Source of the DNA: a virus
Virus record (IMG/VR): IMGVR_UViG_3300048015_000221
Span: 1 to 45,175 of that record
Length of the DNA stretch: 45,175 nt
Direction: 5' to 3' (one strand)
Part shown: piece by piece, positions 1 through 45,175 of the stretch
How the letters are laid out: each line of letters begins with the position of its first letter
How positions within the stretch are numbered: the first letter of the stretch is position 1
Position numbers and translations under genes: made by a program
Notes under the pieces: generated by a model
Seen by the model: only the letters and a program-made list of their open reading frames with translations
The model's database searches: none
What the model was told of the DNA's origin: nothing

Positions 1-129
1 GTGCAAGCGATTGCGCTCGACGACGAAAAGAAAGCCCTTCAGTTCATCTGCAACGAGCCGATCATGCAGCTCTTGGAACGGCAAGTCACGGCCGTCGATA
101 TTGACAACGCCAGAAAGGCCGCGGTATAA
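1..129 (+). CDS. Partial or short hypothetical protein at left edge
   Basis: An open frame runs from the first base (a GTG, so it could be a start or simply the window edge) to a TAA at 127-129 and gives 42 residues. It is mixed charged/hydrophobic (LDDEKKALQF, MQLLERQ) with no recognised motif. The 108 bases that follow, up to the next proposed start at 238, hold nothing I can support. It could be the C-terminus of a longer gene outside the window. Confidence 0.35.
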   Translation: MQAIALDDEKKALQFICNEPIMQLLERQVTAVDIDNARKAAV

Positions 130-237
130 CCGGGGCGTCGCTACCCGAACCTTCTGAGCACGGCGACGCGCAGAGTTAAGGTGTCGGTAGCAGGAAGCGG
201 TTCGCATGCGGGCCGCTTTTTCGTTATGGAGGCGCGC

Positions 238-489
238 GTGGGCGACGCGATCATCATGGCCGGAAAGTTTACCGCCGAGCGCGGACGCATCGCATGCGCC
301 GAACGGCGCAAAGGCGCGACGGTAAGAGCCGCCGCCGCGGCCGCCGGCGTCACGCACGTTACGCTGCACGCGTGGATCAATCGCGGAACATCGGGTCGCG
401 AACCGTACGCGACGTTTCAGGCTTCGTGGCGACAAGCCGAAAACGAGTATCGGACCGAGCGCTTCGAGCAACTCCGCGACAGCGCGTGA
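238..489 (+). CDS. Helix-turn-helix protein, terminase-small-subunit-like
   Basis: This 83-residue protein has an N-terminal helix-turn-helix of the kind found in phage small terminases and homeodomain-like regulators: an alanine-rich helix, then AAGVTHVTLHAWINRG, then a Y-x2-F-x9-A segment. I chose GTG 238 because GGAGG at 228-232 lies five bases upstream; in-frame GTG 181, ATG 226 and ATG 256 are alternatives. A separate, better TerS candidate lies at 1902-2561, so this may be a regulator or a second DNA-binding packaging factor. It overlaps the next ORF by a GTGA. The role is inferred from the fold only. Confidence 0.55.
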   Translation: MGDAIIMAGKFTAERGRIACAERRKGATVRAAAAAAGVTHVTLHAWINRGTSGREPYATFQASWRQAENEYRTERFEQLRDSA

Positions 490-659
490 AAACGACCGGA
501 CTGAACGCCGACGAGCGCCACGCGATCGAAGACGCGCTCGCTGAGCCCGTCGAAGCGAAAGCGCGCGCTCCACGCCTCAACCTCAACCCAAGCGAGATCC
601 CCGCTCGCGGTCTCCGACCCGTCGGCAACCCCGGCCGCAACGGGCGCCGCGCGACGTGA
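486..659 (+). CDS. Small hypothetical protein (57 aa)
   Basis: GTG 486 overlaps the TGA of the preceding HTH gene, and its own TGA overlaps the GTG of the next ORF, the coupled layout seen throughout this genome. The N-terminal half is acidic and helical; the C-terminal half is Pro/Arg/Gly-rich and probably disordered. No family recognised. Support rests on the two overlaps rather than on conserved sequence. Confidence 0.42.
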   Translation: MKTTGLNADERHAIEDALAEPVEAKARAPRLNLNPSEIPARGLRPVGNPGRNGRRAT

Positions 660-823
660 AACGTCGCCGGCGCACGACGGACTACATCGCGCGGCGCCAA
701 GCGATCTACGGGCAGATGGTCGCGAGCGCCGACGCGCCGTGCTCGAAGACGATCGTCGTCGCCACGCACGCCGAGAAAGCCGAGACAGCGTGGCAGCGCG
801 AGGAGCGCACCGTCAAACCGTAG
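656..823 (+). CDS. Small basic hypothetical protein (55 aa)
   Basis: This ORF starts at a GTG overlapping the stop of the upstream ORF and ends at TAG 821-823, 19 bases before the next start. The N-terminus is strongly basic (KRRRR), followed by a helical stretch with YIARRQAIYGQ. It may bind nucleic acid, but no family was recognised. The coupled start and basic composition are the only support. Confidence 0.42.
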   Translation: MKRRRRTTDYIARRQAIYGQMVASADAPCSKTIVVATHAEKAETAWQREERTVKP

Positions 824-842
824 ACTTCGGAGGAACGGACCG

Positions 843-1172
843 ATGCTGCTCGCCTCAACCTCAGCAGCGGTCCTTACCCTTCCGACAGCCGAGCAGTTCG
901 AGGCCATGTTCCGAAGCGCGCGAATGCACAAGCGCGAGCCGCCGCGCGATGCGACGCTTAACTTGACGCATTTCGACGGCTACACGCAGATCGAGCTTTG
1001 CATCCCGCACCGCGGTCTTGAGGCGTCGTACTGGGCCGTGACGGTCACGCATCGACAGGCGATCGCGCAGGCGCGCAACGCCGTGCTGCCACAAGCCGAG
1101 ATCGATCGTCGATTTCGCCAAGCCGCGGTGCACCTCGCCTACGTCGCGATCGACGCGCGGAAGTTCTGGTAA
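843..1172 (+). CDS. Hypothetical protein (109 aa)
   Basis: ATG 843 has a good ribosome-binding site (GGAGGA about nine bases upstream). The protein looks like a compact alpha/beta domain: a beta-rich centre (TQIELCIPHR, SYWAVTVTH) followed by a long helix with QARNAVLPQAEIDRRFRQAA. There is no signal peptide or membrane segment. It lies in the leader cluster before the terminase genes, where phages often carry small accessory proteins. Function unknown. Confidence 0.62.
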   Translation: MLLASTSAAVLTLPTAEQFEAMFRSARMHKREPPRDATLNLTHFDGYTQIELCIPHRGLEASYWAVTVTHRQAIAQARNAVLPQAEIDRRFRQAAVHLAYVAIDARKFW

Positions 1173-1205
1173 CGAACGTCTCGCTCGCGAAGAATAGGAA
1201 TAGCC

Positions 1206-1463
1206 ATGGCTGATCAACCCGCGAAACCGCTCTATCTCGTGTCCGTTCTCGTTCGCACTTACGCGGAATCGGCCGACGAAGCCAAAGCGAACACCGAACG
1301 CTTCATCCGAAACAGCGACACGAACGCTGCCGTTTGGGAGGTTCGTCGGCGCCGTCCCTGCGCTGATTCCCCATCCGCCCGACGCTCCCGAAATCGGGCC
1401 GCAACTCATTTAACAAACGCCTCGCACGCGAAGGGCCACACTCGCCCTCACGACCGCAGCTAG
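1206..1463 (+). CDS. Hypothetical protein (85 aa)
   Basis: ATG 1206 follows a purine-rich stretch (GAAGAATAGGAAT). The first 45 residues look like a small folded domain (LYLVSVLVRTYAESADEAKAN), resembling the alternating strand/helix pattern of small phage accessory proteins. The rest is Arg/Ser-rich and low in complexity, so the true C-terminus may have been altered by a frameshift near 1340. No family recognised. Confidence 0.5.
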   Translation: MADQPAKPLYLVSVLVRTYAESADEAKANTERFIRNSDTNAAVWEVRRRRPCADSPSARRSRNRAATHLTNASHAKGHTRPHDRS

Positions 1464-1479
1464 GCTTTCAGAAAGCACT

Positions 1480-1779
1480 ATGAACGCAGACGAGTCCGAG
1501 AACGCTGCGCCGATTCGGCCGGAGTTCGCTTTCTTCACGCCGTCGCCGCAAGGTCGGTAACGACTTGACCGCATGCGTCGGTTGTTCTCGGACGTCGCCA
1601 AAGCGATCGACGAAATGGTGCCGATGTCGCGCGAGCGTTCTATCGCGCACACCGAACTGCAATCGGCTGCCCGCGCCGCAAACGCCGCGATTGTGGCGAA
1701 CGATCCCGGGGCAAGACCCGAAGACAGCGTGCCATTATACACGGCGTTTGAGTCCATCGAGCCCAAAGAAGCGCAGTAG
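1480..1779 (+). pseudogene. Acb2/Tad1-hairpin-like gene interrupted by in-frame TAA
   Basis: ATG 1480 opens a frame that meets TAA at 1558-1560 and, in the same frame, continues without another stop to TAG 1777-1779. Read through, it would give about 98 coded residues, close to the roughly 94 of Acb2 from Pseudomonas phage PaMx33. The part before the stop (FAFFTPSPQGR) and the part after it (RLDRMRRLF, then MVPMSRERS, then ANAAIVAN) together follow the family layout as I remember it: an N-terminal F-x-YH-x-P segment, an R-rich helix, a P-x-x-RE-x-S-x-A-x-T motif and a WANAAIAR-like helix. A point change such as CAA to TAA would explain the break. Family assignment is from memory of the motif, not a search. 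Confidence 0.55.
1573..1779 (+). CDS. Acb2/Tad1-hairpin-like protein, N-terminally short form
   Basis: This 68-residue ORF starts at an ATG 12 bases after the internal TAA of the interrupted frame, so translation could restart here. It keeps the most conserved part of the hairpin family: P-x-x-RERS, T at the conserved position and ANAAI. Acb2 proteins are known to bind cyclic di- and trinucleotides and so blunt CBASS signalling; Tad1 binds glycine-cADPR variants. Whether the short form still binds is unknown, since the missing N-terminal helix contributes to the fold. The 122 bases after it, up to TerS, hold no supported gene. Confidence 0.55.
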   Translation: MRRLFSDVAKAIDEMVPMSRERSIAHTELQSAARAANAAIVANDPGARPEDSVPLYTAFESIEPKEAQ

Positions 1780-1901
1780 GCGCGCCGCACGAAGTGCGGT
1801 CGCCACGCGCTGTCGCCGCCACACGCCGGACAATTGGCCGCCCCGCTCCTTGACTTGCTCGTCAATCATTCGGAAAGGCGACAGAAACCGAGGTCCACAC
1901 G

Positions 1902-2561
1902 ATGCCCGATACGGAGAAGCCGAAGCGCGGCCTCACGTCCGAGCAGTGGGCTCACGTGCGCGCCGCCTACGAACGCGGAGAGTCGATTCTCTCTCTCTCG
2001 AAACGGTTTGGCGTCAAGCGCGACACGATCGCTGCCCGACGCGACAAAGACTGCTGGGTCATCGGCGGCGTCGATGGGGCAGCAGCGGGCAGCCCAATCG
2101 GGCACATGCCCAACAGAGAAGCCGTGCGCATCGTTCGCGAGCAAACGCAGGGCAAAGTGATCGAACTCGCCTCGCGCAAAGCCGTCGATCAAATGGTCGA
2201 GGCAGGCGCCGTCGATCAGATCGCTGCGGACATCGCGCTCGCCGTCGCAACGCACGGGCGTCTTGGTCGGAAGATCACGGCGTTGCTCGAGCAGTACGTC
2301 GACTTCGGCCTCGGCGAAGGGCCGACGAAGCAGGTCAAAAACGGCGAGAAGCTGCCGATCGCTCCAAACATCATGCCCGGGACGAATCAGTCGCACGCCG
2401 ACGTGATCCGTTCGCTTGTCGCCGCCGGCGAAGGCGCGGTGCACCTGGTGCGAGAGATCGCGGGCCTTCGCCCGGGCCAACCGTCGAGCTCGGCGCATTC
2501 GGCAAAGAACAAGCAGCAGCGGCTGGTCTTCGAAGACACGGACGCTGCGGAGATCGCGTAG
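1902..2561 (+). CDS. Phage terminase small subunit
   Basis: The protein has 219 residues. Residues 10-55 form a helix-turn-helix (RAAYERGESILSLSKRFGV, then a recognition helix with RDTIAARRDK and a W), the usual DNA-recognition part of TerS. A central helical region suits ring oligomerisation, and the C-terminal third (LRPGQPSSSAHSAKNKQQ) is low-complexity and could contact the large subunit. GAGGT lies upstream of ATG 1902. It sits three bases before TerL, the normal TerS-TerL order. Role: recognise the packaging site and regulate TerL. Confidence 0.75.
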   Translation: MPDTEKPKRGLTSEQWAHVRAAYERGESILSLSKRFGVKRDTIAARRDKDCWVIGGVDGAAAGSPIGHMPNREAVRIVREQTQGKVIELASRKAVDQMVEAGAVDQIAADIALAVATHGRLGRKITALLEQYVDFGLGEGPTKQVKNGEKLPIAPNIMPGTNQSHADVIRSLVAAGEGAVHLVREIAGLRPGQPSSSAHSAKNKQQRLVFEDTDAAEIA

Positions 2562-2564
2562 CCG

Positions 2565-3977
2565 ATGACGATCGCGCCCGAAGAAAACGTCGTGCGCGTT
2601 CGACGCCTGCCGAAACAGCGCGAGTTCTTTCGCGATCGCGGACGCTGGGCGGCTGCGCGAGGCGGCGTCGGCAGCGGCAAGACGACGGCGATGCTCTGGC
2701 TGATCCTCGAGCGCATGCAGACGTATCCCGAGGCGAATCACTTCGCCGTCGGCGCCTCGTACATGCAGCTCGCTCAGGGCTTCTTCGAGTCGCTCGAGGC
2801 ATTCTGCACGAATACGCTCGGGTGGGAACGCGACGTCGATTACCGGCTGCGGTTGAACCCATCGCCGATGTTCACGCTGCTGCCGAGCGGCGCGCGCTTG
2901 CGCTCGCTATCGTCGGAGCAGTCGGAGCGGATCGCGTCGCTCCAGATCCAAACGTTCATTTGCGAAGAGCCGCAGACGTGGCACGACGGCGAACGTTTCT
3001 TCGATCGCATCAACGAGCGCTTGCGGCATAACGAGACGTCCGCGACGCTGTATCCCGACATGCCGATGATGGGCCGGCTGACGTTCAATCCGCCCGCCAA
3101 GGGCCACTGGCTCTTCGACGTGATCGAGAATCAGTGGCCGAAGATGGGCTGGAACTGCTACGTCTTCTCGCTTCGCGACAACGTGCTCCAGCGCGATCTC
3201 GCGAATTACATCGCGAACATCGAGAATCGCATCTCGCCCGATCGCTGGGCGAATCGAATTAACGGTGAGTGGGCGACGACGGGCGGCTCGGCCTATCGCA
3301 TGTTCGACGAGGACGTGCACGGCACGCTGCCTGAGGGAATAACCCTTGAGCCTGATCTCTCGCAACCATTGAAGATCGGGGTGGACTTCAACGTCCACTA
3401 CATGAGCATGGTCATCGCGCAGCTCTACAAGCAGCCGATGATGGCGAGCGTCGACGGTGCGCGGCCGCGCTTGCAAGGCTGGCAGAACTTGATCTTGCGC
3501 GTGCTCGACGAGATCCAACTCGACGGCGGCTCCCCTGATCTGATGGCGCAGTTCATCGAGCAGTGGGGCGAGATCGCGCGCATCACGGGCGTCGATGTGT
3601 ACGGCGACGCGACCGGTGGCGCCAAGTCGCAGACGGCGAGTTCGCAAAGCGCGATCAAGTCGAATCACGACGCCATCCGTGAAGCGCTCAACGCGGCGAA
3701 TATCCGGTACTCGTGGCACATCCCGTCGGCAAATCCGTCGGTCGGCGATCGCGTAAACGCTACGAACAACCGACTACGCACAGGTAGCGGTCCGGGTCTC
3801 GTGCTGAATTCGAAGCGCGTGCCGAAGCTCGTGCGCGATCTGCAGCTCGTCGAGCAAGGCCCGAACGGAGAGTTGATCAAGTCGAAGGACCTCTCGCTGA
3901 CGCACATCAGCGATGGACTTGGCTATCTTATTTTTCAAATCGACAAAGTCGGCGCGTTCGAGCCGTTCTACGCGTGA
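2565..3977 (+). CDS. terL: Phage terminase large subunit
   Basis: The 470-residue packaging ATPase-nuclease pumps phage DNA into the procapsid. Visible motifs: Walker A GGVGSGKT (residues 33-40), a Walker B-like strand ending FICEEP (131-136) with the catalytic glutamate, and a coupling-type LTFNPP (172-177). The C-terminal RNase H-like nuclease domain shows IGVDFN (D274), LDEI around 315 and YGDATGG (D348), which fit the metal-binding acidic residues. The length is normal for Terminase_6C-type proteins. It directly follows TerS and precedes the portal. Confidence 0.93.
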   Translation: MTIAPEENVVRVRRLPKQREFFRDRGRWAAARGGVGSGKTTAMLWLILERMQTYPEANHFAVGASYMQLAQGFFESLEAFCTNTLGWERDVDYRLRLNPSPMFTLLPSGARLRSLSSEQSERIASLQIQTFICEEPQTWHDGERFFDRINERLRHNETSATLYPDMPMMGRLTFNPPAKGHWLFDVIENQWPKMGWNCYVFSLRDNVLQRDLANYIANIENRISPDRWANRINGEWATTGGSAYRMFDEDVHGTLPEGITLEPDLSQPLKIGVDFNVHYMSMVIAQLYKQPMMASVDGARPRLQGWQNLILRVLDEIQLDGGSPDLMAQFIEQWGEIARITGVDVYGDATGGAKSQTASSQSAIKSNHDAIREALNAANIRYSWHIPSANPSVGDRVNATNNRLRTGSGPGLVLNSKRVPKLVRDLQLVEQGPNGELIKSKDLSLTHISDGLGYLIFQIDKVGAFEPFYA

Positions 3978-4010
3978 GGTTTACCGTCGAGCGGAGGGAG
4001 CAACGATTAT

Positions 4011-5438
4011 ATGTCGCGTCGCTCTCGTCGAACCGCCGCTGCGAGAACGGCGCCGCGCTCGAACGTCGTTCAACTCCATAAGGCCGCGAGCGACGTCGGC
4101 TCCGATCTGATCCAATCGACGGATCAGACGATCCTCGATGCCGTCTCCGGATCGCGTAGCGCGGGCCCGACGCCGAGCGACCTCGAGCAGTACTGGATGC
4201 TCTACACGAAGCACGTGTGGGTCTCGACATGCGTCGATCTGATCGCCGAGGCCGTCGCCTCCGAAGGCTTCGTCGTCGCACCGGTCAACGTCAAGAACTC
4301 CGGCGGCGGCAACCAGAACGACGACGCGCGCATCGGCGAGATCGAACAGTTCTTCGCCGGCGCAACGCCCGGCTCGACGTTCGAGTCGCTGCGGCTCGCG
4401 ACGGCGATCGACCTCCGTGTCTACAACCTCGCCTACTGGCGCAAGAAGCGCGCTCGAGGAACGAGCGGGCCGCCGCTCTTCCTTGAGCGGATTGATCCCC
4501 GTCTCGTTCGGCCGAAACTGACGGCGGATCGCACGGCGATCGAATCGTTCTCAGTGAATAAGTCCGTCTCGAACAATGCGCTCGGCGCGCGCGAGATCAT
4601 ACCGCGCAAGGACGTCATCTTCTTCCGCTTCGGCGGTGGCGATCCGATCTTCGGAGGCCCGTCGCCGCTGGAAGCGCTCGACCTCACGATCTCGCAAGAT
4701 TGGTCGATCCGTCGGCACCGGGAGGCGTTCTTTCGGAACGGCGGCGTGCGCGGGCGCGTCATCCAGATCGAGAGCGTCGACGAAGATCAAGCGCGGAAGA
4801 TGACCGATCGCTTGAAGAAACAGAAGACCGGCACCGAGGCTGCGTTTCAGGACCTCGTGCTGCCCGGTCGCGGCATTACCGTCGTGTCCACCGGAGCCGA
4901 GCAGGGCAAGAACGATTTCGACTTCCGCGAGGGCTCCGAACAACTCCGGAACGAGATCTTCGCAAAATACAAAGTGCCGCCCGGCAAATTGTTCATGCAA
5001 CACGGCGCACTCGGGCAAGCCGGCAAAGAGCAAGACGACGAGACGTTCCAACGCGACGCAGTGCTCCCGGTGGAGCGCGTGCTGTACTCGACGCTCACGA
5101 TCGACTTGCTCCGCGGCGAGTTCGGCATCGACGATCTCAAGCTCGAGCCGAAACGCATCTCGCAGATTCGCCTCGACCGCTTCGACGCCGCGAAGAACGT
5201 CGTACAGTTCGGCGGGACGGGTAACGAAGCGCGCGCGATCGCGGGCTTGCCGTCGATCGAGGGTCTGGATCAACCGCTCTTCGTCGGTGCGAAGCAGGCG
5301 TTGACCGCCGTCGAGTCTCCGCTCGTCGGCGATAAGGGTGGCGACGGCGACGTTCCAACGGTCGACGACCAAGCCGCGGAAAGCGAGGCCGTCCGCAAAG
5401 CGGACGAGACCTTTCGACGCTGGCGACGAGCTCGATGA
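4011..5438 (+). CDS. Phage portal protein
   Basis: The 475-residue protein would form the dodecameric ring through which DNA enters and leaves the head. Family-like features: an N-terminal clip after a basic tail, YWMLYTKHVWVSTCVDLIAEAVA (stem/wing region; quoted here in part only: VSTCVDLIAEAV), then PSPLEALD, RREAFFRNGG-like helix-turn and an IFAKYKVPP motif at about 320-330, typical of HK97/PBSX-type portals. GGAGGG upstream supports ATG 4011. Its C-terminal 101 bases overlap the following MuF-like gene in another frame. Confidence 0.88.
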   Translation: MSRRSRRTAAARTAPRSNVVQLHKAASDVGSDLIQSTDQTILDAVSGSRSAGPTPSDLEQYWMLYTKHVWVSTCVDLIAEAVASEGFVVAPVNVKNSGGGNQNDDARIGEIEQFFAGATPGSTFESLRLATAIDLRVYNLAYWRKKRARGTSGPPLFLERIDPRLVRPKLTADRTAIESFSVNKSVSNNALGAREIIPRKDVIFFRFGGGDPIFGGPSPLEALDLTISQDWSIRRHREAFFRNGGVRGRVIQIESVDEDQARKMTDRLKKQKTGTEAAFQDLVLPGRGITVVSTGAEQGKNDFDFREGSEQLRNEIFAKYKVPPGKLFMQHGALGQAGKEQDDETFQRDAVLPVERVLYSTLTIDLLRGEFGIDDLKLEPKRISQIRLDRFDAAKNVVQFGGTGNEARAIAGLPSIEGLDQPLFVGAKQALTAVESPLVGDKGGDGDVPTVDDQAAESEAVRKADETFRRWRRAR

Positions 5439-6114
5439 TGACGACGAAGACGACGTCAACGAAGATGGAGACGAGTCACAGCGCCATGAGATCATCGTTG
5501 CACTCGCGCTCCAGCGTTTTCGTCGTTCTCTCATTCGCGGAATACTGGCGACGGCGGGACGCAACGCGCGGCTCGCTCGGCTGGACGAACGTCTTGCGCC
5601 CTCGCGCATCGTCGTTGCGATCCAGACCGAAATTCGCGAGGCCGTCCGCGGACTGACGGCGGCGAAGCTCGACCTGCTCAACGTCGCGCTGGACGAGCAA
5701 GCCGAACAGATCGTGCTCGACAGCGCGCTCGCGCTCGGCGAAGAACTCGCGAGACTCGACGACGTCACGCTCCGGCGGGCGATCGAGACAGACGACGACG
5801 CCGCGATCCGAGCACTGCTGAGGCAGGTAGCGATCGACACGGAGAACGGCGTCCGCCTCGTCGGCGATCGCGCGCTTCTCGAAACGCTGTCATCGACGGC
5901 GATCCACACCGCAGCGAATCAGGTGCTCGCGCGAGCCTACACGGCGACGGGCGTCGAGTTCATTCGATGGATCTGCGATCCGAATCCATGCCCGATCTGC
6001 GCGCCGACAAACGGCGTCGTGCGTCGGGCCGGTGATGAGTTCCCGAGCGTCGGCGTCGCGTATCCGCCGACGCATCCGCGCTGCAGATGCAGCACCGAGC
6101 CCGTCCTAAATTAA
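5338..6114 (+). CDS. MuF-like head morphogenesis protein
   Basis: This 258-residue protein ends with the signature of Mu gpF/SPP1 gp7 minor head proteins: CDPNPCPICAPTNG around residue 213, then PPTHPRCRCS near the end, Cys pairs plus a conserved H-P-x-C-x-C. The only plausible starts are GTG 5338 or an unmarked start, so the first 33 codons overlap the portal gene. An acidic stretch (DDDDEDD) follows. Such proteins sit at the portal, help assembly and may be ejected with the DNA. The assignment rests on the C-terminal motif and its place after the portal. Confidence 0.82.
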   Translation: MATATFQRSTTKPRKARPSAKRTRPFDAGDELDDDDEDDVNEDGDESQRHEIIVALALQRFRRSLIRGILATAGRNARLARLDERLAPSRIVVAIQTEIREAVRGLTAAKLDLLNVALDEQAEQIVLDSALALGEELARLDDVTLRRAIETDDDAAIRALLRQVAIDTENGVRLVGDRALLETLSSTAIHTAANQVLARAYTATGVEFIRWICDPNPCPICAPTNGVVRRAGDEFPSVGVAYPPTHPRCRCSTEPVLN

Positions 6115-6127
6115 GGGAGTCGAGCCG

Positions 6128-6508
6128 ATGGCCGAGACCACGTATCACCTTCACCCCGACGGTGAAGAGGCGATCTCGGAAGCGAAGCGCTCGATCAAGC
6201 GGTATCACGAGCTCGGTCTGATCTCGACGGAAAGCGCGAAAGCGCTCTTCACCGAGACCGTCGCGCGGATCATCATGCAGGCGCGCGTTGGAAGCGACGA
6301 CCGCCGGATGATTACTGTCGTGTGCCCCGACTGCAAGCGCGAGCATCGCATGCTCTGCGACGTCATCGAATACCGATGCAAATGCGATTCGAACCGCACG
6401 CGCTTGGCGTGGGCGGGGCAAGCCGCATCACCCGAAGGCGGCGAGCGCGTGCCGCTCGTCATCACTTCGCTCCGCGATCGCGACGTCGATCCGCGCTTGG
6501 TTCTCTGA
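6128..6508 (+). CDS. Hypothetical protein with zinc-ribbon-like motif
   Basis: The 126-residue protein starts at ATG 6128 with GGGAG upstream. It has a helical N-terminus (SEAKRSIKRYHELG) and a central CPDC-x10-C-x5-C-x-C arrangement (CPDCKREHRMLC, then RCKCDS) that could bind one zinc. The C-terminus is a short beta-rich tail. It lies between MuF and the protease, a slot that in other phages holds small head proteins or regulators. Not recognised further. Confidence 0.65.
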   Translation: MAETTYHLHPDGEEAISEAKRSIKRYHELGLISTESAKALFTETVARIIMQARVGSDDRRMITVVCPDCKREHRMLCDVIEYRCKCDSNRTRLAWAGQAASPEGGERVPLVITSLRDRDVDPRLVL

Positions 6509-6521
6509 GAGGTACCCGTTC

Positions 6522-7085
6522 ATGGCCGAATCGATTCTGAGCGCGATTCAAGCGCTCTCGCAACCGAAACGCGACGAGCTGCGCACGCAGGCGCAAGCGA
6601 ACATCGCGGCGCGAAACACGGCAGCGTCCGCGCCTCCGGCCGGTACCGAAACGAAGGCCGCGCGCGTGCTCAAAGCCACGGGCATCGTCAACGCCGAGCA
6701 CGGCGTCGTCATGCTCATCGGATCGCTCTCCGATGCCGTCGACCTCGATCACGACGTCGTCGACGCCGAGTTGCTGGTGAAGTGCGCCCACGAGTTCACC
6801 GGGCGCGATCAGCGCGTCTTCAAGGCGAATCACGACGAGCCGATCAAAGCGAAGCTCGTCGAGAGCGTCACGGGCGTGCCGATCCTCGCGAGCGGCCGTC
6901 GTCTCAAAGCAGGCGAGCACATTCCGGAGGACGATCCGATCGCGTCGATCGGCCTGAAGGTCGGCGAGGGTGAAGCGACCGCGTGGATCGTCGGGATCAA
7001 GCCCGAAGATCCGGCGATCGTGACCGCCGCGAAAGACGGCGCGATCGCCGGCGCGAGCTGGGGCGGGGTGGGCACGCGTGCGTAA
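6522..7085 (+). CDS. XkdF-like prohead serine protease
   Basis: The 187-residue protein fits the XkdF/Peptidase_S78_2 pattern of capsid maturation proteases: VDLDHDVVDAE near residue 74, then NHDEP with candidate catalytic H104, KLVES (E114, S115), a strand with AWIVGIK, and a C-terminal GAIAGASWGG with candidate nucleophile S179. An N-terminal helical, Ala-rich segment of about 45 residues may be a targeting or scaffold part. It lies directly before the scaffold-like gene and overlaps it by eight bases, as expected for a protease that clears scaffold. Catalytic residues are inferred from motif position. Confidence 0.75.
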   Translation: MAESILSAIQALSQPKRDELRTQAQANIAARNTAASAPPAGTETKAARVLKATGIVNAEHGVVMLIGSLSDAVDLDHDVVDAELLVKCAHEFTGRDQRVFKANHDEPIKAKLVESVTGVPILASGRRLKAGEHIPEDDPIASIGLKVGEGEATAWIVGIKPEDPAIVTAAKDGAIAGASWGGVGTRA

Positions 7086-8805
7086 CGATCGCATCAAGTT
7101 CGACCTTCAGCTCTTCGCGGAGAACGCGCGTCTTCTCAAGCCGGAGACGTTCGACGAACTCTCGCTCGTGTTCTCGCAGTACAAAGGCAGCACGTGGGCG
7201 CCGCGCAATCAAAGCTCGCGCGTCATCGCCATCAAAGGCAGCGCGAGCAACGATACCGAGAGCGCGAAGAAGCCCACGTTCCTCCAGCGCTTCGCGGAAG
7301 TTCTGACCAAGGGCTGGATGGTCAAAGACGATACGCCCGACAACATCGACCACGACGGCGACGGCGCGGAAGATTACGAGCAGATCGTGCGCCTGATGAT
7401 GTCAACGTATTACGACCTGCAGGCCGCGCTGAACATCAGCGGCGATACCGCGCGCAGCGCCGCGGTCGTCGCGTCGGTCGACACGTTCCTCGCGAACCTC
7501 GATGATGTGCGCGACGGCGGCGACGGCAACGTCATGAAGGCCGGTCGTAAGCACAGCGCCGCGACGATCGCGCGCCTCAAGAAAGTGCGGGCTGGCGTGG
7601 ACGGTCTCGGCGCCGAGCTCGACGAGCTGCTCGGCCTCGAGGATGACGAAGAGACCTCGAAAGCGGGCGAACTCGAGGACGACGCGGGCGAGGTCCTCGC
7701 ATCGGGCGAGACGCTCGAATCGCTCGAGACCGACGTCGAAGCGTTCACGGCCGAGGCGATTCCCGACGACGAGACGATCGACGGCGCCGCGATCGGCAAA
7801 GCGAATCAGGACATGGACGGCCCGTGGGCCGACCCCGGATACCAGAGCGATAAGCGCAAACGCTATCCGCTCAACAATGCGGCAAAGGTTCGCTCGGCGT
7901 TGCGCTACATCGGCGTTCAGAAGAACCGCGACAAGTACAGCACCGACGACCTCAAGAAAGTCGAGACGCGCATTCACGCGGCCGCCAAGAAATTCGGGAT
8001 CGACGTCGACAAAGCGAAATCGATGCCGGACCCCGGTGAGCGCGACGAGGCGTACTCAGCGCTGAAATCGTCGATCAACATGACCGCGAGCGAAATCGAG
8101 TCGTGGCTCGAAAAAGATGACTCGCGCATGGCCGGCACGGGCGTGGGTCACGCGAACGGCACGAAGCTCGTCGGCCTGCTTCGCAAAAAGAAAGGGGACT
8201 GGACGAGCGCGGACGTCGGTCTCGCGAAGAAAGTGAGCGCGTACATCGCGCGGCACAAAGGCGAAGGCCCGGCGATGGACGACAAGGGCAAGCTCACGCC
8301 GAGCGCGATCTCGCTGCGCAACTGGGGTTACGATCCGGTGAAGACCACGAAAGGTGCACCGATCGAAACGGCCGATTCTGCCGACGCCGACGCAGGCGAG
8401 GACGCGATCCTCAAAGCCGCCATCGCGCAAATCGGCGATCGCGTCAACAGCGCGATCACCGCAGCGATCGCATCGCTCGAGCCGAAGTTCACCGACGTCA
8501 CCAAAGCCGTCGCGGATCTCCGCGCCGATGCCGAGCGCATGCGTGGCGACTTTGATGCGCGGATCGGCGAGGTGACGACGCAAGCGACGAAGGCGAATGC
8601 CGCGCTCGCGGCCGTCGTGGGCGACGCCGCAAAGCCGACGACTTCGGGCGGCCTCGAATCGCTCCAAACCGACGGAACGTCGAAAGCGCACGCGGCGATC
8701 AGCCCGGAGCCGAAGGCAAAAGCTGCCCCAACTCCGCCACCCGGTCTCAGCCCGCTCGCCGGCGCAATCCACGCGCAACGCGTGGCCGCACGAAACGGAC
8801 AATAG
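7078..8805 (+). CDS. Multidomain scaffold-like protein (DUF6582-like, DUF3140-like)
   Basis: The 575-residue protein starts at GTG 7078 inside the protease end. Residues 8-15 read KFDLQLFA, a sequence typical of the N-terminus of phage scaffold or capsid proteins. An acidic helical region (about 180-240) follows. Residues about 255-310 (KRKRYPLNN, HAAAKKFGI) resemble DUF6582, and 335-420 (IESWL, GTGVGHANG, LRKKKGDWT, NWGYDP) resemble DUF3140. The last 150 residues are coiled-coil-like and then Pro/Ala-rich. Position before the capsid and the coiled C-terminus suggest scaffolding; the two embedded domains are unusual there. Domain names are from memory. Confidence 0.72.
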   Translation: MRNDRIKFDLQLFAENARLLKPETFDELSLVFSQYKGSTWAPRNQSSRVIAIKGSASNDTESAKKPTFLQRFAEVLTKGWMVKDDTPDNIDHDGDGAEDYEQIVRLMMSTYYDLQAALNISGDTARSAAVVASVDTFLANLDDVRDGGDGNVMKAGRKHSAATIARLKKVRAGVDGLGAELDELLGLEDDEETSKAGELEDDAGEVLASGETLESLETDVEAFTAEAIPDDETIDGAAIGKANQDMDGPWADPGYQSDKRKRYPLNNAAKVRSALRYIGVQKNRDKYSTDDLKKVETRIHAAAKKFGIDVDKAKSMPDPGERDEAYSALKSSINMTASEIESWLEKDDSRMAGTGVGHANGTKLVGLLRKKKGDWTSADVGLAKKVSAYIARHKGEGPAMDDKGKLTPSAISLRNWGYDPVKTTKGAPIETADSADADAGEDAILKAAIAQIGDRVNSAITAAIASLEPKFTDVTKAVADLRADAERMRGDFDARIGEVTTQATKANAALAAVVGDAAKPTTSGGLESLQTDGTSKAHAAISPEPKAKAAPTPPPGLSPLAGAIHAQRVAARNGQ

Positions 8806-8886
8806 TTCAGCCATAACGCGCGAACGCGCGACGCGCTGAATCCATCAACACCGACAGACTCGACTCCGACACTACATCACTTCCAA

Positions 8887-8920
8887 GGACTCCCGTATTA
8901 CGGCGAGTCCTCTTTCTTTT
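8887..8920 (+). terminator. Hairpin plus T-tract between scaffold and capsid
   Basis: GGACTC (8887-8892) pairs with GAGTCC (8905-8910), with an inner CCGT/ACGG stem, a three-base loop and one bulged C, followed by TCTTTCTTTT. This has the form of a Rho-independent terminator. It sits directly upstream of the capsid gene's ribosome-binding site (GAGGGGG), so it may also act as a 5' stabilising hairpin on a processed capsid message. Confidence 0.72.
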
Positions 8921-8937
8921 GAGGGGGACTTCCCAAA

Positions 8938-9981
8938 GTGGAGTTCATCAGCAAAGCAGTCTTCGACTCGGTCGCGGGCTCGCCGTTCGCCGTTCAAGAT
9001 CTGTCCCGCGTCATCACGCTGCAAGATGGCGAACCTCGGCCGATCACCTCGATGGCCGATCAAGTGCCGGCCATCAACGAGATCCATCAGTGGCGCGAGC
9101 AAGGGCTCTACGCCGCCGGAACCGGCCAGGAATCGTATCTCGAAGGCGCGCTCCCGAACACCGCGATCAAGGCCGCGGTCTCGTCGCAAAACACGACTTG
9201 CCGTACGGGCGTCACCGCGCAGGTCACGGACGAAATGATGGCCGTGTGGCGCGGCGGCGGGCGCTGGATGCTCGACGACGCAGAAACGACGCGTCTTCTT
9301 CAGGAAGCACTCGACTTCGAAGTCGCGCTCGCGACCGAACTCGTCCTCAACGGCATGGAATACATGCACGCCGCGGGCGATGCGACCAACCCGCAAGGCG
9401 TCGGCGTGTTCCCGGGCGGTCAGACCGACGGGCTTCTGCAGTGGCTGATCGCGGCGGGCAGCGTCACGTACGCGGGTGGCGCATCGTCGACGCCGACCGC
9501 GGCGCTCACGGAGCAGATGATCAAGAACGCCGCGCGCTCGATCGCGCGACGCTATCCCCGCATTCAGCCCGACACGATGCTCGTGAGCGCGAGCATCCGC
9601 GAGGACATCAACTCGTATGTCGGCTCGGGCGCTGCGCGTCCGATCACGCAGGTGGTGCGCCAAGGCGCGGACGGTACGGCGGAGTTGGTCGGCGGCAGCA
9701 ACGTGTCGTTCTACAACACCGGCTACTCGATCGTGAAAATCGAGACCGAGCCGTATTACTCGATCATCCGCAACGCCAACATCCCGGGCGGCGCCGACGC
9801 GATCGTGCTCTACAATAAGAAAATGGTGAAGCACGCGCAGCTGCTTCCGTTGCGCACGACCGCGCTCGCGAAGACGGACACCAGCATCAAGCAGATGGTG
9901 ACGTGCACCTACGCGCAAGAGCACCGCAACGCGCTTCACGCGCAGGCGCTGCTCGGCGTCCAGTCGGCGTTCGCCGGATAA
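8938..9981 (+). CDS. Major capsid protein
   Basis: The 347-residue protein starts at GTG 8938 with a strong GAGGGGG site and no long delta-domain. Its composition and pattern (an N-terminal arm, EGALP, an extended loop, a Gly-rich P-domain, YYSIIRN near 280) fit the HK97 fold, probably the SU10/DUF5309-type group. It follows protease and scaffold and precedes the neck genes. Family subtype is inferred; its role as major capsid protein is well supported by position, size and its own strong translation signal. Confidence 0.82.
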   Translation: MEFISKAVFDSVAGSPFAVQDLSRVITLQDGEPRPITSMADQVPAINEIHQWREQGLYAAGTGQESYLEGALPNTAIKAAVSSQNTTCRTGVTAQVTDEMMAVWRGGGRWMLDDAETTRLLQEALDFEVALATELVLNGMEYMHAAGDATNPQGVGVFPGGQTDGLLQWLIAAGSVTYAGGASSTPTAALTEQMIKNAARSIARRYPRIQPDTMLVSASIREDINSYVGSGAARPITQVVRQGADGTAELVGGSNVSFYNTGYSIVKIETEPYYSIIRNANIPGGADAIVLYNKKMVKHAQLLPLRTTALAKTDTSIKQMVTCTYAQEHRNALHAQALLGVQSAFAG

Positions 9982-9991
9982 CCGGTAGCCG

Positions 9992-11080
9992 ATGACGACG
10001 GCAGTCCGTCGAGCGCGTCGTGCAAGTTCGCTGCGAAGCGATGAGACTCAACCGCCCATCGCTCAGCGCGCGCTCGACCGTCTCGATTTCCTCGCTCCGT
10101 CGATCGGCGAGGCGGACGGCTATGGCCGATCCGCCCAAGAGATGATCTGCACGCTCGAGGCGATGGGCGTCCGCGTGCGGCTCGTCGGCGCGATTCGACG
10201 CTGCGGCGTCGTCGCGCCCGAGATCGAGGCGCTCTTCGAAACACGCCGTTTTCAACCGGAAGCGGACGCGATCGTGTTTTACTCGCAGCCGACGTCGTGG
10301 CTGCGCGGAGTCGGCCGCAAGAGCATCGGCTTCAGCATGTTCGAAGCCGATACGCCGCCATCGGCATGGCGCGGCGGTGTGACGCTCGTCGACGAAGTTT
10401 GGGTGCCGAGCACGTTCCTCGAGCCGATCTTCGCCAAGGAGAGCGGCAAACCGACGTACGTGATTCCGCTCGCGGTCGACGGCGAGCAATTCGCCTACCG
10501 CCGCCGCGAGCGCGGTGAGCGGCTGCGCTTTCTTCACTTCGCAGCCGAAGGCGGCGACGAGCGCAAGGGCGCGCGTCTCGCGATCGACGCGTTCCAGGAC
10601 GCGTTTCCCGATCGCGACGACGTCGAACTCGTGTTGCGTTCGCAGTACGCCATCAGTGCGAGCGACGGCACGCGCGACGCGCGTATCACGCAGATCGGCG
10701 GACGCCTCTCTGCGAGCGAATTGCTCGACGAGTTATACGCGGCCGACGCGCTCCTCTATCCCTCGCAGGGCGAAGGCTTCGGCCTGATCCCGCTCGAGGC
10801 GATGTGCACGGGCCTGCCGGCGATCTACGGCGCGCACAGCGGCATGGCCGACTTCGCGCACCTCGGCCTCGCCGTCGGCTCGAATACCATTCCCGCACCG
10901 CTGCGCTACGGCGGATCGTGGTGGCGTCCCGATCACGATCAACTCGTCGAACGTCTTCGCTCGCTCGACACCGACTACGACGCGATCATGGATCGCGCAG
11001 CCAACGACGCGGAAACGATTCGCAGCGAGTGGTCGTGGACGCGCACCGCTCGAGCGATGCTCGACCGCTTGAACTCATAG
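9992..11080 (+). CDS. GT4-type glycosyltransferase in the head operon
   Basis: The 362-residue protein is a GT-B-fold glycosyltransferase. The first half has a Gly-rich opening (APSIGEADGYG, then a helix leading to MGVRVRLVG), followed by EVWVPSTF and VIPLAVD, as in GT4 enzymes. The second half has LRFLHFAA, then LLYPSQGEGFGLIPLEAM, the retaining-GT E-x7-E nucleotide-sugar motif, then GLPAI. The donor sugar cannot be read from the sequence. It starts ten bases after the capsid gene and precedes the connector genes, so it is likely made with the virion proteins and may glycosylate one of them. Confidence 0.88.
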   Translation: MTTAVRRARRASSLRSDETQPPIAQRALDRLDFLAPSIGEADGYGRSAQEMICTLEAMGVRVRLVGAIRRCGVVAPEIEALFETRRFQPEADAIVFYSQPTSWLRGVGRKSIGFSMFEADTPPSAWRGGVTLVDEVWVPSTFLEPIFAKESGKPTYVIPLAVDGEQFAYRRRERGERLRFLHFAAEGGDERKGARLAIDAFQDAFPDRDDVELVLRSQYAISASDGTRDARITQIGGRLSASELLDELYAADALLYPSQGEGFGLIPLEAMCTGLPAIYGAHSGMADFAHLGLAVGSNTIPAPLRYGGSWWRPDHDQLVERLRSLDTDYDAIMDRAANDAETIRSEWSWTRTARAMLDRLNS

Positions 11081-11111
11081 CACGTTCGACTTACGCTTTC
11101 CGGGAGTCATC

Positions 11112-11498
11112 ATGATTTTCCACGTCAGAGCCGCGATCGACCACGAGAGCGGATCGTACAAGGCCGGCGACCAGATCACGCACGAGCAATATCGCGCGCT
11201 TCTCGGAACGCCGCATCAGTTCAACGTGCTCGAGCTCCCCGACGACGCGGCGGCCCGCCTAGCGATGCGCGACGCGACGCCGAACAAGCCGGTCGGTTCG
11301 GTGCCGTATTCAGAAAGCGTCGTCAACGTCGCGCCCGAAGCCGCGAACGTTCCGCCTCCGCCGTATCACGGAGGACTCGAGGCGGTCGGCACGATCACCA
11401 ATCCCAGCCCGGAAGAGCGCGCTCTGGATCTCGGGGTCAATACCGCGCCCGCGATCGCGCCCGCCGAACCGGTCGTCGAATCGCACCCCACCGAATAA
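11112..11498 (+). CDS. Hypothetical protein with Pro/Ala-rich tail
   Basis: The 128-residue protein begins with a small folded segment (MIFHVRAAIDHESGSYKAGD, then QITHEQYRALLG) resembling a short phage structural or accessory domain. From about residue 60 it is Pro/Ala/Glu-rich and probably disordered. CGGGAG precedes ATG 11112. A similar N-domain plus Pro-rich tail recurs in the protein at 14367-14666, which suggests the two are related minor virion components. Function unknown. Confidence 0.65.
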   Translation: MIFHVRAAIDHESGSYKAGDQITHEQYRALLGTPHQFNVLELPDDAAARLAMRDATPNKPVGSVPYSESVVNVAPEAANVPPPPYHGGLEAVGTITNPSPEERALDLGVNTAPAIAPAEPVVESHPTE

Positions 11499-11513
11499 CG
11501 TGCGGCGCGCGCG

Positions 11514-11720
11514 ATGGTCGGAAGAGTGGCGACGCCGCTTCGCCCCGCGCGCGATGAAAGGCCCGCTTCGCGGCGAGGATCGTCGACGCGTCGGAAGCCT
11601 ACGGAAACGTCACGGCGTCGCCGTACGATTCTGGACGCACACTTCGGCTGCGGCGGTCGTGCGCCGATCGAGCCTGGGCAAAATCTTCGTGAACTGACGG
11701 CGGAGGCGAGCTTCACATGA
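11514..11720 (+). CDS. Small basic hypothetical protein (68 aa)
   Basis: ATG 11514 opens a frame whose TGA overlaps the ATG of the next gene (ATGA), which favours it over a competing frame starting at GTG 11500. The N-terminal half is Arg-rich; the C-terminal half (ILDAHFGCGGRAPIEPGQ) looks folded. Both frames have similar third-base GC, so the choice is uncertain. No family recognised. Confidence 0.42.
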   Translation: MVGRVATPLRPARDERPASRRGSSTRRKPTETSRRRRTILDAHFGCGGRAPIEPGQNLRELTAEASFT

Positions 11721-12715
11721 TCCTCGCCTCACCGCCGTCCTACGTGCTCGCGGCGAACTTTCGCTCGAGCGCGATCGGAATCGTCGCGTCGCTGCTTCCA
11801 CCCGACGACGCAACGCTGCAGAATCTGTTGAACGCTGCCACCGCGCGCGTAAACGGCATCCTGAGGCGCCAGATGCTCGCGCGCGAAGAGACGCGGTACT
11901 ACGAAGGCGACGGCTCGCAGTATCTCGCGCTCGATCAAACGCCACTCATCTACATCCGACAAATCGCTTTCGCGCAGCCCGGCCTCGGCGGCCTGATCAT
12001 CCCGACGCAGAACATCCTCGTCGATTACGCAAACGGGCAGCTAATCACTTACACGCCGCTGCTGTTGCAGGGCGCGGGATTCGTCGCGCATTTCCCGCGC
12101 GGCGTGCAGCTCGCGGTCCGGGTCGCATGGGGCTACGGGTATCCGATCCCGCCGCCGCCCTACACGGCGCTCGACACCCAGCCGACGAACGCTTTGAGCC
12201 TGGCGCCCGGTCAGTATCAAGTCGCGGTAACATCTGCGACGTTCTGGGGCGAATCGACGGCGACGCCACAACTTGTCACGACCGCGCAAGGCGCGATCAA
12301 CGTGACGGTGACACCCGTCATGGGCGCGGAGCGGTATCGGATCTATGCGGGCGCCGCGGGCGTCGCTGCGAGCGAACTCACGCTCGTCGGCGAGATCCCG
12401 GCAACCTCGTTCCAATCGCAGCAACTCTCGCTGGCCGTTTCGCAAATCGCGACACCAGCGGATATGTTTCCCGAGACGCTCCCGCAGACTGATACGACCG
12501 CGCAGGCGATTCCCGAGGCGATCGTCGAGGCGACAAATCTGATCACGAGCGATCTTTTGCTCGAGGCGAACAATCCAGCGAACGCGGGGCTGATCAAAGA
12601 CAACCTCTCGCAGTTCGAAACGACGACGTCGCCGTCCGCGCGCTCGATCGCGTCGCCCAATTGGATGCGCGCCGCCGCATTGCTCGAGCCGTACTCGTAC
12701 CGCGACATCTTGTAG
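11717..12715 (+). CDS. Head-tail connector protein with Ig/FN3-like insert
   Basis: The N-terminal 110 residues are helical (LLPPDDATLQNLLNAATARV, then RRYY-like strand LAREETRYYEG) and match the general pattern of HK97 gp6-like/SPP1 gp15-like head-tail connectors. Residues about 165-235 form a beta-rich insert (YQVAVTSA, then GAERYRIYAG, then LVGEIPATSF) of the Ig/FN3-like type often found in virion proteins. A helical C-terminus follows. It would attach beneath the portal. The family level is inferred from position and fold pattern. Confidence 0.65.
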   Translation: MILASPPSYVLAANFRSSAIGIVASLLPPDDATLQNLLNAATARVNGILRRQMLAREETRYYEGDGSQYLALDQTPLIYIRQIAFAQPGLGGLIIPTQNILVDYANGQLITYTPLLLQGAGFVAHFPRGVQLAVRVAWGYGYPIPPPPYTALDTQPTNALSLAPGQYQVAVTSATFWGESTATPQLVTTAQGAINVTVTPVMGAERYRIYAGAAGVAASELTLVGEIPATSFQSQQLSLAVSQIATPADMFPETLPQTDTTAQAIPEAIVEATNLITSDLLLEANNPANAGLIKDNLSQFETTTSPSARSIASPNWMRAAALLEPYSYRDIL

Positions 12716-12727
12716 CGAGGAACGCCC

Positions 12728-13489
12728 GTGTCTCAGTCATCCGGCGTCGCGCTCATCCAAGCCGGGCGTTCCCTGATCGCGAATCTCTTCGGCGGGACGT
12801 ATGAGGTCTTTCGCCCGAGCGCAAGCCTGGTGATGCCGGGCATCCTGAGCAGTTTCCCGTCGATCACGAACTACCGGCTCAAGCCCGACCACACGACGAT
12901 GAAGACGTTGATCGAGACGAATACGTACGAGCTGGTCGCGTTCGAAGGGAAGTGCGACGGCACGGTACTGCAGCTCGGCGACATCATCGTCGGAACCGAC
13001 GGAACGTTCTGCCTCGCGCAGGCGCGCCCGATGGAAGCGAATCTGCTGATGCGCGTCGAGCGTGTTGCGGCGATCGCGCTGCCATTCGAAGCCGCAAGCT
13101 CGCAGCTCGCAAGCGAGGCGGAGACCGCGCCCACCGTGCTCGTCACTGCGTACGGAAGTGAATCGAGCGCAAGCGACTTGCCGATCATGATCGCATCCGG
13201 AAAGTACGTGGTCGGCGCTCTGGGCGCGACGCCCGCGCAGATCCCCGTCGGTCTTCAGCCGCTCCGGAATCATGATGCGAACAACATGGACTCGACCACT
13301 GCCGACGCATTCGCGGCTCCGGACAGTCTCGCGCTCATGTATATTCCGCCGCTCGGAGTTGCGATCGCGATCAATTCAGTCGTCACGATCGCGAGCGGCG
13401 ATCAGTTCCGTGTGATCAACACGAACGAGATGCTCGCCGGATTCGTTGGCACGGTCGCGATCGCGTCGCGCGTGCAGACATACCGATGA
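12728..13489 (+). CDS. Putative neck/head-closure protein
   Basis: The 253-residue protein starts at GTG 12728 with GAGGAACG upstream. It is mostly beta: TYEVFRPSA, then VLQLGDIIVGTDGTFCLAQARP, then LLMRVERVAAIALPFEA, a strand-rich pattern seen in head-closure or adaptor proteins of myoviruses. The C-terminal half is also beta-rich with no membrane segment. It lies between the connector and the presumed tail-terminator gene. No specific family recognised; the role is inferred from order. Confidence 0.55.
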   Translation: MSQSSGVALIQAGRSLIANLFGGTYEVFRPSASLVMPGILSSFPSITNYRLKPDHTTMKTLIETNTYELVAFEGKCDGTVLQLGDIIVGTDGTFCLAQARPMEANLLMRVERVAAIALPFEAASSQLASEAETAPTVLVTAYGSESSASDLPIMIASGKYVVGALGATPAQIPVGLQPLRNHDANNMDSTTADAFAAPDSLALMYIPPLGVAIAINSVVTIASGDQFRVINTNEMLAGFVGTVAIASRVQTYR

Positions 13490-14325
13490 GCCTTCAGCCG
13501 CCGTCGCCGGTCGTTACCGCACGTGGCTCGTTCGTGCTCGAAAAATTCGCGCAGCAGATCACTTCTGCGCTAGCGACCGTGCCGGGCGGTGTCGTACAGA
13601 TCGGCTGGCCCGATCCCGAAGACGTTCGCACGAATGTCGTCGGCAAGAAGTTCCTCGTCGCGATCTACCCACAGATGTCGCGTCGCGTGCCGAATCGCGC
13701 GGCGATCAACCGCATCCGTACGCAGTATCCCGTCATCCCTCTGAGCGTTGCGCGCGACCCGACGTCCGGCGCGTTCGTGTTCGCCGGATCGGTTGTCGCT
13801 GGTCTCAACGTCGCCGTCTCGTTTCGAGCGGCGCCGTGGGCCGTGGTATACACGACGATTTCAGCCGACACGCTTGAGACGATCCCCGCGGCGCTCGCGG
13901 CGATGATCACGAGCGCCGCGATAAGCGCATCGGCGTCGGGTGCGTCGTTAAACGTCTCCGGCCCGATCTCGTCGGTCGTCATCGGCGGCACGGGTGCGCA
14001 GATCCGCGAGGTTGACCGGATCGAGCGCCGCGTGCTCGTCTCGGTTTGGGCAGCACCACCGCCGCCCGCCCAAACGACTCCGACAGTGCGCGATCTCGTG
14101 ACCGACGCGATTATGGAAAACGTCGGCACCACGTTCTCGCAAATGTTTGATCTGACCGACGGCTCGAGCGCGCGCGTTCGCCTGTTCAGTCAGACGTCGA
14201 TCGACCAATCCCAATCCGACGTAAGCCTGCTTGAATCGCGGATCATCTATCTGCTCGAGTACGGAGTACTCCAAAGCACGCCGGCGGCGCAAGTCGTCGC
14301 GATGGTCCCGACGCTGACCGCTTAA
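13486..14325 (+). CDS. Putative tail terminator/neck protein
   Basis: The 279-residue protein starts at an ATG overlapping the previous stop (ATGA). A first domain (LEKFAQQITSAL, WPDPEDVRTNVVGKKFLVAIYP) and a later DRIERRVLVSVW motif, with C-terminal RLFSQTSIDQSQSDVSLLESRIIYLLEY (seen in part: ESRIIYLLEYGV), resemble the alpha/beta layout of neck proteins that cap the sheath and tube. It ends just before the small ORF preceding the sheath. The assignment is by position and secondary-structure pattern. Confidence 0.55.
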   Translation: MSLQPPSPVVTARGSFVLEKFAQQITSALATVPGGVVQIGWPDPEDVRTNVVGKKFLVAIYPQMSRRVPNRAAINRIRTQYPVIPLSVARDPTSGAFVFAGSVVAGLNVAVSFRAAPWAVVYTTISADTLETIPAALAAMITSAAISASASGASLNVSGPISSVVIGGTGAQIREVDRIERRVLVSVWAAPPPPAQTTPTVRDLVTDAIMENVGTTFSQMFDLTDGSSARVRLFSQTSIDQSQSDVSLLESRIIYLLEYGVLQSTPAAQVVAMVPTLTA

Positions 14326-14366
14326 TTTCGCCCTGCCCTCGGTTCTCTCGGAGGAACGCTGGAACG

Positions 14367-14666
14367 ATGTACCACTACATGGTGCGGCCGCGCTCGCACA
14401 TCACCATTCCGGCGATCGGCGACACTCAGGCAACCGTGCGCGAGGGCGGCTACGTGCTCACCGACGTCGAGTACGAAGCGGTCAAAGACGACCCGTCTGC
14501 GACGCAGTTGATTCGCGTGGCCGAAGGCGCGTACGACGCGCCTAAGCCCGATGCGGTCGCGCAAGCCGAGCCGCCGCGGAAGCCGCCCGTCGCGACGCTC
14601 AGTTCGCCCGGCCCGACGTCGGCGCCGCAGGCTGCGGACACGATCAAACCCGAGGAGGCGAAGTAG
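14367..14666 (+). CDS. Small protein before the tail sheath
   Basis: GGAGGA upstream supports ATG 14367. The first 55 residues form a compact domain (YHYMVRPRSHITIPAIGD, VREGGYVLTDVEYEAV) and the rest is Pro/Ala-rich. Myophages often carry a short protein of this kind just upstream of the sheath (for example small neck or sheath-associated proteins), and this one shares its domain-plus-Pro-rich tail design with the protein at 11112-11498. Function not known. Confidence 0.6.
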   Translation: MYHYMVRPRSHITIPAIGDTQATVREGGYVLTDVEYEAVKDDPSATQLIRVAEGAYDAPKPDAVAQAEPPRKPPVATLSSPGPTSAPQAADTIKPEEAK

Positions 14667-14667
14667 C

Positions 14668-16251
14668 ATGCCGCAACTCATTTCGACCGCGAGCTACACG
14701 CCCGTGGCCGACGGCGTGTACGTCTACGTACAGCCGCCGACGGCGTCCGCGGTCCCGAACGTCATCAACGGTCTGGCCGGCATCGTCGGTACCGCATCCT
14801 GGGGACCGACGAATCGACCGGTCGGATTCAGCGACGTTGCGTCGCTGCTCGATGCGTTCGGCGGATCCACGGGCGCGCCCAACGAGATCGTAACCGAAGC
14901 GCTCAACGCGCTCGACCAAAACGCAAACTTCGTCGGCGTGCGCGTCGCGACCGACGACACCGCGGCCGTGTTCACGATCATGGACAACGCGACGCCGACG
15001 CCAGCGGTGCTCCTCGCGTTCACCGGACTTTACACGGGATCGCGTCTGAACAACGCAACGATCACGATCGAGCCGTCCGCGGCGTCGACGAGCGCCGCCC
15101 CGATCTATCGCGTCACGATCCGCGTGCCCAACGCAAACCCGGAAGTCTTCGACAACATCGCTGCGGGCGCAAACGTGGCGGCGACGGTAGCAAATATCGT
15201 CGCGGCCATCAACAACGGCACGTCGACGCGCGCGCCGTCCAACTACGTCGTCGCGACCGCGGGCGCTTCAACTGTCGTAGTATTTCCGTACGCGACGAGC
15301 ACCACGTTCGCAGTCACCACGCCCGGTACGGACGGCGCGACCGTCACGACGCAACAGCTCATCGGCACCGACGGCAGCGCCGTACGCACCGGCATGTACG
15401 CGCTTCGCGGATCCGGCGTCGACTGCTTCGTGCTCGCCGGCTGCTCCGACCCGACGGCGCTCCCGAAGATGGCGGCCTTCGCGCAGAGCGAACTCGCGTT
15501 TGCGATCGGTCTGCTCGCGGGTCCCGGCTACGCCGCGAACCTCTCCGGGCTCGTCGCCTTGCAACAGACCAACAACGCGAAGAACACCTATCTCGACACC
15601 GTCGCGATCTGGCACACGATCCGCGACACGACGACGGGGCTACAGCGCCTCGTTTCGCCGCTCGGACACCACCTCGGAATCGTCGCCTCGCAACCGCCGG
15701 AAGGGTCGCCCGGCAACAAGCCGCCGTCCGGTCTGACGACGATTCTTTCCACCGAGCGCGGCCAATACGGGCCGTACTCTAACTCGGACCTCAGCCTACT
15801 CGCGGGTGCCGGCATCGGCGTCGTCGAGAAGCAGATGCCGCGTGGCGGCGGCAAGTACGGTCTCGTGCACGGCCGAAATTCCGGCGGCATCAGCGGTCAA
15901 GATTCGATCGCGTACGCACGCATGACCAACTATCTCGTCAAGAGCATCTTCACGTTGCTCGGGCCGTTCGTCGACGAATTGCAAGGCTCGCAAGCCAACG
16001 ACCGCCTTCGCAGCAAGATGGTCGGCGTGATCGACACGTTCTTGAAGTCGCTTTACGACGCGAACCGCATCGACGGGTACAACGTCACGAGCGATCTCTC
16101 GAACAACTCGGCCGCGTCAATCGCAGCGGGCTACGCGTACATGTTGATCCTCGTGAAGTATCTCTCCGAGGCACGCTTCATCATTCCGACGCTGCAAGGC
16201 GGCACGACCGTCAATCTCACGACGGCGCCCGCGATTCAACTCGCGGCGTAA
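14668..16251 (+). CDS. Contractile tail sheath protein
   Basis: The 527-residue protein starts at ATG 14668 with GAGGAGG upstream; a longer in-frame start lies inside the previous gene and is unlikely. The N-terminus ADGVYVYVQ and VGTASWGPTNRP, and C-terminal TLLGPFVDE followed by LRSKMVGVIDTFLKSLYDANRIDGY and YMLILVKYLSEARF (quoted in part: DTFLKSLYDANRI) are the sheath hallmarks (Mu gpL/P2 FI-like). Its presence shows that the virion has a contractile tail. Confidence 0.92.
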   Translation: MPQLISTASYTPVADGVYVYVQPPTASAVPNVINGLAGIVGTASWGPTNRPVGFSDVASLLDAFGGSTGAPNEIVTEALNALDQNANFVGVRVATDDTAAVFTIMDNATPTPAVLLAFTGLYTGSRLNNATITIEPSAASTSAAPIYRVTIRVPNANPEVFDNIAAGANVAATVANIVAAINNGTSTRAPSNYVVATAGASTVVVFPYATSTTFAVTTPGTDGATVTTQQLIGTDGSAVRTGMYALRGSGVDCFVLAGCSDPTALPKMAAFAQSELAFAIGLLAGPGYAANLSGLVALQQTNNAKNTYLDTVAIWHTIRDTTTGLQRLVSPLGHHLGIVASQPPEGSPGNKPPSGLTTILSTERGQYGPYSNSDLSLLAGAGIGVVEKQMPRGGGKYGLVHGRNSGGISGQDSIAYARMTNYLVKSIFTLLGPFVDELQGSQANDRLRSKMVGVIDTFLKSLYDANRIDGYNVTSDLSNNSAASIAAGYAYMLILVKYLSEARFIIPTLQGGTTVNLTTAPAIQLAA

Positions 16252-16339
16252 ACCTTCGCGCTCCTAGACGCCGATCCGCGCACGCGCGTCGGTCAGCGTC
16301 TTTCCTTATCGCACCAACGTCCCCCAGGAGCATCGCACC

Positions 16340-16813
16340 GTGGGTACTTTCCTCACGTCCTCCGCTAGCGAGATCTACGGTCCGGACTCCTACACGATCG
16401 GCCAAGACGGCGAGCAAATCGACTTGCTCGACTCGAGCGGCAACATCATCGACCTCGGCGCCGACATCGTGAACTTCACGTTTCGCGAGAATTACGATCA
16501 GCTGAACCCGAAGGTCATCACGGGTAAACCGCGGCCGCGCGCGATTCCCGAAACGGTATCGGGATCGTTCGAGTTCTTGCGCTACACCGGCGCGATCGAG
16601 CAATTGTTCTCGAACGCGCGCGCGCAGTTCTTCGCGACCGGGCAGACCGCGACGTACTCGATTCGTCAGACCGTCGCGCCCTTCGGCGTTCCGCCGATCA
16701 CGAACGTCTTCACCGGCGTGACGCTGATGCTCGAGGACGGCGGCACGTACGCGCGCGACGCCGAGGTGCACGTGCGCGTCACGTTCGACGCGTCCGACTG
16801 GGTGACGCAGTAA
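16340..16813 (+). CDS. Tail tube protein
   Basis: The 157-residue protein begins at GTG 16340 with AGGAG upstream. It has the short beta-sandwich pattern of myophage tube proteins: IGQDGEQIDLLDSSGNI, a central GKPRPRAIPETVSGSF, and a terminal VHVRVTFDASDW. It lies directly after the sheath, the standard order. It would form the inner tube around the tape measure. Confidence 0.82.
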   Translation: MGTFLTSSASEIYGPDSYTIGQDGEQIDLLDSSGNIIDLGADIVNFTFRENYDQLNPKVITGKPRPRAIPETVSGSFEFLRYTGAIEQLFSNARAQFFATGQTATYSIRQTVAPFGVPPITNVFTGVTLMLEDGGTYARDAEVHVRVTFDASDWVTQ

Positions 16814-16855
16814 TCCCCAACCCCCTTTCACTATCGGGCTGAATGAAAGACCACG

Positions 16856-17176
16856 ATGCAAACGATCACCGTTAAGACGCGCTCGGGACGGACCTTCGAA
16901 ATCCACGAACTCACCGCGCTCGAATCGAACGATGCGCTCGCGCTCGCTCCGACCGCCATGACAACGCTGCACTCGATGATGGCGAAGGCCATCACGTCGA
17001 TCGACGGCGTACCCGCGGCGCCGATCAAAAGCGTCGCGGATCTGCGACGCGTGCTCAACGGTCTCAAACATTCCGAACTTAACGAGATCCGCAAAGCCTA
17101 CGATCACGAGTTCGAACTCACGGACGAAGACCTGGGAAACGAATCCGAGCGCGACGAGCAGCCGGTCAGCTCATAG
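16856..17176 (+). CDS. Tail assembly chaperone, short (G-type) product
   Basis: The 106-residue protein is the zero-frame product of a frameshifting tail chaperone pair. An N-terminal beta-rich part (ITVKTRSGRTFEIHELTALESN) and helical ISIDG...DLRRVLNGLKHSELNEIRKAYDHEF are followed by an acidic tail (ELTDEDLGNESERDEQ). These chaperones bind the tape measure during tube polymerisation. The gene sits between the tube and the tape measure, the usual place, and carries a GGGAAAC slippery heptamer close to its end. Confidence 0.82.
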   Translation: MQTITVKTRSGRTFEIHELTALESNDALALAPTAMTTLHSMMAKAITSIDGVPAAPIKSVADLRRVLNGLKHSELNEIRKAYDHEFELTDEDLGNESERDEQPVSS

Positions 17177-17409
17177 CGCTCGTTCCGGATCCCGCGTGGG
17201 TGCTCTCGCTCACGGACGCCGACATCATGACGTGGGTCATCGTGATCGGCGAAGCGCGCGGCGGCGTGTACGACATTAAACGGCGCGCGTGGAGCAAACC
17301 ACCGCCGCCGGAAACCGTGTACGCGCAGCTCGTCGAGATGACTGGGCCCAATGCGCCGAAGTCGAGCGATAGCGGTGGGCGCAAGTCTGGTCCGTCGAGG
17401 AGGCGCTGA
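16856..17409 (+). CDS. Tail assembly chaperone, -1 frameshifted (GT-type) product
   Basis: Slipping back one base at GGGAAAC joins 16856-17140 to 17140-17409 and gives about 184 residues. After the slip the chain reads RIRARRAAGQLIALVPDP, then DIMTWVIVIGEA and DIKRRAWSKPPPPETV, and ends in a Ser/Arg-rich tail. The downstream frame has no good start of its own and stays open across the overlap, the standard arrangement of lambda G/GT-type chaperones. The ratio of long to short product normally matters for tail assembly. Confidence 0.8.
17134..17140 (+). promoter_or_regulatory. -1 ribosomal slippery site GGGAAAC
   Basis: The heptamer GGGAAAC is read G GGA AAC in the chaperone frame, exactly the X XXY YYZ form, and closely resembles lambda GGGAAAG. 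It lies 12 codons before the zero-frame stop, and the -1 frame is open on both sides of the site until 17409. Confidence 0.85.
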
Positions 17410-17410
17410 G

Positions 17411-17908
17411 TTGAGGCGAACGTTCACGCCGCGAGAACTCGCGCAACACCTCGCGACGAGCTCGCGCCTCATGCGACCCGTACAGTACGCGGTCGCGAGA
17501 GCCGTTGCGACAAACACGCGGCGCGCGATTCGCGCGGTCATCGGCGACCCCGATCGCCTCGCGCCGCTCGCGCAGTCGACGCTCGACCAGAAAGTCCGCA
17601 AGGGCTACGCGTATCCGGAATCGCCGCTTTACGCGACCGGCGAGTTGCGCGACTCTTTCGAAGAGGACGTGCGCGCGACGCCGTTCGGAGCGCGTGCTGC
17701 TGCCGGTACCGAAGATCCGGTCGCGCTCTATCACGAGTTGGGCACGACACGCATGCCCGCTCGGCCCGAGGTCGCAGAGGGCGCGAAAGACGCCGAAGAG
17801 CAGAACTTTGCGATCTTCGCGCTTGGCGCAAACGTGATCATCCGTCACGAACCGCCCGTCGCGCGACTCGTCCCCAAATACGACCGGGAGCCGGCCGTTC
17901 CAGAATAG
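17411..17908 (+). CDS. Tail completion protein, HK97 gp10/Mu gpG-like
   Basis: TTG 17411 is preceded by GAGGAGG at seven bases, so I prefer it to an upstream in-frame start that would overlap the chaperone. The 165-residue protein contains the YATGELRDSF, ALYHELGTTRMPARPEV pattern of virion morphogenesis/tail-completion proteins (HK97 gp10-like, Mu gpG-like). These form a ring at the top of the tail tube. Here the gene lies after the chaperones rather than with the neck genes. Confidence 0.7.
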   Translation: MRRTFTPRELAQHLATSSRLMRPVQYAVARAVATNTRRAIRAVIGDPDRLAPLAQSTLDQKVRKGYAYPESPLYATGELRDSFEEDVRATPFGARAAAGTEDPVALYHELGTTRMPARPEVAEGAKDAEEQNFAIFALGANVIIRHEPPVARLVPKYDREPAVPE

Positions 17909-17920
17909 CGAGTTTCAACG

Positions 17921-20473
17921 ATGCCCTTGGAATCATGGGTCGTTGCAGCCACGTACAACATCACCGGCTCGACGCGGTTCTTGATCGAGGCGACGAAGCG
18001 CGCGAACGAGATGGCGGTCGCGCTCGAGCGCCTCACGAAATCGACCGAAGAGGCGCAGGTCGGCATCGACGCGTTTCTCGCGACCGCCGCCAAGCTCGAC
18101 GCGTCGCTCGCCGGAACGAGCCGCGGTATCAGCAACATGAGCGCTGCGACGACGCGCGCGGCAACACGGATCGACACCGGCGCGAACACGATCGCGGCGA
18201 GCTACGATCGCGTGACGGCAGCGGCCGCGCGCGCGGAGTCCGCGGTCGTCGGCTTCGCTCGATCGAATGCGATCGCGAGCCGGTCTTCGATCGCAGGTGT
18301 GAGTGGCGGCGTTTCTCGCGGACACGCTGGAGCGGTGAATGCCGGAACCGTCGGTGCGATCGGAGCGACCGCGTTCCTCGGGTACGGAGTGCACGGCGCC
18401 TCGTCGTTGCAAGACGCATTCGCGCAGACGGCCGTCGCATCGGGTTTGAAGACGAGCGACGCGCAACGCCTCTATCAGCCGGTCGCGATCGCGATGTCGA
18501 ATGCGACCGCGCAGAGTGTCGCGCAATCCACGCAACTTCTGCGCGTCATGGCGACGTCGGGGTTCAACGATCCGAAAGATCTCACGAACACCGGCAAAGA
18601 CTCATTGCCGCTCGCCATCGCGCGCTACGCCGACACGCAGTACCTCGGCCGGCACAAGGTCCCGTTCGAAGAATCCGTGGCGCTCGCTACCCAGCTCGCG
18701 CATCAGCTCGGCACTCGATCGGGGTCGAGCCTGCGCGACATGCTGAACACGTTGTTCAAAGTCTCGCAAGACATGCCGGACAGCGTTTCGTCGGCTGCGA
18801 CGCAGATCAAGTATTACGGCCCGCAATTCACCCAAGCGGGCGTCACGCCGAGCGAGATTCTCCAACTGCAGGCGACAGCAGATCGCCTCGGTCTCGGCGG
18901 CGGGCGCTCCGGTACCGGATTCCGCGCGCTTTACGCGTCGCTCATCAATCCGAGCGACAAAAACCTCGCGGCGGAGCGTGGCCTTGGACTGCTGGATCGA
19001 AACGGCAAGAACCGCTTCATCAACCAGCGCACTGGCGCGTTCAACGTGGAGGGCTTCTTCGGGGCGCTCAACGAGCGTTACGATCAAGCGCGAAAACAAG
19101 GGACGGTCGGGAATTACAACGAGCTGCTCGGTCGCCTTTCGACCAGCGGCGCAGGCTCCGTTCTCTCGCTCTTCTCTTCAGACGCGGGTCGCGAGCAGCG
19201 CAAAAAAGTCGAAGAGACCATGAAGCGCGTGCCGGATCTCGTCGTCGCGCAAGAGCAGTTGATGAACACGCTCAACAACCAGACGAAGCGGCTCGGCTCA
19301 AACTTCAGCACCCTCGCGACGCTGATCGCGCAACCGCTGATCGAGCCGCTGACCAACTTCATCAAGGCGATCGGCGACGGCATCAACGTCCTGACCGATT
19401 TCCTGTCGGCACACCCGGGAGCGCGTAACCTCGCAACCGCTGCGGTCACGGGTGCTGGTGCGTTCGGCGCGGTGCAAGTCGTGCGCGCTGCCGGCGGCGC
19501 TTCGGTTTTCATTCATGCGGCGTCGCATCGCGCGAGCGAATCGCTCGGTCTCGGGCGCGCGGGCGTTGTTGGCGGCGAACTGGCGGCCGCACGCGGAGGC
19601 GGTGTTCTCGGCGCGGCTGGTCGTGGCGCCGGGCGCGTGGGAACGTTCGCCGCCGACATCTTCGGATTCTCGCGGACGCGTGCGCTCGCGGGCCGGGGAA
19701 TCGGCGCCATCAGCACAGCCGTGAGTGAACGCGCGGGCCCAGCACTTGCGCGTCAGTTCCCCGGGTTCGCGTCGCTTGGTGAAGGTCTCGGCAAGTTTCT
19801 TTTCGAGTCGAAGCTCTTCGCGGTCGGGCTACGCGAAATCGGTGGCATGGCGTTCGGCTGGATCTTCCGGCTCGGCTCACGATTCATCCCGTTCGTCGGC
19901 GAAGTCTTGCTCGCGATCGACGCGCTCAAGTTCTTCGGTGCGCACGCGAAAGACATCGGCTGGATCATCGGCCGAGCCGCGCGATGGATAATGCACGACG
20001 GCGCGCCGATGCTGCTGAACGCCTTCATCGAAGTCGTGAAGTTCATCGTGAAGGGCATCGTCGATTCGATCGCCGGAATCTTTCAGGGTTTCCACGGCGG
20101 CATCTGGGACGCGATCCGCAACTTCGTGATCGGCGTACAGCAAGGCGCCGCAGACGATCCGGTTGCGAAGAAGGGCGCTGGAATCGCTGGCGCCGGGCAC
20201 ACCGCGGCGTCAGCGCACCAGAAAATCGTTCAGCAGAAGGCGGCGATGGCGAAGCCCGCGTCGTCCGCGCAACAGACCGCATACCTCGGTGCAGGCGGCG
20301 GCGACGTGTACTACATCGATCGCGTGCACGTCGAGCACAGCGGCGACAACCTCGAAAGCTTAATCCGAAAGGTGAAGCTGAAGTCGGCGCACGGCGATGG
20401 ACGTAGCAGCGGATTCGGTCATTCTGGACCTGCGACGGTCAACGAAGCTGGTATCCTATCGGGGATGGGCTAA
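17921..20473 (+). CDS. Tape measure protein
   Basis: The 850-residue protein sets tail length. The first 110 residues are coiled-coil-like and Ala/Thr-rich. A central TMP domain contains SLRDMLNTLFKVSQDMP, LQLQATADRLG and FRALYASLINPSD. Hydrophobic segments lie near residues 487-530 (LATAAVTGAGAFGAVQVV) and 628-670 (FGWIF, FIPFVGEVLLAIDALKF), as in many tape measures that cross the host membrane. The C-terminal region is Ala/Gly-rich. It follows the chaperones and tail-completion gene and ends beside an antisense zinc-ribbon gene. Confidence 0.9.
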   Translation: MPLESWVVAATYNITGSTRFLIEATKRANEMAVALERLTKSTEEAQVGIDAFLATAAKLDASLAGTSRGISNMSAATTRAATRIDTGANTIAASYDRVTAAAARAESAVVGFARSNAIASRSSIAGVSGGVSRGHAGAVNAGTVGAIGATAFLGYGVHGASSLQDAFAQTAVASGLKTSDAQRLYQPVAIAMSNATAQSVAQSTQLLRVMATSGFNDPKDLTNTGKDSLPLAIARYADTQYLGRHKVPFEESVALATQLAHQLGTRSGSSLRDMLNTLFKVSQDMPDSVSSAATQIKYYGPQFTQAGVTPSEILQLQATADRLGLGGGRSGTGFRALYASLINPSDKNLAAERGLGLLDRNGKNRFINQRTGAFNVEGFFGALNERYDQARKQGTVGNYNELLGRLSTSGAGSVLSLFSSDAGREQRKKVEETMKRVPDLVVAQEQLMNTLNNQTKRLGSNFSTLATLIAQPLIEPLTNFIKAIGDGINVLTDFLSAHPGARNLATAAVTGAGAFGAVQVVRAAGGASVFIHAASHRASESLGLGRAGVVGGELAAARGGGVLGAAGRGAGRVGTFAADIFGFSRTRALAGRGIGAISTAVSERAGPALARQFPGFASLGEGLGKFLFESKLFAVGLREIGGMAFGWIFRLGSRFIPFVGEVLLAIDALKFFGAHAKDIGWIIGRAARWIMHDGAPMLLNAFIEVVKFIVKGIVDSIAGIFQGFHGGIWDAIRNFVIGVQQGAADDPVAKKGAGIAGAGHTAASAHQKIVQQKAAMAKPASSAQQTAYLGAGGGDVYYIDRVHVEHSGDNLESLIRKVKLKSAHGDGRSSGFGHSGPATVNEAGILSGMG

Positions 20474-20658
20474 GATTCGTTGGGAGGCAGTTTCCAGGTG
20501 TACTGACACTTGCCGCATCGGTACGCTCGCAAGAAGCCGCTTTCGGCGAGCGTTTCGAGACCGAACTCGCCCCACGCGATCCCGCACTCGGGACAGTTCG
20601 ATCCGTCGGGGTTGAGCGGCGGGTGCGGTTCGAGCGGGCGTCGCGGCGGAAGATTCAT
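20470..20658 (-). CDS. Antisense zinc-ribbon protein (62 aa)
   Basis: On the minus strand, ATG at 20658-20656 gives a 62-residue protein with CPECG and, about 24 residues later, YRCGKCQYTW, the spacing of a zinc ribbon; a Pro-rich N-terminus (LPPRRPLEPHPPLNP) precedes it. It fills the 221-base gap between the tape measure and the next tail gene and overlaps the tape measure stop by four bases. It is the only leftward gene in the 30-kb structural block. No clear ribosome site is seen. It may be a moron. Confidence 0.62.
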   Translation of the reverse strand: MNLPPRRPLEPHPPLNPDGSNCPECGIAWGEFGLETLAESGFLRAYRCGKCQYTWKLPPNES

Positions 20659-20694
20659 CGTCGCACGATACCACACGAGAGGGGCCCGTAGCGT

Positions 20695-21675
20695 ATGGCG
20701 ACGAGCGACGTCCCGCTCAAGACCATCGCGAGCGTCAAGGCGATGACGAGCAAACCGTCCCCGTTCCTGTCGATCGGGACGTTCACGTTTGGGCTGGACG
20801 AGCACCCGCCCGAACTCGAATTCGGGCTCGAGCAGAAAGACGCGACGCACGACGCGATCGGCGGCACGCGCACGACGTTCGCGATGGGCGCGTTCGGGAC
20901 CGACGTCACATGGAACGGCGACCTCTTCGGCAACAATTTAACCGGCGGCGACCCTGCAACCGGCCTAAACGTCGCCGGCCGTATCGCAATCCTCGAGAAA
21001 ATCGCGGCGAAGGGCCAGGAAGTCCGCCTCCGCTGGCTGGGCGAGGCGTACGACGTGCTCGTCATCAACTTCCGCTGGAAATACCTCACCAAGCGCGTTC
21101 GTGCGACCTACACCATCACGGTTCGGGTCATACGAGATGCGAGCGGATCGTATTCGCGCACGGGACCGATCTCGGTCGACGCGCAGGTCGGCGCTCAAGT
21201 GAACACGGCGGCCGCACTCGCCGGAACGATCGCGGGAGCGGATCTCGGCGCATCGGCGCAGGCGCTCAAGTCTTCGGTGACGTCCTCGATCGGCGCGATC
21301 GGAACTCTCGGGCCGATCGCGCAAGCGACGCGCGCCTCAGTGAACGCCGCGCTCACGCAGATCAACGCGACGCTCGCGCTCGCGCGCGCATACGCCGCTG
21401 CGCTCGGTGTAACGACACCGCTTCAGATGATTTCGAACGCGACCGCGCTCGTCGATCAGTTGGTCCTTCTCGCGGCAAACGTGCAATCCGGGCAATCCGT
21501 TCGGACGATCACGGTTCAGGGTGGGAACCTTCTCACGATCGCGGCGCGCGAGTTTGGAGATCCCGAGCTCGCGACGGAACTTGCGAAGGTCAACAACCTC
21601 GTGTCGCTCACGCTCTCGACCACGGCAATCACGAAGCTCGTGATTCCGCCGTTCGTCGGAAAGTCGCACGGATAG
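20695..21675 (+). CDS. Baseplate protein with C-terminal LysM-like domain
   Basis: The 326-residue protein starts at ATG 20695. The N-terminal 150 residues are beta-rich (FLSIGTFTFG, EFGLEQKDATHDAIGG, VLVINFRWKYLTKRVRATY) and resemble baseplate/tail-tube-initiator domains. A helical, Ala-rich middle follows. Residues about 275-320 (VQGGNLLTIAAREFGDPELA, LAKVNNL, LVIPPF) form a LysM-like domain as in T4 gp53 and Mu-type N proteins. It follows the tape measure. The LysM-like domain likely binds baseplate partners rather than cell wall. Confidence 0.75.
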   Translation: MATSDVPLKTIASVKAMTSKPSPFLSIGTFTFGLDEHPPELEFGLEQKDATHDAIGGTRTTFAMGAFGTDVTWNGDLFGNNLTGGDPATGLNVAGRIAILEKIAAKGQEVRLRWLGEAYDVLVINFRWKYLTKRVRATYTITVRVIRDASGSYSRTGPISVDAQVGAQVNTAAALAGTIAGADLGASAQALKSSVTSSIGAIGTLGPIAQATRASVNAALTQINATLALARAYAAALGVTTPLQMISNATALVDQLVLLAANVQSGQSVRTITVQGGNLLTIAAREFGDPELATELAKVNNLVSLTLSTTAITKLVIPPFVGKSHG

Positions 21676-22910
21676 TGGCCGTATCGTACGTCACGCGGAA
21701 GAACCCGACGACGCAGCCGCGCGCGGTCGCCATCATCTATGGACGGCGCGTCGTGCCGATCTCCGCGCGCGTCACGTATGCCTCGCAAGGCATGAACGAT
21801 ACCGCGAGCCTCGAGCTCGGAAACGACTTCGACTGGAGCACGTTTCTCAAGAGCCCGACGAACGACGGCGAGATTCTCGTCGAAGTCTACGCAGGCTTCC
21901 CGGTCAACCCGCCACCAAACTCGACCGACGTCTCTCAGCTTCAGCGCATCTTCCTTGGATGCGTGCAGCACTACGACATCGACGAGCCCGATGACGTGTG
22001 GAAATTCGAATGCAGCAGTCTCGCGACGCTGCTGATGGCCGAGAAGCAGACGACGCTCGTTGCCAATCAAACGACGACGCAGTTTATCGAGGCGATTGCG
22101 AAAGCGAAAGGGCTGAAGACGGACATTCGGCTCGCGCCGAGACAGCAGCCGGCCACAGTGCAGCAAGTGCTCGCTCAAGACTTTGTCGTCGGAGTGAAGA
22201 ACATCCGACCGTGGAGCATGTTCGCGGCGTTCGCGCAAGTCGATGACGTCGAGCTGTCGATTCGATTCGACACCGTTCGGTATTGGTCGCACATCTACGG
22301 ACAGCGACCGAAGTGGCCGATCGCGTACGGCGCGGATCTCGTAACCGTCAAGGGCACGCACTCGCCGCAGTTCAACAAGAACATCCAAGTCGAGGTTCGA
22401 TCGTACCAGCAGCGCGTGAGCTACTCGACACGCTACGGTCCGAACGGAGCAAAATCGAAGACGACGGTGACAACACCGGTTTTTGGATCTGGCGCCTCGA
22501 TCACGACGACAAGCGATGGAACGATGACGTCGCACAGTACGAGCGGTGGCTTCTTCAACAGCGGAGCACTCTCGATTCCATCCTCGTCCTCGAAAGAGCG
22601 CGTCGTCCTTCACGCAGACGGTCTCACGAAGGATCAGGCCGACGCGTTCGCGCTCGCCGAATGGAAGCGTCGATCGCGCCAAGAGTATCGGATCAGCGTT
22701 TCGCTGCCGGTCACACCCGCGCTGCTCAAAGTCCTCGATCAGGATCTCGCGTTCGTGCTTTCGGGCCATCCATCCGACGCGTTCAATTCATCGTCGAGCG
22801 CGCCGGAATACCGTCAGCAACGTACCGTTCAGACCATCTCGATCGCCGACGGATACAATCTCGAGATGGATCTGATCAACCATCAACTTGACGTGGAAAC
22901 GGCGATCTAA
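21675..22910 (+). CDS. Baseplate hub protein (gpD/gp27-like)
   Basis: GTG 21675 overlaps the last base of the previous stop. The 411-residue protein has the layout of phage late control D/Mu gp44-type hubs: an N-terminal beta barrel (VAIIYGRRVVPISARVTY, ASLELGNDFDW), DIDEPDDVWKFECSS, a helix TTQFIEAIAKAKGLK, WSMFAAFAQ, and a Ser/Thr-rich loop, then ADGLTKDQADAFALAEWKRRS, a typical hub segment. The hub would form the centre of the baseplate and hold the spike. Assignment rests on pattern and order. Confidence 0.78.
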   Translation: MAVSYVTRKNPTTQPRAVAIIYGRRVVPISARVTYASQGMNDTASLELGNDFDWSTFLKSPTNDGEILVEVYAGFPVNPPPNSTDVSQLQRIFLGCVQHYDIDEPDDVWKFECSSLATLLMAEKQTTLVANQTTTQFIEAIAKAKGLKTDIRLAPRQQPATVQQVLAQDFVVGVKNIRPWSMFAAFAQVDDVELSIRFDTVRYWSHIYGQRPKWPIAYGADLVTVKGTHSPQFNKNIQVEVRSYQQRVSYSTRYGPNGAKSKTTVTTPVFGSGASITTTSDGTMTSHSTSGGFFNSGALSIPSSSSKERVVLHADGLTKDQADAFALAEWKRRSRQEYRISVSLPVTPALLKVLDQDLAFVLSGHPSDAFNSSSSAPEYRQQRTVQTISIADGYNLEMDLINHQLDVETAI

Positions 22911-22913
22911 CGC

Positions 22914-23657
22914 ATGGCGGATCTCGACAAACTCGCGGACGACCTGATTTTGGTCGTCCATTCGATCATCGACACCAAACTCGCGATTCAGCCCAAGATG
23001 GTGCCGGGAAGCATCGTTCCCGGGTCGTGGAAACCAGGAACCTCGACGACCCCTCCGACCGTCAGCGTTCGTCTCGGGAGGTCGCTCGCGATCGACGACG
23101 ACGGCGTGAGTAGCCCGCTCAACCTGATCAACAACGTGCCGCTCTTGGCGAGCGGTCTCGGTCACGAATACGGACCCCGAGGTTACGAATCGGTCGTTCT
23201 GATCCCGGTTGCCGGCGGCTATCGTGCGTTGCTCGAGCACGACGAGGCGACAAGTCCCGGCGCCAAGAGCGGCGAGATGCACGTCGGAACGCATTACTCG
23301 CCGCAGGGTATGATCGACGGGTTCTTGCGATTTGTCAACGACGCATTCTCGGCAAACGACGGGATGGTATCGCTCGTCGCGCTCGTCGGCGCCTTGTGCT
23401 CGATCGCGACTGCGGCGGGCCTCGTCTTCGTAATGCGCGACGATCTGCAGCGCGTCTGGATCGGTGCCGAGAACCTCGACGACGAGCTCGATGCCGTCGC
23501 GACCGTTCGGTATCTCCGAGAATACGTCGATGCAAAATACAATTCGCACACGCATCCGGTGATGGGCGTGATGCCCGGCAGCGGGACGGTCATCTCAAGC
23601 GCGCCGGAGCAGCAGATGCAGAGCCAGGGATCGCAGACCGTTAAGGCGGCGCAGTAA
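22914..23657 (+). CDS. Baseplate spike protein (gpV/gp45-like)
   Basis: The 247-residue protein carries an OB-fold-like N-terminal region (TVSVRLGRSLAIDDDG, VPLLASGLGHEYGPR, VVLIPVAGGYRALLEHD), the arrangement of membrane-piercing spikes. The end has YNSHTHPVMG, the His-rich motif that in Mu gp45-like spikes binds an iron at the tip. A hydrophobic stretch (MVSLVALVGALCSIATAAGLVFVM) is present in the middle, seen here as LVALVGALCSIATAAG. It follows the hub and precedes the gp25-like gene. Confidence 0.75.
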   Translation: MADLDKLADDLILVVHSIIDTKLAIQPKMVPGSIVPGSWKPGTSTTPPTVSVRLGRSLAIDDDGVSSPLNLINNVPLLASGLGHEYGPRGYESVVLIPVAGGYRALLEHDEATSPGAKSGEMHVGTHYSPQGMIDGFLRFVNDAFSANDGMVSLVALVGALCSIATAAGLVFVMRDDLQRVWIGAENLDDELDAVATVRYLREYVDAKYNSHTHPVMGVMPGSGTVISSAPEQQMQSQGSQTVKAAQ

Positions 23658-23675
23658 GCGAAAGGTGGGAGCGCG

Positions 23676-24113
23676 ATGTCGGTCGAGCCGCTCATCACGA
23701 ACAACGGCTACAGCGGCGATTTCACGGTCGATGACAACGGGTCGCTCGTGTATATCATCGACGATGAGATCGACGACCCGGCAACCCAGCAGCGCCTTTA
23801 TCGCCTGATCATCACACGCTCGCGCTCGAGCGACGGCGAGGTATACCAAGATCCGGAGGACGTGCATCATCCCGAATGGGGCGCGGGCATTCCCGCGCAC
23901 GTCGACGATCCGACCGACGAGTATACGCAAAATGAAATCACGACGAAGATCTTGCGCGCGCTCGCCGATGACCCGGGCGTTTCGAACGATAGCCCTGCGA
24001 CCGTCGACTACAGAGTCGTCGGCAACACCGTGTACGTGGTGATCACCTACACGAACCTAAACGGCGATCCGGTGACGCTTCCGCCGATCAATCTCAATCC
24101 GCAGCAGCAGTAA
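23676..24113 (+). CDS. gp25-like (GpW) baseplate wedge protein
   Basis: The 145-residue protein starts at ATG 23676 with AGGTGGGAG upstream. LQRLYRLIITRSRSS-like (QQRLYRLIITR) followed by EDVHHPEWGAG, and a helix with NEITTKILRALADDPGV and strand YVVITYTNLNG, match the T4 gp25/GpW wedge family, whose conserved E-x-x motif lies in the GEVYQDPE segment. It joins the sheath to the baseplate. The order spike, gp25, J, I is classic. Confidence 0.83.
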   Translation: MSVEPLITNNGYSGDFTVDDNGSLVYIIDDEIDDPATQQRLYRLIITRSRSSDGEVYQDPEDVHHPEWGAGIPAHVDDPTDEYTQNEITTKILRALADDPGVSNDSPATVDYRVVGNTVYVVITYTNLNGDPVTLPPINLNPQQQ

Positions 24114-24131
24114 TCCGAGGAGTGCATTCGC

Positions 24132-25355
24132 TTGGCGCTCTCCGATCTGTCGTTCACACTCGACGAACTGAACGAGCTGATGGCTACGTCGTACAGCGCG
24201 GCGATGCTGGCTGAGGGCCTCAAGCCCGCGAATCTGGCCGCTGGCGGCGGTCTCATGCCGATCTTCCGTGCGCACGCGATGCTCGCGCTGCAGCTGCAAG
24301 CGCAGATCGCGTATCTCGCCCAAATTGCGCGCCTGTCGACGATTCCCGAAAACTCCGATGGATCTCCGAACGGCGATCTCGACTCGTACGTCGAGGGCTT
24401 CGGAGTGCCTCGGATCGGCGCAACGTCCGCCTCGAGCACGACGGAGAAAGCAACGCTTCCGAGCGTCTCGAACGTGCCGGTTACAATCGCGGTCGGCACG
24501 GTTTTACAGCGCTCCGACGGCGTGCAATACGTCGTGACCGCCGACAGCACGCAGCCGTCGTTCGGATTCGACGCGAGCGGCAATGGGGTCTACACGATCC
24601 CGGCCGGTCAGCTGTCGTGCTTCCTCACCGTGACCTGTACGCAGAGTGGCGCGATCGGGAATACGTCCAAGGGTACGATCTCTACGCTCGTCACCGGGCC
24701 TGGCAATCCAACGCCGAGTGCAACGGTCGCCTTTACCAACACGGTTGCGATTTCGAACGGAAATGCAGCCGAAACGGACACGGCGCTCAAAGCGCGCTTC
24801 GTGTTGCAGTGGTCGGAAGGCCGGGTCGCAACGAACAACGCGGTCGCTGCGGCGATCGAGAGCGTCGGCGCGAACCTCGTCTATTCGCTGAGCGATTTGA
24901 TCGACGAGACGGGCGCGGCGACGAAGGCGACGATCACGGCTATCGTCGGATTCGCCAACTCGGTCGGGACCGTGGTACCACCGGCCTTGGTCGCTCAGAT
25001 AGCGGCTGCGATCACCGCAGTGCGTGCTCTCGGGATTCGATTTCGCGTCGTTCCTGCGAGCACGCTCGCGGTGACCGTGGCTGGAACGATCGTGCTTCAA
25101 CCTGGCCTCGATAATTCGCCGGCGATGATCACGGCCGTCACGAACAACGTGAACGCGTATCTCTCGTCGATCGGACTCGATCCCGCTGGCGGATCGACGA
25201 CCGCATCGCTCGCGCGCGTTTACGCCGCGATCCTCTCGACCCCAGGGGTTGCGAATGCGACGAACGTGATGCTGAATGGCCAAGTCGGCGACGTTACGGC
25301 ACCGTTTGGATCGCAGATCACCCCGGGAACGCTCGCAATTACGGCATCGTCATGA
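24132..25355 (+). CDS. Baseplate J-like protein
   Basis: The 407-residue protein begins at TTG 24132 with CGAGGAG upstream; no ATG fits better. It has an N-terminal helix, LDSYVEGFGVPRIGATSAS, then beta-rich repeats (VPVTIAVGTVLQRSDGVQYVV, quoted as VPVTIAVGTVLQR; GAIGNTSKGTI), SEGRVATNNAVAAAIE and a C-terminal LARVYAAILSTPGVANATNV, all as in Mu gp47/P2 J proteins. It forms the baseplate wedge with the I-like protein that follows (ATGA overlap). Confidence 0.85.
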   Translation: MALSDLSFTLDELNELMATSYSAAMLAEGLKPANLAAGGGLMPIFRAHAMLALQLQAQIAYLAQIARLSTIPENSDGSPNGDLDSYVEGFGVPRIGATSASSTTEKATLPSVSNVPVTIAVGTVLQRSDGVQYVVTADSTQPSFGFDASGNGVYTIPAGQLSCFLTVTCTQSGAIGNTSKGTISTLVTGPGNPTPSATVAFTNTVAISNGNAAETDTALKARFVLQWSEGRVATNNAVAAAIESVGANLVYSLSDLIDETGAATKATITAIVGFANSVGTVVPPALVAQIAAAITAVRALGIRFRVVPASTLAVTVAGTIVLQPGLDNSPAMITAVTNNVNAYLSSIGLDPAGGSTTASLARVYAAILSTPGVANATNVMLNGQVGDVTAPFGSQITPGTLAITASS

Positions 25356-26386
25356 TCCTGACACTCTACGATGAAACGGGCGAGCAGACACTGCCGCCTG
25401 GCATTCTTGTAACCGTCTCGACGCTCGCCGGCACGCCTCGAGATCGATCGTATTGGGACGAGTCCAACTACGACGAGATGGTCTTCGACCAAAACGGGTC
25501 GCCCGTCGGGGCCGCGTACACCGGCGTCGGCGGAGTGGTCGTTCTTCCGGACAACACGCTCATCGACGGTCTCACGTACACGGTCTCGTTTCGAGGCAAT
25601 CTCGGGCCGCAAACCAGCATCCCGTTCACGTATTCGGTATCAAGTCCGAACGTCACGATCCTCGAATACGTCGTGCCGGAATTCGCGCTCGACGCGGATG
25701 GGTGGCAAAGCGCCGCGGTTGCGATCGGCCCGCTACCGACGTGGTTTCTCGGATCAGCGTCTCCCGTCGCGTCGTCGATGCTCAAGGGATACGCAGCCGT
25801 TGAAGTGTCGCTCGGCTCCGAAACAAAAACCGTGCTCGCCGCGCTGCGTCCGCAGACCTCCGTCGGCGACGACCTCGTATCGCTGGCAGCCGACTTCTTC
25901 GGCGCGTATCTGCCGAAACGACAAGGCGAAAGCGATAGCGCGTATTACGGGAGATTTCTCGCGAATTTCAAGCAGCGCAGCACGTTACCCGACGTCAAGG
26001 CCGCCGTGCTCGACTTTTTCGCCAACGATCAAGCAGACAATTCGGCATCGCACGACGTGTTCGATTACATGTCCGATCCCGCGCGAGCGGCGTATTATCA
26101 ACTGGACGGCGATGCGGCGGAGTTCGCAATCATCTCGTACTTTCCGAACTCCGCGCCGAATCACGCGTGGTTCATCGGGCAGAGCTTTATCGGGCAGAAC
26201 ACCGTGCTGCGCGATCCGTGGGCGTACACGAAGAGCACGATCGCGCCGTTTCCGTTGCTCGGGCAACGGATCGAGCAGCATCGAGCAAAGGGCACGCGGC
26301 CTGTCTACATTTCAAGCCCGGGCGAGCCTGCAGACATCTCGCACTACGACGAAGCCTACTTCGGGCAGGCCATCTCGAGTCCATAA
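25352..26386 (+). CDS. gpI-like tail protein with extra beta-domain
   Basis: The 344-residue protein overlaps the J gene by ATGA. Its first 115 residues look like a beta-sandwich (LTLYDETGEQTLPPG, GGVVVLPDNTLIDGLTYTV), and the middle has DLVSLAADFFGAYLPKRQGE followed by YYGRFLANFKQRSTLPD, the LP-R-GE-x-D-x-Y-x-RF-AN pattern of phage tail protein I and gp48-like wedges. The C-terminus is helical. It would link wedge and fibres. The added N-terminal domain is unusual for P2 I. Confidence 0.65.
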   Translation: MILTLYDETGEQTLPPGILVTVSTLAGTPRDRSYWDESNYDEMVFDQNGSPVGAAYTGVGGVVVLPDNTLIDGLTYTVSFRGNLGPQTSIPFTYSVSSPNVTILEYVVPEFALDADGWQSAAVAIGPLPTWFLGSASPVASSMLKGYAAVEVSLGSETKTVLAALRPQTSVGDDLVSLAADFFGAYLPKRQGESDSAYYGRFLANFKQRSTLPDVKAAVLDFFANDQADNSASHDVFDYMSDPARAAYYQLDGDAAEFAIISYFPNSAPNHAWFIGQSFIGQNTVLRDPWAYTKSTIAPFPLLGQRIEQHRAKGTRPVYISSPGEPADISHYDEAYFGQAISSP

Positions 26387-26394
26387 GGAGCAGC

Positions 26395-28302
26395 ATGTCT
26401 GACCATACGCAAGGCGACGTGCGGCTCCCGGTGTCCGAGGGGCAGCTCATCGCGCCGGACGACTGGACGCAAATCCAGCAAAACATCGACAACGCTACAG
26501 GTCTCTTGCTCGATGCGATCGGCGGCCCGAATTTCCTACCGATCGAGAGCGCGTACTCCACGCCTCTTGCCGTGACGGCGGACGGCTCGGACCTCAATGT
26601 CGTGATTGGTGGAACCGGGCAGCGCGCGATCATCCAGGGCCTGCACGCGGATAACTGCCCCGCGCAGACTCTCGCTGTTACGGCCGCGGGATCGTCGAAT
26701 CGACTTGACCTCATCGCGGTAGCGTGCAATCGCACGGCAAGCAATCAGATCCTGACCCGGAACATTCGCGCAGATAGCGACCCGACGGGACTGCCGTTTG
26801 CGACGACCGCGCAACTTGCGGCCGGCACCGCCACAATCGCCCTCCCGCCGAATTTCACGACCGCGCCTGCGGTCATGGTGACGCCGTCAAGCCTTGGGTC
26901 GACGGGGCAACTCTCGTGGACCGTTACGTCCACGGAGATCGTCATCTCCAGTACGGACCCCGCGGACGCGCGCACGGTCACGGTGATTGCGATCGGGAAC
27001 GAGCCCGCCGCGGCGGGCACGCCAACCCAAGTCTCGCTCCTCAAAGCGACGGCGACGTACGTCTACGTCGAGGGAAACTCGGCGACGGTGACGCCCGATG
27101 CGCCTGCGGGGTATGAACCCTTCGCCACGATTCTCGTGCCGGCTGGTGCGACGGCGATCTCGCAGACCGACATCGCGTACCTGTTTCCGCAGCTCATCGC
27201 GCCGATCGCGAACCTCGTCTGCACGACGCTGTCGGTGGCCCAGACACTCACCGCGTTGGGCAACGCGGTCATCGACGGAACCCTCACGGTCACCGGGGAG
27301 TCCGTCCTCGGCGCGCTTCAGGCGTCATCGCTTGCCGTCAGCAGCTCAAGTGCGCTCGCCGCGCTTACGGCCGCAGCGACGGTCCTAGCGTCTCTTGAGG
27401 TGTCGGGAAACGCCCTCATCGACGGGAACGCAACGGTCTCCGGGACGGCGAATCTCGTCGACCTGGTCGCGACGATCGCGCAGTTGGCGTCGCTCGTCGT
27501 CTCGGGAAACACGACGCTCGACGGCACGCTGACCGTCGAGGGATCGACGACGTTAGCAGCCCTTAGCGCAACAGAAACGACGCTTCAAACGCTCAACGTG
27601 ACGGGGTCGACCCAGCTCGGCCTTCTGATCGCTGCGGCATCGACGCTTGCATCGCTGACGGTTGACAGCGCGACGCAACTCGACGGGACGCTGAACGTCT
27701 CGGGCGCGACGGTTCTCGCCGCACTGCAAGCCGCCGCAACGCAGCTCGCATCGCTCGCGGTATCGGGCAACACGACGCTCAACACGCTTGCGGTGAGCGG
27801 TAGTGCGACGTTCGCTGCGCTCGCTGCCGCCAGCATCGTTGTTTCTGGGGCGTTGCAGGCCGCGACCCTCGACATTACAGGCGGCGGCGCGATTGCCGGC
27901 GGCCTCGCGGTTACTGGCGGCGGCACGTTCGACACCGCGCAGATTACGGGGCCCCTGGAAGCGCAGGGGCTTTGCTTCATGCGCTGGGTGCGCGTGCAAA
28001 GCACGTCGACGGTCCTCACCGTGACCCTGCCCACGCTCCCGGCGATCCCTGGCGTGACGTGGCAACTGCTGGCCGAGATCACGATTGACCTCGGCTCGGG
28101 GCATAGCGTCAACCTCACCGGTTCGGGAGCGAACTCGACCTGGGAAGGCGGTTCGATGGTGTCCGACCAGCCCGGTATCGAGTCCGCGCAACTGGGCGGC
28201 ACCTCCACCGGTGGCGGCGCTCCGTCAGTCACGGCGACGTTCAGTGCGGCGCCGAGCGGTGTGTACTTCGGGATCCTGCGCATCTTTGCGACCAGCGGCT
28301 AG
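26395..28302 (+). CDS. Tail fibre protein with 33-residue repeats
   Basis: The 635-residue protein starts at ATG 26395 after AAGGAG. The N-terminus (LPVSEGQLIAPDDW) is the baseplate-binding part; a beta-sandwich domain follows near 130-215. From about residue 280 to 500 a repeat of the form LASLxVSGNTTLDGTLTVxG builds a shaft. The last 100 residues are a globular head, including FMRWVRVQSTSTVLTV and GVYFGILRIF. Such fibres bind host receptors. No tail-fibre assembly chaperone gene was recognised nearby. Confidence 0.78.
   Translation: MSDHTQGDVRLPVSEGQLIAPDDWTQIQQNIDNATGLLLDAIGGPNFLPIESAYSTPLAVTADGSDLNVVIGGTGQRAIIQGLHADNCPAQTLAVTAAGSSNRLDLIAVACNRTASNQILTRNIRADSDPTGLPFATTAQLAAGTATIALPPNFTTAPAVMVTPSSLGSTGQLSWTVTSTEIVISSTDPADARTVTVIAIGNEPAAAGTPTQVSLLKATATYVYVEGNSATVTPDAPAGYEPFATILVPAGATAISQTDIAYLFPQLIAPIANLVCTTLSVAQTLTALGNAVIDGTLTVTGESVLGALQASSLAVSSSSALAALTAAATVLASLEVSGNALIDGNATVSGTANLVDLVATIAQLASLVVSGNTTLDGTLTVEGSTTLAALSATETTLQTLNVTGSTQLGLLIAAASTLASLTVDSATQLDGTLNVSGATVLAALQAAATQLASLAVSGNTTLNTLAVSGSATFAALAAASIVVSGALQAATLDITGGGAIAGGLAVTGGGTFDTAQITGPLEAQGLCFMRWVRVQSTSTVLTVTLPTLPAIPGVTWQLLAEITIDLGSGHSVNLTGSGANSTWEGGSMVSDQPGIESAQLGGTSTGGGAPSVTATFSAAPSGVYFGILRIFATSG
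27385..27843 (+). repeat. 99-bp tandem repeats in fibre gene
   Basis: Units start near 27385, 27484, 27583, 27646 and 27745. Spacing is 99 bases except the unit at 27583, which is only 63 bases. Each encodes a consensus like LASLxVSGNTTLDGTL. The 33-codon period keeps frame, consistent with a repetitive fibre shaft that grew by duplication or recombination. Confidence 0.75.
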
Positions 28303-28359
28303 TCTCGCGGCCCTTTTTCCCTTGCTATAAGCTCGCGCACTCGGCGCTGGAGATTGATC

Positions 28360-30327
28360 GTGAAGCGGAAGATCCTCTCGCTCGCGGTAGCGTTTGCTGC
28401 CGCGTTTTTCGTCTGCGCGCCGCAAGGCGGCGGGATAAATCCGACTCCAGCCATGGCCGCGACCCCGTGCGTCGCGCCGACGATCGCTCCGCGCACCCTT
28501 ATCTCGAGTTCCGAAATCAACGGCATTTTTCAAGCGTTGGCGACGTGTTCGACCAATGCCGGGAAGCCGTCAGGGTTTTTGTGCCAATCTCTTGGAGATT
28601 GCACGACGTCGTTTCCCTATCCGATCGATTTCGCGTATGGCGCGAAGCTCGGAATCAACGGGGCCGGCTCGTACTTCGCTTCACCCCAAATTGGGTTTAC
28701 AACGGCGCAGCAGTACGGCGCGAAATGCGACAACGCGACCGACGACGCCGCCGCGATCAATTCCGCCATTGCGGCGCTCACCGCGCTGGGTGGAGGGTCG
28801 CTGCACCTCTCGGGCACGTGTCTCGTCAGTTCTTCCATCAATCTCGCCCCGAGCGTGTTTCTCGTGGGAGCCGGCAGTGCCCCGACCATTTCGCCGAAGT
28901 CCCCATTTGTAGGTTCGTGTCTCATTTGCATCACCGGCGCAACCAACGTCGGAATCAGCAACCTGCTCGTCAACGGCGGACAGAGTTCGACGGTCTCATC
29001 GAACCCCGCAATCGATGCGATCTCGATAGCGAGCAGCACCGGCGTCTTTTTGTCCAATCTCAAGTTCTACTTGAACAACGGATGGCTGATTAAGTCGAAA
29101 TCGTCCAGCTTATCAAACGTTACGAGCGAAGATGTCTTCGTCAACGGCGTCACCGCAAATATCGTTGCGAAAGGCATCGACTTCGACGGAACCTCGGCTT
29201 CGAATAATTCGTCGAGTTCAACGATCGAAAATGCCGACCTTGAGAACCTGAGCGCGGGGCAGGCGCTCTATCTGAACGGCATCCACGACGTCACGGTCAA
29301 CAATTTCATCTGTTACGTCTCTGGTGGAACTACGCCGGCGATGACGCTGCGCGGCGCGACTGGCGCCGTCTATATGTCGAACTTGGACTGCGGCGACAGC
29401 ACCAATCAACCGGTGCTGCAGTCTGTCGCCGATTCGAGCCAGACACCTTCAACCCCTGAGAACGTATCGATTGTCGGTGGGCAGTTCGGCACGCCAGGCA
29501 CGACGTATTCTTCGGGCGCGGACCTTGCGCTCAACCGGTCACACCTCGCATATCTGACCGTAAACGGCTCGCAGTGCAGCGGCGTCGTCGTCGAGCCGGG
29601 CTCGAGTCAAATCACCCTCACCGGAATCCATCTTCGCTCGGATAATGCATCGAATTCGAGCGCGTGTTACGAGATCAACGAACTCAGCACATCCCCGGTG
29701 CTCTTTGATCAAATCACGATCGAGACGACGTCGCCGACCGTCACGAATTGGGCAACGAGCAACCGTGCATCGTGGCTAAACAGCTACGTTTATGACGGGC
29801 ATGCAGGGTACGCGATCTTCAACGGCGCTCAGCCGGTGCAGCAGATCAATAATTTTGACTCGGCGGGAAACGCGTACTTCGGGCAGTCGCAAGAGCGCAC
29901 GCAAAGCCAAGCGTGGATCAATCCCAACGGTGGCACGACGTGGACAACGTCGCCCGATAACTCCGGAAATTTGATCTACACGGCCGGGTCGATTAAATCC
30001 GAGCTCAACAACCTCGGCGGATGGGTGAGCCCTTACGGATTCGTGCTGACGGACAGCAGCGGAAATCCGAAATGGATCGTGCAGCAGACCGGCGGGATTT
30101 TGCAATTCAATGCGTACGGTTCCGGAAACGCCGTGACGGTCGATTCCGCGGGCAACCTCAACACTTCCGGCAACATTGCTTCGGCTGGGTCCGTGTTTTC
30201 ACTCACCCTTTCAACGCCCACAGACACAGGATCGTGCACCGCGGGCCAAATCAGGTGGGACGCTAGTTACCTCTACGTCTGCACTGCCACAAATACGTGG
30301 AAGCGGTCCGCGCTCTCATCGTTCTAA
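28360..30327 (+). CDS. Pectin-lyase-fold spike or lyase with signal peptide
   Basis: I chose GTG 28360 because GGAG lies seven bases upstream; TTG 28354 is an alternative. The N-terminus (KRKILSLAVAFAAAFFVCA ... AMAA) is a Sec-type signal peptide. Residues about 115-200 have QYGAKCDNATDDAAAI and GGSLHLSG, the entry to a right-handed parallel beta-helix (pectate-lyase superfamily), and many short strands follow to residue about 480. The C-terminal 90 residues (IRWDASYLYVC, WKRSALSSF) look like a trimerisation or capping domain. It could be a depolymerase spike or a secreted lysogenic-conversion protein. Confidence 0.78.
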   Translation: MKRKILSLAVAFAAAFFVCAPQGGGINPTPAMAATPCVAPTIAPRTLISSSEINGIFQALATCSTNAGKPSGFLCQSLGDCTTSFPYPIDFAYGAKLGINGAGSYFASPQIGFTTAQQYGAKCDNATDDAAAINSAIAALTALGGGSLHLSGTCLVSSSINLAPSVFLVGAGSAPTISPKSPFVGSCLICITGATNVGISNLLVNGGQSSTVSSNPAIDAISIASSTGVFLSNLKFYLNNGWLIKSKSSSLSNVTSEDVFVNGVTANIVAKGIDFDGTSASNNSSSSTIENADLENLSAGQALYLNGIHDVTVNNFICYVSGGTTPAMTLRGATGAVYMSNLDCGDSTNQPVLQSVADSSQTPSTPENVSIVGGQFGTPGTTYSSGADLALNRSHLAYLTVNGSQCSGVVVEPGSSQITLTGIHLRSDNASNSSACYEINELSTSPVLFDQITIETTSPTVTNWATSNRASWLNSYVYDGHAGYAIFNGAQPVQQINNFDSAGNAYFGQSQERTQSQAWINPNGGTTWTTSPDNSGNLIYTAGSIKSELNNLGGWVSPYGFVLTDSSGNPKWIVQQTGGILQFNAYGSGNAVTVDSAGNLNTSGNIASAGSVFSLTLSTPTDTGSCTAGQIRWDASYLYVCTATNTWKRSALSSF

Positions 30328-30373
30328 CGTAGCTTCTATCCGGAGAAAGTGATAACCGCACTCGGCGGGAGGT

Positions 30374-30856
30374 TTGGCGGAGATATGGATCGTGCAGCAA
30401 CGGCAAGCAGCAGTTCGCGCGTGGTTGGCGCTGTTCGGGCAGTCAATCGGTCTTGGTGGGATCATCTTCGAGATCGGGTTCGATCGATTGCAACACGCGA
30501 GCGTCCTTCCGGCGCTGGTGGGTCTCGCGACGATCGCGGTGTCCCAGGACGCATCGCTCCCCTTCTCGTCGCTCGCCTCCAGCGTGCGGCGGCTCTCGCT
30601 CTCGCGCGCACGTGGGCTCGAAATCGAGATGAATCAGCCCGGCGAGCAACAGCAGCCGCCTTCACGTCAGAACATCCCGGAGACCAAGGACTCGCCGCAG
30701 ACGGCGAATTCGCCGGCGATCATCGCGGCTACCAGAATTCGACCGAACGGCGACGAGATCACGAGCACGCCCCGGACCTCTATCTCTCCGTTACCGCCGG
30801 AGCCCCGCCAACCGCCATCGCCCGACGAACCTACGCCAAACTCGCCAACACCATGA
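30374..30856 (+). CDS. Membrane protein with Pro-rich tail
   Basis: The 160-residue protein has a hydrophobic N-terminal half (VRAWLALFGQSIGLGGIIFEIG, ASVLPALVGLATIAVS), suggesting one or two membrane segments, and a Pro/Ser/Thr-rich C-terminal half. TTG 30374 opens the frame, but GTG 30392 has a better spaced GGAG and may be the true start. Its TGA overlaps the next ATG. It begins the lysis region and could be a holin-type or pinholin-like protein; this is not certain. Confidence 0.6.
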   Translation: MAEIWIVQQRQAAVRAWLALFGQSIGLGGIIFEIGFDRLQHASVLPALVGLATIAVSQDASLPFSSLASSVRRLSLSRARGLEIEMNQPGEQQQPPSRQNIPETKDSPQTANSPAIIAATRIRPNGDEITSTPRTSISPLPPEPRQPPSPDEPTPNSPTP

Positions 30857-31035
30857 CCGTGCGGCTCGTGCTCGTCGGCGTCGCGCTCACGTACGCGGTC
30901 TCGTTCGTGCACGAGCTGCCGCGCGAAACTTGGGCGCAGTGTGGCCTCGCGCTCGCGATGATGGCCGCGAGCGGATTCGCGATCGGTCATGCCATCGGAC
31001 GCCATCATATCGAGCGAATCGAGGATCTGCCGTGA
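30853..31035 (+). CDS. Two-segment membrane protein (60 aa)
   Basis: ATG 30853 overlaps the previous stop, and the product has two hydrophobic segments: LVLVGVALTYAVSFV and LALAMMAASGFAIGHAIG, joined by a short charged turn. A longer in-frame start further upstream would overlap the preceding gene and is unlikely. The size and two-segment layout fit a class II holin or holin partner. Its TGA overlaps the next start. Confidence 0.62.
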   Translation: MTVRLVLVGVALTYAVSFVHELPRETWAQCGLALAMMAASGFAIGHAIGRHHIERIEDLP

Positions 31036-31397
31036 AGCGCCCCTCCGTCGCGCAAGTCATTCCGTACGTCATCATGCTGCTAATCTTGTTCGCCACAGGC
31101 GACGTCTGGCGTGACGAGCACAGTGCTCACGCCTCGGACTGCGCGTCAAAAGCAATCACGGCGCAAACGGTTCAAAACTTCTGGGCGCGCACGCACGATC
31201 ATCGGGCGTCGCATGCCGCTCACGAGCGCCAGGCGGCGCAGATCTGGATCAAGCGAAACAACGCCGAGATCGCGACAGTCTGGGAGCTGCTCGCCGAAGA
31301 CGACGATGCGAACGCGCAAGAGGCCAGCGACTACGCGCGCGAGCTGCGGCACGACTTCGACGAGACGTGCGGCACCGCTCCGACTGCTCAGCCGTGA
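31032..31397 (+). CDS. Membrane-anchored protein, possible i-spanin-like
   Basis: GTG 31032 overlaps the preceding stop. The 121-residue protein has an N-terminal membrane segment (VIPYVIMLLILFATG), then a long polar helical part with two Cys (SDCASKAIT and DETCGT) and charged stretches (RNNAEIATVWELL). This layout of one N-terminal anchor plus a periplasmic helix fits an i-spanin (Rz-like) or antiholin. No partner o-spanin with a lipobox was seen within it. Confidence 0.5.
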   Translation: MKRPSVAQVIPYVIMLLILFATGDVWRDEHSAHASDCASKAITAQTVQNFWARTHDHRASHAAHERQAAQIWIKRNNAEIATVWELLAEDDDANAQEASDYARELRHDFDETCGTAPTAQP

Positions 31398-31455
31398 GAT
31401 CGGATAGCGAGCTCGCCGCGCGCGCGGCCGTCATCCTCACGTTTCCAATCCCTCA

Positions 31456-31484
31456 GGCTCCGCATCGCGGGGCCCTTTTTCGTT
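31456..31484 (+). terminator. Terminator hairpin before endolysin
   Basis: GGCTCCGC (31456-31463) and GCGGGGCC (31467-31474) form an eight-pair stem (one T-G wobble) with loop ATC, followed by CTTTTTCGTTT. It lies immediately upstream of the endolysin's GGAGG site, as the 8887-8920 hairpin does for the capsid gene. Confidence 0.68.
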
Positions 31485-31496
31485 TGGAGGCATCCC

Positions 31497-32171
31497 GTGT
31501 CGCAGTGGTCACCTCTCGGCGCTTTCGATCCGCACGCGCCCGTCAATCCGAAGATCCTCGCAAAAGCGCGCGCGCTTCGCGACGCGCTGCCAATCGTGCC
31601 GGCGGGGCTCCTAAAGCGCTGTTATCTGCACTGGACGGTCGCGCCGCTCGGCATGTGCTTCGCCGATTACAACGGCGAGGCACGGTATGAGAACGGCGAG
31701 TGGGTGCTGACGATCACGCACGATCCTCGAGACAACGCGCCGGGGCTGAACGACAACGCTCCGGCCTCGCACACGTGGCTTCGCAACACCGGCGCGCTCG
31801 GGGTTGCGATCACCGGCATGGACGGTCCTGACGTCAACCCGCACGACTTCGGCTCCGATCCGGTCACGGTGATGGGCTTGACGCATCTCTGCGCGGCCGC
31901 CGCGGCCTTCTGCGCGCGATACGGGATCGATACGCTCGGCACGTCAACCGACGCGCCGTACGCGGACGAACCGAACATCATGACGCACGCCGAGGCTGGC
32001 GATCACGTCGGCTCGCCGGCGCAATACGACGCGTACGGCCCGGCGTCGACGTTCGAGCGTTGGGATCTGCTGTGCTTCTCGGCAGTGCCGCAAGGCGTCC
32101 ACTTCACCGACGCGAGCATCTGCGGAAACGCGCTGCGCGCGATGGTGCACGCGTATAAGGCGGCGCTGTAA
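31497..32171 (+). CDS. Endolysin, N-acetylmuramoyl-L-alanine amidase-like
   Basis: The 224-residue protein starts at GTG 31497 with GGAGG upstream. It resembles Amidase_2/PGRP-type phage lysins: YLHWT with H45, a strand NTGALGVAITGMDG (residues 97-110), then THAEA (163-167) with candidate zinc ligand H164, and ERWDL (187-191). It has no signal peptide, so it would need a holin for export. The following two genes are small membrane-type proteins. Reaction: hydrolysis of the amide bond between muramic acid and L-alanine in peptidoglycan. Confidence 0.78.
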   Translation: MSQWSPLGAFDPHAPVNPKILAKARALRDALPIVPAGLLKRCYLHWTVAPLGMCFADYNGEARYENGEWVLTITHDPRDNAPGLNDNAPASHTWLRNTGALGVAITGMDGPDVNPHDFGSDPVTVMGLTHLCAAAAAFCARYGIDTLGTSTDAPYADEPNIMTHAEAGDHVGSPAQYDAYGPASTFERWDLLCFSAVPQGVHFTDASICGNALRAMVHAYKAAL

Positions 32172-32197
32172 GTGGCGCAGACCGAGAGCGCCACGGC

Positions 32198-32491
32198 GTG
32201 ATTCCGAAGCACGACGTCGTTGACGGCGTTCCCGTCGACGCGCAGCTGCCCGCACCGTCGCCGATCGCGAGCGCGAAGGCGACGCTGACGCGCGCGAACA
32301 CCGAGACGACCGGCTACCTCGGGCTCGCGCTCGTGATCGCGTCGTACGTCATCCCCGCCGTCGCGCCCGACATCGATGCGTCGCTCGAGCGCGCGCACAT
32401 CCCGCCCATCCTCGCGCACGCACTCGTCGCCGCGATCGGCGCGATCTGCGCGCTCCTCGGCCGCTGGCGCACGTTCTCGGCCGATTCATAA
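32198..32491 (+). CDS. Holin-like two-segment membrane protein
   Basis: GTG 32198 is preceded by a weak CGAGAGC. The 97-residue protein has a Pro-rich N-terminal leader (VPVDAQLPAPSP) and two hydrophobic segments: GYLGLALVIASYVIPAVA and ALVAAIGAICALLG, ending in a basic tail (GRWRTF). The size and layout fit a class II holin. It lies right after the endolysin. Two other small membrane genes sit upstream of the endolysin, so which of the three acts as holin is not decided. Confidence 0.62.
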   Translation: MIPKHDVVDGVPVDAQLPAPSPIASAKATLTRANTETTGYLGLALVIASYVIPAVAPDIDASLERAHIPPILAHALVAAIGAICALLGRWRTFSADS

Positions 32492-32524
32492 CCGTTCGCG
32501 CGCGTCGCGCGCGACGTCGACGCG

Positions 32525-32570
32525 GGTCGCACCCGCGCGATTTTCTCACGCCGCCGGCATCGCGCCGGCA
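32525..32570 (+). promoter_or_regulatory. Paired hairpins in the leader of 32582 gene
   Basis: In the 90-base gap, GCGGGT-CGC-ACCCGC and then GCCGGC-ATCGC-GCCGGC form two short hairpins just before the AAGGAG ribosome site of the next gene; a GCGCGCG palindrome lies further upstream. The first is followed by GCGATTTT, so it could be a weak terminator or an RNA leader structure. Boundaries are approximate. Confidence 0.4.
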
Positions 32571-32581
32571 AGGAGCCATGC

Positions 32582-32839
32582 ATGTCTCTTCTACAGGACG
32601 TCCTCGGTGCACTCAAGCCCGCGGCGGACGCCTTCATCACCGAAGCCGAGGGCCAAGTGCCCACCCTCACCGCCGAGGGCGTCACGCTGCTCGAAACGGT
32701 CGTCGCGCCGAAGCTCGACATTCCGTCGTTCGTCGTGAGTCTGCTCAAAGGACAGGCGACGAATCTCGAAACGCCGCTCGACCAGTTCGCGGTCGCCGAA
32801 CTCGAGCTGCTCAAAAAGCGCGTCGACGCGTTGCTCTAA
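32582..32839 (+). CDS. Hypothetical helical protein (85 aa)
   Basis: GGAG lies just upstream of overlapping ATG 32578 (a different frame) and ATG 32582; the latter gives a complete 85-residue frame. The protein is almost wholly helical (LLQDVLGALKPAADAFITEA, LDQFAVAELELLKKRVDALL) with Pro breaks and no strong membrane segment. It is the last rightward gene before the terminator at 32864, and the leader ahead of it is rich in hairpins. Function unknown; late accessory or lysis-related role is possible. Confidence 0.6.
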   Translation: MSLLQDVLGALKPAADAFITEAEGQVPTLTAEGVTLLETVVAPKLDIPSFVVSLLKGQATNLETPLDQFAVAELELLKKRVDALL

Positions 32840-32863
32840 GCCTCGCGACGGTTCACAAAAACC

Positions 32864-32910
32864 AGCCCCGACTCGTTCCACCGGGACGGTCGGGGCTGTT
32901 TTCGTTTTTT
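32864..32910. terminator. Strong bidirectional terminator after late block
   Basis: AGCCCCGAC (32864-32872) pairs with GTCGGGGCT (32889-32897), with CGTTCC and GGGACG continuing the stem (one bulged T and a T-G wobble). GTTTTCGTTTTTT follows on the plus strand, and the minus strand reads CTGGTTTTTGTG after the same stem. It therefore can end both the rightward late transcript and leftward transcripts from 33-34.8 kb. Confidence 0.85.
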
Positions 32911-33003
32911 ACGTTTCGTCGATTGTTAAAACGAGATGTGTCGAACACGCGTACCAGTAGCGGCTGTAACCGTTGTGATTTGTATAGACAAATCTTCCTG
33001 CTT

Positions 33004-33401
33004 CTACGCCGCCGGTTTCACCGTCGTCTGAGGACGACGGCCAGCGCCTTCGGCTCCACAGGCTGACCCGGCCCAACTCTCATCGTTGTGTGTGCCTACG
33101 CCGCACATCGTGAGCGGCGACCGGCTTCCTCGGCCAGCGTAGCACGACTTATGGGCGTCATGATGCGACCCGTTCTTCACGTGCCAAGGCGCGTTCAATG
33201 CTGATAGCGCGATTGCGCGCCGAACGACGCCAACGGTATTAGCAAGCACATGCGCGACCGGCTCCTCGGGGACCTCGATGGTGAAGCTCGCGTACCACGC
33301 ATCGGCTTCGCGCGCTTGGCGCTCGCCGGCGACGTGGCGATCGCGAATGCGAGCATGACCATGCAGAGTTTCGCGAAGAACGCGGTCATCATGCGGGGCA
33401 T
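33004..33401 (-). pseudogene. Secreted protein gene split by a frameshift
   Basis: The minus-strand ATG at 33401 (GGAAG eight bases upstream) opens a frame with a clear signal peptide (MTAFFAKLCMVMLAFAIATS, then ASAKRAKP). Soon after, that frame becomes Arg/Ser-rich and unlike a folded protein, while the neighbouring frame continues as a sensible chain (AWYASFTIEVPEEPVAHVL, RAIALSALNAPWHV, then Cys-rich SCYAGRGS and TMCGVGTHN) to TAG at 33004. A one-base indel near 33310-33325 would rejoin them. It could be a decayed moron or an assembly error. No family recognised. It lies just right of the strong terminator. Confidence 0.5.
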
Positions 33402-33479
33402 CAGCGATGCTTCCACAGTATGGCTGCGAGTACGAGATCGGCAAATTTCAAAGCGGTCTCCTCTGACAATCGATTGGCG

Positions 33480-34283
33480 TTATTCTTCGGGACACGTGCC
33501 TTCTGGTGGGTCAATTTCGGGCGGCGCCCAGTCTGGATTGAGCGTTCCGTTGATCTCACGATGCGACTCGGCGAGGATGGCCTTCGCAACGCGCAAGTTC
33601 GCGCGGGCCGCCTCGGCGTTGCAGCTCATCGCTTCCTGAACGGCGCCATACAGAAATGGGTCGATGCCGACAATTGTAAAATCGGCGGCGAACGCAAGAT
33701 TGTCTTTGAACGCCACGATCTTCCGGCTCTGCAAGCGATCTTGGTAAGCCCGTTCGTCAACGTAAAATCGTCCGGCTGGTCCCTCGTCGCCGCTAACGTC
33801 ATATGCGGCTTCCATCGAATTTTTAGGCGTATGGTCAACGATCTCGCTGGCTCGCTCGACCAGCTCGTCTCCGATGAGGATCAGTTGGCGAACGTATTCG
33901 CGCTCGTCGGCGGCAGATGCGTGCGCCGGTGCGACCGAAGCCACTGGCTCTTCGCGCTGAACATTTCGAAGCGCAGGCGATTTATGCGGAACGGCTGCGA
34001 CGATTTTCGTTGCGTGCGGCGGCGGAGATACCGAGGCGGATGGCGTTGTACGTGGCGCGGCCAGCCCAAGCCCGATCCCCACGACGGCCAGCGCGCCAGC
34101 GACCACGCCGAACTTCGAGTTTTGCCCGACGATCGCGAGCACCGCGAGCGCGATCGCGAGCAAGACGAGTCCGGCTCCAGCGCTCATCATCGAGCCACCG
34201 AAAATTTCGCGAACGGCGAAGCCCGCGATCACAAGGGCGACCAGCAAGCCGCAGCCGGCGGTCTTCGGGTCAACGCCTTTCAC
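33480..34283 (-). CDS. Three-segment membrane protein (267 aa), probable moron
   Basis: GTG at 34283 has GAGGAAAG five bases upstream. The protein starts with three hydrophobic segments: TAGCGLLVALVIAGFAV, GAGLVLLAIALAVLAIVG and FGVVAGALAVVGIGLGL, then a Pro/Ser linker and a soluble C-terminal domain (REYVRQLILIGDELVERAS, GRFYVDERAY, GIDPFLYGAVQEAMSC). The soluble part would lie on one side of the membrane. It is transcribed leftward, opposite to the late and early operons, behind a palindrome, which fits a gene expressed in lysogens. No family recognised. Confidence 0.7.
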   Translation of the reverse strand: MKGVDPKTAGCGLLVALVIAGFAVREIFGGSMMSAGAGLVLLAIALAVLAIVGQNSKFGVVAGALAVVGIGLGLAAPRTTPSASVSPPPHATKIVAAVPHKSPALRNVQREEPVASVAPAHASAADEREYVRQLILIGDELVERASEIVDHTPKNSMEAAYDVSGDEGPAGRFYVDERAYQDRLQSRKIVAFKDNLAFAADFTIVGIDPFLYGAVQEAMSCNAEAARANLRVAKAILAESHREINGTLNPDWAPPEIDPPEGTCPEE

Positions 34284-34297
34284 GTTCGCTTTCCTCG

Positions 34298-34318
34298 CGC
34301 AAAATTTGCGTGATAATA
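34298..34318 (-). promoter_or_regulatory. Leftward -10 box and palindromic operator
   Basis: On the minus strand, TATTAT (34318-34313) is a good -10 box; a weak TTCGAC lies 17 bases further upstream. Just downstream, CGCAAAATTTGCG (34298-34310) is a palindrome with six-base arms around one A. It lies between the box and GTG 34283, a place where a bound repressor would block transcription. Confidence 0.45.
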
Positions 34319-34416
34319 GTAATGCAATCGTTCACGTCGAAAGTAAACCGCCGTCGGCATGCGAGGACCAATGGAATCCCAGAGAACCGAAAATGAACGT
34401 GGTGACCGGGGTGAGA

Positions 34417-34788
34417 TCATCCGGATCGGCGATCCAATTTCGAGGTCTCGAGTATGGCTAGAATTGAGCGCTTCGCGCTTGAAGCCACTTCTGACGCGCC
34501 TACGAGCTCAAGAACAGATTGCTGAAGGAGCGCAATGCCTTCCGCCAACTCAAGAAGATCGGCGCGCGTCGCAAATGGACCATCCTGCTGCGTGACGGCG
34601 AGCGATTGTGCGGCTGACGGATATCCAGCCAGCTCGGTAGCCGTCACTCCCAGCGCTTCGGCGATCGCGACTCCGTTGAAAAATTCCGGTTCCGCGGACG
34701 GGTTGTTTTCGAGACGCTGAATCGCCTGAGCCGTGACCTTTGCTTTTGCCGCTAACTCGGCGACAGTAAGACCCCGCTCTTCCCGCAT
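34417..34788 (-). CDS. XRE-family repressor (CI-like)
   Basis: The minus-strand ORF from ATG 34788 gives 123 residues. The N-terminus is a helix-turn-helix of the XRE type: REERGLTVAELAAKAKVTAQ, then AIQRLENNP. The rest is helical (ADLLELAEGIALLQQSVLEL) and could dimerise. The expected extra RLKK before the conserved part is encoded upstream of the ATG (in-frame FAARLKK), with no ATG or GTG before a stop at 34837, so a CTG start is possible. It faces the Cro-like gene across the promoter region and likely controls the early operon. It lacks a visible LexA/S24 peptidase domain. Confidence 0.75.
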   Translation of the reverse strand: MREERGLTVAELAAKAKVTAQAIQRLENNPSAEPEFFNGVAIAEALGVTATELAGYPSAAQSLAVTQQDGPFATRADLLELAEGIALLQQSVLELVGASEVASSAKRSILAILETSKLDRRSG

Positions 34789-34869
34789 CTTCTTCAGCCG
34801 CGCCGCGAAAGATGATCCGCGCCAATCCGCGGCACCTTACTTGGCCTTCGGACCACCGGACGAATTAAC

Positions 34870-34901
34870 GGAGTCGCTTTCAAAGGCGACTCCTTGTTTT
34901 T
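34870..34901 (+). terminator. Terminator between repressor and Cro-like gene
   Basis: GGAGTCGC (34870-34877) pairs with GCGACTCC (34886-34893), loop TTTCAAAG, followed by TTGTTTTT. It works on the plus strand only; the minus strand has no T-tract. It may stop read-through into the early operon, or lie in the leader of the repressor message. The 193-base gap here otherwise holds the promoter region below. Confidence 0.68.
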
Positions 34902-34939
34902 CCGCGCGCTCACCGCAGCATGGTGATACACTACGGCCC

Positions 34940-34978
34940 AACAGTGGTTGACATAACTGTTGCATTAGTTATAATAAC
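34940..34978 (+). promoter_or_regulatory. Early rightward promoter with inverted-repeat operators
   Basis: TTGACA (34948-34953) and TATAAT (34970-34975) are separated by 16 bases, a near-consensus sigma70 promoter ending just before ATG 34982. AACAGT (34940-34945) and ACTGTT (34956-34961) form an inverted repeat over the -35 box, and GTTATAATAAC (34968-34978) is a palindrome over the -10 box. Both are good candidate operators for the repressor and Cro-like proteins. Confidence 0.75.
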
Positions 34979-34981
34979 GCC

Positions 34982-35182
34982 ATGAGCACCGCTGAAGCTC
35001 TCCGCGAGACCATGGAAGAGCTGCATCTACGAGTCGAGCACGTGGCCGTTGCGGCAGACGTGTCGTCCCAAGCCGTGCGCGCGTGGTTGGCTGGCAAAAC
35101 CGAGCCGAGCCGACCAGCTTACGATCGCTTGCGCCACGCCTACAAAGGCTTCGCGATGCGCATGGATCGGGCGGTGGCTTGA
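34982..35182 (+). CDS. Cro-like helix-turn-helix protein
   Basis: The 66-residue protein starts seven bases after the -10 box at ATG 34982 and has no visible ribosome site, so it may be translated from a nearly leaderless message. Residues 18-45 form a helix-turn-helix (VAVAADVSSQAVRAWLAGKT). Small size, first place in the early operon and position opposite the CI-like gene suggest a Cro-type regulator. Alternatively it could be a YdaS-type protein. Confidence 0.75.
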   Translation: MSTAEALRETMEELHLRVEHVAVAADVSSQAVRAWLAGKTEPSRPAYDRLRHAYKGFAMRMDRAVA

Positions 35183-35183
35183 A

Positions 35184-35453
35184 ATGGTCACGTCGGCGAT
35201 CGTAACAGACCCGCCGAAGTCGCGGAGTCTCGGGCGCATGTCGCGCGCACTTGTCGTGCCGGTGCCGGTGGCGCAGAACGCCGTCTGCGAGGTTCTCGCG
35301 CGGCTGTTCGATGCGCGCGATCGGCTCGTGCTCGCGGTCTACGACCGGCCGAACTGCCCGATGCTCCGTGCAGCGCTCGAGGAAATTCGCGAGGCGATCG
35401 CCCGCGGACGCGACGCGAATCGCGAGATCGACGCCGTCGCGGTGGCAGCGTGA
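35184..35453 (+). CDS. Hypothetical early protein (89 aa)
   Basis: ATG 35184 lies just after the Cro-like stop; ATG 35238 is an alternative. The protein has a beta-strand (LVVPVPVAQNAVCEVLARL), then DRLVLAVYDRPNCPM, then a helix with LRAALEEIREAIARGRDAN. Similar short alpha/beta early proteins are common near phage switches. No family recognised. Confidence 0.6.
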   Translation: MVTSAIVTDPPKSRSLGRMSRALVVPVPVAQNAVCEVLARLFDARDRLVLAVYDRPNCPMLRAALEEIREAIARGRDANREIDAVAVAA

Positions 35454-35674
35454 TGGCCGCGCGCCCGAACCCGATCAACGAGGCGACCGAAGCCCGCGCG
35501 ATCTCTCGCGACGAGCTGCTCACAGCGCGACAGATCGCCAAGGAAACGGGCGTCTCCGATCGCTCGATCCGCCGCCTTATCGAGAGCGGCGAGCTCTCGT
35601 CGGTCGCCGTCGGCAAGCGCCGTCGCGTACCGCGTCGCGCGTGGGTCGCCTATCTCAAGGCAGGCCGCGCGTGA
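35453..35674 (+). CDS. Excisionase-like MerR-type HTH protein
   Basis: ATG 35453 follows an overlapping GTG 35450; either gives about 73-74 residues. The core ELLTARQIAKETGVSDRSIR then RLIESGELSSVAVGKRRRVP is the winged-helix form of Xis/AlpA/HTH_17 proteins, with a basic wing. Such proteins act as excisionases or small regulators. No integrase gene accompanies it in this window, so its partner is unknown. Confidence 0.7.
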   Translation: MAARPNPINEATEARAISRDELLTARQIAKETGVSDRSIRRLIESGELSSVAVGKRRRVPRRAWVAYLKAGRA

Positions 35675-35731
35675 TCATCCAGCATTCCCGATCGAACGCG
35701 CGAGCCCGCGCAAAGGGCTCATTCCCCGGCG

Positions 35732-35941
35732 ATGCCGCGGCGCGCGTGCGCGGTCGGGACATTCCGGCTCTGTCCGGCGGATATGCCCCGCCGATGGGAA
35801 CCTCGCGACGCGCGGCCGCGGCCGGGTACCGCCGTTCCGGTCGACGGCGTCGCGCCGATCGCGACACAGACGAACGCCGGAGCGTTGGCGCGCTCCGGCG
35901 TTCAGGGACTTGCGTTGCATGCAGACCTTATCGCACTCTGA
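35732..35941 (+). CDS. Doubtful small ORF (69 aa)
   Basis: ATG 35732 opens a frame with high third-base GC and a C-terminal part with LARSGVQGLALHADL. An overlapping frame beginning at GTG 35671 is less likely because it runs across the following gene. No ribosome site and no family; kept at low confidence to account for the 235 bases before the next gene. Confidence 0.33.
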   Translation: MPRRACAVGTFRLCPADMPRRWEPRDARPRPGTAVPVDGVAPIATQTNAGALARSGVQGLALHADLIAL

Positions 35942-36254
35942 CGCCCCCGCGCAAGCGGAAGCGCGCGTCGGAAAGATTCCCGGCAGCGGGACGATCCATC
36001 ACGCGAGTTGGAACGGCGACCGCTACGTCGTCGATTGCGGCGTTCGCGGCGCGACGATCTGGAGCTCGGGCGACCATCTCGTGTCGTGCGGGCGCGGCGC
36101 AGCCGGGCGGTGCCGCATGAGCACCCCCGTTCACTGCATCGAGTGCGGCGTCGTCCTGGCCGATCACGACGTCTACTACGGCTGGCTGTGCCGGCGCACG
36201 CTCTGCCCCAACTGCTGCCCTGCGCACGAGTGCAGCGGGAATTGCGTCGAATGA
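35919..36254 (+). CDS. Cys-rich zinc-finger-like protein
   Basis: ATG 35919 gives 111 residues; TTG 35910 is an alternative. The first half is beta-rich (GTIHHASWNGDRYVVDCGV). The second half has CIECG-x17-LCRRTLCPNCCPAHECSGNC, a treble-clef-like series of Cys that could bind two zincs. A possible internal ATG at 36117 would give the zinc part alone. Overlaps the next start (ATGA). Function unknown. Confidence 0.6.
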   Translation: MQTLSHSDAPAQAEARVGKIPGSGTIHHASWNGDRYVVDCGVRGATIWSSGDHLVSCGRGAAGRCRMSTPVHCIECGVVLADHDVYYGWLCRRTLCPNCCPAHECSGNCVE

Positions 36255-36541
36255 TCGCGACCGGCACGATCGGCAACATCATCGGCGAGCGCTATTCGGA
36301 GGGCGAGCTCGTCGACGTCAAGCTCGAATTCGACAGCGGCCTTACGCGCTGGTTTCCGCCCGCGATGCTCGAGGACGCCGGGCGCGCGCATACGGCCTCG
36401 CGGCTCGACCCGAAAGACGCGCTGCTTTACCCGTGCTGCGGCGCGGCGGACTTCGGCGGGCACCTCGCGCACGTCGACGCGGGCTCATGCTCGCAGTCGA
36501 AGCTGGCGCTCGCGCTGGCCGTCGGTGACGATCAATGCTAA
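36251..36541 (+). CDS. Hypothetical early protein (96 aa)
   Basis: ATG 36251 overlaps the previous stop. The N-terminal part (TIGNIIGERYSEGELVDVKL, LTRWFPPAML) is a short beta-rich domain and the middle has LYPCCGAADFGGH with two Cys. Coupled to both neighbours, so part of the early operon. No family recognised. Confidence 0.58.
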   Translation: MIATGTIGNIIGERYSEGELVDVKLEFDSGLTRWFPPAMLEDAGRAHTASRLDPKDALLYPCCGAADFGGHLAHVDAGSCSQSKLALALAVGDDQC

Positions 36542-36681
36542 CTGCGCAGCGCCCGCTCGTCGTCGAGCGCAACGGCGTGTTCTACTGCGGCGGCTGCGGC
36601 GCGCGAACGAACGACGCGTGGCGGATCGCGCAGAACGTTTACTGCCCGGCGTGCGCGCCGATCGCGGTGCGCCGTGGTTAA
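36535..36681 (+). CDS. Mini zinc-ribbon protein (48 aa)
   Basis: ATG 36535 overlaps the end of the preceding gene and the ORF overlaps the exonuclease start. The product has CGGCG and, about 18 residues later, YCPACAP: two CxxC pairs with zinc-ribbon spacing. It is too short for standard gene cut-offs but coupled on both sides. A regulator or adaptor role is possible. Confidence 0.55.
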   Translation: MLTAQRPLVVERNGVFYCGGCGARTNDAWRIAQNVYCPACAPIAVRRG

Positions 36682-37585
36682 CGCGATCTCGACCCGCGAC
36701 ATGGAGCGCGACGAGTGGCTCGCTACGCGCCCGAACTTCATCGGCTCGTCCGAAGCCGCGATCGCGTGCGGCATGTCGGAGCACAAGTCCGAGTATTACC
36801 TCTGGCTACTCAAGACGCGCCGGATCGAGCCGGACGATCTCTCCGACAATGCCGCGGTGCAACTCGGCTTGATCCTCGAGCCCGGCGTCGCCGCGTTCTA
36901 CGAACAGCGCACCGGAAAGAAACTGCGGCAGGATCACAAGATCCGCGTTCATCCGCAGCATCCGTTCATGGCGGCGAACCTCGATCGCGTGGTCGTCGGC
37001 GAGCGCAAGATCGTCGAGCTCAAAACCAGCGGCATCACCAACAAGTGGGCGATCTCCGACGACGAGTGGGGCCCGGACGGAAGCGATCTCGTTCCACCGG
37101 CCTATATGTTCCAGCTCCAGCATCAGATGGAGGTCACCGGCTACCGCGAGTCTGATCTCGTGGTGCTCTTCGGCGGGCGGCCGCCGGCGATCTATCACGT
37201 GCCGTACGACCCGGAGTTCGCGGCGATGATGGTGCGCCTCGAGGCGCAGTTCTGGCAGCACGTGCAAACCGACACGCCGCCGACGCCGCGCTCGCTCGAC
37301 GACGTCCGCGCGCGGTACCCGTTCCACATCGACTCGCCGATCGTCGCGACCAGCGAGATCGAGGACGTCATCGCGGATCTTCGCGCGGCACAAGAGACCG
37401 CCAAAGAGCTCGACGCCAAGATCGACGCGTGCAAGGCGCGCATCGCCGAGTTCATGGGCGATCATGACGCGCTCGTCGATCCGATGGGCCACAAACTTCT
37501 CACTTTCCGCACCCAGGAGCGCAAGGCGTACAGCGTTGCTGCCAGCTCTTCGCGCGTGATGCGGTTGAATCCGAAAGCTAAATAG
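36674..37585 (+). CDS. YqaJ-type phage exonuclease
   Basis: The 303-residue protein starts at GTG 36674. It has the YqaJ/lambda-exonuclease-type core: IGSSEAAIACG (residues 23-33), LEPG with E69, MAANLDRVV with D104, and KIVELKTSG with E115 and K117, the PD-(D/E)xK active site. The second half is helical, with a coiled part (AQETAKELDAKIDACKARI). Next to it is the Bet-type annealase, so this pair would perform single-strand-annealing recombination: resection of double-strand ends, then annealing. Confidence 0.87.
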   Translation: MVNAISTRDMERDEWLATRPNFIGSSEAAIACGMSEHKSEYYLWLLKTRRIEPDDLSDNAAVQLGLILEPGVAAFYEQRTGKKLRQDHKIRVHPQHPFMAANLDRVVVGERKIVELKTSGITNKWAISDDEWGPDGSDLVPPAYMFQLQHQMEVTGYRESDLVVLFGGRPPAIYHVPYDPEFAAMMVRLEAQFWQHVQTDTPPTPRSLDDVRARYPFHIDSPIVATSEIEDVIADLRAAQETAKELDAKIDACKARIAEFMGDHDALVDPMGHKLLTFRTQERKAYSVAASSSRVMRLNPKAK

Positions 37586-37587
37586 CG

Positions 37588-38766
37588 ATGACCGCAACCG
37601 AATTAGCCGCGCCGGAGAACGGCGCGATCGAGCTCGCGAAACCCGCGAAGTCCCCCATGACCAGCGTCGTCGAGACCACGTATGGGCTGACCGACTCCGA
37701 GTACGCGATTTTGCTCAAGACCACGTGCAAAGACGCTCCGCGCGAGATGGCCGGTTTCTTTCTCGCGTTCTGCAAACGCGCGGGCCTCGATCCGTTTCGC
37801 AAGCACGTCTATCTGTGGAAGCAGAAAGACAACGGCGAGGACAAGTGGCAGATCGTCACGGGAATCGACGGCCTGCGCGTGATCGCGTCGCGCAATTCGC
37901 TCTATCGTGGGCAGTCGGAGCCGACGTGGGAATACGTCCTCGACGAGAACGGCAAACCCGCGACGTTCCGCGCCGAGCATTCGAAATACGGCGGGATCGC
38001 CGGCAAGCGGATGCCGCTCTCGTGCACCGTCGTCGTCTATCGCGCGATCGGCACGCTCGCGGCGCGCGGCATCGAGCAGCGTGATCTCTGGCTGCCGTTC
38101 TACGGAATCGCGCGGTTCGACGAATTCGTCAAGAAGCGCGACGGCAAGATCCATGGGAATTGGGAGAACCAGCCCGAGCACCAGCTGCGCATCCGCGCCG
38201 AGGCGATGGCGCTGCGCATGGCGTTCCCCGAAGACGTCGGCGGCATTTACCTCGAGGACGAGCTTGCCGATCGCGACGGACAAACGCTGCAGCAGCCGGC
38301 ACCGACCGCGACCGCATCGACGACGCGCGCCGCCGAACTTCGCGAACGGCTCGCCCAACGCGTACGCGTCGTCGATGCTGAGCAGACACAGCCGCAGGAC
38401 GAGCCGAGCAAGGCTGAGCCCGACGACGATCGCGCCGCGGCCGACGACGCGCACGAAGCGGTCGAGCCTGGAGATCCCGACGTCGCCTCGAGCGACCCGA
38501 ACGCCGAGCCGCCGGCGAGCGCGACCCTCGCGACTGACCAGATCCTCATCCTCACGAGCGATACGCCCGCGAAGATCAAGGGCGACGTCGACTTGTTTGC
38601 CGCGCAGAAGATCGTCGAGATGGCTCGCGATCGCGGGCTGACGGAGACCGCGCTCGTCGCGGTGCTCGTCGAGAATACGAAGCGGCCGCAACTCTCCAAA
38701 AAGACGATCGACGCCGCATACGCCGCGGTGCGCGCGCTTCCGCTCAAGGACCGTGATGCTCGATGA
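37588..38766 (+). CDS. bet: Bet-type single-strand annealing protein
   Basis: The 392-residue protein has the Redbeta/Bet core: SEYAILLKTTCKDAPREMAG, then FCKRAGLDPFRKHVYLWKQ (residues 62-79) and GIDGLRVIASRN, with a later PEHQLRIRAEAMALRMAFPE. From about residue 230 onward an acidic, Ala/Pro-rich linker leads to a C-terminal helical domain that probably binds partners. It follows the exonuclease by three bases. It anneals complementary single strands coated by SSB. Confidence 0.87.
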   Translation: MTATELAAPENGAIELAKPAKSPMTSVVETTYGLTDSEYAILLKTTCKDAPREMAGFFLAFCKRAGLDPFRKHVYLWKQKDNGEDKWQIVTGIDGLRVIASRNSLYRGQSEPTWEYVLDENGKPATFRAEHSKYGGIAGKRMPLSCTVVVYRAIGTLAARGIEQRDLWLPFYGIARFDEFVKKRDGKIHGNWENQPEHQLRIRAEAMALRMAFPEDVGGIYLEDELADRDGQTLQQPAPTATASTTRAAELRERLAQRVRVVDAEQTQPQDEPSKAEPDDDRAAADDAHEAVEPGDPDVASSDPNAEPPASATLATDQILILTSDTPAKIKGDVDLFAAQKIVEMARDRGLTETALVAVLVENTKRPQLSKKTIDAAYAAVRALPLKDRDAR

Positions 38767-39512
38767 GTCGCATCACCGAATCTCTATTTTCCATTGTCGA
38801 CGTCGAGACGACGGGCCTCGATCCGAAGACCGCGCGCGTCATCGAAGTCGCGATGAAGGTCGTGTCGCCGTTTCAGGGTTGGCGGGCGACTTGGTCGCTC
38901 GAAGCATTCGTCGACCCAGGCGTGCCGATTCCGGCTGACATCTCCGGCATCACGCATATCGTCGACGAGGACGTCTGCGGTAAGTGGGAGCTCGAGCAGA
39001 TCGCTCCCGCGCTGGTCCAGGCGACTGCGGGCACGATCGTCGTAGCCCATAATAGTTCTTTTGATCTCGCGTTCTTGCCGATGCTCGCGTGTCGGCGTTC
39101 TATCTGCTCGAAACGTTTGGCTCAGCACATCGTTCCCGATGCGCCGAACCACAAAAACCAAACGCTGAGATATTTCCTCGGCCACGGCAAAGTGGTCGAG
39201 GGAGCCGGGCATCGCGCCGGCGACGACGTCACGGTCACCGCGAAGATCTTTGAGACCCTCGTCGAGCGCTATCTCGCCGCTGGCGGAGAGGATGACGTCG
39301 ACGCGCTCATTGCGCTGTCTGAGTCTCCGACCTTCGTGCAGCGCATGTACATGGGCAAGCACGCCGGCCAGCCGATGCGCTCGCTCGACGACGGCATGCT
39401 CCGCTGGATCCTCCAGAAGCTCGACGACGTCGAGCATCGAGATCTCCGGTATACCGCGCGCACGATTCTTCGCGAGCGGGCCGAGGGTCATACGAGCCGA
39501 GTGTCCGCATGA
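38763..39512 (+). CDS. DEDDh exonuclease, ExoX-like
   Basis: The 249-residue protein overlaps the Bet stop by ATGA. DnaQ-type motifs: DVETTGLD (D13, E15), HNSSFD (D101), and H150-RAGDD with D155. After the nuclease domain, residues about 195-235 (MYMGKHAGQPMRSLDDGM) resemble the C-terminal domain of ExoX (the MPFGKHKG-type module). It would degrade 3' ends, likely in recombination or replication proofreading. Confidence 0.83.
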   Translation: MSRITESLFSIVDVETTGLDPKTARVIEVAMKVVSPFQGWRATWSLEAFVDPGVPIPADISGITHIVDEDVCGKWELEQIAPALVQATAGTIVVAHNSSFDLAFLPMLACRRSICSKRLAQHIVPDAPNHKNQTLRYFLGHGKVVEGAGHRAGDDVTVTAKIFETLVERYLAAGGEDDVDALIALSESPTFVQRMYMGKHAGQPMRSLDDGMLRWILQKLDDVEHRDLRYTARTILRERAEGHTSRVSA

Positions 39513-39760
39513 GGGAGAGCGAGCTCTACGTCAGCGTCGACGCCGCGGTCCCGACGCAGGGCCGCCTTCCGGCGTGCCAGGGTTCGGGCTGCCTCGAGCG
39601 CGCTCGCTTCGTAATCGTCGCCGAGTCGTTCGTCTACACGCCAGCCGTAGTGAAGACGCTGCTGTTGCGTGCGCGATTCTGCGAGAAGCACCTTCGCAAG
39701 AGCGCGCCGCCGTGGGCGAATCAGTTCGTCGACGGCGCGATCTTCAAGGCGGCGAGCTGA
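39509..39760 (+). CDS. Hypothetical protein with Cys-x4-Cys motif (83 aa)
   Basis: ATG 39509 overlaps the ExoX-like stop. The protein contains CQGSGC near residue 23, a helix with VVKTLLLRARFCEKHLRKS and an H, a pattern that could bind one zinc. It is coupled to both neighbours. Function unknown. Confidence 0.58.
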   Translation: MRESELYVSVDAAVPTQGRLPACQGSGCLERARFVIVAESFVYTPAVVKTLLLRARFCEKHLRKSAPPWANQFVDGAIFKAAS

Positions 39761-39945
39761 TGGCCGTCGAGCGCCAGTCCGCGCGCGAGCGCGCTCCGTA
39801 CGATCCGCTCGCGCTCCGGCCCGATCCGAAGCCGGGCAGCGCGCTTTCGCCGATCGAGCGCTTCGCGATCATCGGCTCGCTCACGGTCGCGGTTGCGATC
39901 GCCGGGTACTATCTGAGCCACATCGTCGGCGCGGTGCCGCAATGA
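39760..39945 (+). CDS. Small single-pass membrane protein (61 aa)
   Basis: ATG 39760 overlaps the previous stop. A charged, Pro-rich N-terminus is followed by FAIIGSLTVAVAIAGYYLSH, one membrane segment, with a short tail. It is followed at once by another small membrane protein; the pair sits between recombination and replication genes. Function unknown. Confidence 0.58.
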   Translation: MAVERQSARERAPYDPLALRPDPKPGSALSPIERFAIIGSLTVAVAIAGYYLSHIVGAVPQ

Positions 39946-40139
39946 TGGCCCGCATCGCGCGATTCCCGCCTCTGCAGCGCGTTCGGCGCGCGGCGTCGAT
40001 GATCTGGGCGTATCTGCGCCGTCCCGCGCCTCATGGCGATTTCTGGGCCGCGTATGACGTGATTGCTCAGGGCATCCTCATCGGGCTCGTGATCTCGATG
40101 GTCGTGATCTGGCTGCTCATGCCGCGAGGTGCGATATGA
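39942..40139 (+). CDS. Small membrane protein (65 aa)
   Basis: ATG 39942 overlaps the preceding stop. The N-terminal half is basic; the C-terminal half is hydrophobic (VIAQGILIGLVISMVVIWLL), probably a membrane anchor. Coupled to the neighbour on each side. Function unknown. Confidence 0.58.
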   Translation: MMARIARFPPLQRVRRAASMIWAYLRRPAPHGDFWAAYDVIAQGILIGLVISMVVIWLLMPRGAI

Positions 40140-40513
40140 TCGCGCTCGCCGTGCCAGCGCTTTCGAGTACGCTGCTCGCTCGCGCTCGAGCGCACGCTAT
40201 CCTGGCGCACGCGTCGCTCTTGTGCGTCATCGACGAGAATTGCGCAAGCTGCCTCCAGGGCGCGGTCGTGTCGATCCGGATCGCTGGCGACGTGCTTTCT
40301 TCGCTGCCGACGCACGTCCGCGATCACGCGCTTTCGCGCGACGCCGCCGAGGCGTGCAGATTCACCGATGCGCGAGACGCTCTCGCGCCGTTCACTGACA
40401 ACGAAGGAGCCCCCGATGCCCAAACATCAGCACTTTCCGTTCTTCCCGGAAGCGTGGAAGGGGGACGAAGGGCTGAAACTTTGCTCGCTCGCGGCGCGGG
40501 GGCTTTGGATTGA
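40136..40513 (+). CDS. Hypothetical protein overlapping the initiator gene
   Basis: ATG 40136 overlaps the preceding stop. The 125-residue frame looks helical (LSSTLLARARAHAILAHASL, CASCLQGAVVSIRIAGDVL) up to about residue 90, but its end overlaps the initiator gene by 98 bases and becomes low in complexity. The true C-terminus may be earlier. CASC is the only metal-type motif. Confidence 0.48.
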   Translation: MIALAVPALSSTLLARARAHAILAHASLLCVIDENCASCLQGAVVSIRIAGDVLSSLPTHVRDHALSRDAAEACRFTDARDALAPFTDNEGAPDAQTSALSVLPGSVEGGRRAETLLARGAGALD

Positions 40514-41342
40514 GATGATGTGCACGATGCACTTCGGCGATCCGTATGGGCACCTCACGACGACGCAGGGCATGCCGATCAAGAGCGCCGCGGCGATCGC
40601 GAGATTGGTCAGCGAAGACGCAAAGATCGTCAGCCAGCTGCTGGGCGAACTCGAGGCGAACGGCGTGCTCTCGAAGACGCCGGATGGGGTGCTGTTCTCA
40701 CGGCGGATGGTGCGCGATCATGGCACCCGACAGCAGTGGGCGGCTCGCCAAAATCGCTCGAGACAAACGCGTGACAACGGCGTGACAACGGGTCAAGGTC
40801 ACGGCGATGTCACGGCTATGTCACGCGGAAGTCACGCTGAAAGTCACGCGGAAGTCACGCCCTTGTCACACTCTAACGGTAACGGTAACGGTAACGGTAA
40901 TACTGATTCGGCTAACGCCGAATCTCGTGGGAAAGCTAACGCTTCCCCACCGTTAAGCAAAAAAACGGGCGCGAGCGCGCGAGTTCGCCCGGAAGAAACC
41001 TCGGGTCCGTCGTTCGACGCCGAGATCGAAGCCGAAGTCGTCTCGCTGATCGCGCTCATGGCGGGCGAAAACGCGACCGGCACAATCGCGGCAAGCCGGA
41101 TCGCAAACGAGCGCCGCGAGATCGAGCGGCGTATCGTCGCGCTCGGCCGTGACGCGATGCTCTACGGGCTCCGCGAGGCCGTGCGGCACGAGGCGACCGG
41201 CGTCATGTACGCGGTAAAGTGCGCAAAGAGTTTCAAGCCGGGGCCCGCGCTGTTGGCACCGTCCGCGCATCGCAACGGCCACGCGTCGTCGTCGCCCGGA
41301 AACATACCGCGCGAGCATCGCGACGGGGGGTGGGTCAAGTGA
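40416..41342 (+). CDS. Replication initiator-like protein with internal origin
   Basis: ATG 40416 is preceded by AAGGAG. The first 110 residues (HFPFFPEAWKGDEGLKLCSL, RGLWIEMMC, LLGELEANGVLSKTPDGVLF) match the winged-helix N-terminal part of DUF1376-like/phage replication proteins. The middle (residues about 118-165) is a low-complexity linker whose DNA is a phased iteron array. The C-terminal 90 residues are helical and could contact the helicase that follows (GTGA overlap). This is the lambda O-like arrangement, with origin inside the initiator gene. Confidence 0.75.
   Translation: MPKHQHFPFFPEAWKGDEGLKLCSLAARGLWIEMMCTMHFGDPYGHLTTTQGMPIKSAAAIARLVSEDAKIVSQLLGELEANGVLSKTPDGVLFSRRMVRDHGTRQQWAARQNRSRQTRDNGVTTGQGHGDVTAMSRGSHAESHAEVTPLSHSNGNGNGNGNTDSANAESRGKANASPPLSKKTGASARVRPEETSGPSFDAEIEAEVVSLIALMAGENATGTIAASRIANERREIERRIVALGRDAMLYGLREAVRHEATGVMYAVKCAKSFKPGPALLAPSAHRNGHASSSPGNIPREHRDGGWVK
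40771..40950 (+). other. Putative replication origin inside the initiator gene
   Basis: GTGACAACGG occurs twice at 11-base spacing (40771, 40782). GTCACG then starts at 40798, 40809, 40820, 40831, 40843 and 40854, and GTCACA at 40865: gaps 11, 11, 11, 12, 11, 11. Four TAACGG hexamers follow (40874-40897), then a perfect hairpin GATTCGGC-TAAC-GCCGAATC (40905-40924) and a second hairpin with a TAAC loop (40927-40950). Eleven bases is one helical turn and not a multiple of three, so the repeats fall in all frames. Confidence 0.75.
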
Positions 41343-42742
41343 GCGAGGATCTCGACCAGCAGCAGCTCGACATTCCGCCGCATTCTCTGGCCGCGGAGAT
41401 GGCCGTCTTAGGCTCGATCTTGGTCGATCGCGAGATGCTTGACGCGGTCGCCGGCGTCGTGAAACCCGGTGATTTCTACGCGAGCTATCACTCGACGGTG
41501 TATCGCGCGATGCTCAAGCTCGCCTCGCGGCACGAGCCGATCGACGTGATCGCGCTCGCCGAGCACCTTCGCGGCGAAGAGCAGCTCGACAAGATCGGCG
41601 GACTCGCTTACCTGCGTCAACTCACGGACACGGTTCCGACGAGTGCGTCGGCAGAGTACTACGCGCGGCTCGTCTCCGAGAAGTCGAAATTGCGCCGGTT
41701 GATCACGACCGGCCGAAAGATTTGGGAGCTCGGTTTCGTCGGCGAGGACGACGTCGACGCCGCACTCGAGCAGGCGGACTCGCTGCTTCGACGCGTGCTC
41801 GAGTACGGTGCTCCGAAAGCCCGCGGCCAGTCTTCAAGCGAGCTGTTCGCCGAAACGTTTCGCGACATTGCGGCGCGTGCTGAGGGCGAGGTCGAAGTCG
41901 GTCAGTCATCACCGTGGCCGTCGCTCGATGAGTCCGTCGGCCGATTCCACCCGAGCGAGATGGCGATCTGGCCGGCAGCGCCCGGCACGGGCAAGAGCGG
42001 TGCGATGCTGATGCTTGCAGATTACGTCGCTGCGAACTACGGCGCCGTCGCGTTTTTCTCGCTCGAGATGCATCCGCGCACGATGGAAATGCGGCACATC
42101 GCGCTCTACTCGAACGTTTCGACGCGACGCATGCGCCTCGGTCAGACCGCGGGGAACGATTGGGATCGTATCGCGGACGCGGGCAATCAAATCGTCGACC
42201 GCCCGATTTACTGGTACGGCAAGCCGTTCTCAAGACTCGCGGATATCCGTCGCGAGCTGAGCCGGATCTCGAAGCGCGAGCGTCTCGCTGCGTTCATCAT
42301 CGATCACGCGACGTTCGTTGCGGACGCTGAAAGCCGTGGCGGCGATCGGTCAACGCTCAACGAGCGACTCGAGCGCGTGTATCGCAAGCTGCTCGAATTC
42401 GCGTATGAGTTTGGGTGTGTCGCTCACGTCGTCGCGCACTTCAATCGTGCGGCGATGAAAGAGCGCCCGACGCTCGCGGGGATCCGCGACGGCGGAAACC
42501 CCGAAGGCAACGCCCACATCATCATCGCGCCGTATCGCCCGACGGCGGACGCACCGGACGCCGCCGATCGCGCGCGCGCCGAGTTCGTGATCTTGAAGGC
42601 GCGCGAAGGCGAAGCGGGATCGATCCCGATGCAATTCCACGGGTGGCGCAGCCTGTGGCTTGAAACGACGCCCGATGGTCATGTGATCCCGCCGTGGTTC
42701 GACTCGAGCAGCGCTCAGCCGACCCTAATGGTGGCGTCATGA
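41339..42742 (+). CDS. DnaB-like replicative helicase
   Basis: GTG 41339 overlaps the initiator stop; 467 residues. An N-terminal DnaB domain (DIPPHSLAAEMAVLGSIL, FYASYHSTVYRAM) precedes a RecA-type core with Walker A APGTGKS (about residues 214-220), FFSLEMHP (the usual motif before the arginine finger) and FIIDH (Walker B). C-terminal NPEGNAHIIIAPYR resembles the DnaB motif 4 area. It would unwind DNA at the fork, loaded by the initiator. The Walker A lacks the usual R-P-G-M of DnaB but keeps GKS. Confidence 0.87.
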   Translation: MSEDLDQQQLDIPPHSLAAEMAVLGSILVDREMLDAVAGVVKPGDFYASYHSTVYRAMLKLASRHEPIDVIALAEHLRGEEQLDKIGGLAYLRQLTDTVPTSASAEYYARLVSEKSKLRRLITTGRKIWELGFVGEDDVDAALEQADSLLRRVLEYGAPKARGQSSSELFAETFRDIAARAEGEVEVGQSSPWPSLDESVGRFHPSEMAIWPAAPGTGKSGAMLMLADYVAANYGAVAFFSLEMHPRTMEMRHIALYSNVSTRRMRLGQTAGNDWDRIADAGNQIVDRPIYWYGKPFSRLADIRRELSRISKRERLAAFIIDHATFVADAESRGGDRSTLNERLERVYRKLLEFAYEFGCVAHVVAHFNRAAMKERPTLAGIRDGGNPEGNAHIIIAPYRPTADAPDAADRARAEFVILKAREGEAGSIPMQFHGWRSLWLETTPDGHVIPPWFDSSSAQPTLMVAS

Positions 42743-42915
42743 TCTCCGATCCTCATGCGATTCCAGCCGACCAGCGCCAGCCCGCGCCAGCGAAGCTGCA
42801 CACTGCGACCTGCGGCAACTGCCTTGAGCGCATCGGACCGAGCGCGGATCTCAAAGCGGCGTACGAAACGCACGAGCGGACGTGCCGTCGTCGCGATCAC
42901 CGGGTGACGCGCTGA
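42739..42915 (+). CDS. Small zinc-finger-like protein (58 aa)
   Basis: ATG 42739 lies at the helicase end, in an overlapping frame. The product contains TATCGNCLERIGPSADLKAA and ends H-x3-C (THERTC), a C-x2-C...H-x3-C zinc-finger pattern. It overlaps the next start (TGATG). Likely a regulator; function unknown. Confidence 0.58.
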   Translation: MISDPHAIPADQRQPAPAKLHTATCGNCLERIGPSADLKAAYETHERTCRRRDHRVTR

Positions 42916-43313
42916 TGGCCGGTGATTTCGAAACATTCGTTGCCGTGCGCGTTTCCGGCCGCGCGTCGTTGCCCGCGTTGCGCTGCGGTGCTCTGCCGGA
43001 ATCACTCGCGGATTCTGACGACGATGAACAACGCGAACGCATCGAGTCTGCACAGGTGCGCGTCGTGCGAGCATGTCGCGCCGATCGGCGAGTGGGAAGC
43101 GGTGACCGAATGAGGATCTCCCGCGAAGCACGCGAGTTTGCGAAGCAATTCGTGGCAGCGTGGCCGCAAAACGAAAAGCATCCGCGAGCCGAGACGTACG
43201 TCGCCGAAGCCTTCCAGGCCGGGATCGCGCACGAGCGCGCGGCGGCAAAGAGCCTGGAGAAGCTCGCCTTACGCGCGAGCGGACCAACGCTATCGCTTGA
43301 GGTGCGTGAGTGA
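42915..43313 (+). CDS. Hypothetical early protein (132 aa)
   Basis: ATG 42915 overlaps the preceding stop. The C-terminal 67 residues (REAREFAKQFVAAWPQNEKH, AETYVAEAFQAGIAHERAA) are helical and look like a real domain that could also start at ATG 43110. The N-terminal half overlaps a competing frame with HRCASCEHV (GTG 42922 to TGA 43113), so two small coupled genes instead of one are possible. Function unknown. Confidence 0.5.
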   Translation: MAGDFETFVAVRVSGRASLPALRCGALPESLADSDDDEQRERIESAQVRVVRACRADRRVGSGDRMRISREAREFAKQFVAAWPQNEKHPRAETYVAEAFQAGIAHERAAAKSLEKLALRASGPTLSLEVRE

Positions 43314-43504
43314 TGATCCGCGACAGCTCTCTCCTCGCGCGCCAACTCGCCGAAGTCGTCGCGCGCGCCCAAGCTGCACGATCAAGCGACGACGTACCGC
43401 GATGCGTTTTCTGCCGCCAATCGGGACTCGAACTTTGCTCGGCATGCCATCGCTGCGCGCTTCACGCGCACGACGTCTCGTGCTCGACCAATCTCTACGA
43501 CTAG
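43313..43504 (+). CDS. Cys-rich zinc-type protein (63 aa)
   Basis: ATG 43313 lies just after the previous stop, with GAGGTG upstream. The C-terminal half has CVFCRQSGLELCSACHRCALH and a final HDVSC, at least six Cys and two His, which fits a treble-clef or paired zinc-finger. The N-terminus is helical. Function unknown. Confidence 0.62.
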   Translation: MIRDSSLLARQLAEVVARAQAARSSDDVPRCVFCRQSGLELCSACHRCALHAHDVSCSTNLYD

Positions 43505-43511
43505 GAGACCT

Positions 43512-43781
43512 ATGGATTGCAAACGCTGCGGAGCCACCGGCTTCGTCACCCCACTCGACGTCGCACACCACGCGCGTCAATCGCATCCAAGCAAACCGCG
43601 AAAAAAGCGGGCTAAGACCACCCTCCCCCCGGACGTCCCAGAGTACGAACCGGAGACGGCGCTGCTCATCAACGCGACGGCGCTGTTCGCTGAGGCTTTT
43701 GATGACGTCGAGATCGACGGCTGCACGCGCGTCATCGCCTATCTGCATTCGCGCTTCGGCGCAGATCCCGTCACGGAGTAA
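43512..43781 (+). CDS. C2H2-like zinc protein (89 aa)
   Basis: AGGAG precedes ATG 43512. The N-terminal 28 residues have CKRCGATGFVTPLDVAHHARQSH, quoted in part here, a C-x2-C...H-x3-5-H arrangement. A basic linker (KPRKKRAK) and an acidic helical C-domain (LLINATALFAEAFDDVEI) follow. DNA binding is plausible from the basic linker plus finger. No family recognised. Confidence 0.6.
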   Translation: MDCKRCGATGFVTPLDVAHHARQSHPSKPRKKRAKTTLPPDVPEYEPETALLINATALFAEAFDDVEIDGCTRVIAYLHSRFGADPVTE

Positions 43782-43787
43782 CTGAGC

Positions 43788-44159
43788 ATGGCACGACCGA
43801 AGCCGGCCGCGCGCAAAGCGCCGCCCCCGAAACCCTCACGCATCCGCGCGGCGCGCGGCGCGGCCGCAGCGGCCAAAGAGCCAACGCCACCGACGACGCC
43901 CGCGAAGAAGCGCGGCAGCATCGGGACGTCGGCGTGCGCGGACTGCGGGCTGCTCGACGGCAAGCACGTGCCGGCGTGCCCGAAGGCGACGGTCCTTTGC
44001 GGCGAGTGCGGCTCGTCGACGAAAGTCCATCACGAAACGTGCTCGAAGGCCGAGCGTATCGCGACAGTCGACGGCAAAGAAGGCGCGCATCCGCCAAGCT
44101 GGGCCCCTGCGTCGCACGCAGGCCGAGCTCGACGCCGACGAGTCGGACGAAGAGGTTGA
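43788..44159 (+). CDS. Basic protein with two zinc-knuckle motifs
   Basis: ATG 43788 has GGAGTAACTGAG upstream. A Lys/Arg/Pro/Ala-rich N-terminus (about 45 residues) is followed by CADCGLLDGKHVPACP and CGECGSSTKVHHETC, two C-x2-C...C/H motifs. The last 20 residues become Arg-rich, and the +1 frame carries a more sensible acidic end to 44274, so a frameshift near 44100 may have replaced the true C-terminus. Confidence 0.55.
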   Translation: MARPKPAARKAPPPKPSRIRAARGAAAAAKEPTPPTTPAKKRGSIGTSACADCGLLDGKHVPACPKATVLCGECGSSTKVHHETCSKAERIATVDGKEGAHPPSWAPASHAGRARRRRVGRRG

Positions 44160-44274
44160 CGATGATGCCGAGCCCGATCGCATGCGCGAGGATCCGCAGA
44201 AGGCGCTGTGCGTGGCGCACGGAGCGCGCTACGCGGCGGGCGAGATGATCGACCCGCAGATGAAGCTGTTCTGA
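44107..44274 (+). pseudogene. Out-of-frame acidic C-terminal part of 43788 gene
   Basis: In the +1 frame, the stretch after CTG 44107 reads RRTQAELDADESDEEVDDDA, then QKALCVAHGARYAAGEMIDP and QMKLF to TGA 44272-44274. It has no ATG until 44182 and no ribosome site, but it looks folded and acidic, and the zero frame becomes unlikely Arg-rich sequence at the same place. It is best explained as the displaced C-terminus of the preceding gene, by indel, error or programmed +1 shift. Confidence 0.4.
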
Positions 44275-44276
44275 GC

Positions 44277-44393
44277 GTGACGCGTCCCGTCATCATCGTG
44301 TTCGCGAGCGCCATCGTCGCCGAAGGAAAGATCGTCTTCGAGTTTCCGCGCGGCTACTACACGCCGATCTCACACCCGATCCGCTGGAACTAG
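44277..44393 (+). CDS. Very small hypothetical protein (38 aa)
   Basis: GTG 44277 lies three bases after the preceding stop and the frame ends directly before ATG 44394. VIIVFASAIVAEGKIVFEFP is a hydrophobic, beta-like sequence. It is only supported by the tight spacing. A leader role for the resolvase gene is possible. Confidence 0.4.
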   Translation: MTRPVIIVFASAIVAEGKIVFEFPRGYYTPISHPIRWN

Positions 44394-44942
44394 ATGGCGG
44401 ACTGCGAGATCACCGTGTTCGGCGTTCCGTCCCCGCAGGGCAACAAGACCGCGTACGTAGTCGGGAAACGGATCACGTGGCGGGGTCAGTACGCGGTCGT
44501 GAATCCGAGGGCGGTGATCGTCGAGGGCCGAGCGATTCGACGTAAGGACGGCACGCTTTCGCAAGGCCGCGTCAACTTCAAGCGTTGGCGAGCCGATGTC
44601 GAGCGCGCGGCGAGATCGTGGGCGTTCAACGCCGCGCACGCGCCGATCGCGGGCCCGCTGCGCGTCGGGCTCACGTTCTATCTGCCGCGCCCGATCTCGA
44701 TTCCGCGGCACACGCTTTATCCGACCAAAAAACCCGATGTCGACAAACTCGCTCGAGCGGTTCTCGATTCGCTCAAAGGCAGCGCGATCGACGACGACTC
44801 GGACATCATCGTTCTCGTGGTCCAAAAACTCTACGCGCCGGAAGGCTGCCCGCGCGTGGAGATCGCGATCGAACGCATGCCGGCGACGGCGCAAGAATTG
44901 CGGCAGCTTCAACTAGTTGAGGAACCATCATGCGCGAAATGA
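44394..44942 (+). CDS. rusA: RusA-type Holliday junction resolvase
   Basis: The 182-residue protein starts at ATG 44394 directly after the previous stop. An N-terminal FGVPSPQGNKTAYVV precedes a central insert, then LTFYLPRP, KKPDVDKLARAVLDSLKG (D115, D117, D125) and AIDDDSDI with D133-D135 and K145, the RusA metal-binding set. It would cleave branched DNA produced by the recombination genes upstream or before packaging. The start has no clear ribosome site; coupling is likely. Confidence 0.88.
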   Translation: MADCEITVFGVPSPQGNKTAYVVGKRITWRGQYAVVNPRAVIVEGRAIRRKDGTLSQGRVNFKRWRADVERAARSWAFNAAHAPIAGPLRVGLTFYLPRPISIPRHTLYPTKKPDVDKLARAVLDSLKGSAIDDDSDIIVLVVQKLYAPEGCPRVEIAIERMPATAQELRQLQLVEEPSCAK

Positions 44943-45085
44943 CCGACGAGCAACTCACCGAGATCGCGGCGCGAGCGAACGCTGCGACGCCAGCGCCTTG
45001 GAGTAACGGTCGCCTCTACTCGCTGCTTAAGTACGCGAGCAAGAACGAGCGGTCTCAAGCGCGGCGACGAAGCCCCACGCCTTAA
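44930..45085 (+). CDS. Ea22-like N-terminus, apparently truncated (51 aa)
   Basis: ATG 44930 lies inside the RusA end, after GAGGAACC. The N-terminus MTDEQLTEIAARANAATPAPW matches in pattern the start of the common phage Ea22-like/DUF-type proteins (EQL-x-EI-x-ARA-x-AATPGPW). After about residue 25 it becomes SNGRLYSLLKYASKNERSQ and then Arg/Ser-rich, unlike the family, so the real gene appears cut near 45000. Confidence 0.5.
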   Translation: MREMTDEQLTEIAARANAATPAPWSNGRLYSLLKYASKNERSQARRRSPTP

Positions 45086-45173
45086 TCCGGCCGACATAGC
45101 GCGAAAACCACGCGGCCACGAGCGGTGCGGAGTAGAGCAGGCCGCCGGCGACAGCGAGCCAGGAGCGTCGGGT
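45027..45173 (-). CDS. C-terminal part of an antisense membrane protein (partial)
   Basis: On the minus strand, a frame open from the window edge reads SWLAVAGGLLYSAPLVAAWF, then SRYVGRIKAWGFVAALE, and stops at TAA (45029-45027). Third-base GC is high in the first 30 codons and the sequence looks like a membrane segment plus basic end. It overlaps the rightward Ea22-like frame, so only one of the two is likely real in this stretch. The 5' end lies outside the window. Confidence 0.45.
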   Translation of the reverse strand, partial: TRRSWLAVAGGLLYSAPLVAAWFSRYVGRIKAWGFVAALETARSCSRT

Positions 45174-45175
45174 TC

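Follow-up and report, generated by a model that had tools for sequence, protein, structure and literature searches.

The segment at 40771-40955 of the window, by which we mean the whole 45,175-nucleotide stretch of viral DNA analysed here, is very probably the theta-type replication origin of this phage, contained within the codons for the disordered linker of its own predicted initiator (Table 1). We favour this reading because the segment carries a repeat array beyond what chance would give with the protein sequence held fixed, and because the same arrangement recurs in the initiator genes of other phages. Both the anatomy of the segment and the comparison with these phages strongly support the placement of an origin inside the initiator gene, as proposed by an earlier sequence-only reading. 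Origins of this kind are already known. In the literature that we searched (subscription papers and preprints lay outside the search) we found no account of phage initiators with GTCAC iterons, hexanucleotide tracts or hairpins, and within that scope the class of origins built on GTCAC at 11 bp, the association of this class with a basic helix and the C[TNAC]G hairpin with its covarying stem, all presented below, are apparently undescribed.

Table 1. Features of the proposed origin and of the two genes around it (positions in the window)
Feature	Position	Strand	Basis or remarks
Predicted initiator gene, 308 aa	40416..41342	+	ORF; AAGGAG 6 bp 5' of ATG
Codons of basic helix motif RQNRSRQTR (residues 111-119)	40746..40772	+	In modelled helix 96-122, just 5' of the repeats
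Pair of GTGACAACGG repeats with inverted GTCAC core, spaced by 11 bp	40771..40791	+	Sequence; starts 40771, 40782
Seven GTCAC iterons, proposed initiator binding array	40798..40869	+	Sequence; homologous arrays in other phages
TAACGG x4 + TAATACT, proposed DNA unwinding element	40874..40904	+	Lag-6 self-match 0.83; local G+C minimum
Hairpin 1, GATTCGGC-TAAC-GCCGAATC	40905..40924	+	Perfect 8-bp stem, loop closed by C-G
Hairpin 2, GTGGGAAAGC-TAAC-GCTTCCCCAC	40927..40950	+	10-bp stem including closing C-G, one A.C mismatch
CCGTTA, lone inverted TAACGG unit right after hairpin 2	40950..40955	-	Sequence
DnaB-type replicative helicase	41339..42742	+	Pfam DnaB N (6.6e-32), DnaB_C (1e-34); PHROG 19

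The seven GTCAC copies start at 40798, 40809, 40820, 40831, 40843, 40854 and 40865, with gaps of 11, 11, 11, 12, 11 and 11, and the pair that precedes them is inverted relative to these seven; every coordinate and spacing claimed earlier for the nine repeats matched the sequence. The lag-11 self-match of the array ranks top among all 100-bp windows at lags 5-30 across the entire 45 kb. The array is not due to chance: when synonymous codons were drawn 20,000 times at the frequencies of three adjacent genes, with the protein kept fixed, the longest GTCAC chain had 4 copies against 7 in the real gene, and in 300 simulated 45-kb windows a chain never exceeded 2. The copies occupy all three reading frames (encoding GHG, VTA, MSR, SHA, SHA, VTP and LSH), which bears out the earlier argument that an 11-base period shifts the frame and yields unrelated residues, and the array uses serine codons that are scarce in the neighbouring genes (AGT 2%, TCA 9%). 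Selection on the DNA rather than on the peptide, also claimed in the sequence-only reading, is thus supported, since recoding with a fixed protein fails to give the array and since the cross-phage data point the same way. One could suppose instead that repeat expansion in a low-complexity linker produced the repeats incidentally, and that they were never selected as DNA sites, as the linker is disordered and tandem tracts can slip. This seems to us hardly credible, because the array is not reproduced by synonymous recoding, slippage by 11 bp would shift the frame and alter the protein, the spacers differ between copies, and independent phages have in common the core and the period but not the linker. 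The only near-identical relatives that we found (L002/L318/L408) represent the same phage in another assembly, and the window is identical to L002, so no close-range comparison is available.

Scanning IMG/VR for four GTCAC copies at 11-12 bp returned at least 120 stretches; among the matches listed, 57 have unlike spacers and 38 of these 57 are intragenic, with 37 arrays running in sense and 1 in antisense. Control scans gave 43 stretches with 4 in genes for the permuted core CACTG at 11 bp, and 32 stretches with 1 in a gene for GTCAC at 14 bp. Since about half of the GTCAC stretches among the matches listed either lie outside genes or are simple tandem repeats, the core by itself cannot diagnose an origin; tandem arrays between genes, with nearly identical spacers, are found, for instance, in L010, L012, L031, L044, L049, L079 and L082, along with others. 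The proteins with an array (among the matches listed) have 170-460 residues, with the array near residues 60-190 and mostly at 110-150, and they match replication initiation protein, replisome organizer, DnaD-like helicase loader and O-like families in PHROG, and Phage_rep_org_N, DUF1376 and DnaT in Pfam. Gaps in 48 such genes among the matches listed are overwhelmingly of 11 bp (185, compared to 30 of 12 bp and 9 of 10 bp). A tract of 5- or 6-bp units follows directly 3' (within 70 bp) in 27 of 39 GTCAC-type genes (p<=0.05 vs codon shuffles), 7-bp units occur in other genes, and the encoded runs are as different as SSSSSS, DTDTDT and REEKRREE. Judging from these sequences, sense-strand GTCAC at 11 bp inside phage initiator genes is a widespread class, for which we propose the following definition: at least four GTCAC at 10-13 bp in sense orientation, just past the winged helix, together with a short-unit tract and the basic motif discussed below; the window has all of these. 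In bacterial genomes the exact pattern occurs in 117 stretches, few of them in initiator-like genes (L208, cyanobacterial, and L253, Aeriscardovia). Neither a GTCAC array nor the hairpin is present in epsilon15, SPN1S, Rac ydaU, CP2, TL-2011b and VW-6S, which are the named relatives of one initiator of the GTCAC type; the type of origin therefore appears to switch within families. In L136, a match of the control scan, an initiator-like gene has CAGTG every 11 bp and then a hexamer tract encoding GLGLGLG; additional repeat cores with the same arrangement therefore exist.

Since the origins of nearly all environmental phages are unmapped, the combination of GTCAC at 11 bp, tract and hairpin is of practical value, as it lets both origin and initiator be called from sequence, even in hypothetical proteins such as that of phage Pam1. 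The repeats might also be an operator or a copy-control site, acting by self-repression or by pairing of origins, while replication starts elsewhere. Plasmid iterons often serve in control too, and with nine repeats in two orientations, two of them inverted relative to the other seven, autoregulation could also be served. As a full account of the segment we consider this quite unlikely, however, as the array sits mid-gene, ~380 bp past the start codon, with an origin-like low-G+C tract and hairpins behind it, its position is the same in many phages, and the 45-kb window holds no other array of a similar kind.

Immediately past the array, the four TAACGG hexamers (40874-40897, encoding NGNGNG) create a local dip in G+C content, 47% over 60 bp, which is among the lowest 0.6% of the window. 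The tract and the two hairpins with TAAC loops that follow it are present as described earlier, the second stem with one mismatch. The predicted single-stranded DNA fold of 40868-40965 is much more stable than that of shuffled sequences, for either strand (z -4.7 and -4.9), and scans of the sequence with Rfam and for tRNAs gave no matches.

The hairpins turned out to belong to a shared element. A survey of 246 distinct initiator genes yielded 117 distinct perfect hairpins with 4-base loops, and a TNAC loop is present in 27 of the 117, compared to 34 of 1294 control hairpins from the rest of the viral loci (p 5e-15). These 27 loops (TAAC 17, TGAC 6, TCAC 4) are all closed by C-G, with no stem in common. 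With one mismatch allowed there are 58 TNAC hairpins, carried by 50 of the 246 genes, against 2.9 in codon shuffles. CTVACG sites with 6/6 flanking pairs number 29 in the middle of the gene, 1 in the first part and 0 in the last, while the antisense motif with 6/6 pairs does not occur in the initiator genes at all. Re-dealing the 3' arms leaves an expected 0.31 fully paired sites where 23 are observed, nearly every stem position shows all four Watson-Crick pairs, and G.T accounts for only 1 of 31 non-Watson-Crick pairs, in a set of stems that are partly non-independent as some come from related phages. The stem usually starts 0-20 bp past the end of the short-unit tract, and the hairpin keeps this location, where the repeat tract ends, in phages whose repeat cores differ. 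The window carries an origin hairpin of the C[TNAC]G type as we propose to define it, with a stem of at least six pairs located past the tract. The earlier impression that the TAAC-loop hairpins set this segment apart from lambda holds, in that they are unusual, and can be extended, as they recur in other initiator genes.

The pairing of the stems is thus conserved while their letters change, and the hairpin probably acts as DNA, since strong covariation goes together with almost no G.T pairs. The covariation, the strand bias and the scarcity of G.T make a role at the DNA level directly testable. An alternative is that the hairpins act in the mRNA, for example as an attenuator or a site of processing, and are unrelated to the origin. 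UNAC tetraloops form an established class of RNA loops, and the motif is strand-specific and found on the coding strand, which speaks for this view. RNA stems, however, tolerate G.U, in disagreement with the pairing statistics above, and the element keeps its place at the end of the repeat tract across phages with different cores, so that we regard a role in mRNA as unlikely, though somewhat less so than the operator. The loop motif lies in one reading frame in 51 of 58 cases, and coding therefore contributes to its form. The lack of TTAC loops, where TTAC would encode Tyr, may reflect this bias of frame; we had considered it as a sign of primase preference (CTN) and dropped the idea, as the frame bias offers a coding reason. 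The hairpin is found in only part of the genes and, in the 13 named-phage loci checked, in none except Pam1, and therefore is not essential to origins of this type. A DnaB neighbour, considered as a possible marker of hairpin carriers, is seen in 7 of 25 carriers vs 29 of 176 others, a comparison limited by short flanks.

What kind of protein would work on such a site? The AlphaFold2 model of the initiator (65 homologues) shows a winged-helix domain at residues ~10-122, with high confidence for 10-120, closed by a long helix (96-122), then a disordered linker (~123-200, confidence <50 for 134-191) and a helical C-terminal domain (~200-285). The repeats, the tract and both hairpins all fall within the codons of the disordered linker. 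Searches with the initiator found no Pfam family at E 0.1, nothing significant in the PDB by sequence, and only weak PHROG matches (0.011-0.027), to a DnaD-like helicase loader and a replisome organizer. The top Foldseek matches of the model in the PDB (4pta, 4pt7 and 5kbj, annotated as initiator or Rep-DNA) are RepA_N-type plasmid initiators, with probabilities of 0.97-0.99 but E values of 0.1-0.2, below significance, so the resemblance of the predicted fold to initiators is a lead, not proof. The stop codon of the gene overlaps the dnaB start codon, and the same gene block encodes a RecE-like exonuclease, RecT, a DnaQ-like exonuclease and RusA; in our scan of the replication genes, none was identified as a primase gene.

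The helix that closes the winged-helix domain leads to the question of how the core is read. Unsupervised motif discovery in the 45 residues that precede the array returned [AD]x[AR]ER[QK]x[RK]xR (log-likelihood 364 vs 266-275 for residue-shuffled sets), of which ER[QK]x[RK]xR is common to GTCAC-type initiators of several families, and in models of two families it lies on a helix that extends the winged-helix domain. Its strict form, R[QK]x[RKS]xR, is present in 26 of 39 GTCAC-type genes among the matches listed, compared with 1.4% of background windows and, among 14 named initiators that lack an array, a single one. Basic regions of bZIP proteins read TGAC/GTCA half-sites, and the basic helix motif may be comparable to them. 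Within the winged-helix family of the window, for which 92 distinct N-domains were compared, the array is found in six genes and the motif in 5 of these 6, against 0 of 86 genes without the array (Fisher test, uncorrected for descent). The other members contain other peptides at this place (typically ...GGNP...) and cores such as AGGTTA or ACCTA at 12 bp. In the tree of the 92 domains the GTCAC members are spread over five positions, and their monophyly is rejected only weakly (AU p 0.02; long branches), the tree being poorly resolved and the tree-aware pair test underpowered. Overall, the basic helix motif appears to track the GTCAC core, a tie that suggests how origin specificity changes. 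The expectation that relatives keep the repeats while the linker changes thus applies to the six family members with GTCAC, whose linkers are encoded differently; it does not extend to most of the family, where the repeats have other cores and the peptide after the winged helix is different as well. In another initiator of this family (L424:2001-2786), TGTCC x4 at 10-12 bp takes the place of GTCAC and the basic segment is altered (ERWARNKSGQRS), which makes it a candidate for a specificity shift under way.

We propose that the winged helix and the basic helix that follows it would bind the GTCAC repeats, so that protomers line up along a single face of the DNA, one for each helical turn. The nucleoprotein array would then strain and open the adjacent low-G+C TAACGG tract, and the C-terminal domain, either directly or via a loader, would load the phage DnaB, product of the gene that comes next, onto the strand thus opened. 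On the exposed sense strand, the C[TAAC]G hairpins would fold and provide a strand-specific single-stranded signal, most likely serving the first primer synthesis by the host primase; this last step is the least certain of the model. We infer binding, opening and loading from Tuc2009, TP901-1, pSK41 and lambda. It is also conceivable, although in our opinion rather doubtful, that several initiator families share one grammar, in which a bZIP-like helix reads one GTCA per turn, a tract of 5-7 bp units melts and a C[TNAC]G hairpin is the entry point for primase or helicase. Reader and site would in that case move as a cassette, since they are neighbouring stretches of one gene, and a swap would switch specificity.

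Among the nearest precedents are the replisome organizers of lactococcal P335 phages. In Tuc2009 and TP901-1 the repeats within the rep gene are bound by Rep and serve as the origin (PMC8965321), so that, as proposed for the window, the gene for the initiator (Rep2009 in Tuc2009, ORF13 in TP901-1) carries its own origin with direct repeats. The rep sequence of Tuc2009 contains CAACC x4 at exactly 11 bp and then a tract of 5-bp units, all inside the gene, while the repeat period, in our sequence scan, is 15 bp in TP901-1 and 23-24 bp in lambda O. The repeat core of these organizers differs from that of the window, however, and neither Tuc2009 nor TP901-1 has a C[TNAC]G hairpin. Their domain Phage_rep_org_N (PF09681) is absent in the window protein and present in 7 of 48 other GTCAC-type initiators among the matches listed.

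RepA_N plasmid initiators such as that of pSK41 have a winged-helix N-domain, an origin inside rep, a linker encoded by the origin and a DnaD-like fold, features that the window protein and its gene may share, although the window protein lacks a RepA_N match in Pfam (PF06970). To our knowledge, their Rep boxes are not GTCAC at 11 bp. The pSK41 origin is central in rep and the linker encoded there is dispensable, and the RepA_N N-domain and origin have been exchanged together as one cassette, as in pPR9 (PMC5703833).

The lambda O pattern, invoked in the sequence-only reading, applies to the window in part. Position and order are the same, as a melting region comes after the iterons midway through the initiator gene, which adjoins the next replication gene. 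The iterons differ, as had been noted, since those of lambda are ~19-bp inverted repeats that bind O dimers (PMC7466680, PMC5043065) and lie ~20-24 bp apart, in contrast to the 11-bp direct repeats here. The downstream gene in lambda encodes the loader P and in the window DnaB itself, and the protein family is not the same either, the window protein having no O family match in Pfam or PHROG. Repeats in the iteron plasmids RK2, P1 and F are typically longer and lie outside the rep gene. These plasmids resemble the window in that their repeats are short, direct and helically phased (PMC5043065). Their initiators are of a different protein family.

The initiator of Pseudanabaena phage Pam1 (ON014753, Pam1_56), annotated only as a hypothetical protein, belongs to the same winged-helix family as the window protein, with 49% identity over 93 residues. 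Its repeat core is different (CCTAATA at 12 bp), and the repeats are accompanied by a CAGAAGC tract and the hairpin CAATTAC-TAAC-GTAATTG.

Some initiator genes show further peculiarities at the array or in the linker. Another GTCAC-type initiator (L064:7602-8363) contains a very long inverted repeat within its array, with 15-bp arms (GTCACGCGTGACGTC). In L362, L396, L425 and L474 the linker of the initiator is interrupted by a GIY-YIG-like domain (Pfam T5orf172/MUG113), at the place where relatives bear origin repeats; this domain may be a homing element, or else a nuclease directed at the origin. In L366:2501-3610 the linker is interrupted at that position too, by an HNH endonuclease domain (Pfam PF01844, 7e-15).
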